Shown here: positions 1 to 39,655 of the stretch, in pieces
How the letters are laid out: each line of letters opens with the position of its first letter
How positions within the stretch are numbered: the first letter of the stretch is position 1
Translations under genes and position numbers: made by a program
Notes under the pieces: generated by a model
Database searches by the model: none
Told to the model about the DNA's origin: nothing
What the model saw: only the letters and a program-made list of their open reading frames with translations
IMG/VR virus record: IMGVR_UViG_3300025818_000049
Coordinates: 1 to 39,655 of that record
Strand: one strand, 5' to 3'
Origin: a virus
DNA length: 39,655 bases

Positions 1-83
1 AAAAGCGGGCCGTCGAAGCTGCGGAAACCGCTTCGATCCACAGGCAGGGCGAGAATAGCGTGCTGGCCTCGATCGCAACCGCG
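1..83. repeat. Terminal overlap, left copy (matches 39573-39655)
   Basis: Bases 1-83 match 39573-39655 except at 32 (T versus C at 39604) and 83 (G versus A at 39655). Both differences fall in third codon positions of Ala codons in the portal gene. This is the expected signature of a circular genome written with a short overlap, not a biological terminal repeat, because the portal reading frame is continuous through it. Confidence 0.9.
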
Positions 84-392
84 ATCAGCGAAGGGCTCGA
101 AAAGGCGCTCGCCGTGTTCTCGGCATGGGCGGGCGTCAACCAGGCGGTTGTTTACCAGCTTAACCGCGACTTCAACCCGGCGATGCTCTCGGCGCAGGAC
201 ATCACCGCTTACATGAAGGCGGTGCAAATGGGGCTGCTTTCGGAACAAAGCTTCTACGCCTTGCTGCAGCGCGCCGATGTTGCCGACAGTGAGGTCACAT
301 GGGAGGACGAGCAGGAGCGGATTGCGACGCAAGAGCCGCCCGCGCCTGCGCCTGCAGCGAATGATGGCCAAGGCGGGGAGATGGCGGCATGA
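1..392 (+). CDS. Portal protein, C-terminal part (continues from the right end of the window)
   Basis: This is the last ~130 codons of the portal gene that begins at 38513. The window is a linearised circle, so reading enters in frame at base 3 (Lys-Arg-Ala-Val-Glu-Ala-Ala-Glu). Joined to the right end through the 83-bp overlap, the full protein is about 483 residues, the usual size for DUF4055-type portals. The portal forms the dodecameric ring at the capsid vertex through which DNA enters and leaves. The C-terminal part is Ala/Glu-rich and helical, ending in a Pro/Ala-rich acidic tail, as is common in portals. The stop TGA (390-392) overlaps the ATG of the next gene. The family call rests mainly on the N-terminal part. 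Confidence 0.88.
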   Translation, partial: KRAVEAAETASIHRQGENSVLASIATAISEGLEKALAVFSAWAGVNQAVVYQLNRDFNPAMLSAQDITAYMKAVQMGLLSEQSFYALLQRADVADSEVTWEDEQERIATQEPPAPAPAANDGQGGEMAA

Positions 393-499
393 CCGCCCTC
401 GCTTTCCTCGCTGGCTTGCTGCTCGGCATCGTCGTGCCGCCGATGGTGCTTTGCGTCCTCATCGTGCGGCGCCTCGATGACATGGGGGAGGACTATTGA
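389..499 (+). CDS. Small single-pass membrane protein (36 aa)
   Basis: A 36-residue product whose ATG overlaps the portal stop as ATGA and whose TGA overlaps the TTG start of the next gene. Residues ~3-27 form one strongly hydrophobic segment (LAFLAGLLLGIVVPPMVLCV), followed by two Arg and an acidic tail (RRLDDMGEDY), so it is predicted to span the inner membrane once. I do not recognise a family. Double start/stop coupling between portal and head morphogenesis genes argues that it is translated. Its role is unknown; a membrane protein here is unexpected for a virion part. Confidence 0.6.
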   Translation: MTALAFLAGLLLGIVVPPMVLCVLIVRRLDDMGEDY

Positions 500-1545
500 G
501 CGAACTCGAACTGCAAGAGGCTATCCTCAAGAATGCGCTCGAACTCGAACGCCTGTCTGCGAACGACCAGGCCGATGCCATGCGGATCATGGCTGCGCTT
601 GAGCGCGACCTCAAAACCCTGCTTGCACAGCGCGACCTAAGCAATGCCAAGCGGCGCGAGATCGAGGCAATTCTCAACGAGGCCAAGAAGGCGATCGACG
701 GGCGATATTCGGCGCTCGGCGGCGTTGTCGACACGCGCGGGCTCATGCTCGTCGTCTCGCAGCAAACCGTCGAGGCTATCCGCACGCTAGGCGCAATCCG
801 CGCGCTTACGCCGGAACGCATCGCCTCGCTGGCGAAAACGGTGCTGATCGAAGGCGCGCCCTCGGCGGCATGGTGGGTAAAGCAATCCGAACGCCTGCAA
901 TTCGATTTCGCGCGGATCGTGCGCGAAGGCGTGATCGAGGGCGCAACGCAAGAACAGATCACGGCGCGGATCATCGGCACAGGCGACGAACCTGGCATCA
1001 TGGACGCCGCCCGCCGCAATGTGCGTTCGCTTGTCCATTCCTCGATAATGACCGCTGCCAACCGCGCGAGGCTGGAGACGTTTGCGAACAATAGCCGCCA
1101 CCTTGCGGGCGTGCGTTGGCTGGCGACGCTTGACAGCCACACTTGCCGCACATGCATGGCGCTCGACGGGCGCGTTTGGGATCTCGAAGGCAATCCGGTC
1201 GACCAGGGTGAAGATGCGATGGATTTCCAATTGCCACCCGCGCATTTCGCTTGCCGTTGCACAATGTCGCCTGTTGCCAAGTCGCTCGACGCCATTCTCG
1301 GCGTGAAAGGGCTCGACGCAAAGCTGGCGGCGGGCCGCAGGCGGGCTTCGAAGGATGGGCCGACCAGTGCATTGACCTTTAGCGAGTTCCTGCGGCGGCA
1401 ATCGCCCGAATATATCGAGGAGGCGCTTGGCGCAGAGCGCGCCGCGCTCTGGCGGCAGGGAAAGGTAACCTTGCGGGATTTAGTGAGTGGAAGCGGGCGC
1501 GAGTTGACACTCGAACAGATCAAACAGCGCATGAAGGAGAAATGA
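496..1545 (+). CDS. Head morphogenesis protein, Mu gpF / SPP1 gp7-like
   Basis: Minor head protein of the phage Mu gpF family (349 aa), normally encoded just after the portal and packaged inside the procapsid. The N-terminal ~70 residues are a charged helical region. The conserved C-terminal domain shows the typical cysteine/histidine pattern: DSHTCRTCMALDGRVW around residues 213-228 (C217, C220) and PPAHFACRC around 247-255 (H250, C253, C255), likely metal-binding. The start is TTG, chosen because it overlaps the preceding stop (TTGA) and begins the helical domain with Ser-Glu-Leu. Gene order portal, gpF-like, scaffold, coat supports the call. Ejection or assembly functions are known for relatives, not shown here. 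Confidence 0.88.
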   Translation: MSELELQEAILKNALELERLSANDQADAMRIMAALERDLKTLLAQRDLSNAKRREIEAILNEAKKAIDGRYSALGGVVDTRGLMLVVSQQTVEAIRTLGAIRALTPERIASLAKTVLIEGAPSAAWWVKQSERLQFDFARIVREGVIEGATQEQITARIIGTGDEPGIMDAARRNVRSLVHSSIMTAANRARLETFANNSRHLAGVRWLATLDSHTCRTCMALDGRVWDLEGNPVDQGEDAMDFQLPPAHFACRCTMSPVAKSLDAILGVKGLDAKLAAGRRRASKDGPTSALTFSEFLRRQSPEYIEEALGAERAALWRQGKVTLRDLVSGSGRELTLEQIKQRMKEK

Positions 1546-1546
1546 C

Positions 1547-2209
1547 ATGGCAGACGAAGCATTCACCAAGGCGGATATCGACAAGGCGGTCGCCGATGCG
1601 GTTGAAAAGGCAAAGGCTGCATTCGACGAGGAAGTCGACGGCCTGAAAACGAAGAACCGCGAACTGCTCGCCAAGGTGCGCGCGGCGAAGGAAATCGACC
1701 CCGCCGAATTGGAAGCGGCCGAAAAGCGCGCCGAAGCCGCCGAAACCGAAAACGCCAAGCTCAAGGGCGATATCAAGACGATTTCGACCGAACGCGACAA
1801 GGCGGTCAAGTCGCTCGAAACCGAGCAGGCTGCGGCGCGCAGCTATGCGCTCGACGCCGAACTTGCAGGCGCGATTGCCGAGGGCAACGTCATCCCGAGC
1901 CTGATCCCAGGCTTCAAGGCGATGATGGCAGCGCAGGCCAAGGCCGATCTCGTCGATGGGAAATACAGCGTGATGATCGGCGACAAGCCCGCGCGCGATG
2001 CGATCAAGGCGATGCTCGAAAGCGAGGACGGCAAGGCATGGCGCGCAGCCCCGCACAATAGCGGCGGCGGCGCTCCTGGCGGCAATGGCAATGGCGGCGG
2101 CGGCAAAACTATGACGCGGGCCGAATACAACGAGAAGGTTGTCAGCGATCCGGCAGGGACGCGGGCATTTATGAAGGACGGCGGCAAGGTCATCGACGCA
2201 GCAGCCTGA
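1547..2209 (+). CDS. Capsid scaffolding protein
   Basis: A 220-residue, highly charged protein. Residues ~8-105 are predicted coiled coil (Ala/Glu/Lys-rich), then a compact segment with a SLIPGFKAMMAAQAKADLV motif (~127-145), a flexible Gly/Asn linker (~170-186), and a short C-terminal segment likely to contact the coat protein. Phage scaffolds direct coat assembly and are lost at maturation. This layout matches the common scaffold type found between the gpF-like gene and the coat gene in phages with P22-like coats. No protease domain is visible. It ends just before a strong hairpin (2217-2252). Confidence 0.82.
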   Translation: MADEAFTKADIDKAVADAVEKAKAAFDEEVDGLKTKNRELLAKVRAAKEIDPAELEAAEKRAEAAETENAKLKGDIKTISTERDKAVKSLETEQAAARSYALDAELAGAIAEGNVIPSLIPGFKAMMAAQAKADLVDGKYSVMIGDKPARDAIKAMLESEDGKAWRAAPHNSGGGAPGGNGNGGGGKTMTRAEYNEKVVSDPAGTRAFMKDGGKVIDAAA

Positions 2210-2216
2210 CAGGGGG

Positions 2217-2252
2217 ATAGGGACCGTGTGTTGACGGGCGCACGGTCCCTAT
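2217..2252. terminator. Bidirectional hairpin between scaffold and HigA genes
   Basis: Perfect 12-bp inverted repeat: ATAGGGACCGTG (2217-2228) and CACGGTCCCTAT (2241-2252), with a 12-nt loop that can pair further. It lies exactly between two convergent genes (scaffold stop 2209, higA stop 2255). No clear U-run follows on either strand, so termination strength is uncertain. It could also protect the scaffold mRNA 3' end. Confidence 0.6.
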
Positions 2253-2254
2253 TA

Positions 2255-2557
2255 TCAGGCGGGTTCGGGGATGCGATCGACCTTGATCGCCTTTGCCGCC
2301 TTCTTGGCAAGTGCCAGATCATATGCGGACTGCATTCGAAGCATGGTCGCGGCAGAGACACCAAAAGCCTTCTCGAACCGAATAGCCATTTCGGGCGAAA
2401 GCGCGGCCTTCCCGTTGAGCATGTTGCTCATGGCTGCGCGCGTTACCCCTAGCCGCTCTGCGGCGATTGTTACGTTCAATCCATAGGGCTTAACGATTTC
2501 TTCCATGAGGAACGGGCCGGGATGGATGGCGAAAGAGTCGTGTAGCTTGATAGCCAT
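2255..2557 (-). CDS. higA: HigA-family antitoxin (XRE HTH)
   Basis: A 100-residue HTH protein of the HigA addiction-module family. The opening 'IHPGPFLMEEIVKPYGLN' is the family hallmark, followed by an XRE-type helix-turn-helix at ~29-50 (IAAERLGVTRAAMSNMLNGK) and 'LSPEMAIRFEKAFGVSAATMLRMQSAYDL'. HigA binds and neutralises HigB and represses the operon. It is cotranscribed downstream of higB, with start and stop overlapping at 2557-2559; toxin-first order is typical for higBA. On a phage, the pair may stabilise the prophage or exclude other phages; which applies here is unknown. Confidence 0.9.
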   Translation of the reverse strand: MAIKLHDSFAIHPGPFLMEEIVKPYGLNVTIAAERLGVTRAAMSNMLNGKAALSPEMAIRFEKAFGVSAATMLRMQSAYDLALAKKAAKAIKVDRIPEPA

Positions 2558-2838
2558 TAGTGATAATCCTCCAAATCAAGCTCGCCGACCCTCCTGTCGT
2601 CGAGCTTAGTGAATGTGAGCCTCCAGTTTTTTGTGACCGTCATGGCGTATGTGCCTTTGCGATCACCTTTCAGCGCATGAAAGCCAAAGTTAGGCGGAGT
2701 GCGCAGTTCGTCGAAAGAGCCAGCGTTAGCGATAAATGCAAGCATGTTGGTGAGCCGTTTCGGCTGGATAATGCCCGCCGACTTGCCGGTTTCTGCGAAC
2801 CCTTGAAGCGCCTTGTGCTTGATGCTCTCGATTTCCAT
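2557..2838 (-). CDS. higB: HigB-family toxin (RelE/ParE superfamily mRNA interferase)
   Basis: A 93-residue protein of the plasmid-maintenance killer family: 'IESIKHKALQGFAETGKSAGI' at the start, 'FHALKGDRKGTYAMTVTKNWRLTF' in the middle, and C-terminal 'ELDLEDYH', all typical of HigB. Relatives cut mRNA on the ribosome. The conserved Lys/Arg/His residues of the fold (K55, R73 region, terminal DYH) appear intact, so it is probably active. It is first in a leftward two-gene operon with a palindromic operator just upstream (2845-2861). It sits on the strand opposite to all surrounding virion genes. Confidence 0.9.
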   Translation of the reverse strand: MEIESIKHKALQGFAETGKSAGIIQPKRLTNMLAFIANAGSFDELRTPPNFGFHALKGDRKGTYAMTVTKNWRLTFTKLDDRRVGELDLEDYH

Positions 2839-2841
2839 GCG

Positions 2842-2873
2842 AGTGTATTGCCATACAATACGCCAAGTGTCAA
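2842..2873 (-). promoter_or_regulatory. higBA promoter and HigA operator candidate
   Basis: On the minus strand a consensus -35 TTGACA lies at 2873-2868. A perfect 6-bp palindrome, GTATTG-CCATA-CAATAC, spans 2845-2861, covering the place where the -10 must fall and ending seven bases from the higB ATG. HigA-type antitoxins repress their operon from such palindromes. The -10 hexamer itself is weak (CAATAC/AATACA). Confidence 0.55.
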
Positions 2874-2910
2874 GCTACACTATACACCTTTCACATAATT
2901 CACAGCCCTA

Positions 2911-2938
2911 TTGCATTAATGGTTCAGCATGGTATAAA
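2911..2938 (+). promoter_or_regulatory. Rightward promoter candidate for the moron genes
   Basis: TTGCAT (2911-2916), 16-bp spacer, TATAAA (2933-2938), in the AT-rich divergent gap between higB and the gene at 3017. The gap 2839-3016 holds no convincing gene. This would drive the four small forward genes independently of the phage late programme. Confidence 0.45.
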
Positions 2939-3016
2939 TGCGGCATCTCTGGGCCAACATGGCTGACAACTATGGACGGAAACGAACAGAGATGGATGGA
3001 AACATGGAGCACTTAA

Positions 3017-3220
3017 ATGAAAACCCTAGACGACGTAAAGGCAGACATGAGCGCGCTTTATGAGGAATTGAAGCGCGGCGATGTGGAAATCAAACAAGCT
3101 GCCGAACTTGCCAATATCACTGGTAAGTATCTCAAGGCCGAGCAACTGCAGCTTGCTCGCGAGGTGTTTGAAAACAACCTTCAGTCCAACGCGCCGAAGC
3201 GGCTCGCCAATGCGGCCTGA
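3017..3220 (+). CDS. Small conserved phage protein (67 aa), function unknown
   Basis: Predicted all-helical 67-residue protein (MKTLDDVKADMSALYEELKR...ELANITGKYLKAEQLQLAREVF). It resembles short proteins common in phage early regions that often sit beside zinc-finger or HNH genes, but I cannot assign a function. Good ribosome site GGAG seven bases before ATG. First forward gene of the island; it overlaps the following zinc-finger gene by 11 bases. Confidence 0.65.
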   Translation: MKTLDDVKADMSALYEELKRGDVEIKQAAELANITGKYLKAEQLQLAREVFENNLQSNAPKRLANAA

Positions 3221-3653
3221 GATAACCAAGCGGTGCAAGGGGTGCGGTGAAGACAAACCGCACTCCGAGTACCATATCCACCAGTCAAATGCTGATGGAT
3301 TGCGCTCAAAATGCAAGACGTGTCGGAGTGCTGAGAATAAGGCCAACAAGGAGCGCAACCGCCCTTATTTTGCGGAGTACCATAAGCGAAATGCGAGGCG
3401 GATATGCGAGCGCGTCAATGCGTGGCGCTCCGGCCTTTCCGGCGAAAAGCTAAAGCGATACAGCCGCGCCGTAGCAGAAGGCGGCAAAAGGTTCAGAAAG
3501 ACGCGGAAGGGCGAACTCTCTACCACAAAAGGCAACATGTCCAAACTCACGGGAATACCCATCGATATGATCGATGACGGTGTGGTCGAGGCCAAAGCGG
3601 AACAACTCCGCTTGACCCGCCTAATCCGCTCGCTCAAGAAGGGCGCGAAATGA
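3210..3653 (+). CDS. Zinc-ribbon protein, HNH/EndoVII-like N-terminus without visible HNH core
   Basis: A 147-residue basic protein. Residues 9-39 carry a four-cysteine zinc ribbon (CKGCGEDKPHSEY...DGLRSKCKTC), the N-terminal signature of many phage HNH or endonuclease-VII-like proteins. The expected His-Asn-His core that normally follows is not visible; instead there are Lys/Arg-rich helices and a C-terminal 'LTGIPIDMIDDGVVEAKAEQLRLTRLIRSLKK' segment. Start ATG 3210 was chosen because it precedes the zinc ribbon and overlaps the previous gene. It may bind nucleic acid; nuclease activity is doubtful. Moderate confidence that it is real, low for function. Confidence 0.65.
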   Translation: MRPEITKRCKGCGEDKPHSEYHIHQSNADGLRSKCKTCRSAENKANKERNRPYFAEYHKRNARRICERVNAWRSGLSGEKLKRYSRAVAEGGKRFRKTRKGELSTTKGNMSKLTGIPIDMIDDGVVEAKAEQLRLTRLIRSLKKGAK

Positions 3654-3683
3654 CCGGGACTACAACAGGCAGAAAGAGAATCG

Positions 3684-3866
3684 ATGACTGAGTTCTGCGT
3701 TGACGCCGAAACTCTCGACCGCGTGGCGCGATACCTTCGCCCATCAGCGTTTAGAGATGGCGCGCTTCCTAGTTTGCGAATAATCGCATATCGGGATGCA
3801 ACCAGGGCCATGTTGGCCTTGACAGTAAGGACGCCCAATGACCGAACCCGAGAAGCTGGCATATAG
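3684..3866 (+). CDS. Small hypothetical protein (60 aa)
   Basis: A 60-residue open frame with an AGAAAGAGAA sequence just upstream of its ATG. It overlaps the next gene by 29 bases. The N-terminal half (FCVDAETLDRVARYLRPSAFRD) could form helices. I recognise no family, and the C-terminus that overlaps the next gene looks unconstrained. It may be spurious. Confidence 0.35.
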   Translation: MTEFCVDAETLDRVARYLRPSAFRDGALPSLRIIAYRDATRAMLALTVRTPNDRTREAGI

Positions 3867-4020
3867 CATCAAAGACGCTGCGAAGGCGCTTGGTCTTGGC
3901 ACCACGACGATCAACCGCATGATCAAGGACGGCCGGCTCAAGGCGGTAAAGATCGGCGGGCGCACATTGATCCCTGCCGCAGCATTGCGTGCGATCATAG
4001 ACAATGCACCGCCTGCATAG
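3838..4020 (+). CDS. Excisionase-like HTH protein (HTH_17 / MerR-type fold)
   Basis: A 60-residue protein with the complete short winged-helix motif seen in excisionase-like proteins: 'AYSIKDAAKALGLGTTTINRMIKDGRLKAVKIGGRTLIP' (8-46). Such proteins bind DNA as small architectural or regulatory factors. A phage excisionase would normally be near the integrase, 23 kb away; here the gene sits directly before the coat gene. It could therefore be a regulator of the island or of coat expression, or a displaced Xis. Ribosome site AAGGA eight bases before ATG. Confidence 0.75.
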   Translation: MTEPEKLAYSIKDAAKALGLGTTTINRMIKDGRLKAVKIGGRTLIPAAALRAIIDNAPPA

Positions 4021-4026
4021 CCCCTA

Positions 4027-4162
4027 TTGACATTCTTACGCATTTGAATCATTTTCTTGCGTCATAGAGATGGGCAAGGTCCGTTTCTTTCTCCGGTAAG
4101 GCCGGAACCGCACCGCAGATCAGGTCTGCCGCGGCTTCAAACCTTCAAACCGGAGATTTCCC
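4027..4162 (+). promoter_or_regulatory. Coat gene leader: -35-like box and structured leader hiding the ribosome site
   Basis: A consensus TTGACA (4027-4032) lacks an obvious -10 at 16-18 bp. Further down, TCTCCGGT (4090-4097) is perfectly complementary to ACCGGAGA (4149-4156), which contains the coat ribosome site GGAGA. The 51 nt between include an inner hairpin GCAGA/TCTGC (4115-4119 with 4125-4129) and possible CCGC/GCGG pairing. In the closed form the coat start (GTG 4163) would be masked. No gene is seen in 4021-4162. Confidence 0.5.
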
Positions 4163-5308
4163 GTGGCAAACACGCTCACCAGCCTTATTCCCGACATCAC
4201 CGAAGCGCTTGATACCGTTTCGCGTGAGATGGTCGGCATGGTTCCCGCCGTTCGCACCGACACTGCCGCCGATCGCGTAGCAATCGGTCAGAACCTTATT
4301 ATCCCGATTACACCCGTTGCAACCTCGGCGAACAACACGCCAGGCGTCACCGCGCCTGACACCGGCGATCAAACAATCGGCAATGTGACCGTTTCGATCA
4401 CCAAGTCGAAGCACGTTCCTGTTCGCTGGAATGGCGAGGAAACCAAGGGCTTGCAGAACGCTGGCACTTTCTCCTCGATCCAGGCGCAGCGCTTTTATCA
4501 GGGCATTCGCGCCCTGGTGAACGAGATGGAAGTCGATCTCTGGACCGAAGGCTATCAGTCGTCCTCGCGCGGCTACGGCACCGCCGCAACCGCGCCTTTC
4601 GGCACCGCAAGCGACCTCAGCGATTTTGCTGGCGTTGCCCGCATTCTCGACGAGAACGGTTGCCCGACGAGTGACCGCCAGCTCGTCCTCGGCCACGCTG
4701 CTATCGCAAACCTGCGCGGCAAGCAGTCGGTGTTGTTCAAAGTCAACGAGGCTGGTTCGGCTGACATGCTGCGCAACGGTATGACCGACCGCGTGCAGAA
4801 CTTTGCGCTACGCCACTCTGACGCCGTTGGTATCCATACGAAGGGCACTGGCGCAAGCTACCTGCTCAACGACGCATCGAGTGCCATTGGCGACACCTCG
4901 ATCGCGGCGGATACTGGTTCGGGCACGATCCTGGCTGGTGACGTTGTGACCTTCGCAGGCACCTCGGATAAGTATATCGTGAACACCGCACTTTCGGGTG
5001 GCGCGTTCACGATCGGCGAGCCCGGTCTGATCGCAGCCGAAACCGACAACGACGCTATCACGGTCGGCAACAACTACACCGCGAACCTGGCCTTCGACCG
5101 TAACGCAATCATCCTCGCAAACCGTATGCCGGCACTGCCGGAAGGCGGCGACGCGGCGGAAGATGCTGTCACGATCGTCGACCCGGTTTCGGGCCTTGTG
5201 TTCGAAGTCGCGCTCTACAAGCAGTTCCTGCAGAACGTGTTCCACGTTCGTGCCGCTTGGGGCGTGAGCGCGGTCAAGTCGGCTCACATCGCCACCCTGC
5301 TCGGCTGA
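4163..5308 (+). CDS. Major capsid protein, P22 coat-like (gene 5 family)
   Basis: A 381-residue coat protein. 'MANTLTSLIPDITEALDTVSREMVGMVPAV' and 'TPGVTAPDTGDQTIGNVTVSITKSKHVPVRW' are characteristic of the P22-coat family common in environmental siphoviruses. It adopts the HK97 fold and forms the icosahedral shell. Residues ~215-300 (Gly/Thr/Ala-rich, 'DTSIAADTGSGTILAGDVVTFAG') look like an inserted beta-rich surface domain. Start is GTG, fixed by GGAGA six bases upstream and by family homology at Met-Ala-Asn. Scaffold is encoded upstream, separated by the 2255-4020 island. A strong hairpin follows the stop. Confidence 0.93.
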   Translation: MANTLTSLIPDITEALDTVSREMVGMVPAVRTDTAADRVAIGQNLIIPITPVATSANNTPGVTAPDTGDQTIGNVTVSITKSKHVPVRWNGEETKGLQNAGTFSSIQAQRFYQGIRALVNEMEVDLWTEGYQSSSRGYGTAATAPFGTASDLSDFAGVARILDENGCPTSDRQLVLGHAAIANLRGKQSVLFKVNEAGSADMLRNGMTDRVQNFALRHSDAVGIHTKGTGASYLLNDASSAIGDTSIAADTGSGTILAGDVVTFAGTSDKYIVNTALSGGAFTIGEPGLIAAETDNDAITVGNNYTANLAFDRNAIILANRMPALPEGGDAAEDAVTIVDPVSGLVFEVALYKQFLQNVFHVRAAWGVSAVKSAHIATLLG

Positions 5309-5315
5309 TCCACCT

Positions 5316-5351
5316 AGACCGGGGCGGTTTCCCTCTCCCCCGCCCCGGTCT
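5316..5351 (+). terminator. GC-rich hairpin after the coat gene
   Basis: Perfect 12-bp inverted repeat AGACCGGGGCGG (5316-5327) and CCGCCCCGGTCT (5340-5351) with a 12-nt pyrimidine loop, seven bases after the coat stop. No U-run follows, so it may be a partial terminator or an mRNA-stabilising 3' structure that keeps coat levels above those of the downstream genes. Confidence 0.6.
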
Positions 5352-5368
5352 CTAACCGGAGGCCGATC

Positions 5369-5536
5369 ATGGCAGCGAAAAAACAAGCAACAGCAAAGGC
5401 GCCGGCTCCCGCAAAGGAAGCCGGGCCTAAACTCGTCAAGATGGTGCGTTCGTCGGATTTCCCCGCGCCGCACGAATGTGATTGCCACCCCGCCGAGGTC
5501 GAGAACTTCCGCGCGGGCGGCTGGCAGGAGGCTTAA
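5369..5536 (+). CDS. Small conserved head-region protein (55 aa)
   Basis: A 55-residue protein starting after a good GGAGG site (5357-5361). The N-terminal third is Lys/Ala/Pro-rich and likely disordered (MAAKKQATAKAPAPAKEAG). The C-terminal part contains 'CDCHPAEVENFRAGGWQ', resembling the 'HPAEVENYRAGGW' motif of short proteins encoded right after coat genes in many phages. Function is unknown; a minor head or decoration role is inferred from position only. Confidence 0.7.
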   Translation: MAAKKQATAKAPAPAKEAGPKLVKMVRSSDFPAPHECDCHPAEVENFRAGGWQEA

Positions 5537-5539
5537 CCA

Positions 5540-5971
5540 ATGGCAGGCTTTGCAGACGTAACCGAGAACGCAATTCTCGATCTCATCTATACGGCGGTTG
5601 CGTGGGCAAACTACGCGGACAACGCCGCAACTTCACCACAGACCAACATTCATTGCGGTTTGCACACGGCAGACCCAGGCGATACCGGCACAATGTCAAC
5701 GAGCGAAACGACTTACACCTCGTATGCGCGCGTCAACGTCGCTCGCACGACTGGCGGTTGGACTGTGACAAACAACAGTGTTTCGCCCGTCGCGGCAATC
5801 AGCTTCCCGGCAGGCACGGGCGGCTCCGGCACAGTAACGCACTTCTCGACCGGCAAAACTGGCGGCGGTGCGGCTGACATTCTCGCATCTGGAACGGTTA
5901 CGCCGAACATTGTCACGGGCAACGGCGTCACGCCGCAGCTTTCGACTTCGACCGCTATCACGCTGGACTAA
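5540..5971 (+). CDS. Gp80-like structural protein (head or tail fibre family)
   Basis: A 143-residue protein with the pattern of the phage 'gp80 / tail fibre' family: an N-terminal helix (ADVTENAILDLIYTAVAW), then 'IHCGLHTADPGDTGTMSTSE..YTSYARVNV', and a beta-rich Gly/Thr C-terminus. Family members are small virion proteins. It lies just after the coat gene, before the head-tail connectors, so a capsid-surface or neck role is more likely than a tail fibre. ATG follows the previous stop by three bases; ribosome site AGGAGG. Confidence 0.72.
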   Translation: MAGFADVTENAILDLIYTAVAWANYADNAATSPQTNIHCGLHTADPGDTGTMSTSETTYTSYARVNVARTTGGWTVTNNSVSPVAAISFPAGTGGSGTVTHFSTGKTGGGAADILASGTVTPNIVTGNGVTPQLSTSTAITLD

Positions 5972-5975
5972 ATGA

Positions 5976-6437
5976 ATGGGAGCGCGGGCCTTCTCTGACT
6001 TGCTGGAAACGGCGGACGTTAGAGGTTTGCGTGCCTATTGGCGTGAGGCTTCGCCCCATTTGCCGCAACCCAAGACCCGCGCAGAAGCCGAAATCATCAT
6101 GCACAGGGCGCGCACCGAGGCGGCTTCTGTATCGCTTCGCAAGCGTGCCTATTCGCACGCATGGTTGTGTGAACGCGACCTGCCAAGCGGCTTGCCGGAT
6201 CAATTGAAGCCCAGCGCAGAACGACTTTATCCGATTGTCAAAAGCGCGGTCGGCATTTCGGTAAACTTCAAGAGCGAGTGGCTCAAACCCGCAGCAAGGG
6301 AAATCCAAGGCGCAATGGAAAACGCGGTCGGAGATGCTTATGCGGAAGGCCGCACCGATCCCGAGTTCGTTAGCGCACGCATGGCGGAGGCGAAGGAGCG
6401 GGCCGCTAAGGCGCTGTTCGGGAATGCGCTGCCATGA
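5976..6437 (+). CDS. Unknown head-module protein (153 aa)
   Basis: Mostly helical and charged, 153 residues, no family recognised. Notable segments are 'LRAYWREASPHLPQPKTRAEAEIIMHRARTEA' and a C-terminal helix rich in Ala/Glu/Arg (VSARMAEAKERAAKALFG). Its stop overlaps the ATG of the cysteine protease gene (ATGA at 6434), so the two are translationally coupled; a functional link with the protease is plausible but unproven. Confidence 0.72.
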   Translation: MGARAFSDLLETADVRGLRAYWREASPHLPQPKTRAEAEIIMHRARTEAASVSLRKRAYSHAWLCERDLPSGLPDQLKPSAERLYPIVKSAVGISVNFKSEWLKPAAREIQGAMENAVGDAYAEGRTDPEFVSARMAEAKERAAKALFGNALP

Positions 6438-6889
6438 CAGAATCCCCCCCTCGCCTTTGGTGCCGCGCACCGATCAGGCTGAACCAGCCCTATCACAAGA
6501 TGCTGGGGTTGCCTGAGTTAAAGATAGCTATAGGCGGGGTTAATTCGGCGGCGGCTATCAATCGCTTCGTCAATGACAGGATACATTACACGCGCGACCG
6601 GGCGGACGCTTGGCAATCACCCAGCGTGACACTTGAATGCGGCAGGGGCGACTGTGAGGACATGGCATTGCTCAAGATGGCGATGCTTGCTGACTTGGGC
6701 GTCAAGTCGTGGCTGCTGCTGGTTTATGACAAGATCGCCCGCTTGCACCATGCGGTTGCGCTGACAAGCAACCTTGTTTTCGACCTGCACACACCCAAGC
6801 CGCTGCCCATTGAGATGGTGCCAGATTATCGGCCAATTCTGGCGCTCACACGCACGGAAGCGTGGCTTTACGGGAAGGCGGCGATATGA
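6434..6889 (+). CDS. Transglutaminase-like cysteine protease (BTLCP family)
   Basis: A 151-residue protein with the papain/transglutaminase-type triad of bacterial transglutaminase-like cysteine proteinases: Cys74 in 'ECGRGDCEDMALLKMAMLADLGV', His105 or His106 in 'ARLHHAVAL', and Asp117 in 'NLVFDLH'. Upstream, 'INRFVNDRIHYTRDRADAWQSP' matches the family N-terminal region. No signal peptide is seen, so it acts in the host cytoplasm or within the virion. Position among head genes suggests processing or crosslinking of a structural protein, perhaps the adjacent repeat fibre, but no target is known from sequence. Bacterial relatives such as LapG are periplasmic, unlike this one. Confidence 0.85.
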   Translation: MTESPPRLWCRAPIRLNQPYHKMLGLPELKIAIGGVNSAAAINRFVNDRIHYTRDRADAWQSPSVTLECGRGDCEDMALLKMAMLADLGVKSWLLLVYDKIARLHHAVALTSNLVFDLHTPKPLPIEMVPDYRPILALTRTEAWLYGKAAI

Positions 6890-8751
6890 CCACTGTTACC
6901 GTTACCGCCACGGGAGCGGGTTCGTTCGTAATTCCTACAGGCGTGACTTCGATCACGGTCGAGGCGTGGGGTGGCGGTGGTAATGGCGCGGGTGGCCAAA
7001 GCGCGAGCGGCGGGGCGGGTGGCTATGTTTCCAGAACTTTTACCGTTACGGGTGGGAGCGATACACTATATTGGAACATAGCAACAGGAAATTCCAATGC
7101 AGCTTCGGATTCCACCGTTGGCACTAGATTCGCTGTCAATAATTCGGGTCTAACCAGTAATTACTATATCGCAATATCCGGCTCTGCTGGCATCGGCTCT
7201 TCAGCCGGTTCGGGTGGTTCTCATGTGACTTCCGGCACACCGTCTGTCACGGGAACTCTAAATTCGGGGGCAACAGGCGGCAATGGAACGGCCCCACAGG
7301 GCGGTGGCGGCTCTCGCGGTGGTCCGGGCGGTGGTGGCGCGGCTGGTCCTAGCGGCGCTGGTTCAGCGGGCGCGCAAAAGGGTGGTGCCAGCTCACAAGG
7401 TGGTGCGGGCGGCAACGCGAACAACGGCACGACGACAGGCTCGGAGGATGCCGCAGGCACCTCGTATGTTGAAGGTGGCGCTGGTGGCGCAGGCGGTGAC
7501 AGCGGGGTCAATGGTTATGCTGGTGGTGCCCCAGGCGGTGGTGGGGGTGGCGGAGGTAACGGTGGGACTTCTGGCGGCAACGGCGCTCGCGGCCAAATCC
7601 GTTACACTTATACGGTTGCGGAAAATGTCGGCTCGTCTTCGGCTTCGGCAACCGCAACAGCGGTTGGCGCATCGACTGCATCATCGCCAGGTTCTTCGTC
7701 CGCTTCAGTCTCGGCAACGGCAGGGGGCGCTTCAACGGCGGTGGCTGGTGGTGCTGCAAGTGCAACGTCAAGCGCGAGCGCCACAGGAACGCAATTGCAA
7801 AGCGCCGATGGTGCATCGGCAGCGGCCACAAGTGCGACCGCCACAGGTGTTGCGGTTTATTCCGCCGATGGTTCGGCGGCGGCAAGTGCGAGCGCAACTG
7901 CAATCGGACTCTCAACCGCTCAAAGCGATGGCGCGTCTAGTGTAACAGTTTCGGGCGCGGGCGTTGGGCAATCCGATGCAATCGCCGATGGCGCGAGCAC
8001 GGCAGGCGCAGCGGCAAGCGCAGTTGGCGGATCGCTATTCATTGGCGACGGTTCTGCAACAGCAAGCGCTTCTGCAACAGGTGAAGGCGCGGGCGTTACG
8101 GTTGGCGATGGTGCAAGCGCTGCAACCGCTTCTGCAAGCGCATCGGGCGGCTCGGTCAACGCTGGCGATGGTTCGGCGGCGGCAACCGCCTCTGTTTCGG
8201 GCGTAGGTGTTGCCACAAGCGCCGCTGATGGTGCTTCTAACGCCGCAGCAACCGCAACGGGGGTTGCGCTTTCGGGCGCTTCTGACGGCGTTTCTAGCGC
8301 AGTTTCGACAGCAACCGCAATCGGGCAATCAACCGCCTCTGCTGATGGTTCTGCAACAGCAACGGCAACAGCAACGGGCATTGCAGATGCCGGGGCTTCA
8401 ATCGGCAGCGCGAGCGCTACGTCGAGCGCCACTGCGACAGGCACCGGGATTAGTTCGGCTGACGGGGCAGCGGCATCTATGGCGAGCGCAGCGGCAACGG
8501 GCAGCGCATATGCAGCCGGCGTTGCCATTTCATCGGGCTTCGGTGTTGCGGTCGGCGTCGGCCAATCAATCGCCAGTGCAGACGGCCTTGTCGCGGCGGT
8601 CGCTGCGGCAAGTGCCGTAGGTAGCGATGCGGCCATTCCGCTAGTTCAATACCCGCTTGCGGGCCTTTCCGAGACCTATCCGCTGACCGGCTCCGAGACC
8701 TATCCGCTCGCGGGCTTGTCTGAGACTTACCCGCTGCAGGAGGCCGCATAA
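6886..8751 (+). CDS. Glycine-rich fibre with ~17 tandem 20-residue repeats
   Basis: A 621-residue virion fibre candidate. ATG 6886 was chosen because it overlaps the protease stop (ATGA) and starts the known glycine-rich domain opening 'VTVTATGAGSFVIPTGVTSITVEAWGGGG'. Residues ~1-245 form that Gly-rich domain. From ~249 to ~584 there are about 17 imperfect 20-residue repeats, each beginning DG(A/S)(A/S) and rich in alternating Ala, Ser and Thr with a central Gly. The C-terminus repeats 'YPLAGLSETYPL'. Such low-complexity arrays form long thin fibres or trimeric stalks. It is encoded in the head/neck module rather than near the tail tip, so it may be a head fibre. Confidence 0.8.
   Translation: MTTVTVTATGAGSFVIPTGVTSITVEAWGGGGNGAGGQSASGGAGGYVSRTFTVTGGSDTLYWNIATGNSNAASDSTVGTRFAVNNSGLTSNYYIAISGSAGIGSSAGSGGSHVTSGTPSVTGTLNSGATGGNGTAPQGGGGSRGGPGGGGAAGPSGAGSAGAQKGGASSQGGAGGNANNGTTTGSEDAAGTSYVEGGAGGAGGDSGVNGYAGGAPGGGGGGGGNGGTSGGNGARGQIRYTYTVAENVGSSSASATATAVGASTASSPGSSSASVSATAGGASTAVAGGAASATSSASATGTQLQSADGASAAATSATATGVAVYSADGSAAASASATAIGLSTAQSDGASSVTVSGAGVGQSDAIADGASTAGAAASAVGGSLFIGDGSATASASATGEGAGVTVGDGASAATASASASGGSVNAGDGSAAATASVSGVGVATSAADGASNAAATATGVALSGASDGVSSAVSTATAIGQSTASADGSATATATATGIADAGASIGSASATSSATATGTGISSADGAAASMASAAATGSAYAAGVAISSGFGVAVGVGQSIASADGLVAAVAAASAVGSDAAIPLVQYPLAGLSETYPLTGSETYPLAGLSETYPLQEAA
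7630..8637 (+). repeat. Tandem ~60-bp coding repeats (20-residue units)
   Basis: Seventeen or so head-to-tail units of 60 bases (two or three of 57) encode the Ala/Ser/Thr/Gly repeats of the fibre. The Asp-Gly (or Gly/Ser-start) spacing is 20 residues in at least twelve consecutive units. DNA identity between units is partial (for example the GATGGTTCGGCGGCGGCAA string occurs in two units, near 7867 and 8167), enough to allow slippage or unit gain and loss. Confidence 0.85.
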
Positions 8752-9251
8752 TGGCTTTGACCGTCGAAGATGGCACAGGCTTGAGCGCCGCCGAAAGCTA
8801 TATCAGCGTTGCGGATGCTGATACGCGCCACACAAACAACGGCAGCACGCTTTGGCCTGGTTCGCTCACCACGGCGGAAAAGGAACAAGCCCTGCGCCGC
8901 GCGACGATCTACATGGAGCAGGCTTACCGCTTGCGCTGGAAAGGCACGCGCCTCTTGCGCGCGCAGGCGCTTTCCTGGCCGCGTTATGGCGCGATCGTCG
9001 ATGGTTGGGATATCGACAGCAATGTCGTGCCGAGCGACGTTGCGAACGTCTGCGCCGATCTCGCGCTAAAGGCTGCGGCGGGCGATCTCGCGCCAGATCT
9101 CGAACGCGGCATAAAGCGCGAGAAAGTCGGCCCGCTTGAAACCGAATATGACACGTTTTCGCCGCAAGCGAAGCGTTATCCGTCGATCGACATGGCGCTC
9201 GGCCCGTATCTCAAAGGGGGCGCGGCAAACGCCTTCCTGGTGCGCGCATGA
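8751..9251 (+). CDS. Head-tail adaptor (DnaT-like domain family)
   Basis: A 166-residue protein opening 'MALTVEDGTGLSAAESYISVADADTRHTNNG', followed by 'LRRATIYMEQAYRLRWKG...ALSWPR'. This is the pattern of the phage 'putative DnaT-like' family, which in gene order and fold corresponds to the connector adaptor that docks under the portal. It starts a four-gene block in the classic siphovirus order adaptor, stopper, neck, tail terminator. TAATG overlap with the fibre gene. The DnaT name is a database label; a DNA-replication role is unlikely here. Confidence 0.82.
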   Translation: MALTVEDGTGLSAAESYISVADADTRHTNNGSTLWPGSLTTAEKEQALRRATIYMEQAYRLRWKGTRLLRAQALSWPRYGAIVDGWDIDSNVVPSDVANVCADLALKAAAGDLAPDLERGIKREKVGPLETEYDTFSPQAKRYPSIDMALGPYLKGGAANAFLVRA

Positions 9252-9628
9252 CGGTCGCTCAACGCCTTTCAGCCAAGACGATGATCGCCGCCAAGGGGCA
9301 GACAATCACGATTGCGGGCAAGAGCGGGACTTCAACGCTCAATACCTCTACGCGCGCGGTCACTTCGACCGCCTATAGCGCGACGACAACGGCGGTCCTT
9401 TTGCCACTTACAAAGGCGCGCAAGGTCGATGGCGACCTTATCAAGCAGAGTGACGAGACGCTGCTTATCTCGGCGCTCGATAGCGCGGGCGCGGCATTGG
9501 CCGAGCCTCCCGTCAATTCGACCGTAACGCTGGCCGATGGCAGCAAGCGGACGATTATTGCGATCGACCAGCTTTCGCCCGCTGGCCTCGTTATCATGTT
9601 CGATGCAGTCGTGCGGAGGGTGCAATGA
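9248..9628 (+). CDS. Head closure (stopper) protein
   Basis: A 126-residue beta-rich protein (AKGQTITIAGKSGTSTLNTSTRAVTSTAYSATTTAVLLPL, then 'VTLADGSKRTIIAIDQLSPAGLVIMFDAVVRR'). Size, beta-barrel-like composition and place between adaptor and gp10-like gene fit the head-closure proteins (SPP1 gp16 or HK97 stopper class) that plug the connector until the tail joins. Family assignment is by context and general pattern. ATGA overlaps at both ends. Confidence 0.65.
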   Translation: MTVAQRLSAKTMIAAKGQTITIAGKSGTSTLNTSTRAVTSTAYSATTTAVLLPLTKARKVDGDLIKQSDETLLISALDSAGAALAEPPVNSTVTLADGSKRTIIAIDQLSPAGLVIMFDAVVRRVQ

Positions 9629-10062
9629 CCTTCGCGCTTGACCTTCAACGCTTCGTAGAAAAGACCAAGGACAAAGCCGACGATGCGGTCCGCGCCATCG
9701 TCGTCGGCATTGCCTCGCGGCTCGATGATCGCAGCCCGGTCGGCGATGCGCGCTATTGGAAGAACCCGCCGCCGAAAGGCTATGTTGGCGGGCATTTCCG
9801 CGCAAACTGGCAGCTAGGCGTCGGAACAATCCCCGCTGGCGAGATTGTTGGCGTCGATCCAACGGGCGAGGCAACGCAAGGCAAGATCATCGCCGAGATC
9901 CCCGCGCAGCCCGCAGGCCACGTCTATTTCCTCGCCAATAACGCGCCCTATGCGCGCCGCCTCGAAGAAGGCTGGTCGCACCAGGCACCGCAAGGGATGG
10001 TCGGCCTAACGGTTGTCGAGTTCGAGCAGATTGTGCGCGAAGCGGTGGAGGCGGTGCAATGA
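9625..10062 (+). CDS. Neck / tail completion protein, HK97 gp10-like
   Basis: A 145-residue protein: N-terminal helix 'LDLQRFVEKTKDKADDAVRAIVVGIASRL', 'DRSPVGDARYW...GGHFRANWQ', and 'VYFLANNAPYARRLEEGWSHQAPQGMVGLTVVEFEQIVREA', the typical gp10-like pattern ('S.VDTG.LR.SW', 'N..PYA..LE.G....AP.GM'). These proteins join the completed tail to the head. Context between stopper and tail terminator agrees. Confidence 0.85.
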   Translation: MTFALDLQRFVEKTKDKADDAVRAIVVGIASRLDDRSPVGDARYWKNPPPKGYVGGHFRANWQLGVGTIPAGEIVGVDPTGEATQGKIIAEIPAQPAGHVYFLANNAPYARRLEEGWSHQAPQGMVGLTVVEFEQIVREAVEAVQ

Positions 10063-10463
10063 CCGTCCTCGCCGTCCGCACCGCATTGGAAACCGCGCTC
10101 GCAGGTATGTCGCCCGCGCTCGATACCGCATGGCCTAACCTCGATTTCACGCCGGTTGACGGCACGCCTTACCAGCGCGCCGATATCCTGTTCGCATCGC
10201 CCGACAATCCCGAATTTGGCGCGGGGCATACCGAGCAGGGGATTTTCCAGATCCGGCTTTACTACGCGCTTGGCGCGGGGGCTGACCCTGCCGAGGCGCG
10301 TGCCGAACTTATCCGCACAACCTTTAATCGTGGCGCGTCTTTCACGGCGTCAGGCGTCACCACGACGATCAACCGCACGCCGGAAATATCGCCAGGACGC
10401 GCCGAGGAGGACCGTTGGATGGTTCCCGTCCGCATCCGTTTCTTCGCCCACGTCGCGTTATAG
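10059..10463 (+). CDS. Tail terminator protein (gpU / DUF4128-like)
   Basis: A 134-residue protein with 'VRTALETALAGM...LDFTPVDGTPYQRADILFASPDNPEFG', then 'QGIFQIRLYYALGAGADPAEARAELIRTTFNRGASF' and a final beta strand 'DRWMVPVRIRFFAHV'. This is the pattern of the phage tail terminator family that caps the tail tube once it reaches the tape-measure length. It lies immediately before the tail tube gene. Confidence 0.82.
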   Translation: MTVLAVRTALETALAGMSPALDTAWPNLDFTPVDGTPYQRADILFASPDNPEFGAGHTEQGIFQIRLYYALGAGADPAEARAELIRTTFNRGASFTASGVTTTINRTPEISPGRAEEDRWMVPVRIRFFAHVAL

Positions 10464-10472
10464 GAGGTAAAA

Positions 10473-11690
10473 ATGAGCGTCGCCCAAGGTATTAACAAGA
10501 CTATCGCTTACAAGAAGCAGGCTGGCCTTGGCACGCCTGCTTCGGGCTCGGGCGGTCAATTGATCCGCCGCGAGACGGCTACGTTCCCGGTAACGAAGGA
10601 CTCGTATGCGAATAACGAGATCGTTTCGCACCAACAGCACACGGGCGACACGCATGGCGTCCGCTCGTCTGCCGGCACAGTCAACGGGCTGGTTTCTCCG
10701 CTATCCTATCAGGACTGGTTCGGTTCGCTCCTGCGCAAGGCATGGGCAGCGACTTCGAACATCACCGGCCTGTCGCTCACCATCGCGGGCAGCGGTCCCT
10801 ATACCGTAACGCGCGCGTCGGGCGACTTCCTGACTGGCGGCATCAAGATCGGCGACGTTGTGCGGCTTTCGGGCGGTTCGCTCAATGCGGCAAACGTGGG
10901 CGTCAACCTGCTCGTTACGGGCGTCACGGCGACCGTCTTGACTGTGATCGTTCCGAGCGGCGACGCACTTGTCGCGGAAGGTCCGATCGCGTCTTGCACG
11001 GTTTCGGTCCCCGGCAAGAAGGTTTATGCGCCGACTTCCTCGCACACCAACGATTATTACACGATCGAGGAAAACTGGACCGATGTAACGCGCTATCACC
11101 TGCACCAGGATATCCAGGTCGCAAGTGCCGAAATCAACGTGCCATCGACCGGCAATGTCGGCGTTACCTTCAACCTGGTCGGCCTTGGCATTCGCACCAA
11201 GTCCGGCACGCAAGTGCTCACCACGCCAACCGCAGAAACGACATCTTCGGTTGTTTCGAGCGTAAACGGCGCGGTCCTTGTCGGCGGCACCGTTTATGCC
11301 ACGATCACTTCGGCGCGCGTCACGATCGACGGCCAGATCACTGCAGGCGAAGGCGTTGTCGGTTCGAACTATCGCCCCGACACGCAAAAGGGCCGCATCC
11401 GTGTTTCCGGCACGATTACCGTCCTTTACGAAAGCGACACGCTCGGCGCGATCTTCGACGACGAAACGACGACTTCGATCGTGCTCATGCTTGCCGACGA
11501 CGCAACGGGCGGCGCGGATTTTGTCACGCTCTCGATGTCGAAGGTCAAGCTGTTCAGCGACGACCGCGACGATGGCGAAAAGCAAATCGTCCAAACGATG
11601 AACTTCGTCGCCGAGATCAACGGGGCTGGCGGCACCGCTCTCGCAAACGATCAAACCATCATCACACTGCAAGACTCGCTGGCGGTATGA
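10473..11690 (+). CDS. Major tail tube protein
   Basis: A 405-residue protein of the phage tail tube (Phage_tube-like) family: 'AYKKQAGLGTPASGSGGQLIRRETATFPVTKDSYANNEIVSHQQHTGDTHGVRSS' followed by 'SAGTVNGLVSPLSYQDWFGSLLRKAW'. Residues ~95-180 (NITGLSLTIAGSGPYTVTRASGDFLTGGIKIGDVVRLSGG...) look like an inserted beta-sandwich domain that would decorate the tube. The C-terminal part carries the tube-forming strands. Strong ribosome site AGGAGGT. The next gene's ATG overlaps its stop. Confidence 0.9.
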   Translation: MSVAQGINKTIAYKKQAGLGTPASGSGGQLIRRETATFPVTKDSYANNEIVSHQQHTGDTHGVRSSAGTVNGLVSPLSYQDWFGSLLRKAWAATSNITGLSLTIAGSGPYTVTRASGDFLTGGIKIGDVVRLSGGSLNAANVGVNLLVTGVTATVLTVIVPSGDALVAEGPIASCTVSVPGKKVYAPTSSHTNDYYTIEENWTDVTRYHLHQDIQVASAEINVPSTGNVGVTFNLVGLGIRTKSGTQVLTTPTAETTSSVVSSVNGAVLVGGTVYATITSARVTIDGQITAGEGVVGSNYRPDTQKGRIRVSGTITVLYESDTLGAIFDDETTTSIVLMLADDATGGADFVTLSMSKVKLFSDDRDDGEKQIVQTMNFVAEINGAGGTALANDQTIITLQDSLAV

Positions 11691-12220
11691 TGTCGGAAGA
11701 ATGGAAACCCATTCCCGGCACTGACGGGTTCTATGAGGCGAGTTCGCTTGGGCGAGTTCGCTCTCTAGATCGCGTGCTTGAGGTTCCCTCACGATGGGGT
11801 GGAACGCGCCCAATGCCTTGCAAAGGGCGCGTTCTAAAACCTTGGACGGACGCAGGCGGATACTCGACTGTTTACCTCTCAAACCGCAGGGCCGTGAATG
11901 TCCACCGCTTGATCGCCTTGGCATTTCATGGAGACGGAGTTTCACTCCACGTGAACCATATTGATGGCGTCAAATCGAACAATAAGCCGACAAATCTCGA
12001 ATGGTGCACCCATTCAGAGAACATGGTTCATGCAAGTGAAATCGGCCTCATCGGCGGATTGAAGCCAGTCATCCGAATAGCGCCTGACGGCACCACGAGA
12101 AAATTCAAATCAATCAATTCCGCTGCACGCGCGCTTGGAAAGACACATGCGTCAATCCAGCGCGCGTTGAGCGGTCGTTACAGCCAAGCCTATGGTTTCA
12201 AATGGAAACTAGCGGCTTGA
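11687..12220 (+). CDS. HNH homing endonuclease (NUMOD4-HNH-NUMOD1)
   Basis: A 177-residue free-standing homing endonuclease. Domains in order: NUMOD4 'EWKPIPGTDGFYEASSLGRVRSLDR' (5-29), HNH_3 'VNVHRLIALAFHGDGVSLHVNHIDGVKSNNKPTNLEWCTHSENMVHA' (70-116; His73, His88, Asn90, His91), and a NUMOD1 DNA-binding repeat 'PVIRIAPDGTTRKFKSINSAARALG' (127-151). It would nick or cut DNA near its own insertion site to spread. It splits the tail tube gene from the tail chaperone gene, with ATG-ATG overlapping the tube stop. AT-richer codons than neighbours support transfer. Confidence 0.93.
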   Translation: MMSEEWKPIPGTDGFYEASSLGRVRSLDRVLEVPSRWGGTRPMPCKGRVLKPWTDAGGYSTVYLSNRRAVNVHRLIALAFHGDGVSLHVNHIDGVKSNNKPTNLEWCTHSENMVHASEIGLIGGLKPVIRIAPDGTTRKFKSINSAARALGKTHASIQRALSGRYSQAYGFKWKLAA

Positions 12221-12230
12221 ACAACCTTGT

Positions 12231-12271
12231 CACCGGGGAGCCCGTCAGTCCCCGGTGGCACCCTGACGGAG
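12231..12271 (+). promoter_or_regulatory. Possible H-type pseudoknot masking the tail chaperone ribosome site
   Basis: Stem 1: CACCGGGGA (12231-12239) with TCCCCGGTG (12249-12257), nine perfect pairs. The loop of stem 1 contains CCGTCAG (12242-12248), which pairs perfectly with CTGACGG (12263-12269). Loops are 2 nt (12240-12241) and 5 nt (12258-12262). The downstream arm includes the first Gs of the ribosome site GGAG (12268-12271) for the ATG at 12279. Stem 1 alone could also act as an attenuator after the HNH gene. Confidence 0.5.
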
Positions 12272-12278
12272 AATTGAA

Positions 12279-12743
12279 ATGAGTAACGCAAAAACCAAGC
12301 CAGCGGCCTTCGATTTCGATGCGCTCGATCTCGACCGCATTTGCGACGAGCCGGTTGAGTTCGAACTTGTCCACCCCGAAACAAAGGTCGGGCTTGGCGT
12401 ATTCCTTAGCGTCGTCGGCTCCGAAAGCGCGACGTTCCAAACCTATCTACGCGCCGAGCAAAACAGGGAGCGGCGCAAGGCATTCGAAGCCGAGCGCAAG
12501 GGCAAGGCCGACGCACCGACGCCGATCGAGGACGACGAGGACCGGCTGATCCGCGCGGTTGTTTCCTGCGTCAAAGGTTGGCGCACGGTCGTCGATGGCG
12601 AAAGCAAGCCGGTCATTCTTTGGGGCGGCGAAGAATACGAGTTCACGACCGAGAACGCAGTCAAGTGGATGAAGCGTTTTCGTTGGGTCCGCCCGCAAGT
12701 GAATGAACAAACGGGCGAATTGGGAAATTTTATCAAGGGCTGA
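12279..12743 (+). CDS. Tail assembly chaperone, short form (gpG-like)
   Basis: A 154-residue protein between tail tube and tape measure: 'FDFDALDLDRICDEPVEFELVHPETKVGLGVFLSVVGSESATFQTYLRAEQNRERRKAFEAERKG'. This is the standard pattern of the first tail assembly chaperone, which coats the tape measure during tail assembly. Near its 3' end it carries two overlapping slippery heptamers, GGGAAAT (12722-12728) and AAATTTT (12725-12731), from which a -1 shift yields the longer G-T protein. Confidence 0.88.
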   Translation: MSNAKTKPAAFDFDALDLDRICDEPVEFELVHPETKVGLGVFLSVVGSESATFQTYLRAEQNRERRKAFEAERKGKADAPTPIEDDEDRLIRAVVSCVKGWRTVVDGESKPVILWGGEEYEFTTENAVKWMKRFRWVRPQVNEQTGELGNFIKG

Positions 12744-13099
12744 TCGAGGGCTTTGCCGCCTTCGCTCGGTCGGAGTTCGAATTAGGGGATAGTGTAGATG
12801 GACAGCCATTGCGGGAACATTTGGCAAGTTGGGAGCGCCAAACAGGCAAGCGCCATCCCATGCTTGCCGATGCCCCGCAAAAGCCGCCAGGCACAGCCTT
12901 GCTTTGGGCCGAGTTCATCGCGTTGCACCGTAAGCGCGGCAGCAACGGCTTCGGCCCTTCGCCGATCAGCGAAAGCGATATTTTCTATCGCCAGCGCAAT
13001 CGCGGTTGGAAATTCGCATCGTGGGAAATCCAGGCGATCGAAGCGGCCGACCGCGCTTACCTTGAAGTTGCCGACAAGAAACGGAGTGAGCGCAAATGA
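12279..13099 (+). CDS. Tail assembly chaperone, long form by -1 frameshift (gpG-T-like)
   Basis: The reading frame of the second ORF is open back through the slippery site, so ribosomes slipping -1 at about 12725-12731 continue as 'YQGLIEGFAAFARSEFELGDSVDGQPLREHLASWERQTGKRHPM...' to the TGA at 13097-13099, giving about 273 residues. The T part alone has only a TTG (12809) and an ATG in a different frame (12798), with no ribosome site, so independent translation is unlikely. Its stop overlaps the tape measure ATG. Frameshifted chaperones are a conserved feature of long-tailed phages. Confidence 0.82.
12722..12731 (+). promoter_or_regulatory. Programmed -1 frameshift site (double slippery heptamer)
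   Basis: In the zero frame the codons are GGA AAT TTT. G-GGA-AAT and A-AAT-TTT both satisfy X-XXY-YYZ, so tRNAs can re-pair after slipping back one base at either. The zero-frame stop lies three codons further (12741), and the -1 frame is the tail chaperone T domain. Confidence 0.82.
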
Positions 13100-15864
13100 C
13101 TGACTTCGCAAACCTTGTCGTCAAGATTGACAGTAGCGAGGTCAAGCAAGGCACCGCCGACCTCGACAAGCTGACGGCCGCAGGCAAGCGGACGCAGGCG
13201 GCGACCGACGCGCAGGGCAAGACTTGGGTTAAGGCTTCAAGCGAAGCGGGGCGGTTGCGGCTTGAGGAAATCGCGCTCCGCATGGAAAGCGAGCGGCTCG
13301 AAAAGGCGCAGCGCAAGGTGGGGCAATCCGCGACCGAAATGGCGCGCGAGGCGCAACGGTCGGCGGCAGGGCTTGGCAAGGCGACCGCAAGCGCAGGCGC
13401 AATGCGGGCGGGCGCGACTCAGCTCTCATATCAATTGAGCGACGTTGCGACGCAGTTTGCGCTCGGCGCAAGGCCGATGCAGATATTCGCTGCACAAGGC
13501 ACGCAAGTCGTCGGCGCGCTATCACTTATGCGTGGCAGTGCCGGCGGGCTGATTGGCTTCCTGGCGGGGCCGTGGGGGATCGGCATCGCGGCGGCGGTTA
13601 CGGCGCTATCGCCATTCATCGCGCGGCTATTCGACACCGAAAGCGCTGCGGATAAGGCAACCGATGCATTGCAAAGGCTGATCGATAAAGCGGCCGAAGA
13701 ACGCGCATCTCGAATTGAGGGTGCATTGGCGGATCAAGGTGCCAACCGATCACGCGATCGACTATCTCAAATCGAGTTAGAGCTTGCAACGCCATACAAA
13801 CGAAGGTTCGCCACGGATATCGCAGGGGAACTGGCGGATCAGAGGCGGCGCAATAGGCTCGAGCAAGAGGCGCTCGGAATACGGCAAAGGCTTCTTGTGG
13901 TGGATGGAGAGCTTGCCGCCGCCGCTTACAAAAAGGCGAATGCCGACAAAGACAGCGAGAAGGCAACGAAAAGCTCAACCGCTGCGACCAAGGCAAAGAC
14001 CATAGCGGTGAATGAGCAAGCCAAGGCGCTCGACAACCTTCTCGATCGTCTCTTGAAGCCGGAACGTGACCGGGCGCAACGCAATGGCGAGTTTGAAATG
14101 CTCGCCCGCGAGATCGCCAAGGCAGAGGCGGCAGGCGAAAAGGCACTCCCGACGCTACTCGAACTTGAGCGCGCGCTTGAAGCCTTGCGCGGCGAAGGCA
14201 TCGACCAAAGCAAGAAGAAACTCGGTTTTGAAGATCCCGGCTCGCTTGTCGCAAAAGTGCTGCCGGAATCGAATGAATTAGTCGAGAACCGCGTGCGCGA
14301 AATGCGGGAGCTGGCCCGCGCGACAGAGGACGCGAACGGCCAACTCCAAGAGATGATCTACCTGCTAGGCAACATTGGTGGCGTCGGTAGTGCGATAGGC
14401 GGCGCGCTTGGCATATTCACCGGCAATACGCGCGCAATTCGAGGTCCGATTGGCGATATTCTCAATATCGGAACCGGCGTTTCGAAGATCACAGACAGCA
14501 AGGGTGATGTGCACTACATCGCTCGCACCATCGGCGATGAAATATCTGCCGTTTTCGACAAAGACAGCAACTTCTTCAAGAACATGTCGCTTCTGCTCAA
14601 GGGGGCAGGCACTGGACTGATTGCGGGGAATGCCTTCGGCTTCAATAGCACGGGAGGACAGATTGGCAGCGCAATAGGTGGCGCTCTCGGCCAGAAATTC
14701 GGAGAGAAACTCTTGTCTGCCGGGCTTAATAAAGTGTTCAGCGGTCTTGGTAGTGCAGCCGGGCCAATCGGAGCAATCGCGGGCAGTCTATTAGGCGGCG
14801 CGCTCGGTAGCATTTTCGGCAAGACGCCCAAGGCTTCTGTAACAATCGGCAATGCGGGCGGCTCGCTAGGCATCACTGGCACGCGCAGCAATAGCAGCTC
14901 GCGCCTTGCGGCGGCTCAAAAGAGCGCGGGCGCTATCATCGAAAGCCTAGACTCGCTTGCGGCTGAACTCGGCGGCACGGTTGATCCGTCGCGCGGCAGC
15001 GTTTCAATCGGCATTCGCAAGGGCAAATACCGTGTTGACCCCACCGGCGCAGGCCGCACGAAAGCAAAGAACGGTGTGGTTGATTTCGGCTCGGATGCCG
15101 AGGCTGCGGCACTGTTTGCCATGCAAAACCTCATCAAGGATGGGGTTCTCGTCGGATTGCGTAAAGGCACCGAACGGCTACTCAAGAATGCAGACGACCT
15201 TGAACGCGGCGTGCAGAAGGCGCTCGCATTTGAAGGCGTGTTCCGCGAACTCAAGGCATTTCAGGACCCGCTAGGCGCGGCGCTTGCCGATCTCGACAAG
15301 CAAATGACGCACCTGCGCGAGATATTCAAGGAAGCTGGCGCGACGACCGAGGAATACGCGCAGCTCGAAGAATTGTTTGCGATGAAGCGCAAGGACGCAA
15401 TCGAGCAATCGACCGCCGAACTCAAAGACTTCCTCGACGCGCTCAATTTCGGGAGTGGTTCGCCGCTTGCCGCACGGCAGAAACTGGCCAATGCGGGCGC
15501 AGTCCTTAAGCCATTCGAGGACGCGATCAACGCAGGCAAGATTGTCGATCAATCGGCGTTCACCGACGCAGCGCAGACTTACCTTGACCTCTCGCGCCAG
15601 ATCAACGCTTCGGATGGTTCGTTCTTTGCCGATTTCGACCGCATACGCGCTTTGACGCAACAGGCGATTGATAACGTCCAGGCGACCGCAGACCTCGACA
15701 AATACGCGCAACAGACCGCGCAAAACACCGCCGACATGGCAAACATTCTCTCCGATCAGACCGCACTATTGCAGGCGGTCAATGACAATCTCGCGTCGAT
15801 CAGGCTCGGCTTCTCGTCGGGAACTCTTGGCTGGTTGTCGCAAAGTAGGGCATATATAGCATGA
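13096..15864 (+). CDS. Tape measure protein
   Basis: The largest gene (922 aa). N-terminal ~100 residues are charged and helical; 'ATQLSYQLSDVATQFALGARPMQIFAAQGTQVVGAL' (107-142) is typical of this tape measure class. Hydrophobic Gly/Ala-rich segments lie at ~150-178 and ~520-580, expected to insert in the host envelope during DNA ejection. Long coiled-coil stretches cover 220-360 and 700-900. Using the known ~0.15 nm per residue rule, the tail would be about 140 nm, an estimate only. Start overlaps the chaperone stop (ATGA). Confidence 0.92.
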   Translation: MTDFANLVVKIDSSEVKQGTADLDKLTAAGKRTQAATDAQGKTWVKASSEAGRLRLEEIALRMESERLEKAQRKVGQSATEMAREAQRSAAGLGKATASAGAMRAGATQLSYQLSDVATQFALGARPMQIFAAQGTQVVGALSLMRGSAGGLIGFLAGPWGIGIAAAVTALSPFIARLFDTESAADKATDALQRLIDKAAEERASRIEGALADQGANRSRDRLSQIELELATPYKRRFATDIAGELADQRRRNRLEQEALGIRQRLLVVDGELAAAAYKKANADKDSEKATKSSTAATKAKTIAVNEQAKALDNLLDRLLKPERDRAQRNGEFEMLAREIAKAEAAGEKALPTLLELERALEALRGEGIDQSKKKLGFEDPGSLVAKVLPESNELVENRVREMRELARATEDANGQLQEMIYLLGNIGGVGSAIGGALGIFTGNTRAIRGPIGDILNIGTGVSKITDSKGDVHYIARTIGDEISAVFDKDSNFFKNMSLLLKGAGTGLIAGNAFGFNSTGGQIGSAIGGALGQKFGEKLLSAGLNKVFSGLGSAAGPIGAIAGSLLGGALGSIFGKTPKASVTIGNAGGSLGITGTRSNSSSRLAAAQKSAGAIIESLDSLAAELGGTVDPSRGSVSIGIRKGKYRVDPTGAGRTKAKNGVVDFGSDAEAAALFAMQNLIKDGVLVGLRKGTERLLKNADDLERGVQKALAFEGVFRELKAFQDPLGAALADLDKQMTHLREIFKEAGATTEEYAQLEELFAMKRKDAIEQSTAELKDFLDALNFGSGSPLAARQKLANAGAVLKPFEDAINAGKIVDQSAFTDAAQTYLDLSRQINASDGSFFADFDRIRALTQQAIDNVQATADLDKYAQQTAQNTADMANILSDQTALLQAVNDNLASIRLGFSSGTLGWLSQSRAYIA

Positions 15865-16223
15865 GCGCGACCGCAGCCGATATTGCCCGCGCGACAAGGG
15901 CCTCACGAATTGAAATCCGCGAAGATAGCGCAGTCCTGACGACGCACCCTAACGCGCGCGATCAGAAGGATGAGCCGACCGCAGGGTATTTTGAGGACAT
16001 TGCGGACGCGACTTCGACACTAACCTCGATTGCTTCGCTGGTCGGTGCGTTCCGGCGTCGTTTCCAGGTCGCAACAGAAGGCGTCCTTTCGATCAATCCG
16101 TTGACTGAAGTGCCGACTTACAACCTGATCGACAGCGAGTTGAACGTGTCGGCTGACTGCCTCGTCACGCGCTTTGAGGTCGATCTCGAAACGCAGCGAA
16201 CCAACGTCGAGGTGCTGGTATAA
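15861..16223 (+). CDS. Distal tail-region protein (120 aa), unknown
   Basis: A 120-residue protein directly after the tape measure. The middle 'GYFEDIADATSTLTSIASLVGAFRRRFQV' is helical, and the C-terminus 'LNVSADCLVTRFEVDLETQRTNVEVLV' forms beta strands. I do not recognise a domain. Overlapping starts and stops on both sides tie it to the tail tip operon, so a minor tail protein is the best guess. Confidence 0.72.
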   Translation: MSATAADIARATRASRIEIREDSAVLTTHPNARDQKDEPTAGYFEDIADATSTLTSIASLVGAFRRRFQVATEGVLSINPLTEVPTYNLIDSELNVSADCLVTRFEVDLETQRTNVEVLV

Positions 16224-17026
16224 TGGGCAATGCGCTGATTCTCGAACCCAAGGCAATAAGCTCCATCACGCCAAGCAACACGGCGTCGGGCTATTCGGGC
16301 AGCAACATGGCGCTCGACCTGATGGGCCTCGTCTGGAAAAGCGACACAGGTTCGGCAACGCGCAATGTGATCTTCGACCTTGGCGCGGATACTGCGGTCG
16401 ATACAATCGTGCTGGTTGGCCTTAACGGCGCGCTGCAGGCATGGAATTGGTCGATTGACCTTGCAACGTCCGCGCAAGGCGCGTTCACGGGCTCATTCTT
16501 TGCGGGAAGCAGCCGGACGCTTTTGGCTGGCACTAATTCACCGACCAGCGGTTTAGGCAAGGCGCTCTGGCTGGCGTCAAGCGAAACCTCGCCGCCTGCA
16601 ACCTCGCGCTATGTGCGGGTCAACTTCTCGAACCTCGGCACGGCTGCGGTTGAAGTTTCGCGTGCGATCATCGGTAGCGCAATCCAGCCTGGTATCAACT
16701 TCGCATACGGTGCTGGCTTCGGCGTGCGCTCAATGGGCAACGTCGATTTCTCGAATACCGGCGTTCCGCTTGTCCGCAACGGCGCAAGATTGCGTGGGCT
16801 GGCGATCAGTTTCGACGCAGCAACCGAGGCGGAAGTGCAGACATCAATCCAGCCCATGCTCGAGCGCCTGGGCAACGATAACACCATTTGCATCGTTACC
16901 GATCCCGACGCCAACGCCGACCGCCAAAACCGCATCTATTTCGGGTTTCTGACGGGCGACCTCGGCACAATTTGGGCAAGGTTGGGCGGCTTCCAGGCCA
17001 AGTTCAACCTCGTGGCGCTTGATTGA
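16223..17026 (+). CDS. Distal tail protein candidate with discoidin-like N-terminus
   Basis: A 267-residue beta-rich protein. Residues ~25-150 ('ATRNVIFDLGADTAVDTIVLVGLNGALQAWNWSIDLATS' ... 'SRYVRVNFSNLG') resemble an F5/8-type galactose-binding fold, where 'DLG....D.I...' strands are typical. The C-terminal 'IYFGFLTGDLGTIWARLGGFQAKFNLVALD' resembles the end of distal tail proteins. It would link tail tube and tip. TAATG overlap at the start. Fold inference is by motif only. Confidence 0.62.
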   Translation: MGNALILEPKAISSITPSNTASGYSGSNMALDLMGLVWKSDTGSATRNVIFDLGADTAVDTIVLVGLNGALQAWNWSIDLATSAQGAFTGSFFAGSSRTLLAGTNSPTSGLGKALWLASSETSPPATSRYVRVNFSNLGTAAVEVSRAIIGSAIQPGINFAYGAGFGVRSMGNVDFSNTGVPLVRNGARLRGLAISFDAATEAEVQTSIQPMLERLGNDNTICIVTDPDANADRQNRIYFGFLTGDLGTIWARLGGFQAKFNLVALD

Positions 17027-19389
17027 TGAATTACTACCTCATCCAGCTTGACGCAAAGACGTTGGCCGGGGCGGCACAAACGATCAGGCTGGCAAGCCAT
17101 GACAATTCGACGCTTTGCCATTTCGATGCGGTCGAATGGCGTCCTGCTATCCAACGCCTGCCGACGCTGCGCTATGACTTCTTCGGCGGCGAGTTCCGTA
17201 ATTCGATCACGCGGCCCGTCGCAAATTTTTCGGCTAATATCTTCGGTGCGCCGCTGGTTGTGCAAAGCCGCTTTTCTGGCGCGCGGTTCCGCCTTTGGAG
17301 CGCCGATCTTGTCGGCCTGTCAAAGACACTGATCTTTGACGGGATTATCGACAGTGAACCGAACATCGCAGGGGGCGTTGCGACGTTCGACGCGGGGCCG
17401 GACGATAGCTGGCTCGATGAACCTTTGCTCGATACCTATACGGGCGCAAGCGGGCTTGAGGGGCCAACGGACCTTGAGGGCAACGTCAAGCCGCTCATTC
17501 TCGGCAACACGCGTTTTGCCCCCGGCGTGTTGATCGACGCGACCGATAATGTCTATCAGCTTTCGGGCTACGGCGACATTCAAGCGGTCAACAAGACCTA
17601 TGACCGCGTTGCTTCATTGGGTTCGAGCGTCGGCAATTACACCACGCTTGCCAATCTGATCGCCGCGACAATCAACGAGGGGCAATGGGGGACTTGCCTT
17701 GCCGATGGATTGGTAAGGCTCGGCGCGCCTGCCGATGGTAAAGTCAGCTTCGACGTAAGCGGCGATAACAGCGGGACGGGCGGCTATGTCCGCAAGCCCG
17801 GTGCGATCATCGGGCGGATTGCCGAGATAAAGGGCGGGACGACCGATAGCGCCAATCTGGCTGCGCTCGATACAGCGCGCCCTTACAACCTTGCTGTTGT
17901 CGTGACGGCGCAAACAACCGCGCGGCAATTGATCCAGCAAATCGCGGATAGCGTCGGCGCAACGGTTGGAATGACATGGACCGGCACACTGTTCGTGCAG
18001 GCTTTGGCTTATGGCACTGCGAGCGGGAATCTTTGGTCGGACGGCACATCGCTTCCCGCCGTGCGCGAAGTCAATGAATTACCGATTGGCGCGCCGTTCT
18101 GGCGGCTTGCGACCGAGGCCGAGCCGACTTGGGTTGTCCATACCTTCGACGAGATTGCGACCGGCTATGCGATACGCGGGGCCTATTCCGCAACGCGGAC
18201 ATATCGCGAAGATGACCTTGTTTTCACCACGGACGGAGCTTCGTGGGTCTATATCAATGCAACGCCTAGCGCGGGCAATGCGGTTCCCGACTGGCCGACG
18301 ACTTCGAACACATATTGGTCGAACCTAAGCCCACCGACAGCCTATCGAACGACAGTGGGCGGCAGCGTTCCGAACGCTGCCGATAGCAGTGTTGGCGACA
18401 TTCACATTGCCGATGATGGCCGCGTTTACGAGCGGCTTGATACGAACGGCATTCTGCTCGACACCTTTGCAGTCACTCTTGGCGGCTTCCGACCTATTAT
18501 GCCTTGGTCGCTCAAGGCCATGCAGCCAATTTCCGATCAAGGGCAAACGGCCAACTGGTCGCAAGTCACTAATGACAACGGCCTTTTGCCGGAGGATTCG
18601 GCTGATGTCACAAAGATGGTTACAGGCGCGCCGACCATTACCCTCGCTTACGACTCTAGCGGCGCGATCAAGGACGACGAAACCCCACGTAGCGAAACCT
18701 ACACGCTCGAAACATCAAGCGGCACAGCGATTAGCAACGGCCTGGCGTGGAGCGTAGCGACGGCTTCCGGTTCATGGTCGGGCAGCGCGCCGACGATTTC
18801 AGGGACCGGCACCGGAGTTTTGACGATCAACTCGGGACCATCGGCTGAAAGCGCGACGGTCACGGTCACAGCGACCGCAAGCGACAGATCCTATACGTTT
18901 TCGGTCCTGATCGACAAGGCGCAGGACGCGCCAGCCAATTCGGGAGGAAGCAGTGGCGACGGCACATTGGCGACTGATACGGCGTTCGCCACATTCACCG
19001 GCACTTCGTTCACTGTAATCAGCGACGAATTGACAGTGACGACTGGCAGTAGCTCGACATCAGTCACGCTGACCGCTGCCAATCTTGTGCTCAAGAAGGG
19101 CGTTACCGGAGACGAGACGGCGACCAATTGCGAGTTCAAATGGCAATGGGACAGCACAGGTGGAGGTTCGTGGGCTGACGTTAGTAGCGCGGTCGCGTCC
19201 GATCCAGACCCTTGGAACACAGACGTTGAAGGGAAAATCGTTCGCTTTTCGGGCAATGTGACATGCAACGACACGAAATCGAGCTTGTCGTCGAGCACGT
19301 CATACAAGTTCCGTCTCGTCGCACGAATTGAATCTGGCGAGACGGGCATCCTCATTTACACCACTGGAACAGCGAGTGCGCAGGGATGA
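17026..19389 (+). CDS. Tail tip / baseplate hub protein with carbohydrate-binding-like and Ig-like regions
   Basis: A 787-residue tail tip protein. Residues 1-340 (YYLIQLDAKTLAGAAQTIRLASHDNS, 'GNVKPLILGNTRFAPGVLID', 'ARQLIQQIADSVGATVGMTWTGTLFV') resemble the hub-like tail proteins of this phage group. Residues ~385-430 (TYREDDLVFTTDGASWVY ... NTYWSNLSPP) resemble a small chitin-binding type 3 (CBM5/12) module with conserved Trp/Tyr. Residues ~530-787 are Ser/Thr-rich beta-sandwich repeats. It probably contacts the cell surface. ATG 17026 was preferred over TTG 17023 because of the TGATG overlap. Confidence 0.72.
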   Translation: MNYYLIQLDAKTLAGAAQTIRLASHDNSTLCHFDAVEWRPAIQRLPTLRYDFFGGEFRNSITRPVANFSANIFGAPLVVQSRFSGARFRLWSADLVGLSKTLIFDGIIDSEPNIAGGVATFDAGPDDSWLDEPLLDTYTGASGLEGPTDLEGNVKPLILGNTRFAPGVLIDATDNVYQLSGYGDIQAVNKTYDRVASLGSSVGNYTTLANLIAATINEGQWGTCLADGLVRLGAPADGKVSFDVSGDNSGTGGYVRKPGAIIGRIAEIKGGTTDSANLAALDTARPYNLAVVVTAQTTARQLIQQIADSVGATVGMTWTGTLFVQALAYGTASGNLWSDGTSLPAVREVNELPIGAPFWRLATEAEPTWVVHTFDEIATGYAIRGAYSATRTYREDDLVFTTDGASWVYINATPSAGNAVPDWPTTSNTYWSNLSPPTAYRTTVGGSVPNAADSSVGDIHIADDGRVYERLDTNGILLDTFAVTLGGFRPIMPWSLKAMQPISDQGQTANWSQVTNDNGLLPEDSADVTKMVTGAPTITLAYDSSGAIKDDETPRSETYTLETSSGTAISNGLAWSVATASGSWSGSAPTISGTGTGVLTINSGPSAESATVTVTATASDRSYTFSVLIDKAQDAPANSGGSSGDGTLATDTAFATFTGTSFTVISDELTVTTGSSSTSVTLTAANLVLKKGVTGDETATNCEFKWQWDSTGGGSWADVSSAVASDPDPWNTDVEGKIVRFSGNVTCNDTKSSLSSSTSYKFRLVARIESGETGILIYTTGTASAQG

Positions 19390-19733
19390 CGGGCTTAATC
19401 ATCCAACACCTGACAACGGGTGAGCGACAATTCGTATTCGATCTTGCGGGATACGACGAAGCCGAATGGGAAGTGCTCGGCATCGACCGCGAGCCGCTTG
19501 AAAACGAAGAATGGGACGGCGCGCAATGGGTTCTCAATGCAGCACTTGAAGCGGCGCGAGACGAACTGGCCGAGATCAAGAACGTCCAACTTTTGCGACA
19601 GGCTTTGAAAGCGGCGCGCAACCAAATCCAGGCGCTCCAATCACAGGGCGCAACCATGAAAAACAAGCAAGACCAACTCATCGCCGCAGTGCAGGACTTG
19701 CAGGCGCGCGTCACCGCACTTGAAGGAGTATAG
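19386..19733 (+). CDS. Coiled-coil tail-region protein (115 aa)
   Basis: The N-terminal 50 residues contain 'FVFDLAGYDEAEWEVLGIDREPLENEEWDGAQWVL', acidic and Trp-rich; residues ~52-113 form a long coiled coil (ALEAARDELAEIKNVQLLRQALKAARNQIQALQ...DLQARVTALEGV). It lies between the tip protein and the fibre and could be a fibre adaptor or fibre assembly helper. No family recognised. ATGA overlap with the upstream gene. Confidence 0.68.
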   Translation: MTGLIIQHLTTGERQFVFDLAGYDEAEWEVLGIDREPLENEEWDGAQWVLNAALEAARDELAEIKNVQLLRQALKAARNQIQALQSQGATMKNKQDQLIAAVQDLQARVTALEGV

Positions 19734-19735
19734 GA

Positions 19736-20623
19736 ATGGCAACCGAACAAGATTGGGCAACCTACGCCGATCAGACCTATCTGGCGACGACAGACACCTT
19801 GCTTGCGCGCACCAGCATCGGCGGCGGCGTCGAAATAGCTGGCTCGCATGTGGTCGCCAGGCGCGCGGCGTCGGGCAAGTTCTATGCAGAGGATGATTTG
19901 GTCCTCGCTTCTGTCGCGCCAGCACTCATCATCCATGAAACGGACGGCACGACTACGCACAACGCTTTTCAGATCACCAAAACGGGCGACAACGTATATT
20001 TTCAGACGCGAAGCAATGCCCTTGCCGCTGTATCCGATGATTATGTGATGACTGTGGGCGCGTCGGGTGTGACGCAGCACGCATGGAATATAACCGGCAC
20101 GACCAAGGCTGTCGTCAACACGAACGGCATCTTGGTCGGAAAGACGACCGCGGGCAGCTACAACACGGTAGGCGTCGAAGTGAATACAGTCGGCCTCGTC
20201 GCCGCTACTCGCTCGGCCAATATCTGCGGGCTGTTCAACCGAACCGGCACCGATGGTAGCGTCGTTAGCATTCGCAACGATAACACCGAGGTCGGCACGA
20301 TCTCTGTTTCCGGCACGACAACCGCTTACAACACGACTTCGGATTATCGCCTCAAGAATATCAGCGGCCCGCTAATTGACAGCGGCAAATTCATCGACGC
20401 GCTCAATCCCGTTCGCGGCACATGGAAAACCGACGGCAAGACCTTCATCGGCTTCATTGCTCACGAAATCCAGGAAGTCGCGGAAACCCCCATCGCGCAC
20501 GGCGAGAAGGATGGCGAAGAAATGCAAGGCATGTCTTACGCCTCGCCGGAACTCATTGCCCACATGGTTGCCGAACTCAAATCACTTCGCTCCCGCGTTG
20601 CAGAACTGGAGGCAGCACAATGA
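19736..20623 (+). CDS. Tail fibre with S74 autoproteolytic chaperone domain
   Basis: A 295-residue putative receptor-binding fibre. Residues ~1-200 are beta-rich. Residues ~202-295 form a Peptidase_S74 intramolecular chaperone: 'TTSDYRLKNISGPL' gives the catalytic Ser202 and Lys207, then 'TFIGFIAHEIQEVAETPI', 'QGMSYASPELIAHMVAELKSLRSRVAELEAAQ'. In this family the domain trimerises the fibre and cuts itself off just before the Ser, here between Thr201 and Ser202. The mature fibre would therefore be ~200 residues. GGAGTATAGGA provides the ribosome site. Confidence 0.92.
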   Translation: MATEQDWATYADQTYLATTDTLLARTSIGGGVEIAGSHVVARRAASGKFYAEDDLVLASVAPALIIHETDGTTTHNAFQITKTGDNVYFQTRSNALAAVSDDYVMTVGASGVTQHAWNITGTTKAVVNTNGILVGKTTAGSYNTVGVEVNTVGLVAATRSANICGLFNRTGTDGSVVSIRNDNTEVGTISVSGTTTAYNTTSDYRLKNISGPLIDSGKFIDALNPVRGTWKTDGKTFIGFIAHEIQEVAETPIAHGEKDGEEMQGMSYASPELIAHMVAELKSLRSRVAELEAAQ

Positions 20624-20916
20624 CCCTGCGAGACTTCGAACACAGCATCGCAACCGCGCTTGTAATCACAGCCTGCGGGCTTGCTTTTGGCCTTTGGCTC
20701 CATGCTGCCTTGGCAATGTGTGCGCTCTTTATCGGGCGTGAAATAGCACAAGCGGAATATCGCTGGATCGAGGATTACGGCGATGGACGACGCGCCAATA
20801 TGCCGTGGTGGGGCGCGTTCGACCCGCGCGTTTGGGATTTGCATTCAATGCTTAACTGGATCGGGCCGGCAGTGATCGCGGTTGCGGTTATCGTTTGGGG
20901 TAGTCATCATGGATGA
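20620..20916 (+). CDS. Membrane protein of the lysis region (98 aa)
   Basis: Predicted hydrophobic segments at ~12-38 (ALVITACGLAFGLWLHAALAMCALFI) and ~79-95 (WIGPAVIAVAVIVW), separated by a charged stretch (REIAQAEYRWIEDYGDGRRANMPWW). The start ATG overlaps the fibre stop. It may be a holin-like or host-envelope protein; no family recognised. First of four membrane proteins around the endolysin. Confidence 0.7.
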   Translation: MTLRDFEHSIATALVITACGLAFGLWLHAALAMCALFIGREIAQAEYRWIEDYGDGRRANMPWWGAFDPRVWDLHSMLNWIGPAVIAVAVIVWGSHHG

Positions 20917-21301
20917 AGTTCTCTCCGGCCTTCGTATTGGCGGCGCAATTCTTTGGGCTTGGATGCTCTGGCGTGTCCTGTTCGAAAGCGCCGATATTCA
21001 CAACCGGCCCGACAAGGTGCGGCGCGCGGGTTGGGTCTATTTCCGTAGTTTCGTCATTCTGCAGGGCAGCGCGATCGTGTTCTTTTTCTCGCCGGAGAAC
21101 ATCTTGCGGGCAAGCGGGCGGATCGAGCCTTTGACCAGCTACACGATGGGCGCAATCGGCTCGTTCCTCGTCCTGATCGGCGCGATCCTCATTCATCACG
21201 GCCTCGACATTGCGACCGAACGCAAGAGCAATGCGGTCGGCGTCTATATCGTGATCGCTGCAATTTCGGTTGTCTATTCACTGCTTGCGGGGTTGCTATG
21301 A
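20909..21301 (+). CDS. Membrane protein of the lysis region (130 aa)
   Basis: Four predicted transmembrane segments: ~8-24 (GLRIGGAILWAWMLWRV), ~44-60, ~76-98 (YTMGAIGSFLVLIGAILIHHGL) and ~110-129 (VGVYIVIAAISVVYSLLAGLL). ATG 20909 overlaps the previous stop; an upstream ATG at 20882 lies inside the previous gene. Function is unknown. It resembles small integral membrane proteins that accompany holins in alphaproteobacterial phages, by position only. Confidence 0.7.
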   Translation: MDEVLSGLRIGGAILWAWMLWRVLFESADIHNRPDKVRRAGWVYFRSFVILQGSAIVFFFSPENILRASGRIEPLTSYTMGAIGSFLVLIGAILIHHGLDIATERKSNAVGVYIVIAAISVVYSLLAGLL

Positions 21302-21627
21302 AGGGTTTTCTGCACGACTTGAGCGAATACGGAGCAATCCTTTTCGGCCTGCTAATCGGCACGATCGCGCACTTCGGGCGGCAATTGACCGAAGGCAATT
21401 TGATAACCTTTCGGGCCGCGCTTGGCTTCGTCATGCAATTAGGCGTAATCGGTCTCGTCGCCGCGGTCGCAACGCGCGAACTTGGCATTGCCGACGACGA
21501 CATGCGGGCGCTTGCAACCGCCGTCCTGGCAATCTCGACGCAAGAGGTTTTCCAATTCCTGAAACGCAATGGATGGGGCGCCGTGGTGAACGCTGCGACG
21601 CCTGGAAAGGGTAGCGATGGCAATTGA
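21298..21627 (+). CDS. Holin, LydA-like
   Basis: A 109-residue protein with two to three membrane segments: 'YGAILFGLLIGTIAHFGRQLTEGN', 'FRAALGFVMQLGVIGLVAAVATRELG' and a helical 'DDDMRALATAVLAISTQEVFQFLKR'. This matches the LydA-like holin pattern found before lysins. It would form inner-membrane holes that release the endolysin, which lacks a signal peptide. It overlaps the endolysin start by 11 bases. Family call is moderately secure. Confidence 0.75.
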   Translation: MKGFLHDLSEYGAILFGLLIGTIAHFGRQLTEGNLITFRAALGFVMQLGVIGLVAAVATRELGIADDDMRALATAVLAISTQEVFQFLKRNGWGAVVNAATPGKGSDGN

Positions 21628-22201
21628 CGCAAAGAAGCTGCAGCGCGCGCTCGGCGTTCCCGATGACGGCGAAATCGGCCGCGGAACGCTAACGGCGCTT
21701 TTCCAGAAGCTAGGCGCGACGATCGACCGCGCGCAGGAATTGGCGCTTTCGGCATACGTCAATTTCCCCGCTTACGGCATCATGGACAACGAGAAGCGGC
21801 TTGCGCATTTCATGGCGCAGCTTTGCCATGAAAGCGGCGGTTTCCGCTATATGGAAGAACTCGCCAGCGGCGCGGCTTACGAGGGCCGCGCGGATCTCGG
21901 CAACACGCAACCAGGCGACGGCAAGCGATTTAAGGGCAGAGGTCCCCTGCAAATTACGGGCAGATTAAATTATAGGAATTACGGGCGGATCATCGGTATA
22001 GACTTGGAGCGTCACCCGGAAGTGGCAGCGTTGCCGTCCATCGGACTCCATGTAGCCCTCGAATACTGGCAGAAGAATAATCTCAATGCCCTCGCTGACA
22101 CAGATGACGTGCTGCGGATCACCAAGCGTATAAATGGCGGCACAAATGGATTGGCCGACCGCAAAAAACATCTGGCTAAAATCAGGGGATGGCTTGTATG
22201 A
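21617..22201 (+). CDS. Endolysin, glycoside hydrolase family 19, with mosaic 3' end
   Basis: A 194-residue lysin that cuts peptidoglycan glycan strands. N-terminal ~35 residues look like a shortened peptidoglycan-binding motif (KLQRALGVPDDGEIGRGTLTALFQKLG). The GH19 domain shows 'CHESGGFRYMEEL' (catalytic Glu72, second Glu at 80/81) and 'KGRGPLQITGRLNY' (106-119). No signal peptide, so it depends on the holin. From about 21928 codon use changes sharply (AGA, TTA, AGG, ATA appear), and a second, displaced lysin C-terminus lies at 22885-22932. The gene therefore looks repaired with a foreign 3' half that arrived with the HNH-like gene. Confidence 0.92.
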   Translation: MAIDAKKLQRALGVPDDGEIGRGTLTALFQKLGATIDRAQELALSAYVNFPAYGIMDNEKRLAHFMAQLCHESGGFRYMEELASGAAYEGRADLGNTQPGDGKRFKGRGPLQITGRLNYRNYGRIIGIDLERHPEVAALPSIGLHVALEYWQKNNLNALADTDDVLRITKRINGGTNGLADRKKHLAKIRGWLV

Positions 22202-22204
22202 AAC

Positions 22205-22885
22205 ATGCCATCCAACTACCATCGGACGATGGAACTACAGGAAACAAAGAACCGCTCTACGATGCGGTTTCGCGGCGGCGAAATAGTCGGCGATCTCACC
22301 TTGATAGAGGTTGCGGGGACCAAGCATTTCAGGCGTGGTGTGGCAGTCGTTTGGCGCTGCCGATGCGTCTGCGGGCGGGTGGTCGAGCGCGACCGACAAA
22401 CGCTGATTCGCTCCAAACACCCAAGCTGCGGGGAATGTCGAACGATTGGCACCGCCCCGCCCGGCAAGTGGCGCCATCCCCTATACAAAAGCTGGCGGCA
22501 CATGATCGCCCGTTGCACCGAACCGAAAAACAAGTCCTTTCCCGACTACGGCGGGCGCGGCATCTCGGTTTGTTCGCGCTGGATAGACGGCGAGGATGGG
22601 CTGACTGGCTTGGAGTGTTTCGCGCTGGATATGGGCGAGCGGCCTACGGGGCTAACTTTAGAGCGGCAGGATGTGAATTGCGGCTACGAGCCAAGCAATT
22701 GCGTCTGGGCCTCTCGCACAGTCCAAGGGCGGAACAAGCGCAGCGTGCGGTTGATCGAGTTCCGCGGCGAAAGTCTGCCCATAACGGTTTGGGCCGAGCG
22801 GACTGGCATCCCTTATTTCACGTTGTATGCTCGCCTCAAAAAGTGGCCGGTCGAGCGAGCTTTGACGGAACCTGTCGCCAAATAG
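22205..22885 (+). CDS. HNH-like mobile endonuclease family protein inserted at the endolysin 3' end
   Basis: A 226-residue protein. Residues ~52-78 form a zinc ribbon (CRCVCGRVVERDRQTLI...CGEC). Residues ~90-176 show the widespread phage pattern 'LYKSWRHMIARCTEPKNKSFPDYGGRGISVCSRW...MGERPTGLTLERQDVNCGYEPSNCVWASR..QGRNKR', usually annotated as HNH or homing-endonuclease related. The C-terminal helix 'LPITVWAERTGIPYFTLYARL' resembles an HTH DNA-binding region. Start is uncertain: ATG 22205, 22232 or 22262. It lies between the present endolysin stop and the remnant of the old one. Confidence 0.8.
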   Translation: MPSNYHRTMELQETKNRSTMRFRGGEIVGDLTLIEVAGTKHFRRGVAVVWRCRCVCGRVVERDRQTLIRSKHPSCGECRTIGTAPPGKWRHPLYKSWRHMIARCTEPKNKSFPDYGGRGISVCSRWIDGEDGLTGLECFALDMGERPTGLTLERQDVNCGYEPSNCVWASRTVQGRNKRSVRLIEFRGESLPITVWAERTGIPYFTLYARLKKWPVERALTEPVAK

Positions 22886-22932
22886 CCGATCGGCAGGCTT
22901 ACCTCAACAAAATCAACGGGTGGCTACGATGA
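22885..22932 (+). pseudogene. Remnant of the original endolysin C-terminus
   Basis: Fifteen in-frame codons plus stop reading ADRQAYLNKINGWLR, parallel to the end of the present endolysin (ADRKKHLAKIRGWLV). The TGA (22930-22932) overlaps the ATG of the next gene as ATGA, the same junction style found across this genome, so this was almost certainly the ancestral lysin terminus. Confidence 0.78.
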
Positions 22933-23177
22933 GACTTCCTTACCTTTCGACTAATGCTGCGCGCAATCTTGTCGGCATGGCGGTCATGGCATTGTCATTC
23001 GGGATCGTCGCGGCGTTGTTCATGGTCGAGATCCCCGCAGGCAACCGCGAAGTGGCGCTTGTCATTCTCGGCGTGGCGATTGGCTGGTGTTCAAGCGTCG
23101 TGATGTTCCACTACGGAACGAGCGAAGGCAGCAAGACGAAAACAGGCATGATCAGCAAGCAAGGGGACGCGCCATGA
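22929..23177 (+). CDS. Small two-pass membrane protein, holin-like (82 aa)
   Basis: Two membrane helices (~12-33 'NLVGMAVMALSFGIVAALFMVE' and ~42-63 'VALVILGVAIGWCSSVVMFHYG') followed by 'GTSEGSKTKTGMIS', a tail resembling the 'GSS.GSK.K' end of many phage holin-type proteins. ATG 22929 overlaps the old endolysin stop; GTG 22920 is an alternative. Could be a second holin or antiholin. Overlaps the spanin gene downstream. Confidence 0.72.
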   Translation: MRLPYLSTNAARNLVGMAVMALSFGIVAALFMVEIPAGNREVALVILGVAIGWCSSVVMFHYGTSEGSKTKTGMISKQGDAP

Positions 23178-23560
23178 TCTTACCTCCCAGAATAGCCGCA
23201 TTCTTCGCCACGTTGGCCGGCAGGCTCGTTCTCGTCGTTCTGGCAATACTTGCGGCGTGGTGGCTCGTGTCGGCGCTCACAGGCGGTTCTAGGGCAAAAA
23301 TCGAGGCCAAGCTTGGCAAGAACCAAGTCGAGGCGGCGACGCAATCCGGCAGCGACGCGGTGAATACAGTCGGCGCGCAGGGTGCCAACGAGGACGCGAT
23401 CGACGCGCTAACCAGGAGAAATGACGATGCGATACGAAACGCCGAAGGGGCTGGCGCTCCTGTTGCCGGTGGCGTTAATGACGCAGGGCTGCGCGCTCTT
23501 TGCCAGCGCGCAGCCTATCGCGAGCGCCCGCAGTGCTTGCAGTTCACTCCTGCCCGATGA
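23174..23560 (+). CDS. Inner-membrane spanin, Rz-like
   Basis: A 128-residue type II membrane protein: N-terminal anchor ~9-32 (AFFATLAGRLVLVVLAILAAWWLV), then a helical periplasmic domain (AKIEAKLGKNQVEAATQSGSDAVNTVGAQGANEDAIDALTRRNDDAIRNAEG) and C-terminal 'DAGLRALCQRAAYRERPQC' typical of alphaproteobacterial Rz-like proteins. It pairs with the outer-membrane spanin to fuse the membranes in the last lysis step. The partner gene starts inside it in another frame. Confidence 0.8.
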   Translation: MILPPRIAAFFATLAGRLVLVVLAILAAWWLVSALTGGSRAKIEAKLGKNQVEAATQSGSDAVNTVGAQGANEDAIDALTRRNDDAIRNAEGAGAPVAGGVNDAGLRALCQRAAYRERPQCLQFTPAR

Positions 23561-23762
23561 ATGGCGCGAGGGCGTTCCTGGCGCGGATCTCCCGCAAGGC
23601 AACACGGTCGGCGACTGGATAGCTTTCGGCGATGCGCAGACCGGCCAGCTCGACAAGTCTAATGATCGTTATCGTGCGGCGGTCGGGATAGTCGAGCGAT
23701 GCGAAGTCCGCGATCGAGAGGCGATTGCCAAGTCGCGCAAGAAGTTTCTCGGCATCTTCTGA
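23427..23762 (+). CDS. Outer-membrane spanin candidate, Rz1-like lipoprotein
   Basis: A 111-residue protein starting inside the Rz-like gene. ATG 23427 has AGGAG at the right distance; ATG 23421 is too close to it. The N-terminus is a lipoprotein-type signal, 'GLALLLPVALMTQGCALF', with Cys20 as the likely lipidated residue although the lipobox (T-Q-G-C) is imperfect. The rest has two more Cys and is longer than classical Rz1. Overlapping-frame layout strongly supports a spanin pair. It ends the rightward transcription unit, facing the leftward genes. Confidence 0.72.
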   Translation: MRYETPKGLALLLPVALMTQGCALFASAQPIASARSACSSLLPDEWREGVPGADLPQGNTVGDWIAFGDAQTGQLDKSNDRYRAAVGIVERCEVRDREAIAKSRKKFLGIF

Positions 23763-23779
23763 CGGCCCTGCCAAGTGGG

Positions 23780-23980
23780 TTAGACAGCAGGTGGATTGGG
23801 CAGCGGCATCCAGTGGGTTGGCTGAACGGCGCGAAAACCCAATGAATGGCTGCAAGAGTCCAGCATAAACCATCGTTCGTCTTGCCAGAAGGCAACCGTG
23901 ATGAAATTGCAGTTATCCACCTTGGCGAAGGCCAGAATTGTTTGCCCCTTCGGCGCGCTCTTTATCGGTTGCCACTCCAT
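23780..23980 (-). CDS. DUF551 family protein (66 aa)
   Basis: A 66-residue product: 'MEWQPIKSAPKGQTILAF...THWMPLPNPP', the exact frame of the DUF551 family (start 'W.PI..AP.DG', end 'THWMPLP.PP') common in phages; function unknown. Start ATG at 23980 has an AGGAGGGG ribosome site (23992-23985) and overlaps the upstream stop, so the longer frame from 24025 is not used. It is the last gene of the leftward operon and converges with the spanin gene. Confidence 0.85.
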   Translation of the reverse strand: MEWQPIKSAPKGQTILAFAKVDNCNFITVAFWQDERWFMLDSCSHSLGFRAVQPTHWMPLPNPPAV

Positions 23981-24267
23981 CACTCCCCTCCTATCTGACC
24001 AGCTTGGATCATGGCGCGGTAGCACTCATATGCGTCATCAGTTGACATATTGCAGCATCCAATAGGCCCAATATCGCAACCCGCCTCCAACATCGCCTCA
24101 GTAGGTTCACGCGGAACGATTACGTGGTCTTTGAGTATCGCAGAGAGGGCGGCTTTGGCTGCGTCATAATCCAGATTACAAAGGTCCACATCGCTCTTGG
24201 GATCGCCACGCTCGTATGCCGCCCCAATCGCCCGCGCCATCGCTTCGATCAGTTCTGTCTCATTCAT
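23980..24267 (-). CDS. Conserved phage hypothetical (95 aa)
   Basis: Start Met (MNETELIEAMARAIGAAYERGDPK) follows GAGGACA at good distance; an upstream ATG at 24321 lacks one. The second half 'IVPREPTEAMLEAGCDI...DDAYECYRAMIQAG' matches a motif found in many small phage proteins next to DUF551-like genes. Helical, soluble, function unknown. Confidence 0.75.
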   Translation of the reverse strand: MNETELIEAMARAIGAAYERGDPKSDVDLCNLDYDAAKAALSAILKDHVIVPREPTEAMLEAGCDIGPIGCCNMSTDDAYECYRAMIQAGQIGGE

Positions 24268-24317
24268 TTGCGTTGTCCTCGTAGGCGCGTCTGCCGCTTC
24301 GATACGGCTAGAGAGGG

Positions 24318-24920
24318 TCATGAAACACAGTTTGCGAAGTCAATCGCCATCTGCTTTGCATCATCGAGTATTTCAGCCACCCATTCGCCTCGCCCCCAAG
24401 AGTCAGGCGGATACATCGTTGTCCCGCTGATCTTGGAGCGAAGTTTTTTGTTCGGAATATTGCTGGAGTATTCCCACGCTACGTTCGCGCACTCTCGGCC
24501 TTCGCTATCCACGCCGCGTGTTGCCGTCACATGCAAGCGAGTTTCATCGCGCCAGAAATCTTCGGATGCGCGCAGGAAATCATCCCATCCTACCGGGACA
24601 TAGCCGCAGTCTCCGCGCTTGACCTCTGAACCAACTCCGAAGCCGCAGATCGCGCGATGTGACCATCCATACCATTTCTGTTCTGCTTTACAGAAACCGA
24701 TCGAACACACACTATTTGATGGTGAGGCTAGTTCGGGGTTGATGCCCCTCTCACTGCACAAAAACTTCGCGGTTTCCTCGTCGCCAATATAGTCACCAGC
24801 AGCGTTGACCGCTGCTCGCATAGTTTCACCCTCAAGGCCGGGTATGGTCCAATCTGTCATCGTGTAATTCATCATCACTTCCCCTTCTATGCGCGTATTG
24901 CTGCGGCGATTGTCTGTCAT
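24318..24920 (-). CDS. Conserved phage hypothetical (200 aa)
   Basis: A 200-residue protein with 'FCKAEQKWYGWSHRAICGFGVGSEVKRGDC', a Trp-Tyr-Gly-Trp-Ser-His-Arg-Ala motif present in several phage hypotheticals, and several Cys that could bind metal. Two starts are possible: ATG 24920 (GGGAG ribosome site and ATGA overlap with the upstream gene) or ATG 24875 (AAGGGGAA site, product starting MMNYTMTDW). I prefer 24920 by overlap style. Function unknown. Confidence 0.72.
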   Translation of the reverse strand: MTDNRRSNTRIEGEVMMNYTMTDWTIPGLEGETMRAAVNAAGDYIGDEETAKFLCSERGINPELASPSNSVCSIGFCKAEQKWYGWSHRAICGFGVGSEVKRGDCGYVPVGWDDFLRASEDFWRDETRLHVTATRGVDSEGRECANVAWEYSSNIPNKKLRSKISGTTMYPPDSWGRGEWVAEILDDAKQMAIDFANCVS

Positions 24921-25108
24921 GGCTGTTGCTCCCGTTGTGCGAGCATGGCTTCAAGATCATCCTGAAAGTTCAGAAGTGCGTCTCTTGCGCGCGACCATTC
25001 AGCTTGCGCGGGCGACCATGCACTGCATTTTGAAACGGCATCACGGCAGCGCTGAATGTGCTTTTCTAGCAGTTCTCTGATTTCAGACGCAGGCGGGTTA
25101 TCTGTCAT
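24917..25108 (-). CDS. Small helical hypothetical (63 aa)
   Basis: A 63-residue charged, helical protein (SEIRELLEKHIQRCRDAVSKCSAWSPAQAEWSRARDALLNFQDDLEAML). AGGAGAG ribosome site and ATGA overlaps with both neighbours. No family recognised. Confidence 0.65.
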   Translation of the reverse strand: MTDNPPASEIRELLEKHIQRCRDAVSKCSAWSPAQAEWSRARDALLNFQDDLEAMLAQREQQP

Positions 25109-25335
25109 GGCTGCTCTCCTGCTAGGTCGGGGCGGTTGAAGCGCTTTGGCTCTGCATCATTAATAATACTGGCCAGCAATCGGGCGCGGGCCTCAGATAC
25201 GCGGTCAGTGCCGCAGTCGATCAGGTATCCATCCGCGAGGCAGACAAACCAAACGGTGCCTCTGCCCTGTTCGCAGCGGTGTTCCCGATGTAGGACAAGC
25301 GCTCTGTCGCTTTGTAAATCAGCCATTGGTGTCAT
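25105..25335 (-). CDS. Small hypothetical (76 aa)
   Basis: A 76-residue protein with a beta-hairpin-like core (GTVWFVCLADGYLIDCGTD) followed by a helix (VSEARARLLASIINDAE). AGGAGAG lies six bases before ATG 25335; the start falls inside the preceding gene's last codons. No family recognised. Confidence 0.65.
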   Translation of the reverse strand: MTPMADLQSDRALVLHREHRCEQGRGTVWFVCLADGYLIDCGTDRVSEARARLLASIINDAEPKRFNRPDLAGEQP

Positions 25336-25819
25336 GGCTCTCTCCTAGTGCTGCGTCGATGCGACCAATTAGATTAGCCGCTTGTGCGAGGTTCATATGA
25401 CCTGTCTCCGTGAAGTCGTCAGAGGTATCCATGAGGACAGACAATCCGGTGCGTGCTTCTTTCAGCAACTCTCGCAGATCGGGTTGGGATGCGAGAGCTT
25501 CTGTCAGTAAATCATCGCAGAATGTGCCAAAACGATCTGTCACTTTGACCATGCTCCCGTCCTCCGGCAGTGTATCGTTCATAATTAGCCATTTGGTTAG
25601 CTTAACCGTAAGGTTGTTGGCAGCCTCAACCACATCAGCGGGTGCATTGCGGGGCAGTCGGTTCCATTGATCGGCGGCGCGTTCCTTCGATTTGTCGCCA
25701 GTCTGCAAGCCACACGCACGGCAGGCTACCCAGTGACAGCCCGGTGCGCCACTGAGCATCTGAACGTCTGCACAAGCGCAATCAGGATCAGGGCAAGGCT
25801 TTAGGCTAGTCTCAGTCAT
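25319..25819 (-). CDS. Lar-like zinc-ribbon protein fused to a duplicated domain
   Basis: A 166-residue protein. Residues ~6-55 form a Lar/restriction-alleviation-type zinc ribbon (LKPCPDPDCACADVQML...WVACRACGLQTGDKSKERAADQWNRLPR), which ends in the usual 'A...WN.R'. Residues ~57-112 (RNAPADVVEAANNLTVKLTKWLIMNDTLPEDGSMVKVTDRFGTFCDDLLTEALA) are nearly identical to residues ~42-97 of the next gene, encoded by a 191-bp direct repeat. Lar proteins in other phages modulate host type I restriction; that role here is inference from the short zinc ribbon. Confidence 0.72.
   Translation of the reverse strand: MTETSLKPCPDPDCACADVQMLSGAPGCHWVACRACGLQTGDKSKERAADQWNRLPRNAPADVVEAANNLTVKLTKWLIMNDTLPEDGSMVKVTDRFGTFCDDLLTEALASQPDLRELLKEARTGLSVLMDTSDDFTETGHMNLAQAANLIGRIDAALGESHDTNG
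25463..25653. repeat. 191-bp direct repeat, copy 1, carrying a 13-bp inversion relative to copy 2
   Basis: Matches 26043-26233 at a constant 580-bp offset with no indels and only about six substitutions, except that bases 25477-25489 are the exact reverse complement of 26057-26069. The inverted 13 bases are flanked in both copies by CTCGCA and TGCGAG. Confidence 0.95.
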
Positions 25820-26351
25820 TGTGTTGTCCTTCTAGTGCTGCGTCGATTTGGGCGATTGCGTGGCGAGCGGTATCCAAGTCGGATCGGCGGACACTATGTC
25901 GCTTGAGCGGCTCGCTCTGCGCCTTGTCATACCAGTCGAAGGACGCGCGTAACGCTGCGCCATCGGACGGAAAATCAGGATCAAACGCATCGACTCCCAT
26001 GGCGGCTTTCGCAAACGGTTCTAGTGCATCCCGCGCCTCCCGCAGCAACTCTCGCATCCCAACCCGATCTGCGAGAGCTTCTGTCAGTAAATCATCGCAG
26101 AATGTGCCAAAACGATCGGTCACTTTGACCATACTCCCGTCCTCAGGCAGTGCATCGTTCTTAATTAGCCATTCGGTTAGCTTAACCGTAAGGTTGTTGG
26201 CAGCCTCAACCACATCAGCGGGTGCATTGCGGGTGTTCCGGGCTTCCTCGCGGTGACGGGCGAAGGCTTGCTCAACCCATTCGGTAGTAAAACCTCGCTG
26301 CGCCAACAGCTCAGCCGCAGCATCACGATCCGCTTGTGTAATCTCGGTCAC
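25812..26351 (-). CDS. Hypothetical protein (179 aa) sharing the duplicated domain
   Basis: Residues 1-40 are helical (TEITQADRDAAAELLAQRGFTTEWVEQAFARHREEAR). Residues ~42-97 carry the duplicated segment shared with the Lar-like gene. The C-terminal part 'LREARDALEPFAKAAMGVD...HSVRRSDLDTARHAIAQIDAALEG' resembles C-termini of small phage proteins of unknown function. GGAGGA precedes the ATG, and a promoter candidate lies just upstream. First gene of the group left of the attP region. Confidence 0.72.
   Translation of the reverse strand: MTEITQADRDAAAELLAQRGFTTEWVEQAFARHREEARNTRNAPADVVEAANNLTVKLTEWLIKNDALPEDGSMVKVTDRFGTFCDDLLTEALADRVGMRELLREARDALEPFAKAAMGVDAFDPDFPSDGAALRASFDWYDKAQSEPLKRHSVRRSDLDTARHAIAQIDAALEGQHND
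26043..26233. repeat. 191-bp direct repeat, copy 2
   Basis: Partner of 25463-25653. The inverted block here is 26057-26069 between CTCGCA (26051-26056) and TGCGAG (26070-26075). Both copies are translated in the same relative frame on the minus strand. Confidence 0.95.
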
Positions 26352-26374
26352 ATCAATCCTCCAAATCCAGTGTG

Positions 26375-26403
26375 ATTAATCCACCACAAGAACGCTATTG
26401 CAA
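26375..26403 (-). promoter_or_regulatory. Leftward promoter candidate for the 26351-23780 genes
   Basis: On the minus strand TTGCAA (26403-26398), 17-bp spacer, ATTAAT (26380-26375), about 25 bases before the ATG at 26351. The -35 is the same as that proposed for the leftward early promoter. The -10 is only a partial match. Confidence 0.35.
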
Positions 26404-26459
26404 CGCAGATAAGGTTGGGTCCGTCAGCGTTCACGCTTCACCTGCCTTTCGTGTGTTGA

Positions 26460-26646
26460 GGTTGGACAAGTGACACGCGGGACGCCGCAGGAATGCGTGG
26501 GCCAAAACGCATGGTTGGACAACGCCAAGCCCTTGCGTCAATTGAGTTGATTCACTCCGCCCCTGGGCACCACCCTCTATAAAAAACTCCATTTAATCAG
26601 TCTCTTGTGAAGGTTGGACATTTTTCGGGAACTCAAGGTTGGACAA
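26460..26646. other. Candidate attP with integrase arm-type repeats
   Basis: Four same-orientation copies of GGTTGGACA(A/T) lie at 26460-26469, 26513-26522, 26612-26621 and 26637-26646, the last two inside the 3' end of the integrase gene. Between the first two is ATGCGT-N8-ACGCAT (26493-26512), an inverted repeat with an 8-bp spacer, the usual form of a tyrosine-recombinase core. Position next to int fits attP. The host attachment gene cannot be read from this window. The intergenic stretch 26352-26592 holds no gene. Confidence 0.55.
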
Positions 26647-27672
26647 CGCGCGCTCCGCGAGAGCTGTCCGGTTGGCCTTTGAGCGGTAGTAAGCGAAGGT
26701 TTCTGCCTTCTTGTGGCCTGTCACAGCCTGGCCCTCGGCGTCGGTCGCTCCACGTTCCGCCAAGAGACGGGACATTGCCTTCCGCAGTCCGTGAATTGAA
26801 CATTGCGGAAGCCCGGCTTCGTCGCACCATTTGCGCATTCGATTGCCCAACCCCGCGTCTGAAAACGGCTTCCCGAATTGCGTGGTGATTATGAAACGAA
26901 TAGGCGTCGCCGGTAGGGCTTCAAGTGCAGCCCTTGTCGTCGAGAGCATCGGAACCGCAGTTTCATTGTTACCTTTGGCGTGTGCGACGTGGATCTTCCC
27001 GTCTTGGATATGGTCGCGCTCAATCTTGTTCACGTTGCATCGGCGAGCGGCGGTGTTCAACGCTAATTCCATCGTTAGCCGCGCCATTGAGCCGAGTGGG
27101 TGCGTCGACCTGTATTGCTCGATTTCGGCATCTGTCCAATCATGGATACCATCGCCTTCTTCGTATTTCTCGGTCAGCCGCACCGGATTGTCCGGTCGCC
27201 ACCCCAAGCGGCAAGCATGATCCATCATGCCGGATAGGTTCTTTCGCAGCACATTCGCTGCGGCAGGCGTCTCCCACATTTGACCGAAGATATTGTCGAG
27301 CCATCCGACAGTGACTTGGACAACTGGACGCTCCCCGTAACGCCGCCCCTTCGGGTCAACACGATCAAGGAAGCGCTCCATTGTCCGCGCCTGGACATGC
27401 TGCGTCCGAGCCGCCTTCCTGCGCCATCGGGGTGTTTTCTTAAGCCTATTGAGAAGGTCGTCGAGAGTGCGGGGATTGACCTTGCGCGGCGAGGTGGCCG
27501 GTTGGATATCTGCCGGGCCTTGCTCGATTATTTCAGCATATGCCCGATGAAATTCCGCGTCGCTTGGTTCGCCCGGCAAACATTTGCTTGGGAAGCCCTT
27601 GCGACGGAACCTATAGCGGATTTTACCGTGCCGGTCCTTAACGGGCCGCACGTTGCGCGGAAGTTCAGACAT
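26593..27672 (-). CDS. int: Tyrosine integrase
   Basis: A 359-residue site-specific recombinase. The N-terminal ~65 residues resemble an arm-binding segment (NVRPVKDRHGKIRYRFRRKG), residues ~70-165 the core-binding domain, and ~175-345 the catalytic domain. Catalytic residues are all visible: Arg210 in 'NTAARRCNV', Lys233, His294 and Arg297 in 'IHGLRKAM', His320 in 'TGHKKAET', and Tyr328 or 329 in 'FAYYRSK'. Three ATGs in a row (27678, 27675, 27672) follow GGAG; the third has the best spacing. It would integrate the phage at a host att site and lies next to the candidate attP. Confidence 0.93.
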   Translation of the reverse strand: MSELPRNVRPVKDRHGKIRYRFRRKGFPSKCLPGEPSDAEFHRAYAEIIEQGPADIQPATSPRKVNPRTLDDLLNRLKKTPRWRRKAARTQHVQARTMERFLDRVDPKGRRYGERPVVQVTVGWLDNIFGQMWETPAAANVLRKNLSGMMDHACRLGWRPDNPVRLTEKYEEGDGIHDWTDAEIEQYRSTHPLGSMARLTMELALNTAARRCNVNKIERDHIQDGKIHVAHAKGNNETAVPMLSTTRAALEALPATPIRFIITTQFGKPFSDAGLGNRMRKWCDEAGLPQCSIHGLRKAMSRLLAERGATDAEGQAVTGHKKAETFAYYRSKANRTALAERALSNLEFPKNVQPSQETD

Positions 27673-27847
27673 CATCATCGCTCCAATCGTCGCCCCCGCC
27701 GATCATGCGAGGCGATTCGCCGATAATGATCTCGATCCTGCTATTCTCCAAGTCCATGACGATGCGTGCGCGCTCAAGCTTGGCCGTGGCGACAGCTTTC
27801 GCAGCCCGATCCATATCGGCTTGCGTGATGCGCGCTGGCTTAGTCAT
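27665..27847 (-). CDS. Small conserved alphaproteobacterial-phage protein (60 aa)
   Basis: A 60-residue protein (MTKPARITQADMDRAAKAVATAKLERARIVMDLENSRIEIIIGE) of a kind often found directly upstream of integrases in alphaproteobacterial prophages. Helix followed by a beta strand, then an acidic tail. It could be a directionality or regulatory factor because of position, but no HTH is evident. AAGGTGAG ribosome site; overlaps int start. Confidence 0.72.
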   Translation of the reverse strand: MTKPARITQADMDRAAKAVATAKLERARIVMDLENSRIEIIIGESPRMIGGGDDWSDDDV

Positions 27848-27856
27848 AGGCTTTTC

Positions 27857-27994
27857 TCACCTTCTTCCCTCATACAATTCCGGCCTGCGCTGGCGAAGCA
27901 ACTGCCAGAAGCGGCGGTCCTCGTCGTCCATTGGCAGGATCGGGCCGGAAACCGTCGCGGGCTTCCGGCTCTCGGTAAATCGAAGCGCGGTCAT
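27857..27994 (-). CDS. Small hypothetical (45 aa)
   Basis: A 45-residue product (MTALRFTESRKPATVSGP ... MDDEDRRFWQLLRQRRPELYEGRR). Its ATG overlaps the recT stop as TGATG and GGGCGAG lies upstream. Basic and helical in the second half. No family recognised; retained because of tight coupling. Confidence 0.6.
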   Translation of the reverse strand: MTALRFTESRKPATVSGPILPMDDEDRRFWQLLRQRRPELYEGRR

Positions 27995-29013
27995 CACTCG
28001 CCCTTTCGCTTGAGCGCCTTGCGCATGGTTTCGAATTGCTGGCGGACGGTCTGCTCGACATCATCCGGCAGGGCTGCGCTGTGGCGGTCGAAATCGCCCT
28101 CAAGCGCATCGAGCTGCTTGAGCGTCGTGCATTCGTCGATGTCGGCCTTGATCGCGTCGATCTTGTCCGCCCATGCCTCACGGTCGGAAGGCGGCGCTTC
28201 ATCTTCGCTCTCCGTCATTGCGCCGCCTTCCTGTTCGTCGTTTTCTTCGGGTTCGGCACCTTCCTCGATATGGTGTTCGAGAGCGTCGAGCCGCGAAACC
28301 TTGGCCTCCGGCTCATTGGGGACCGCCGCCAAAATCGGACGGTGCTCGATCGTCGTCGTCATGGTATCGTCGCGGCCGAAAACCCGGTCCTCGATATCGG
28401 TTGACATTGGCAGGCGCTTCGAGAGGCGGCGCATCACGGTCTTGCGCGCCATTTCGCCCCACCATTGCACCCAAGGACCATTCTTGCCTGCACGGCTTAC
28501 GTCGCGGACTTGCTCGATTTCCTCGTAACTCATCACTTCGAGCAGCTTCGAGCCGTCCTTCAAGATGGCGGTTGCATAAGCGCCGATCGCCTTGCCGCGC
28601 GGTTTATCAAGCGGCGGCGGGTTGTGGCGAACGTCCTCGTCGAAGCCGTAGCTGACCTCAAAGAAGTCGTTTTCGTGGACAACCTGCGCGCTGATCTTCG
28701 AAACCTCGCCCGACTGCCGGATCTTTTTCAAGACGCCGGAAATCATCGGCATGGCCTGCGCCTTGTTGCCGAACATGACGAGCGCGGCTTCGCGCCCATC
28801 GGGCAGCAAGCCGTCCTGCGCCAGTTTCGTGATGGCGCCGAACAGACTGGCGCGATCCGCATTTTGCAATTGCGGGTTTTGCTGGATCGCAGTCATCGCC
28901 ACTCGGGCGAACTTCTCGACGGTAACGTGCTCGGGCAGCGCAGCCTTCAATTGCGGCGCCATAACGTCCAAGTTTTGCCGGATTACGGCGATAGGGTTGG
29001 CGTTGCTTGCCAT
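27994..29013 (-). CDS. recT: RecT-family single-strand annealing protein
   Basis: A 339-residue annealing protein. Residues ~1-230 match RecT: 'VTVEKFARVAMTAIQQNPQLQNADRASLFGAITKLAQDGLLPDGREAALVMFGNKAQAMPMISGVLKKIRQSGEVSKISAQVVHENDFFEV' and 'WGEMARKTVMRRLSKRLPMS'. The last ~100 residues are acidic then coiled-coil, a common species-specific tail. It pairs complementary strands exposed by the adjacent exonuclease. ATG 29013 has GAGGAG upstream and overlaps the exonuclease stop (TAATG). Confidence 0.93.
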   Translation of the reverse strand: MASNANPIAVIRQNLDVMAPQLKAALPEHVTVEKFARVAMTAIQQNPQLQNADRASLFGAITKLAQDGLLPDGREAALVMFGNKAQAMPMISGVLKKIRQSGEVSKISAQVVHENDFFEVSYGFDEDVRHNPPPLDKPRGKAIGAYATAILKDGSKLLEVMSYEEIEQVRDVSRAGKNGPWVQWWGEMARKTVMRRLSKRLPMSTDIEDRVFGRDDTMTTTIEHRPILAAVPNEPEAKVSRLDALEHHIEEGAEPEENDEQEGGAMTESEDEAPPSDREAWADKIDAIKADIDECTTLKQLDALEGDFDRHSAALPDDVEQTVRQQFETMRKALKRKGE

Positions 29014-29948
29014 TATGCTTGCTCCTCTTTGATCGTTAGTCGGCGGTATGCTTTCCGCCCCTTGATAATCTCGCCCGGCTCGGCATTTCGGTCGGGTATT
29101 TCGTCGATCAGCGTCGCGGTGGCCTTGAAACCCGCCATCTTGGCAATGCAGCGCTTGACGGGCGGCAATTCGCCGTTCGCAGCGGCTTCGGCCATCTTGA
29201 ACATGATTTCGGCTCCCGCCGCCTTCTTGCGCTCGTCCGCAGCCTTCGCTTCGGCGGCGGCTTTGAGGTATGCGGCGCAGGCTTCCGGCGCGAGGTTGTC
29301 GGCGGTCAAGTCGATTTCCTCGATCGACAAGTCGCGGTAAAGCGCGCCGATCGCCTCGCCATCGCGCTCGAAGTTCGGCAGCGGTGCGTTGCCTTCGGCG
29401 ATACGCTGCCAAAAGGCCGCAACGCGCCTGCAAATCTCGGCATAGACCTTTGGCCGTGCTTCGATCTGGAAACGCTCGAGCTGGTTGCCGCCGACCAAGA
29501 TGATAAGGTCGGCCCACGGTAAGCCGGCGAGCCCCGCATAAGTGATCGCCTGCAACTGATATTGCAGCGGCGGCTCATCGCCCCAATCGCGGAAACGCAA
29601 GTAGTCGACCGTCTTGATTTCGAGGACGCCTTTGCCGCGTGCGGGGCATGTGGCGAATTGGTCGGGATGCCCGCCGATGCGCACAGTCTCATCGTGCAGG
29701 CGCTTCGGCGTCTTGGCGCGCTCATAACCCCATTTGTCGCAAGCCCATTCGATGATTGCCCGCTCCATGCGGACGCCTGCCTCCTGGCGCTCGTCTGTGA
29801 CAAATTCCGGCGTGTCGATCGTGCCTGAGCGCCTATGGAATAGTTCAAATTCCGTCAGCCAGGGCGAGGCGTCAAAGAGCGCTGCCACTTCGCCAGCGCC
29901 GATCACGCTCGCGCGGAAAATGTCATCGTCGTCAGATAGCGCGTTCAT
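29013..29948 (-). CDS. YqaJ-family phage recombination exonuclease
   Basis: A 311-residue lambda-exonuclease-like nuclease. Active-site residues: Asp96 in 'GGHPDQF', Glu110 and Lys112 in 'GVLEIKTVDY', and the Gln-rich 'LQYQLQAITYAGL' (128-140). It chews 5' ends at double-strand breaks to expose single strands for RecT. ATG 29948 was chosen over TTG 29963 because the ribosome site GGAGAGG lies between them. Coupled to recT. Confidence 0.92.
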   Translation of the reverse strand: MNALSDDDDIFRASVIGAGEVAALFDASPWLTEFELFHRRSGTIDTPEFVTDERQEAGVRMERAIIEWACDKWGYERAKTPKRLHDETVRIGGHPDQFATCPARGKGVLEIKTVDYLRFRDWGDEPPLQYQLQAITYAGLAGLPWADLIILVGGNQLERFQIEARPKVYAEICRRVAAFWQRIAEGNAPLPNFERDGEAIGALYRDLSIEEIDLTADNLAPEACAAYLKAAAEAKAADERKKAAGAEIMFKMAEAAANGELPPVKRCIAKMAGFKATATLIDEIPDRNAEPGEIIKGRKAYRRLTIKEEQA

Positions 29949-30046
29949 AAAAACCTCTCCCAAACGGCCGGCAGGCTAACGCCGACGAAAATCAGCAACG
30001 CGGCCAGGCCGACATAAAAACAGAAGCGTTCGACGAGCGCGGTCAT
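29945..30046 (-). CDS. Single-pass membrane microprotein (33 aa)
   Basis: MTALVERFCFYVGLAALLIFVGVSLPAVWERFL (given in pieces: a short basic-acidic start, then one hydrophobic helix ~9-28). ATG 30046 overlaps the previous stop (ATGA) and GGAG lies upstream; its stop overlaps the exonuclease ATG. A longer frame from 30181 is unlikely. Function unknown. Confidence 0.6.
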   Translation of the reverse strand: MTALVERFCFYVGLAALLIFVGVSLPAVWERFL

Positions 30047-30222
30047 TTGCAGTCTCCGCAGAAGTGGAGCCAATCGTCGCCATCCTTGCGGGCAACCCAT
30101 CCGTGCGATTTCACCTTCGCCATCGCGCCGGAAAAATTCGAGCAACGGGTTTCGTCGATCTCGCCGCAGCCATCGCAGCAAAAGGCGATCGGCCCTTCGT
30201 ATCGTTCGCGCTCGATCGTCAC
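30043..30222 (-). CDS. Small zinc-ribbon protein (59 aa)
   Basis: A 59-residue protein with two Cys pairs: 'AFCCDGCGEIDETRC' near the start and 'WLHFCGDCK' at the very end, typical of a zinc ribbon. Start is GTG 30222, which overlaps the upstream stop as GTGA and has AAGGAG eight bases before it. Small zinc proteins of this type are common in phage early operons; partner unknown. Confidence 0.72.
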   Translation of the reverse strand: MTIERERYEGPIAFCCDGCGEIDETRCSNFSGAMAKVKSHGWVARKDGDDWLHFCGDCK

Positions 30223-30383
30223 TGCTCCCACTCCTTATTGAGTTCGCGCCAGCGTTCCTCGCCCATGCTTTCGCGGGCGTCGGCTATCTTGCGGTCGAGC
30301 GAGTAGTCGGGCGCCCAATTCGGCATGTCGTCGAGGACGCTCCGCATAACCGCGTTGCGCGTCAGAAGGCGGAAGCGGCTCAT
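30219..30383 (-). CDS. Small conserved early protein (54 aa)
   Basis: A 54-residue product beginning MSRFRLLTRNAVMRSVLDDM and ending with 'DYSLDRKIADARESMGEERWRELNKEWE'. Helical and charged. It overlaps neighbours by four bases at both ends (ATGA and GTGA), which supports its reality. Similar short proteins occur in alphaproteobacterial phages; function unknown. Confidence 0.7.
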   Translation of the reverse strand: MSRFRLLTRNAVMRSVLDDMPNWAPDYSLDRKIADARESMGEERWRELNKEWEQ

Positions 30384-30721
30384 AGTTGCACCATCGGGAC
30401 ATATGACATTGCGGCGCGCGCTTCGGGTTCGTCGCAGATCACATAGCAGCGCGAATGGGCGCCGTGGCGAAGCGTGACGCTGGTTACTTCATCCCAAGCC
30501 ATCACTTCGCGTTCGCCGCGAGAGTGGCCAGCAATCTCGATCCCTTCGTCTGTGAGCGCCTGAATGCGCGCATCGACCAGGCAATAGCCGAGCTGGCGAA
30601 TGTCAGCGGCGGGGTATTCCCTGCCCCATTCGCGCGGCAATTCACGGGCACCGACAAACGGCTTGAGAAGCGTCGCCATCTCGTTGCGGCTCACTTCGTG
30701 AATGTTGGCAGGGGCGCTCAT
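30380..30721 (-). CDS. Early hypothetical protein (113 aa)
   Basis: A 113-residue protein (MSAPANIHEVSRNEMATLLKPFVGARELPREWGREYPAADIRQLGYCLVD...). The C-terminal half is beta-rich (EREVMAWDEVTSVTLRHGAHSRCYVICDEPEARA). No domain recognised. ATG 30721 overlaps the upstream microprotein stop as ATGA. Confidence 0.68.
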   Translation of the reverse strand: MSAPANIHEVSRNEMATLLKPFVGARELPREWGREYPAADIRQLGYCLVDARIQALTDEGIEIAGHSRGEREVMAWDEVTSVTLRHGAHSRCYVICDEPEARAAMSYVPMVQL

Positions 30722-30804
30722 GCGAGCACCACCCACGCACCAAGCGCGATAAAGGCGATCACCAGCGCGTCAGGCAACCAGTGCGGGATATTGGGAAAGG
30801 ACAT
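30718..30804 (-). CDS. Membrane microprotein, first gene of the leftward operon (28 aa)
   Basis: A 28-residue product (MSFPNIPHWLPDALVIAFIA then LGAWVVLA) that is almost entirely one membrane helix. GGAGG lies five bases before its ATG, one of the strongest ribosome sites in the window, and the stop overlaps the next start. Being first after the leftward early promoter, it would be made immediately after infection. Function unknown; an early membrane protein could act in exclusion, but that is speculation. Confidence 0.6.
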   Translation of the reverse strand: MSFPNIPHWLPDALVIAFIALGAWVVLA

Positions 30805-30830
30805 AACCACCTCCGTTGTTGGAGGTGGTT
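30805..30830. promoter_or_regulatory. Inverted repeat over the ribosome site of the leftward operon
   Basis: AACCACCTCC (30805-30814) and GGAGGTGGTT (30821-30830) are perfect 10-base inverted repeats with a 6-base loop. On the minus-strand RNA the downstream arm is the GGAGG ribosome site of the 28-aa gene. If transcription starts near 30820, as the promoter suggests, the upstream arm would be missing and the site free; transcripts from further upstream would have it masked. Confidence 0.5.
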
Positions 30831-30879
30831 TAGACTCGCTAAACGCGCATTGCAAGGGAAAAGTTTAGTTCGTCGAAAC
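30827..30879 (-). promoter_or_regulatory. Leftward early promoter with operators O1 and O2
   Basis: Minus-strand -35 TTGCAA (30855-30850), 17-bp spacer, -10 TAAACC (30832-30827). Operator O1, GTTTAG-ACTCG-CTAAAC (30828-30844), is a perfect 17-bp palindrome over the -10 and spacer. O2, GTTTAG-TTCGT-CGAAAC (30863-30879), lies 35 bp away upstream of the -35. The layout mirrors the rightward side. The -10 match is weak, as expected for hexamers shared with an operator. Confidence 0.62.
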
Positions 30880-31098
30880 TTTCTTGGCAGAGGATCCGTT
30901 GTCGGGCGATTTGTCTATCGCATCTGAATCGTGGGCCAGGCGCACAATATCGCGCTGCAACCGGCGCAATCTCATCGCGTCTTGGGGATGCATTAGCAGC
31001 TCATATGGCTTGAGATTGAGATATGCGGAAATTTCGTTTCGATAACCTAAACTTTTATGCTTGCCATAATCGTTTAGCCAGTCTAAACGCTTTTGCAT
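30865..31098 (-). CDS. Putative phage repressor, short (77 aa)
   Basis: A 77-residue protein lying between two operator pairs. 'YRNEISAYLNLKPYELLMHPQDAMRLRRLQRDIVRLA' resembles the last helices of an XRE/CI-type repressor domain (compare '..I...L.L.PYELL..P..A..LRRL'), but no complete helix-turn-helix precedes it: only 'KRLDWLNDYGKHKSLG' lies upstream. It may be a truncated repressor or a short family I do not know. Position alone (between divergent early promoters, operators O3/O4 inside its 5' end) makes it the prime candidate for the lysogeny repressor. Its ATG overlaps that of the Cro-like gene on the other strand. Confidence 0.6.
   Translation of the reverse strand: MQKRLDWLNDYGKHKSLGYRNEISAYLNLKPYELLMHPQDAMRLRRLQRDIVRLAHDSDAIDKSPDNGSSAKKVSTN
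31036..31089 (+). promoter_or_regulatory. Rightward early promoter with operators O3 and O4
   Basis: -35 TTGCCA (31061-31066), 17-bp spacer, -10 TAAACG (31084-31089). O4, GTTTAG-CCAGT-CTAAAC (31072-31088), is a perfect 17-bp palindrome over the spacer and -10; O3, GTTTCG-ATAAC-CTAAAC (31036-31052), lies 36 bp upstream. Distances between operator, -35 and -10 match the leftward side within one base. The predicted transcript start (~31096) coincides with the ATG at 31097, implying a leaderless message. Confidence 0.62.
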
Positions 31099-31318
31099 GT
31101 CACTCGAAGCCTATTTCGCCCGACCTGATGCCATGAACGCGACGCAGCTAGCGGAACGTCTTGGTATTTCCAAAGGTCGCATGTCGCAAATTCGAGCCGA
31201 TGGGAAATGGCCCGTCGAATTAGCACTTGCCGCAGAAAGGGTAACTGGCGGCGCCATCAACGCTTCGATGCTCAATCCTTTGATCGCGGAGGCCCGGCGA
31301 ACGGGAGCCGCAGCATGA
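31097..31318 (+). CDS. Cro-like HTH regulator (YdaS family)
   Basis: A 73-residue DNA-binding protein. 'MSLEAYFARPDAMNATQLAERLGISKGRMSQIRADGKWPVELALAAERVTGGAINASML' fits the YdaS/Cro-like pattern, with the helix-turn-helix at ~15-36. Family members usually begin 'M.L..Y...P.A....LA', supporting ATG 31097; an internal ATG at 31133 is the alternative. As first rightward gene opposite the repressor it should act like lambda Cro. No ribosome site precedes 31097, consistent with leaderless translation. Confidence 0.82.
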   Translation: MSLEAYFARPDAMNATQLAERLGISKGRMSQIRADGKWPVELALAAERVTGGAINASMLNPLIAEARRTGAAA

Positions 31319-31455
31319 GCCGCCTGCCCGCCTCTGACGAATATCGCGCGATTTACCTGACGCTCTGGCGTTGGTGCGAACGTCACGAACTGCGCCCGCA
31401 TTTGACGGTTTGGCGCGGGGGCAATGACAATTCCTGGCGACCGGAGGCAGCATAG
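31315..31455 (+). CDS. Small hypothetical (46 aa)
   Basis: A 46-residue product (MSRLPASDEYRAIYLTLWRW, CERHELRPHLTVWRGGNDNSWRPEAA). It overlaps the cro stop as ATGA. Trp/Arg-rich; no family recognised. Confidence 0.55.
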   Translation: MSRLPASDEYRAIYLTLWRWCERHELRPHLTVWRGGNDNSWRPEAA

Positions 31456-31607
31456 TGCGCGGGCGGGTCGGGACATCGCAACACAATAAGCCGGAGCCCT
31501 CCGGTCGCGCGGGGATGACCGTCAAAGGCGGCGCCCCGCTTTTTGCTGAAATCAATCAACATGGGATCGCATTACATGAGGTCGGAGAACGAAATCTTGG
31601 CGCTTGA
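31455..31607 (+). CDS. Possible small protein (50 aa), GTG start
   Basis: GTG 31455 overlaps the previous stop, giving 50 residues to the TGA at 31605. The protein (MRGRVGTSQHNKPEPSGRAG, MTVKGGAPLFAEINQHGIALHEVGERNLGA) shows no recognisable features and overlaps the next gene by about 30 bases. The same DNA could simply be leader for the gene at 31576. Confidence 0.3.
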   Translation: MRGRVGTSQHNKPEPSGRAGMTVKGGAPLFAEINQHGIALHEVGERNLGA

Positions 31608-31854
31608 GGTTCTCCGCAACGAGCAAGCCCGCAACCGACAGGAACGCTTCTTTCGCGTCCTATGCGACCAGCGGCGCGGTGGTGAAACCCTGCGCTCGAT
31701 CAGCGAGGCGGCGGCGATCCCCTACAACACGGTGCGCTCATATGCCGGCCATAACGGCGAGCCCTGCGTCATGTCCTACGGCAACTTCCTCGCGCTGGTC
31801 GAAGCGTTCCCCGAATATGCGGGCATCTTGCACCCGCAGGACGGTGAAGCATGA
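31576..31854 (+). CDS. HTH-type early regulator candidate (92 aa)
   Basis: Residues ~12-92 read 'RNRQERFFRVLCDQRRGGETLRSISEAAAIPYNTVRSYAGHNGEPCVMSYGNFLALVEAFPEYAGILHP'. 'LRSISEAAAIPYNTVRSYAG' looks like a helix-turn-helix. Third gene of the rightward early operon, a place where lambdoid phages encode CII-like activators, but I cannot show homology. ATG 31576 was preferred over 31561 and 31543 because of a GGGA nine bases upstream; the start is uncertain. Confidence 0.65.
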   Translation: MRSENEILALEVLRNEQARNRQERFFRVLCDQRRGGETLRSISEAAAIPYNTVRSYAGHNGEPCVMSYGNFLALVEAFPEYAGILHPQDGEA

Positions 31855-32075
31855 ACGACCTTCGCCGCGAGTGTTTTGAAGAAGCGAAGATCCGCGAGGC
31901 GAATTTCGCCGATGCATTAAGCATGTCGCGCACCCGCGCGGTTGGCGACACGCTCGCGAACGTCCTTAAAGCGCCCGACGATGTGATCGACGCTCGGCGC
32001 ATCGACAGTCGCCAATGCTTTTGCTGCGGCGCTCGTTGGGGACGGTGCGAACACACATCGGAGGAGGCGGAATAA
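31851..32075 (+). CDS. Small Cys-rich hypothetical (74 aa)
   Basis: A 74-residue protein, helical N-terminus (NDLRRECFEEAKIREANFADALSM) and C-terminal 'RQCFCCGARWGRCEHTSEEAE' that could bind one zinc. ATGA overlap upstream and TAATG overlap downstream. No family recognised. Confidence 0.65.
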   Translation: MNDLRRECFEEAKIREANFADALSMSRTRAVGDTLANVLKAPDDVIDARRIDSRQCFCCGARWGRCEHTSEEAE

Positions 32076-32431
32076 TGGGCAAGCGCCTCAAACTCGCATC
32101 CCAACGCAAGCGCGACCGCAAGATCGCGGCAATGTGGATCGAGGGCAACCATACCCAGGCAGAAATCGGCGCGCGGTTCAAAATCAGCGCTTCGGCCGTT
32201 TCAATGGCGCTCAAGCGCCGCGGCGTGCGCAATCATCCGCAAGCAGTCAAAGCCATGCGTGCGCGGTTGAGCAAGCGCAGACAGAATGAAATCGCGCTCG
32301 GGAAGCGTCCAGGTCGCCCGCCGATCTGGCCTGACTGCCCTGCGCACCTGAAAAGCGATTATTGCCGCTTTCGCAAAGCCTACGGAATACCCGCCGCCGA
32401 GGCGCGGGCGATGCTGGAGGCGGTGGCATGA
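32075..32431 (+). CDS. Helix-turn-helix protein (118 aa)
   Basis: A 118-residue basic protein. Residues ~8-52 'SQRKRDRKIAAMWIEGNHTQAEIGARFKISASAVSMALKRRGV' form a clear HTH of the sigma-region-4 or resolvase-like type. The basic middle (RARLSKRRQNEIALGKRPGRPPIWP) may contact DNA, and the C-terminus is helical. GGAGGAGG ribosome site; TAATG overlap with the previous gene. Probably an early regulator or origin-binding protein; the target is unknown. Confidence 0.75.
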   Translation: MGKRLKLASQRKRDRKIAAMWIEGNHTQAEIGARFKISASAVSMALKRRGVRNHPQAVKAMRARLSKRRQNEIALGKRPGRPPIWPDCPAHLKSDYCRFRKAYGIPAAEARAMLEAVA

Positions 32432-32610
32432 GCCGCTACGGACGCCAGCAACGCACCAAGGCCGAAAAGCGCGCAGCCGCGATCACATACCTCACCTACA
32501 AGCGCGAGCTGACCGGCGACGAGATCGAAACGCTCGAGCGATCTTATGGGATTCCGAGGCCCGAGGGCGCGAAGATGGTCGAGGCTGAAAAGCGCGGGAG
32601 GGTGGGGTAA
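32428..32610 (+). CDS. Small hypothetical (60 aa)
   Basis: A 60-residue basic helical protein (SRYGRQQRTKAEKRAAAITYLTYKRELTGDEIETLERSYGIPRPEG). ATGA and TAATG overlaps on either side. No family recognised. Confidence 0.6.
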   Translation: MSRYGRQQRTKAEKRAAAITYLTYKRELTGDEIETLERSYGIPRPEGAKMVEAEKRGRVG

Positions 32611-33215
32611 TGTCTAGATATCCGACGCCAGAGAAGTTGCGCGATATCCTGAGATACGATCCCACCACGGGGATGCTGACCTGGCGAAAGAGATCGCCTG
32701 CGCTTTTCAAAAAGACTAAGCATAAAACTGCGGATCACTTAGCGGCGGCTTGGAACGCGCGCTTCGCCAATCGTCCAGCACTCCGGTCGATCTGCGGGAG
32801 CGGGTATCTGACGGGCGGAGTATTCGGCCAGATACTTCCCGCGCATAGGGTTTGCTGGGCTATCTACCACGGGCGGCATCCGGTCGGCCAAATCGACCAT
32901 ATAAACCACAATAGAACTGACAACCGGATTGAGAACCTGCGCGATGTGTCACACGCAGAAAATGCGCGCAATCAAGTTCTGTCCAGCAACAACAAAAGCG
33001 GTATCACCGGCGTGTATGCCGATCGCCGCACGGGCATGTGGAACGTCCAAATCCGCCACGAAGGAAAAGTTTATCGCTTAGGCGTGTTCCCCACAGTGCA
33101 GGAAGCGGCTGACGCGCGCCAAGAGGCAAATCGTCGCTTTGGCTACCACGAAAATCACGGAAAATCCCCCGAAGCGCTCAAGCTGATCGCGGAAGTGAAA
33201 GCGAGGGTGGCATGA
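32610..33215 (+). CDS. HNH endonuclease with AP2 DNA-binding domain
   Basis: A 201-residue homing-type endonuclease. HNH core: 'LPAHRVCWAIYHGRHPVGQIDHINHNRTDNRIENLRDVSHAENARNQ' (76-122; His79, Asp96, His97, Asn99, His100). AP2 domain: 'SGITGVYADRRTGMWNVQIRHEGKVYRLGVFPTVQEAADARQEA' (130-173). The N-terminal 'LRDILRYDPTTGMLTWRKR' is typical of this group. It interrupts the early operon between two small genes and the VRR-NUC nuclease and is likely a mobile element. Confidence 0.92.
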   Translation: MSRYPTPEKLRDILRYDPTTGMLTWRKRSPALFKKTKHKTADHLAAAWNARFANRPALRSICGSGYLTGGVFGQILPAHRVCWAIYHGRHPVGQIDHINHNRTDNRIENLRDVSHAENARNQVLSSNNKSGITGVYADRRTGMWNVQIRHEGKVYRLGVFPTVQEAADARQEANRRFGYHENHGKSPEALKLIAEVKARVA

Positions 33216-33652
33216 ACGCGCTGCTTTCCATCCCCGAGGCGGACCTCGAGCCGACACCCGATTTCTACGTCGAGGCGCCGGACGGCCGCAAGGACTGGAC
33301 CGAATTGCAGCGCCAAACGGCGTTTCTCAAACTCATGCGCTACGGCGCGCCCCGCGTTGCGATCTATGCCAATGCGAACGCTGGCAAGCGCAACCCGCAA
33401 CAGGCAATCCGCGAAGGCATCAAATCCGGCGTTTTCGACCTGATAGCGATCTGGCGCGGGCCGCTCGTTGCCTACCTTGAGTTCAAAGGCTTCGACAAGA
33501 ACGGGCGCCCCGGTCGGCTTTCGCGCAATCAAATCGAGTTCGGCAATCGCATGGTTGAACTCGGCGTCCCCGCGGCATGTTTCTTCTCGCCCTACGCTGC
33601 AGCCGCCTGGCTACGCGAGCAAGGCTTCCCGGTCAGCAAGGGGATCGGGTGA
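33212..33652 (+). CDS. VRR-NUC domain nuclease
   Basis: A 146-residue nuclease. Motifs: Glu31 in 'DWTELQRQTAF', 'NANAGKRNPQQAIREGIKSGVFDLIAIW' with Asp76, 'YLEFKG' with Glu90 and Lys92, and 'LSRNQIEFGNRMVELG' with Gln107. This is the PD-(D/E)XK pattern of the VRR-NUC family; related phage proteins cut branched DNA such as Holliday junctions. Its place before primase suggests a role in replication or recombination intermediate processing. Confidence 0.88.
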   Translation: MNALLSIPEADLEPTPDFYVEAPDGRKDWTELQRQTAFLKLMRYGAPRVAIYANANAGKRNPQQAIREGIKSGVFDLIAIWRGPLVAYLEFKGFDKNGRPGRLSRNQIEFGNRMVELGVPAACFFSPYAAAAWLREQGFPVSKGIG

Positions 33653-33861
33653 TGCGGCATGATCCGATCCCTTCGCAGCGGGAAAGCGGCGCGTTCGATC
33701 TCAAGGCATTCGCAAAGCGCACCGTCGAGCAAGGCATTCTCGCCGCAAGCGATGATCCCGCCGAGATGAAATTTCGCATTATGCTCGCCCGTCAACATGG
33801 CCATCTATCCGACGACGAAACGCGCCTCTGGATCACGCAGCACGGATTGGAGGCGGCATGA
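33652..33861 (+). CDS. Small hypothetical (69 aa)
   Basis: A 69-residue product (HDPIPSQRESGAFDLKAFAKRTVEQGILAASDDPAEMKFRIMLARQHGHLSDDETRLWI). Helical, sits between the nuclease and primase genes with TGATG and ATGA overlaps. Possibly a replication accessory protein by position; no domain recognised. Confidence 0.65.
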   Translation: MRHDPIPSQRESGAFDLKAFAKRTVEQGILAASDDPAEMKFRIMLARQHGHLSDDETRLWITQHGLEAA

Positions 33862-34781
33862 GCGAGCGCCTTGACATAGCACAACTCATGCCGACCGTCG
33901 CCAAAGCGCTGTTTGGCGATCCTACGTCGAAGGAAAGGCGCGGGACAGACTGGCGCTATGGCCGGCGCGGTTCGCTCTCGATCGACGTAGTAAATGGCCG
34001 ATGGTTCGACCATGAAGCGGGCGAAGGCGGCGGCGTCCTCGACCTGATCCGCCGCGAACGCAGGTGCGACACTGCCGGGGCCCTGCGCTGGATCGAAGGC
34101 ATCGGCGAATATGTCCCGCCTGTCCGGCCGGTCCATACAGATCCGAAACACGCATCTAGCCTGCGCGATGCGGCGATGCGAATATGGCAGGAAACCCGCG
34201 AGCCGCGCGGAACGCTCGTCGAGCGCTACCTGATAAACCGCCGCATGGGGCATGGGATAGAATGCCCCGACCTGCGCTATCATCCACGCTGTCCGTTCGG
34301 AAAGGGCGAGGCGGGCGAGCAAAGCTATCTGCCCGCTATGGTCGCGCTGGTGCGCAATCCTGGCGACCGCAACCCGATGGGCATTCACCGGACAGCGCTT
34401 ACGCCTGACGGTCGCAAGATCGACCGCAAGATGCTCGGTCCCTGCCACGGCGGCGTTGTCATGCTTTCGAGCCATGAAGCAGACACCGACATAGGTGTTT
34501 GCGAAGGGATCGAGACTGGCCTCGCGGTCATCAAGCTATTCCGCAAGCCGGTATGGGCGGCACTTTCGGCCGGTTCGATCGCCGCCTTGCAGGCGCTTGG
34601 CGGCGTCAGAAACCTCAAGATCTACGCCGACAATGACGCGGCAGGCATCGAGGCGGCGCAGAAATGCGCCCGCGTCTGGATACGCAGCGGCATCGAAGTC
34701 TCGATCGAGGCTCCGACAGAAGAAGGGTGGGATTTCGCCGACGCGCTGGAAGCCCTGGAACGAGGGGAACTTAGCGCGTGA
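33858..34781 (+). CDS. Phage primase with Toprim domain
   Basis: A 307-residue DNA primase-type protein. Residues ~30-85 ('WRYGRRGSLSIDVVNGRWFDHEAGEGGGVLDLI') correspond to the zinc-finger-like N-terminal region of phage primases, here without the Cys cluster. Toprim motifs: 'GVCEGIETGLAVIKL' (213-227; Glu217) and 'NLKIYADNDAAGIEAA' (252-267; Asp258, Asp260). It would make RNA primers and work with the helicase encoded next, with which it shares TGATG. Confidence 0.9.
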   Translation: MSERLDIAQLMPTVAKALFGDPTSKERRGTDWRYGRRGSLSIDVVNGRWFDHEAGEGGGVLDLIRRERRCDTAGALRWIEGIGEYVPPVRPVHTDPKHASSLRDAAMRIWQETREPRGTLVERYLINRRMGHGIECPDLRYHPRCPFGKGEAGEQSYLPAMVALVRNPGDRNPMGIHRTALTPDGRKIDRKMLGPCHGGVVMLSSHEADTDIGVCEGIETGLAVIKLFRKPVWAALSAGSIAALQALGGVRNLKIYADNDAAGIEAAQKCARVWIRSGIEVSIEAPTEEGWDFADALEALERGELSA

Positions 34782-36133
34782 TGCCGAAGCCAATCTCAAC
34801 GCAAGTCGAAGTTGATATGCCCGCGCCAGAGGTGAGCGAGGACGCGATTGCCAACGCTTTCGCGGAGAAATACGCCGGCAACCTGCTTTTCGACCATAAT
34901 TCGGGCCGCTGGTTCGAATGGGAGGGCGATCGTTGGGTTGCCGATGAAACCGCGCGCGGGCTCCATTATGCGCGCGAGATCATGCGCCGGATGGGCGAAG
35001 GCAAGAAAAGCATGTCGAAAGCGAGCGTCGCCAAGGGCGCCGAATTATTTGCCCGCGCCGATCCGCGCCTTGCCGCGACTTCCAAACAATGGGATGCCGA
35101 CAAATGGTTGCTTGGCACGCCTGGCGGCACGATAAACCTTCTCACCGGCAAATTGCTGCCGGCAAAGCCCGATCATTTCATCACCAAGCAGACCGCGACG
35201 ACCCCGCAGGCGGGCGAGCCGACGCGCTGGCTCGAATTTCTTGATGAGGCAACGCGCGGCGATGCCGAGGTCATCAACTTCCTGCAGGAATGGTGCGGAT
35301 ATGGGCTGACGGGCGACACGCGCGAACACGCGCTGCTTTTCGTCCACGGCGGCGGCGGGAACGGCAAGAGCGTCTTTATCAATACGTTCACGCGCCTGCT
35401 TGGCGATTATGCCGTCACCGCAGCGATGGAAACCTTCACCGCATCACGCGGCGAGAAGCACAGCACAGACATCGCCATGCTCAAGGGCGCGCGCCTCGTT
35501 ACCGCGAGCGAAACCGAGGAAGGCAAAGCATGGGCGGAAAGCCGCATCAAGCAAATGACGGGCGCAGATCCGATCACCGCTCGTTTCATGCGCCGCGACA
35601 ATTTCACTTATGTTCCGCAATTCAAGCTGACGATCGTCGGCAACCATGCGCCGGTGATGCACAACGTCGACGAGGCCATGCGTCGCCGCTTTCGCATCGT
35701 GCCGTTCGATAACAAGCCAACCAAACCCGACCGGATGCTCGAGGAAAAACTGGTCAGGGAATGGCCGCAAATCCTCGCCTGGATGATAGCCGGTTGCTTG
35801 CGGTGGCAGGAGCATGGACTTTCGCACCCGCGCGCCATGCAGGACGCCACAGCGGCCTATTTCGAAGCGCAGGACGTATTCGGCCAGTGGATCGAAGTCG
35901 ACTGCAATCTCGGCCTGCGCGAATGGGATGAAACCGGCAAACTCTATGAAAGCTGGTGCCGCTTCGCCAGGTCGTCCGGCGAGGAAGCGGGAAGCCAAAA
36001 GCGCTTCAATTCGATGATGCAAAAACGCGGTTTCATGCCCTCCAGAATGCCGGGCGGAACACGCCAGCGCATCTTCAAAGGCGTCGCTCTCAAGCCACAC
36101 GATTACGATCCAGATCAAGGCTATCCGGTATGA
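34781..36133 (+). CDS. SF3 helicase, D5/P4 alpha-like
   Basis: A 450-residue replicative helicase. The D5 N-terminal region spans ~20-160 ('WFEWEGDRWVADETARGLHYAREIMRRMGEG', 'LLGTPGGTINLLTGKL'). Walker A 'GGGGNGKS' at ~190-197, then 'ATSRGEKHSTDIAMLKGARLVTASETEEGKAW' containing the Walker B/B' region, and 'VGNHAPVMHNVDEAMRRRFRIVPF', the conserved motif C with sensor Asn and arginine finger. It unwinds the phage origin, probably the iterons immediately downstream. ATG 34781 preferred; GTG 34778 also possible. Confidence 0.93.
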   Translation: MPKPISTQVEVDMPAPEVSEDAIANAFAEKYAGNLLFDHNSGRWFEWEGDRWVADETARGLHYAREIMRRMGEGKKSMSKASVAKGAELFARADPRLAATSKQWDADKWLLGTPGGTINLLTGKLLPAKPDHFITKQTATTPQAGEPTRWLEFLDEATRGDAEVINFLQEWCGYGLTGDTREHALLFVHGGGGNGKSVFINTFTRLLGDYAVTAAMETFTASRGEKHSTDIAMLKGARLVTASETEEGKAWAESRIKQMTGADPITARFMRRDNFTYVPQFKLTIVGNHAPVMHNVDEAMRRRFRIVPFDNKPTKPDRMLEEKLVREWPQILAWMIAGCLRWQEHGLSHPRAMQDATAAYFEAQDVFGQWIEVDCNLGLREWDETGKLYESWCRFARSSGEEAGSQKRFNSMMQKRGFMPSRMPGGTRQRIFKGVALKPHDYDPDQGYPV

Positions 36134-36426
36134 AAAAACCCGCTTTCAATCCGTCCCGAACGCCGTTCATAAAAAGGCCGCTTTTTCTTACAAAGCAAGA
36201 TTGTTGCGCGCAAACGCAATGGCTCGGGACGGATAAACGCCGTTTCGGGACACATTCGGGACAGATTGGCGAATTTGTAAGTTGCTGTTTTTCAAGCATT
36301 CGGGACACATCGGGACGGATGGGACGGATCAGATCAATCAATAACGAATACGCGCGCAGGAATCTGGTCATAGGTAAAAACCGTCCCGATCTGTCCCTAT
36401 CCGTCCCGCTTGGAGGTTTGGCATGA
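36130..36426 (+). CDS. Doubtful ORF across the iteron region (98 aa)
   Basis: An open frame whose ATG overlaps the helicase stop (ATGA). The translation is low in recognisable structure and mainly reflects the repeated GGGAC DNA motif (for example 'GTHSGQIG', 'IRDTSGRMGRI'). The region is better explained as a replication origin. Listed because the overlap style matches real genes here. Confidence 0.25.
   Translation: MKKPAFNPSRTPFIKRPLFLTKQDCCAQTQWLGTDKRRFGTHSGQIGEFVSCCFSSIRDTSGRMGRIRSINNEYARRNLVIGKNRPDLSLSVPLGGLA
36149..36409. repeat. Iteron-like array, candidate replication origin
   Basis: Ten copies of an 11-bp motif TCGGGAC(A/G)(C/G)AT or close variants. Direct: 36224-36234, 36245-36255, 36256-36266, 36300-36310, 36310-36320, 36320-36329. 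Inverted: 36149-36159, 36380-36389, 36389-36399, 36399-36409. Two direct copies abut head to tail and three share single bases, so spacing is 10-11 bp (one helical turn). AT-rich tracts lie between clusters (36170-36210, 36270-36300, 36330-36350). Position just after primase and helicase fits an origin. Confidence 0.72.
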
Positions 36427-36668
36427 CCCTCCACGTCACGACCCACGCGATCGAACGCTATCAACAGCGGGTCCGTAATTGCAGTGAAGCCGCCGCCATC
36501 GCAGCGCTCTCGTCCAAGGCCATCGAAGCCGCTGCAATGTTCGGCGCGCCTTACGTCCGGCTCGGCACAGGCCAGCGCATCGTGCTCGACCACGAAACGG
36601 TCGTCACCGTCCTGCCTGCCGAAACGCCGACAATCTACATCGTCAACTATGGAAGGGGCCGGGGATGA
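36423..36668 (+). CDS. Conserved phage hypothetical (81 aa)
   Basis: An 81-residue protein: 'THAIERYQQRVRNCSEAAAIAALSSKAIEAAAMFGAPYVRLGTGQRIVLDHETVVTVLP', a layout shared with small phage proteins resembling RNA- or nuclease-inhibitor-like folds ('HA.ERY..RV'), function unknown. TTGGAGG precedes the ATG. It lies between the origin and the terminase genes and overlaps terS by four bases. Confidence 0.75.
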   Translation: MTLHVTTHAIERYQQRVRNCSEAAAIAALSSKAIEAAAMFGAPYVRLGTGQRIVLDHETVVTVLPAETPTIYIVNYGRGRG

Positions 36669-37228
36669 GCCTCACCGCAAAACAGCAGCGCTTTGTCGAG
36701 GAATACCTGATCGACCTCAACGCGACACAGGCAGCGATAAGGGCTGGTTTCAGTCGCAAAACCGCCGAACAGCAGGGATACCAACTGCTTCAGAAAACTT
36801 CAGTGGCCCAAGCGATCGAGGTAGCGGTCGCAGAACGCTCCCAACGAACGCAAATCACCGCCGATCAGGTTATTTCGGAACTGGCTAAAATTGGGTTTAG
36901 CGACATTCGCAAAGCCGTGAAATGGTTCTCGCAGGCGGACGTGGCGTTCGTGGACGCGGAAGGCATGGAAGGTGAGATCGAGGACGGTTCGTTGCGCTTT
37001 GCAGTCGCCAACCAGGTCGAATTGATTTCCTCCGAGGATATCGACGACGACACTGCGGCGGCAATCTCCGAGATTTCGATGACGGATAAAGGGGGGCTTA
37101 AGGTCAAGTTTCACGACAAACGCGCGGCTCTCGTCGATCTTGGTCGTCACCTTAAACTGTTCACGGATCGAGTTGAACATGCCGGCGTTCTGGCTGTCTT
37201 GCCAGTCGGGATTGATGACTTGGCATGA
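36665..37228 (+). CDS. terS: Terminase small subunit
   Basis: A 187-residue DNA-recognition subunit. The N-terminal 'LTAKQQRFVEEYLIDLNATQAAIRAGFSRKTAEQQGYQLLQKTSVAQAIEVA' is the diagnostic Terminase_2 HTH region. The rest ('ITADQVISELAKIGFSDIRKAVKWF', 'GLKVKFHDKRAALVDLGRHLKLF') is also typical of this family. It binds phage DNA and presents it to the large subunit encoded next (ATGA overlap). Confidence 0.94.
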   Translation: MSLTAKQQRFVEEYLIDLNATQAAIRAGFSRKTAEQQGYQLLQKTSVAQAIEVAVAERSQRTQITADQVISELAKIGFSDIRKAVKWFSQADVAFVDAEGMEGEIEDGSLRFAVANQVELISSEDIDDDTAAAISEISMTDKGGLKVKFHDKRAALVDLGRHLKLFTDRVEHAGVLAVLPVGIDDLA

Positions 37229-38502
37229 CGGCACACGATCCAACACTTGGCGATAAGCGCACCCTCACCAACTCACAGAGGATCTTCGCGCTATCGAACG
37301 CCCGCTTTCCCTGCTTCGTCGGCGGTTTTGGATCGGGCAAGACTGCCGCGGCGATGACGCGCGCGATGAGGCTCAAGATTCAGTGCCGGGCGAACGACAT
37401 TGCCTATTACCTGCCAACTTACCCGCTGATCGAGGACATTGCTTTCCAGCGCTTCCCCGAACTGTGCGAGCGCAAAGGGTGGGCCTACAAGTTAAACCGG
37501 CAAGCTGGCGTGCTTGAGTTCCCCGGAGCGGGCCGGATCTTGTTCCGCAACATGGAGCAGCCGCACCGCATCGTCGGATACGAAGTAGCGCATAGCCTGG
37601 TCGACGAGATCGACATCATGCCCACGGAAAAGGCCCGCGATGCGTGGAATAAGATCATCGCCCGCAACCGGCAGAAGTGTGGGATGGAAAACACGGTTGG
37701 CGTCGCCACCACGCCGGAGGGGTTCAAGTTCGTCTATGAGCGCTGGCAGAAATCGCCTGCCCCCGGATACGAGCTGATCCGCGCCAAGACCGAGGAAAAT
37801 GCCGCCAATCTGCCCGATGGCTATATCGACAGCCTGCGCGCGTCCTACCCTGCAGCCCTGCTCGCCGCATACCTTGAAGGCGAGTTCGTGAACCTTACCA
37901 GCGGCAGCGTCTATCCCGAGTTCGATCGGGCGGCAAATGCTTCACGCGAAACCATCCAGCCAAGCGAGCCGCTGCACATCGGGCAGGATTTCAACGTGGG
38001 CCAAATGGCGAGCGTGGTGTTCGTCCTGCGCGATGGCTTGCCGCACGCGGTCGACGAGCTGACCGGCATTCTCGACACGCCTGCGCTGATCGCAACGATC
38101 AAGCAACGCTATGTCGGCCACGCGATCCACATTTACCCGGATGCGAGCGGCAATAACCGCCGCAGCGCGAATGCAAGCGAAAGCGATATCGCCTTGCTCC
38201 GACAGGCGCGGTTCAACGTGCTGGTGAACCCGTCGAACCCGGCCGTAAAGGACCGCGTGAACGCGATGAACCTCGTCATTTGCAGGCAGGTCGAAGGCGT
38301 CGAGGAACGCCGCCTCAAGATCAATATCGACCGCTGCCCCGGCTTTGTCGAAGCGCTCGAAAAGCAGGCTTACGACAAGAACGGCGAGCCCGACAAGACA
38401 AGCGGGTTCGACCATCTAAACGACGCGGCGGGCTATTTCGTCGCTTACCGATACCCTGTGCGGGCCAGGGCCATGCAGACCGTCAAAATTGGCGGATTTT
38501 AG
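37225..38502 (+). CDS. terL: Terminase large subunit
   Basis: A 425-residue packaging motor. ATPase: Walker A 'GGFGSGKT' (33-40), Walker B 'HSLVDEID' (123-130; Asp127, Glu128) and coupling motif 'GVATTPEG' (159-166). Nuclease: Asp255 in 'HIGQDFNVGQMA', Asp306 in 'HIYPDASGNN', and Asp in 'FDHLNDAAGYF' near the C-terminus. It pumps DNA through the portal encoded immediately downstream and cuts the concatemer. Packaging mode cannot be told from this alone. Confidence 0.95.
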   Translation: MTAHDPTLGDKRTLTNSQRIFALSNARFPCFVGGFGSGKTAAAMTRAMRLKIQCRANDIAYYLPTYPLIEDIAFQRFPELCERKGWAYKLNRQAGVLEFPGAGRILFRNMEQPHRIVGYEVAHSLVDEIDIMPTEKARDAWNKIIARNRQKCGMENTVGVATTPEGFKFVYERWQKSPAPGYELIRAKTEENAANLPDGYIDSLRASYPAALLAAYLEGEFVNLTSGSVYPEFDRAANASRETIQPSEPLHIGQDFNVGQMASVVFVLRDGLPHAVDELTGILDTPALIATIKQRYVGHAIHIYPDASGNNRRSANASESDIALLRQARFNVLVNPSNPAVKDRVNAMNLVICRQVEGVEERRLKINIDRCPGFVEALEKQAYDKNGEPDKTSGFDHLNDAAGYFVAYRYPVRARAMQTVKIGGF

Positions 38503-38512
38503 GAGCAAGGCA

Positions 38513-39655
38513 ATGAAAGATGTGAACACCCGCCACAAGGATTACACCACCTTCGCGCCGAAGTGGAAGCGCTGCCGCGATGCCGCCGCAGGGCAAGATG
38601 CGGTCCATGCCGCTGGCGAAACCTACCTGCCGAAATTGGGCGCGCAGGAGACGGAGGATTACAACGCTTACCGCAAGCGCGCGGGGTTCTACAACGCGAC
38701 CTGGCGCACGATGAGCGGGCTCTTGGGTATGATGTTCCGCAAGCCGCCGCAAGCCAAACTGGCATCGAGCGTCGAGGCGATGGCGAAGGATATCGACATG
38801 GCCGGCACCTCGCTCGAAACCTTTGCCCGCAAGGCCGCGCTTGAAATCCTCGGTCCTGGCCGCGTCGGCATCCTCGTCGATCATCCGGCGATCGAAGGCG
38901 TTACCGCGATATCGGTCAAGGCGGCAGAGGATCAGGGCTTGCGGCCGATGCTCAAGCAATACAAGGCCGAGACGATCATCAACTGGAAATACGAGCGGAT
39001 CCGCAATTACTGGATGCTTTCGATGGTCGTCCTCGAAGAAGAAATCGAGGAGGCCGAAAACGAGTTCAAGGCGAATTGCGTCAAACAATGGCGCGTGCTC
39101 GACCTCGACGAGGGCGGTCATTACCGGCAACGGACATTCCGCAAGGCCGAAAAGGGTAATGCCGAGGAGTTCGAGCAGATCGGCGGCGATATCTATCCAC
39201 TGCTTGCCGGTAAGCCGCTCGAGTTCATCCCGTTCTTTATCGTCGGCGTTGACGGGATCGACAGCGATGTCGACGAGCCGCCGCTGATCGACCTGGTTGA
39301 CCTGAACCTCGCGCACTACCGCACCAACGCAGACTATGAGCACGGTTGCCACTTCACCGGCTTGCCGACGCTGTTCCTTAGCGGTTTCCTCAATGAGGAC
39401 GGGACAGCGCCAAAGTTCACCATCGGCTCGCAGGCTGCGATCGTGGCGGCGCACCCGGAAGCGACGGGCAAATACATCGAGTTCACCGGGCAAGGGCTGG
39501 AAGCGCTGCAAACCAACCTTGAGCGCAAAGAACAGCAAATGGCGATTATCGGCGCCCGGATGCTGTTCGCGGAAAAGCGGGCCGTCGAAGCTGCGGAAAC
39601 CGCCTCGATCCACAGGCAGGGCGAGAATAGCGTGCTGGCCTCGATCGCAACCGCA
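38513..39655 (+). CDS. Portal protein, N-terminal part (DUF4055 family)
   Basis: First 381 codons of the portal; the rest is at 1-392 across the circular join. The start 'VNTRHKDYTTFAPKWKRCRDAAAGQDAVHAAGETYLPKLGAQETEDYNAYRKRAGFYNATWRTMSGLLGMMFRKPP' and 'LEILGPGRVGILVDHP' are characteristic of DUF4055 portals, as is 'FIPFFIVGVDGID...PPLIDLVDLNLAHYRTNADYEHGCHFTGLPTLFL'. It forms the portal ring and follows the terminase genes as expected. AGGAG lies six bases before ATG. Confidence 0.93.
   Translation, partial: MKDVNTRHKDYTTFAPKWKRCRDAAAGQDAVHAAGETYLPKLGAQETEDYNAYRKRAGFYNATWRTMSGLLGMMFRKPPQAKLASSVEAMAKDIDMAGTSLETFARKAALEILGPGRVGILVDHPAIEGVTAISVKAAEDQGLRPMLKQYKAETIINWKYERIRNYWMLSMVVLEEEIEEAENEFKANCVKQWRVLDLDEGGHYRQRTFRKAEKGNAEEFEQIGGDIYPLLAGKPLEFIPFFIVGVDGIDSDVDEPPLIDLVDLNLAHYRTNADYEHGCHFTGLPTLFLSGFLNEDGTAPKFTIGSQAAIVAAHPEATGKYIEFTGQGLEALQTNLERKEQQMAIIGARMLFAEKRAVEAAETASIHRQGENSVLASIATA
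39573..39655. repeat. Terminal overlap, right copy (matches 1-83)
   Basis: Eighty-three bases that repeat the left end with two synonymous differences (39604 and 39655). They mark the closure point of the circular sequence inside the portal gene. Confidence 0.9.

Follow-up and report, generated by a model that had tools for sequence, protein, structure and literature searches.

The leaders through which ribosomal proteins autoregulate their synthesis and the coat operators of RNA phages of the MS2 type both place a structured leader next to the Shine-Dalgarno (SD) sequence, and in phage P22 the scaffolding protein is subject to post-transcriptional autoregulation. The element described here, located in front of the coat gene of a virus, resembles the ribosomal-protein leaders and the MS2-type operators in the structured leader by the SD, in a reader that is probably a structural protein and in the tuning of stoichiometry; it differs from them in belonging to a double-stranded DNA tailed phage, in consisting of two or three tandem hairpins, in the alternative long-range fold of the coat leader and in an effector that is putative. 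With P22 it would have in common that a tailed phage adjusts the proportions of scaffold and coat post-transcriptionally, with the difference that a defined, conserved RNA element is seen in the present case. Among the open-licence PMC papers searched, we found no paper on the autoregulation of the P22 scaffolding protein and no description of the present element. Rfam 15 gave no match at the gathering score in the window (the whole stretch of DNA analysed, 39,655 nucleotides) or in 20 loci of relatives, and no leader match at E<=5 in positions 3600-4700 of the window or in 12 loci. Tandem phage RNA hairpins of similar size are also found in the put RNA of HK022, which, according to PMC9378689, is about 70 nt long, comprises two stem-loops, works without a dedicated protein and acts on RNA polymerase from a site downstream of the early promoters; the elements analysed here, in contrast, lie directly before scaffold and coat starts.

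The gene downstream of the leader, at 4163-5308 on the + strand (381 aa), had been taken for the coat gene from its sequence, and profile search identifies its product as the major coat (head) protein (PHROG 283, E 6e-96), with relatives in other phages that carry the annotation 'P22 coat protein 5 family'. The scaffold gene (1547-2209, + strand, identified by profile search) is of the PHROG 206 type, has no DUF6651 match and starts 2 nt after the end of the upstream gene, so that there is no space for a leader element at that site. Between the scaffold and coat genes lie two small ORFs on the minus strand (2255-2838), which from inspection we take to resemble a toxin-antitoxin pair of the HigB/HigA type, and an ORF at 3081-3653 that matches phage endonuclease VII/HNH families. 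A simple scan of positions 2500-6500 for promoters of the sigma-70 type returned two promoter-like sites, with 1.5 expected by chance; the nearer one (3896-3923) lies within the helix-turn-helix (HTH) gene adjacent to the leader, and a sigma-70 promoter in the leader itself is thus not supported. Searches of the leader DNA of the window against phages and of the leader DNA of a Sphingobium relative (L003) against plasmids found nothing.

Within the leader, TCTCCGGT at 4090-4097 is perfectly complementary to ACCGGAGA at 4149-4156, and the second arm contains the ribosome site of the coat gene just before its GTG start (SD core GGAG at 4152-4155, 7 nt before the GTG at 4163, + strand), exactly as the sequence-only reading had it. 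The computed fold agrees with that reading as well: the 141-nt leader (4060-4200) folds at -50.9 kcal/mol compared to a mean of -36.4 for shuffled sequences (z -3.98, with 1 of 200 shuffles as good), and this fold contains the SD-hiding stem together with the inner hairpin that had been proposed to fill the loop (core at 4108-4134). The stem is lengthened by pairing of AAGG (4098-4101) with CCUU (4142-4145), so that its 5' arm extends over 4090-4101 and its 3' arm over 4142-4156. Under this model, the SD of the window is predicted to be unpaired with a probability of 0.0004 and to cost 10.2 kcal/mol to open, and in each of three sequence contexts it pairs with the 5' arm.

Two features absent from the earlier account alter the picture: an upstream hairpin and a local alternative for the 5' arm. 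The upstream hairpin, h0 (4066-4088, loop CAAGG at 4075-4079), is seen in the fold and in a pattern scan, and three of its five pairs show two-sided changes among the relatives described below. The 5' arm can form a local hairpin, h1 (4092-4106, UCCGG-UAAGG-CCGGA), which belongs to the consensus of these relatives (97.9% of cells paired in eight leaders) and leaves the SD free; because the 5' arm is common to both structures, h1 and the SD-hiding stem are mutually exclusive. The inner hairpin, h2 (4108-4134, outer stem CCGC/GCGG, inner hairpin GCAGA-UCAGG-UCUGC), is found in the fold of the window as well as in the consensus and covariation of the relatives and is compatible with both folds. 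The loops of the three hairpins, CAAGG, UAAGG and UCAGG, follow each other at a spacing of 22-23 nt. This tandem array is the only one that the pattern scan detected on the + strand of the window, with none on the other strand, while 30 block-shuffled windows contained 0.3 arrays per strand on average and at most 2. The whole element (4063-4140, + strand) scores 67.8 bits with the covariance model R2, of which the window is a seed, and the next match in the window scores 13.8 bits. The model R1, which describes a related family with GGAU loops (class B, see below), has no match in the window at E<=1; the element forms a class of its own, denoted class A and represented by R2.

Searches with the coat protein yielded 253 sequences including the window, of which 243 had a usable coat start (10 were dropped), corresponding to 160 distinct leaders. 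The class A array is present in 8 of these (window included) and, with two leaders added later (L255 and L256), in 10 distinct leaders. Of the eight seeds, five were chosen by loop pattern and three (the window, L005 and L003) were placed by eye. The RNAalifold consensus of the eight leaders consists of the three local hairpins, with compensatory changes in 14 of its 25 pairs; in the local structure as named here (21 pairs), 91.7% of the cells are paired. Two-sided changes occur in 11 pairs and 20 cells, compared to 5.1 and 6.9 in shuffled alignments, none of which, out of 500, reached such values. In the local stems, G-U exceeds A-C by 20 to 2 (p 1e-4), an excess which indicates that the hairpin structure is selected in the mRNA-sense strand. 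Covariation across related phages, which the sequence-only reading had named as a check, is strong in the local hairpins; for the hiding stem that the reading had in mind, column-wise covariation is weak (77.4% paired compared to 73.3% in shuffles, 27 of 500 shuffles as good, four two-sided cells), and the G-U to A-C ratio of 7:4 is not significant. Strong selection is seen for the tandem hairpins, and the hiding stem is in competition with them.

Run over 100 sources (594 kb), R2 recovered its seeds and the two unseen leaders, L255 and L256, at 63.9 and 70.4 bits, respectively, with the next non-seed match at 17.2 bits. Both leaders come from genomes of the family of the Sphingobium host and had been obtained by coat similarity, their coat proteins being 48% and 39% identical to that of the window. 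Among seven whole viral records, the six with a class A element contain one strong match each (65-83 bits), and the record of L004 reaches 21 bits. In 397 genomes of the Sphingobium-host family, four match at E<=0.001; a match in one genome (G197, 33 bits) spans an unrelated coding gene and is possibly a chance hit. An element of the window type precedes the coat gene of a Sphingobium prophage. One prophage (genome G020; locus L271, at about 1500-1600) has, besides its coat element, an additional class A array of lower score (35 bits), which precedes a tape-measure-like ORF 8.3 kb further downstream.

The SD is predicted to be hidden in all 10 class A leaders, with a median probability of being unpaired of 0.005 (highest value, 0.25), whereas the median for 93 other ORFs of at least 110 aa from element-bearing loci is 0.366 (Mann-Whitney p 1e-5); opening the SD would cost 6.5-12.4 kcal/mol at equilibrium. 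The 5' arm or the loop of h1 is the main predicted partner in 7 of the 10, the window included (probability 0.67-1.00); the SD of L191 has another partner in all contexts tried, and those of L009 and L010, in which h1 is predicted to fold locally at 0.80-0.85, have another partner in two of three contexts. The 5' arm and loop of h1 pair better with the tail of their own leader than with other class A tails (-17.7 versus -15.4; 38 of 20000 permutations as good), a support of moderate strength; in a separate permutation of heads and tails, 27 of 10000 were as good. Compared with shuffles of the own tail, z is negative in all 10 leaders (mean -1.51; p<0.05 in 4 of 10; Wilcoxon p 0.001), in a test for which head and tail lengths differed slightly in L255 and L256 and a plain shuffle was used wherever the dinucleotide shuffle failed. 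The h1 loop alone matches the bases preceding the SD modestly (788 of 20000), and the extension of the hiding stem through the loop takes the form AAGG/CCUU in the window and UUGCG/CGCAA in L041, L009 and L255. Owing to the similarity of the SD segment to the 3' arm of h1, part of the pairing in the hiding stem comes at no extra cost. The translational switch based on an SD-hiding stem that had been proposed for the window accordingly survives in part: the hidden SD, the predominance of the h1 arm as its partner and the preference for the own tail speak for it, but the three leaders with another partner and the weak covariation of the stem do not. Under the folding model, the SD is likely hidden in class A leaders in general and, through the stem originally noticed, in the window in particular, both of these predictions being less secure than the array.

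Many relatives carry, at the same place before the coat gene, two hairpins with GGAU loops 22-27 nt apart (class B). The seeds of this family were picked by GGAT[AG] with a stem of at least 3, so loop identity and part of the inner pairing hold by construction. Ten near-identical leaders were removed before the tests of covariation, tail pairing and SD accessibility, leaving 25 (23 in the SD test). In these 25 nonredundant coat leaders, two-sided changes affect 12 of 14 pairs and 49 cells, compared to 15.3 cells in shuffled alignments (0 of 500 as high). Class B coat leaders also pair with their own tails (z -8.0; 0 of 10000 permutations as good); against shuffles of the own tail, the mean z is -1.99, with p<0.05 in 14 of 25 leaders and no significance in the other 11, while 91 control coat leaders devoid of the element have a mean z of -0.21 and 7 of 91 at p<0.05. 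The SD of these leaders is no more hidden than that of other genes (median 0.43 in 23 leaders; p 0.40).

R1 was run on 167 loci, 146 of which are nonredundant with at least 1300 nt upstream. In the latter, all + strand matches at E<=0.01 are either within 220 nt before the coat gene (50) or at 220-2200 nt, the place of the scaffold gene (65), and none is elsewhere; one minus-strand match at this threshold, outside the 146-locus count, does lie elsewhere (L046, 20.7 bits). R1 matches at E<=0.1 are present in 24 of 26 whole viral records; among the 44 matches listed, all 36 with at least 17 bits are at scaffold- or coat-leader sites. Seven of 10 annotated phage records are positive over the whole record: HK639, Flyfo siphovirus Tbat2_3, Caulobacter phage DMCA, Rhizobium phages P106B and RHph_X2_24, Salicola phage CGphi29 and Synechococcus phage Ssp-JY42; the whole records of Microcystis phage Me-ZS1, Pasteurella phage Pm86 and Acinetobacter phage vB_AbaS_qsb1 contain no R1 match. 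The GGAU type precedes both the coat and the scaffold gene in the Rhizobium, Salicola and Synechococcus phages, and the E. coli phage HK639 has a match in the scaffold leader only. Near copies of the HK639 scaffold leader are found in 12 of 5426 complete E. coli genomes, covering 75-80% of the query among the matches listed. In the two Rhizobium phages (L258 and L259), inspection shows a stretch resembling a signal peptide at the N-terminus of the coat protein.

The copies before scaffold genes that R1 detected lie outside the set from which the model was built. The 67 scaffold leaders are R1 matches, six of them with E of 0.01-0.3, so their h1 and h2 lean towards the model; a third hairpin lies outside R1. 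This additional hairpin with a tetraloop, placed between h2 and the start codon, is present in 55 of the 67 compared to a mean of 9.1 and a maximum of 17 with shuffled tails, and its loop is GGAU, GGAA or GGAC in 48 of the 55 compared to 0.3 (mononucleotide shuffles in both cases). By inspection, the SD follows directly after the third hairpin in many of these leaders. After removal of 12 near-duplicates and of 8 leaders with fewer than 18 nt before the start, MAFFT alignment of the remaining 47, made without the model, shows two-sided changes in 18 of 19 pairs and 153 cells, compared to 51.7 in shuffles (0 of 500 as high); 41 of these 47 leaders give 17 of 19 pairs and 127 cells compared to 41.9. 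In the 41, G-U outnumbers A-C by 52 to 22 (p 6e-4); GGAU is the loop of h1 in 26 leaders, of h2 in 30 and of h3 in 32. Head-to-tail pairing is not detected in scaffold leaders: z averages +0.30, and 1 of 50 leaders reaches p<0.05. The account with the best support is one of translational control, through mutually exclusive folds in coat leaders and, in the scaffold leaders of the GGAU family, through a hairpin adjoining the SD.

Other leader types were noticed among the relatives. The coat leaders of L015, L016, L033 and L246 form a third group with C-GAU-G loops, and the scaffolds of the first three of these have a different N-terminal segment (..DGKFVLDxEGID..); possibly, loops and scaffolds here each represent a further, third type and go together. 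In L139 and L140, which belong to the control set and have neither a class A nor a class B element, the upstream part of the coat leader is very strongly complementary to the SD region (z -8.7 and -4.9). Inspection also revealed, in 10 loci (L004, L008, L020, L025, L043, L044, L050, L062, L069 and L071), GC hairpins with runs of T that resemble terminators; they are placed between the scaffold and coat genes, immediately ahead of the coat start.

Computation on these sequences yields the hairpins, their selection in the transcript, the hidden SD and the related family of GGAU-loop elements before scaffold and coat genes. The reading that we favour, and regard as somewhat probable, is that the coat leader is a two-fold mRNA element whose tandem hairpins are bound by a capsid-assembly protein that holds h1 closed and sets the level of coat translation. 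In one fold, h0, h1 and h2 with their matching loops would form and the SD would be free; in the other, h1 would open, and its 5' arm and loop would pair with the SD and the bases just upstream, turning translation off. The tandem hairpins would be the binding sites of a protein made late in infection, most likely one involved in capsid assembly, and its binding would keep h1 closed, which would determine the amount of coat protein produced. We infer translation as the controlled step, along with the direction of the effect and the effector. A ligand-free, kinetic form of control might operate instead: h1 would form first on the nascent RNA, so that the earliest ribosomes would find the SD accessible, transcripts would refold with age to the SD-hiding form, and the matching of the loops would be incidental. 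The location of h1 on the 5' side of the SD-hiding tail fits such a course of events, as does the equilibrium cost of 6.5-12.4 kcal/mol for opening the SD; nevertheless, we consider it unlikely because it does not explain why the loops within one phage match, why there are two or three hairpins or why a loop-matched third hairpin precedes the scaffold start in relatives.

The hairpins could also act on transcription, as an antiterminator similar to the HK022 put RNA, which suppresses termination by binding the beta' zinc-binding domain of RNA polymerase, or on mRNA stability, with the SD pairing as a by-product. The put RNAs (PMC9378689) are likewise of about 70 nt with two stem-loops and without a dedicated protein, and terminator-like hairpins are seen near the element in several relatives (by inspection; annotated in HK639). 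However, the element follows the terminator-like hairpin in HK639 and precedes it in the L085-L095 group, the tail pairing is phage-specific, a third hairpin separates h2 from the scaffold start in 55 of 67 leaders, and the 36 R1 matches of at least 17 bits among those listed for the 26 records all precede scaffold or coat genes; we judge this option distinctly unlikely. A further possibility, which we likewise see as improbable, is that the array alone matters and that the SD-hiding stem merely results from the likeness of the SD to the 3' arm of h1. This would account for the weak covariation of the stem, its G-U to A-C ratio of 7:4 and the other SD partner in 3 of 10 leaders, and CCGG is palindromic; still, the SD is predicted to be hidden in 10 of 10 leaders, the own tail is preferred at 38 in 20000 permutations, and the extension through the h1 loop (AAGG/CCUU; UUGCG/CGCAA) is not explained by such copying. 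We consider a translational switch for capsid proteins, read by a protein, to be the most likely explanation.

As to the reader, the adjacent HTH protein, which the sequence-only reading offered as one possible effector, is not supported: the HTH_17 gene adjoins the leader in the window and its identical copy L001, and in seven other class A loci inspection of the listed ORFs of at least 55 aa showed no HTH gene beside the leader. GGA in hairpin loops is the signature of CsrA, so that host CsrA/RsmA might read the class B loops; we consider this extremely improbable, given that PF02599 is absent at E<=0.001 from all five host genomes searched, including Aminobacter and Shinella, which carry class B elements, and that class A loops have no GGA. 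The same search found the family in three of 14 control genomes (E. coli, B. subtilis and T. maritima). Kissing of loops was also rejected, the loops within one phage being alike rather than complementary on inspection.

The scaffolds of class B phages are of the DUF6651/PHROG 784 kind (four tested) and share a conserved region of some 50 aa at the N-terminus (the N-domain), whereas those of the window and of L003 match PHROG 206 and not DUF6651. Among the 146 nonredundant loci, 76 have both the N-domain and an R1 element, 8 the N-domain alone, 1 the element alone (L051) and 61 neither. The coat tree (142 rows; L051 is outside) shows 22 changes of the N-domain; among 17 independent pairs across well-supported branches, the element goes along in 14.2 on average, behaves oppositely in 0 and shows no difference in 2.8 (p about 1e-4 by sign test). 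This association is partly circular because the N-domain profile was seeded from 67 scaffolds adjoining R1 matches, and it could be explained by joint exchange of neighbouring genes as a cassette without a functional link; the automatic choice of the scaffold ORF was wrong in a number of rows and served inspection only. In the AlphaFold model (mean pLDDT 87.1, pTM 0.48), the N-domain forms a small beta unit attached to a long helix. The best Foldseek hit in the PDB has an E-value of 1.5, with none at E<=0.001, and an RNA-binding fold is thus not supported. As a tentative proposal, which we hold to be less likely than not, the scaffold protein might be an RNA-binding autoregulator whose N-terminal beta domain would read the GGAU hairpins, block its own SD via the third hairpin and hold the coat leaders open, thereby setting the scaffold-to-coat ratio; window-type phages, some of them in hosts of the Sphingobium family, might follow the same logic with other loops and another reader.

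The presence of such hairpins before coat or scaffold genes in many related phages points to a previously unrecognised control of the amount of capsid proteins. If the proposed switch is real, a capsid gene of double-stranded DNA phages would, unusually, be controlled in a manner resembling a riboswitch, and if the scaffold protein is its reader, a single protein would repress scaffold synthesis and free coat synthesis, thus balancing their ratio. How tailed phages arrive at the correct coat-to-scaffold ratio is an old question, and the conserved RNA elements make it directly testable.
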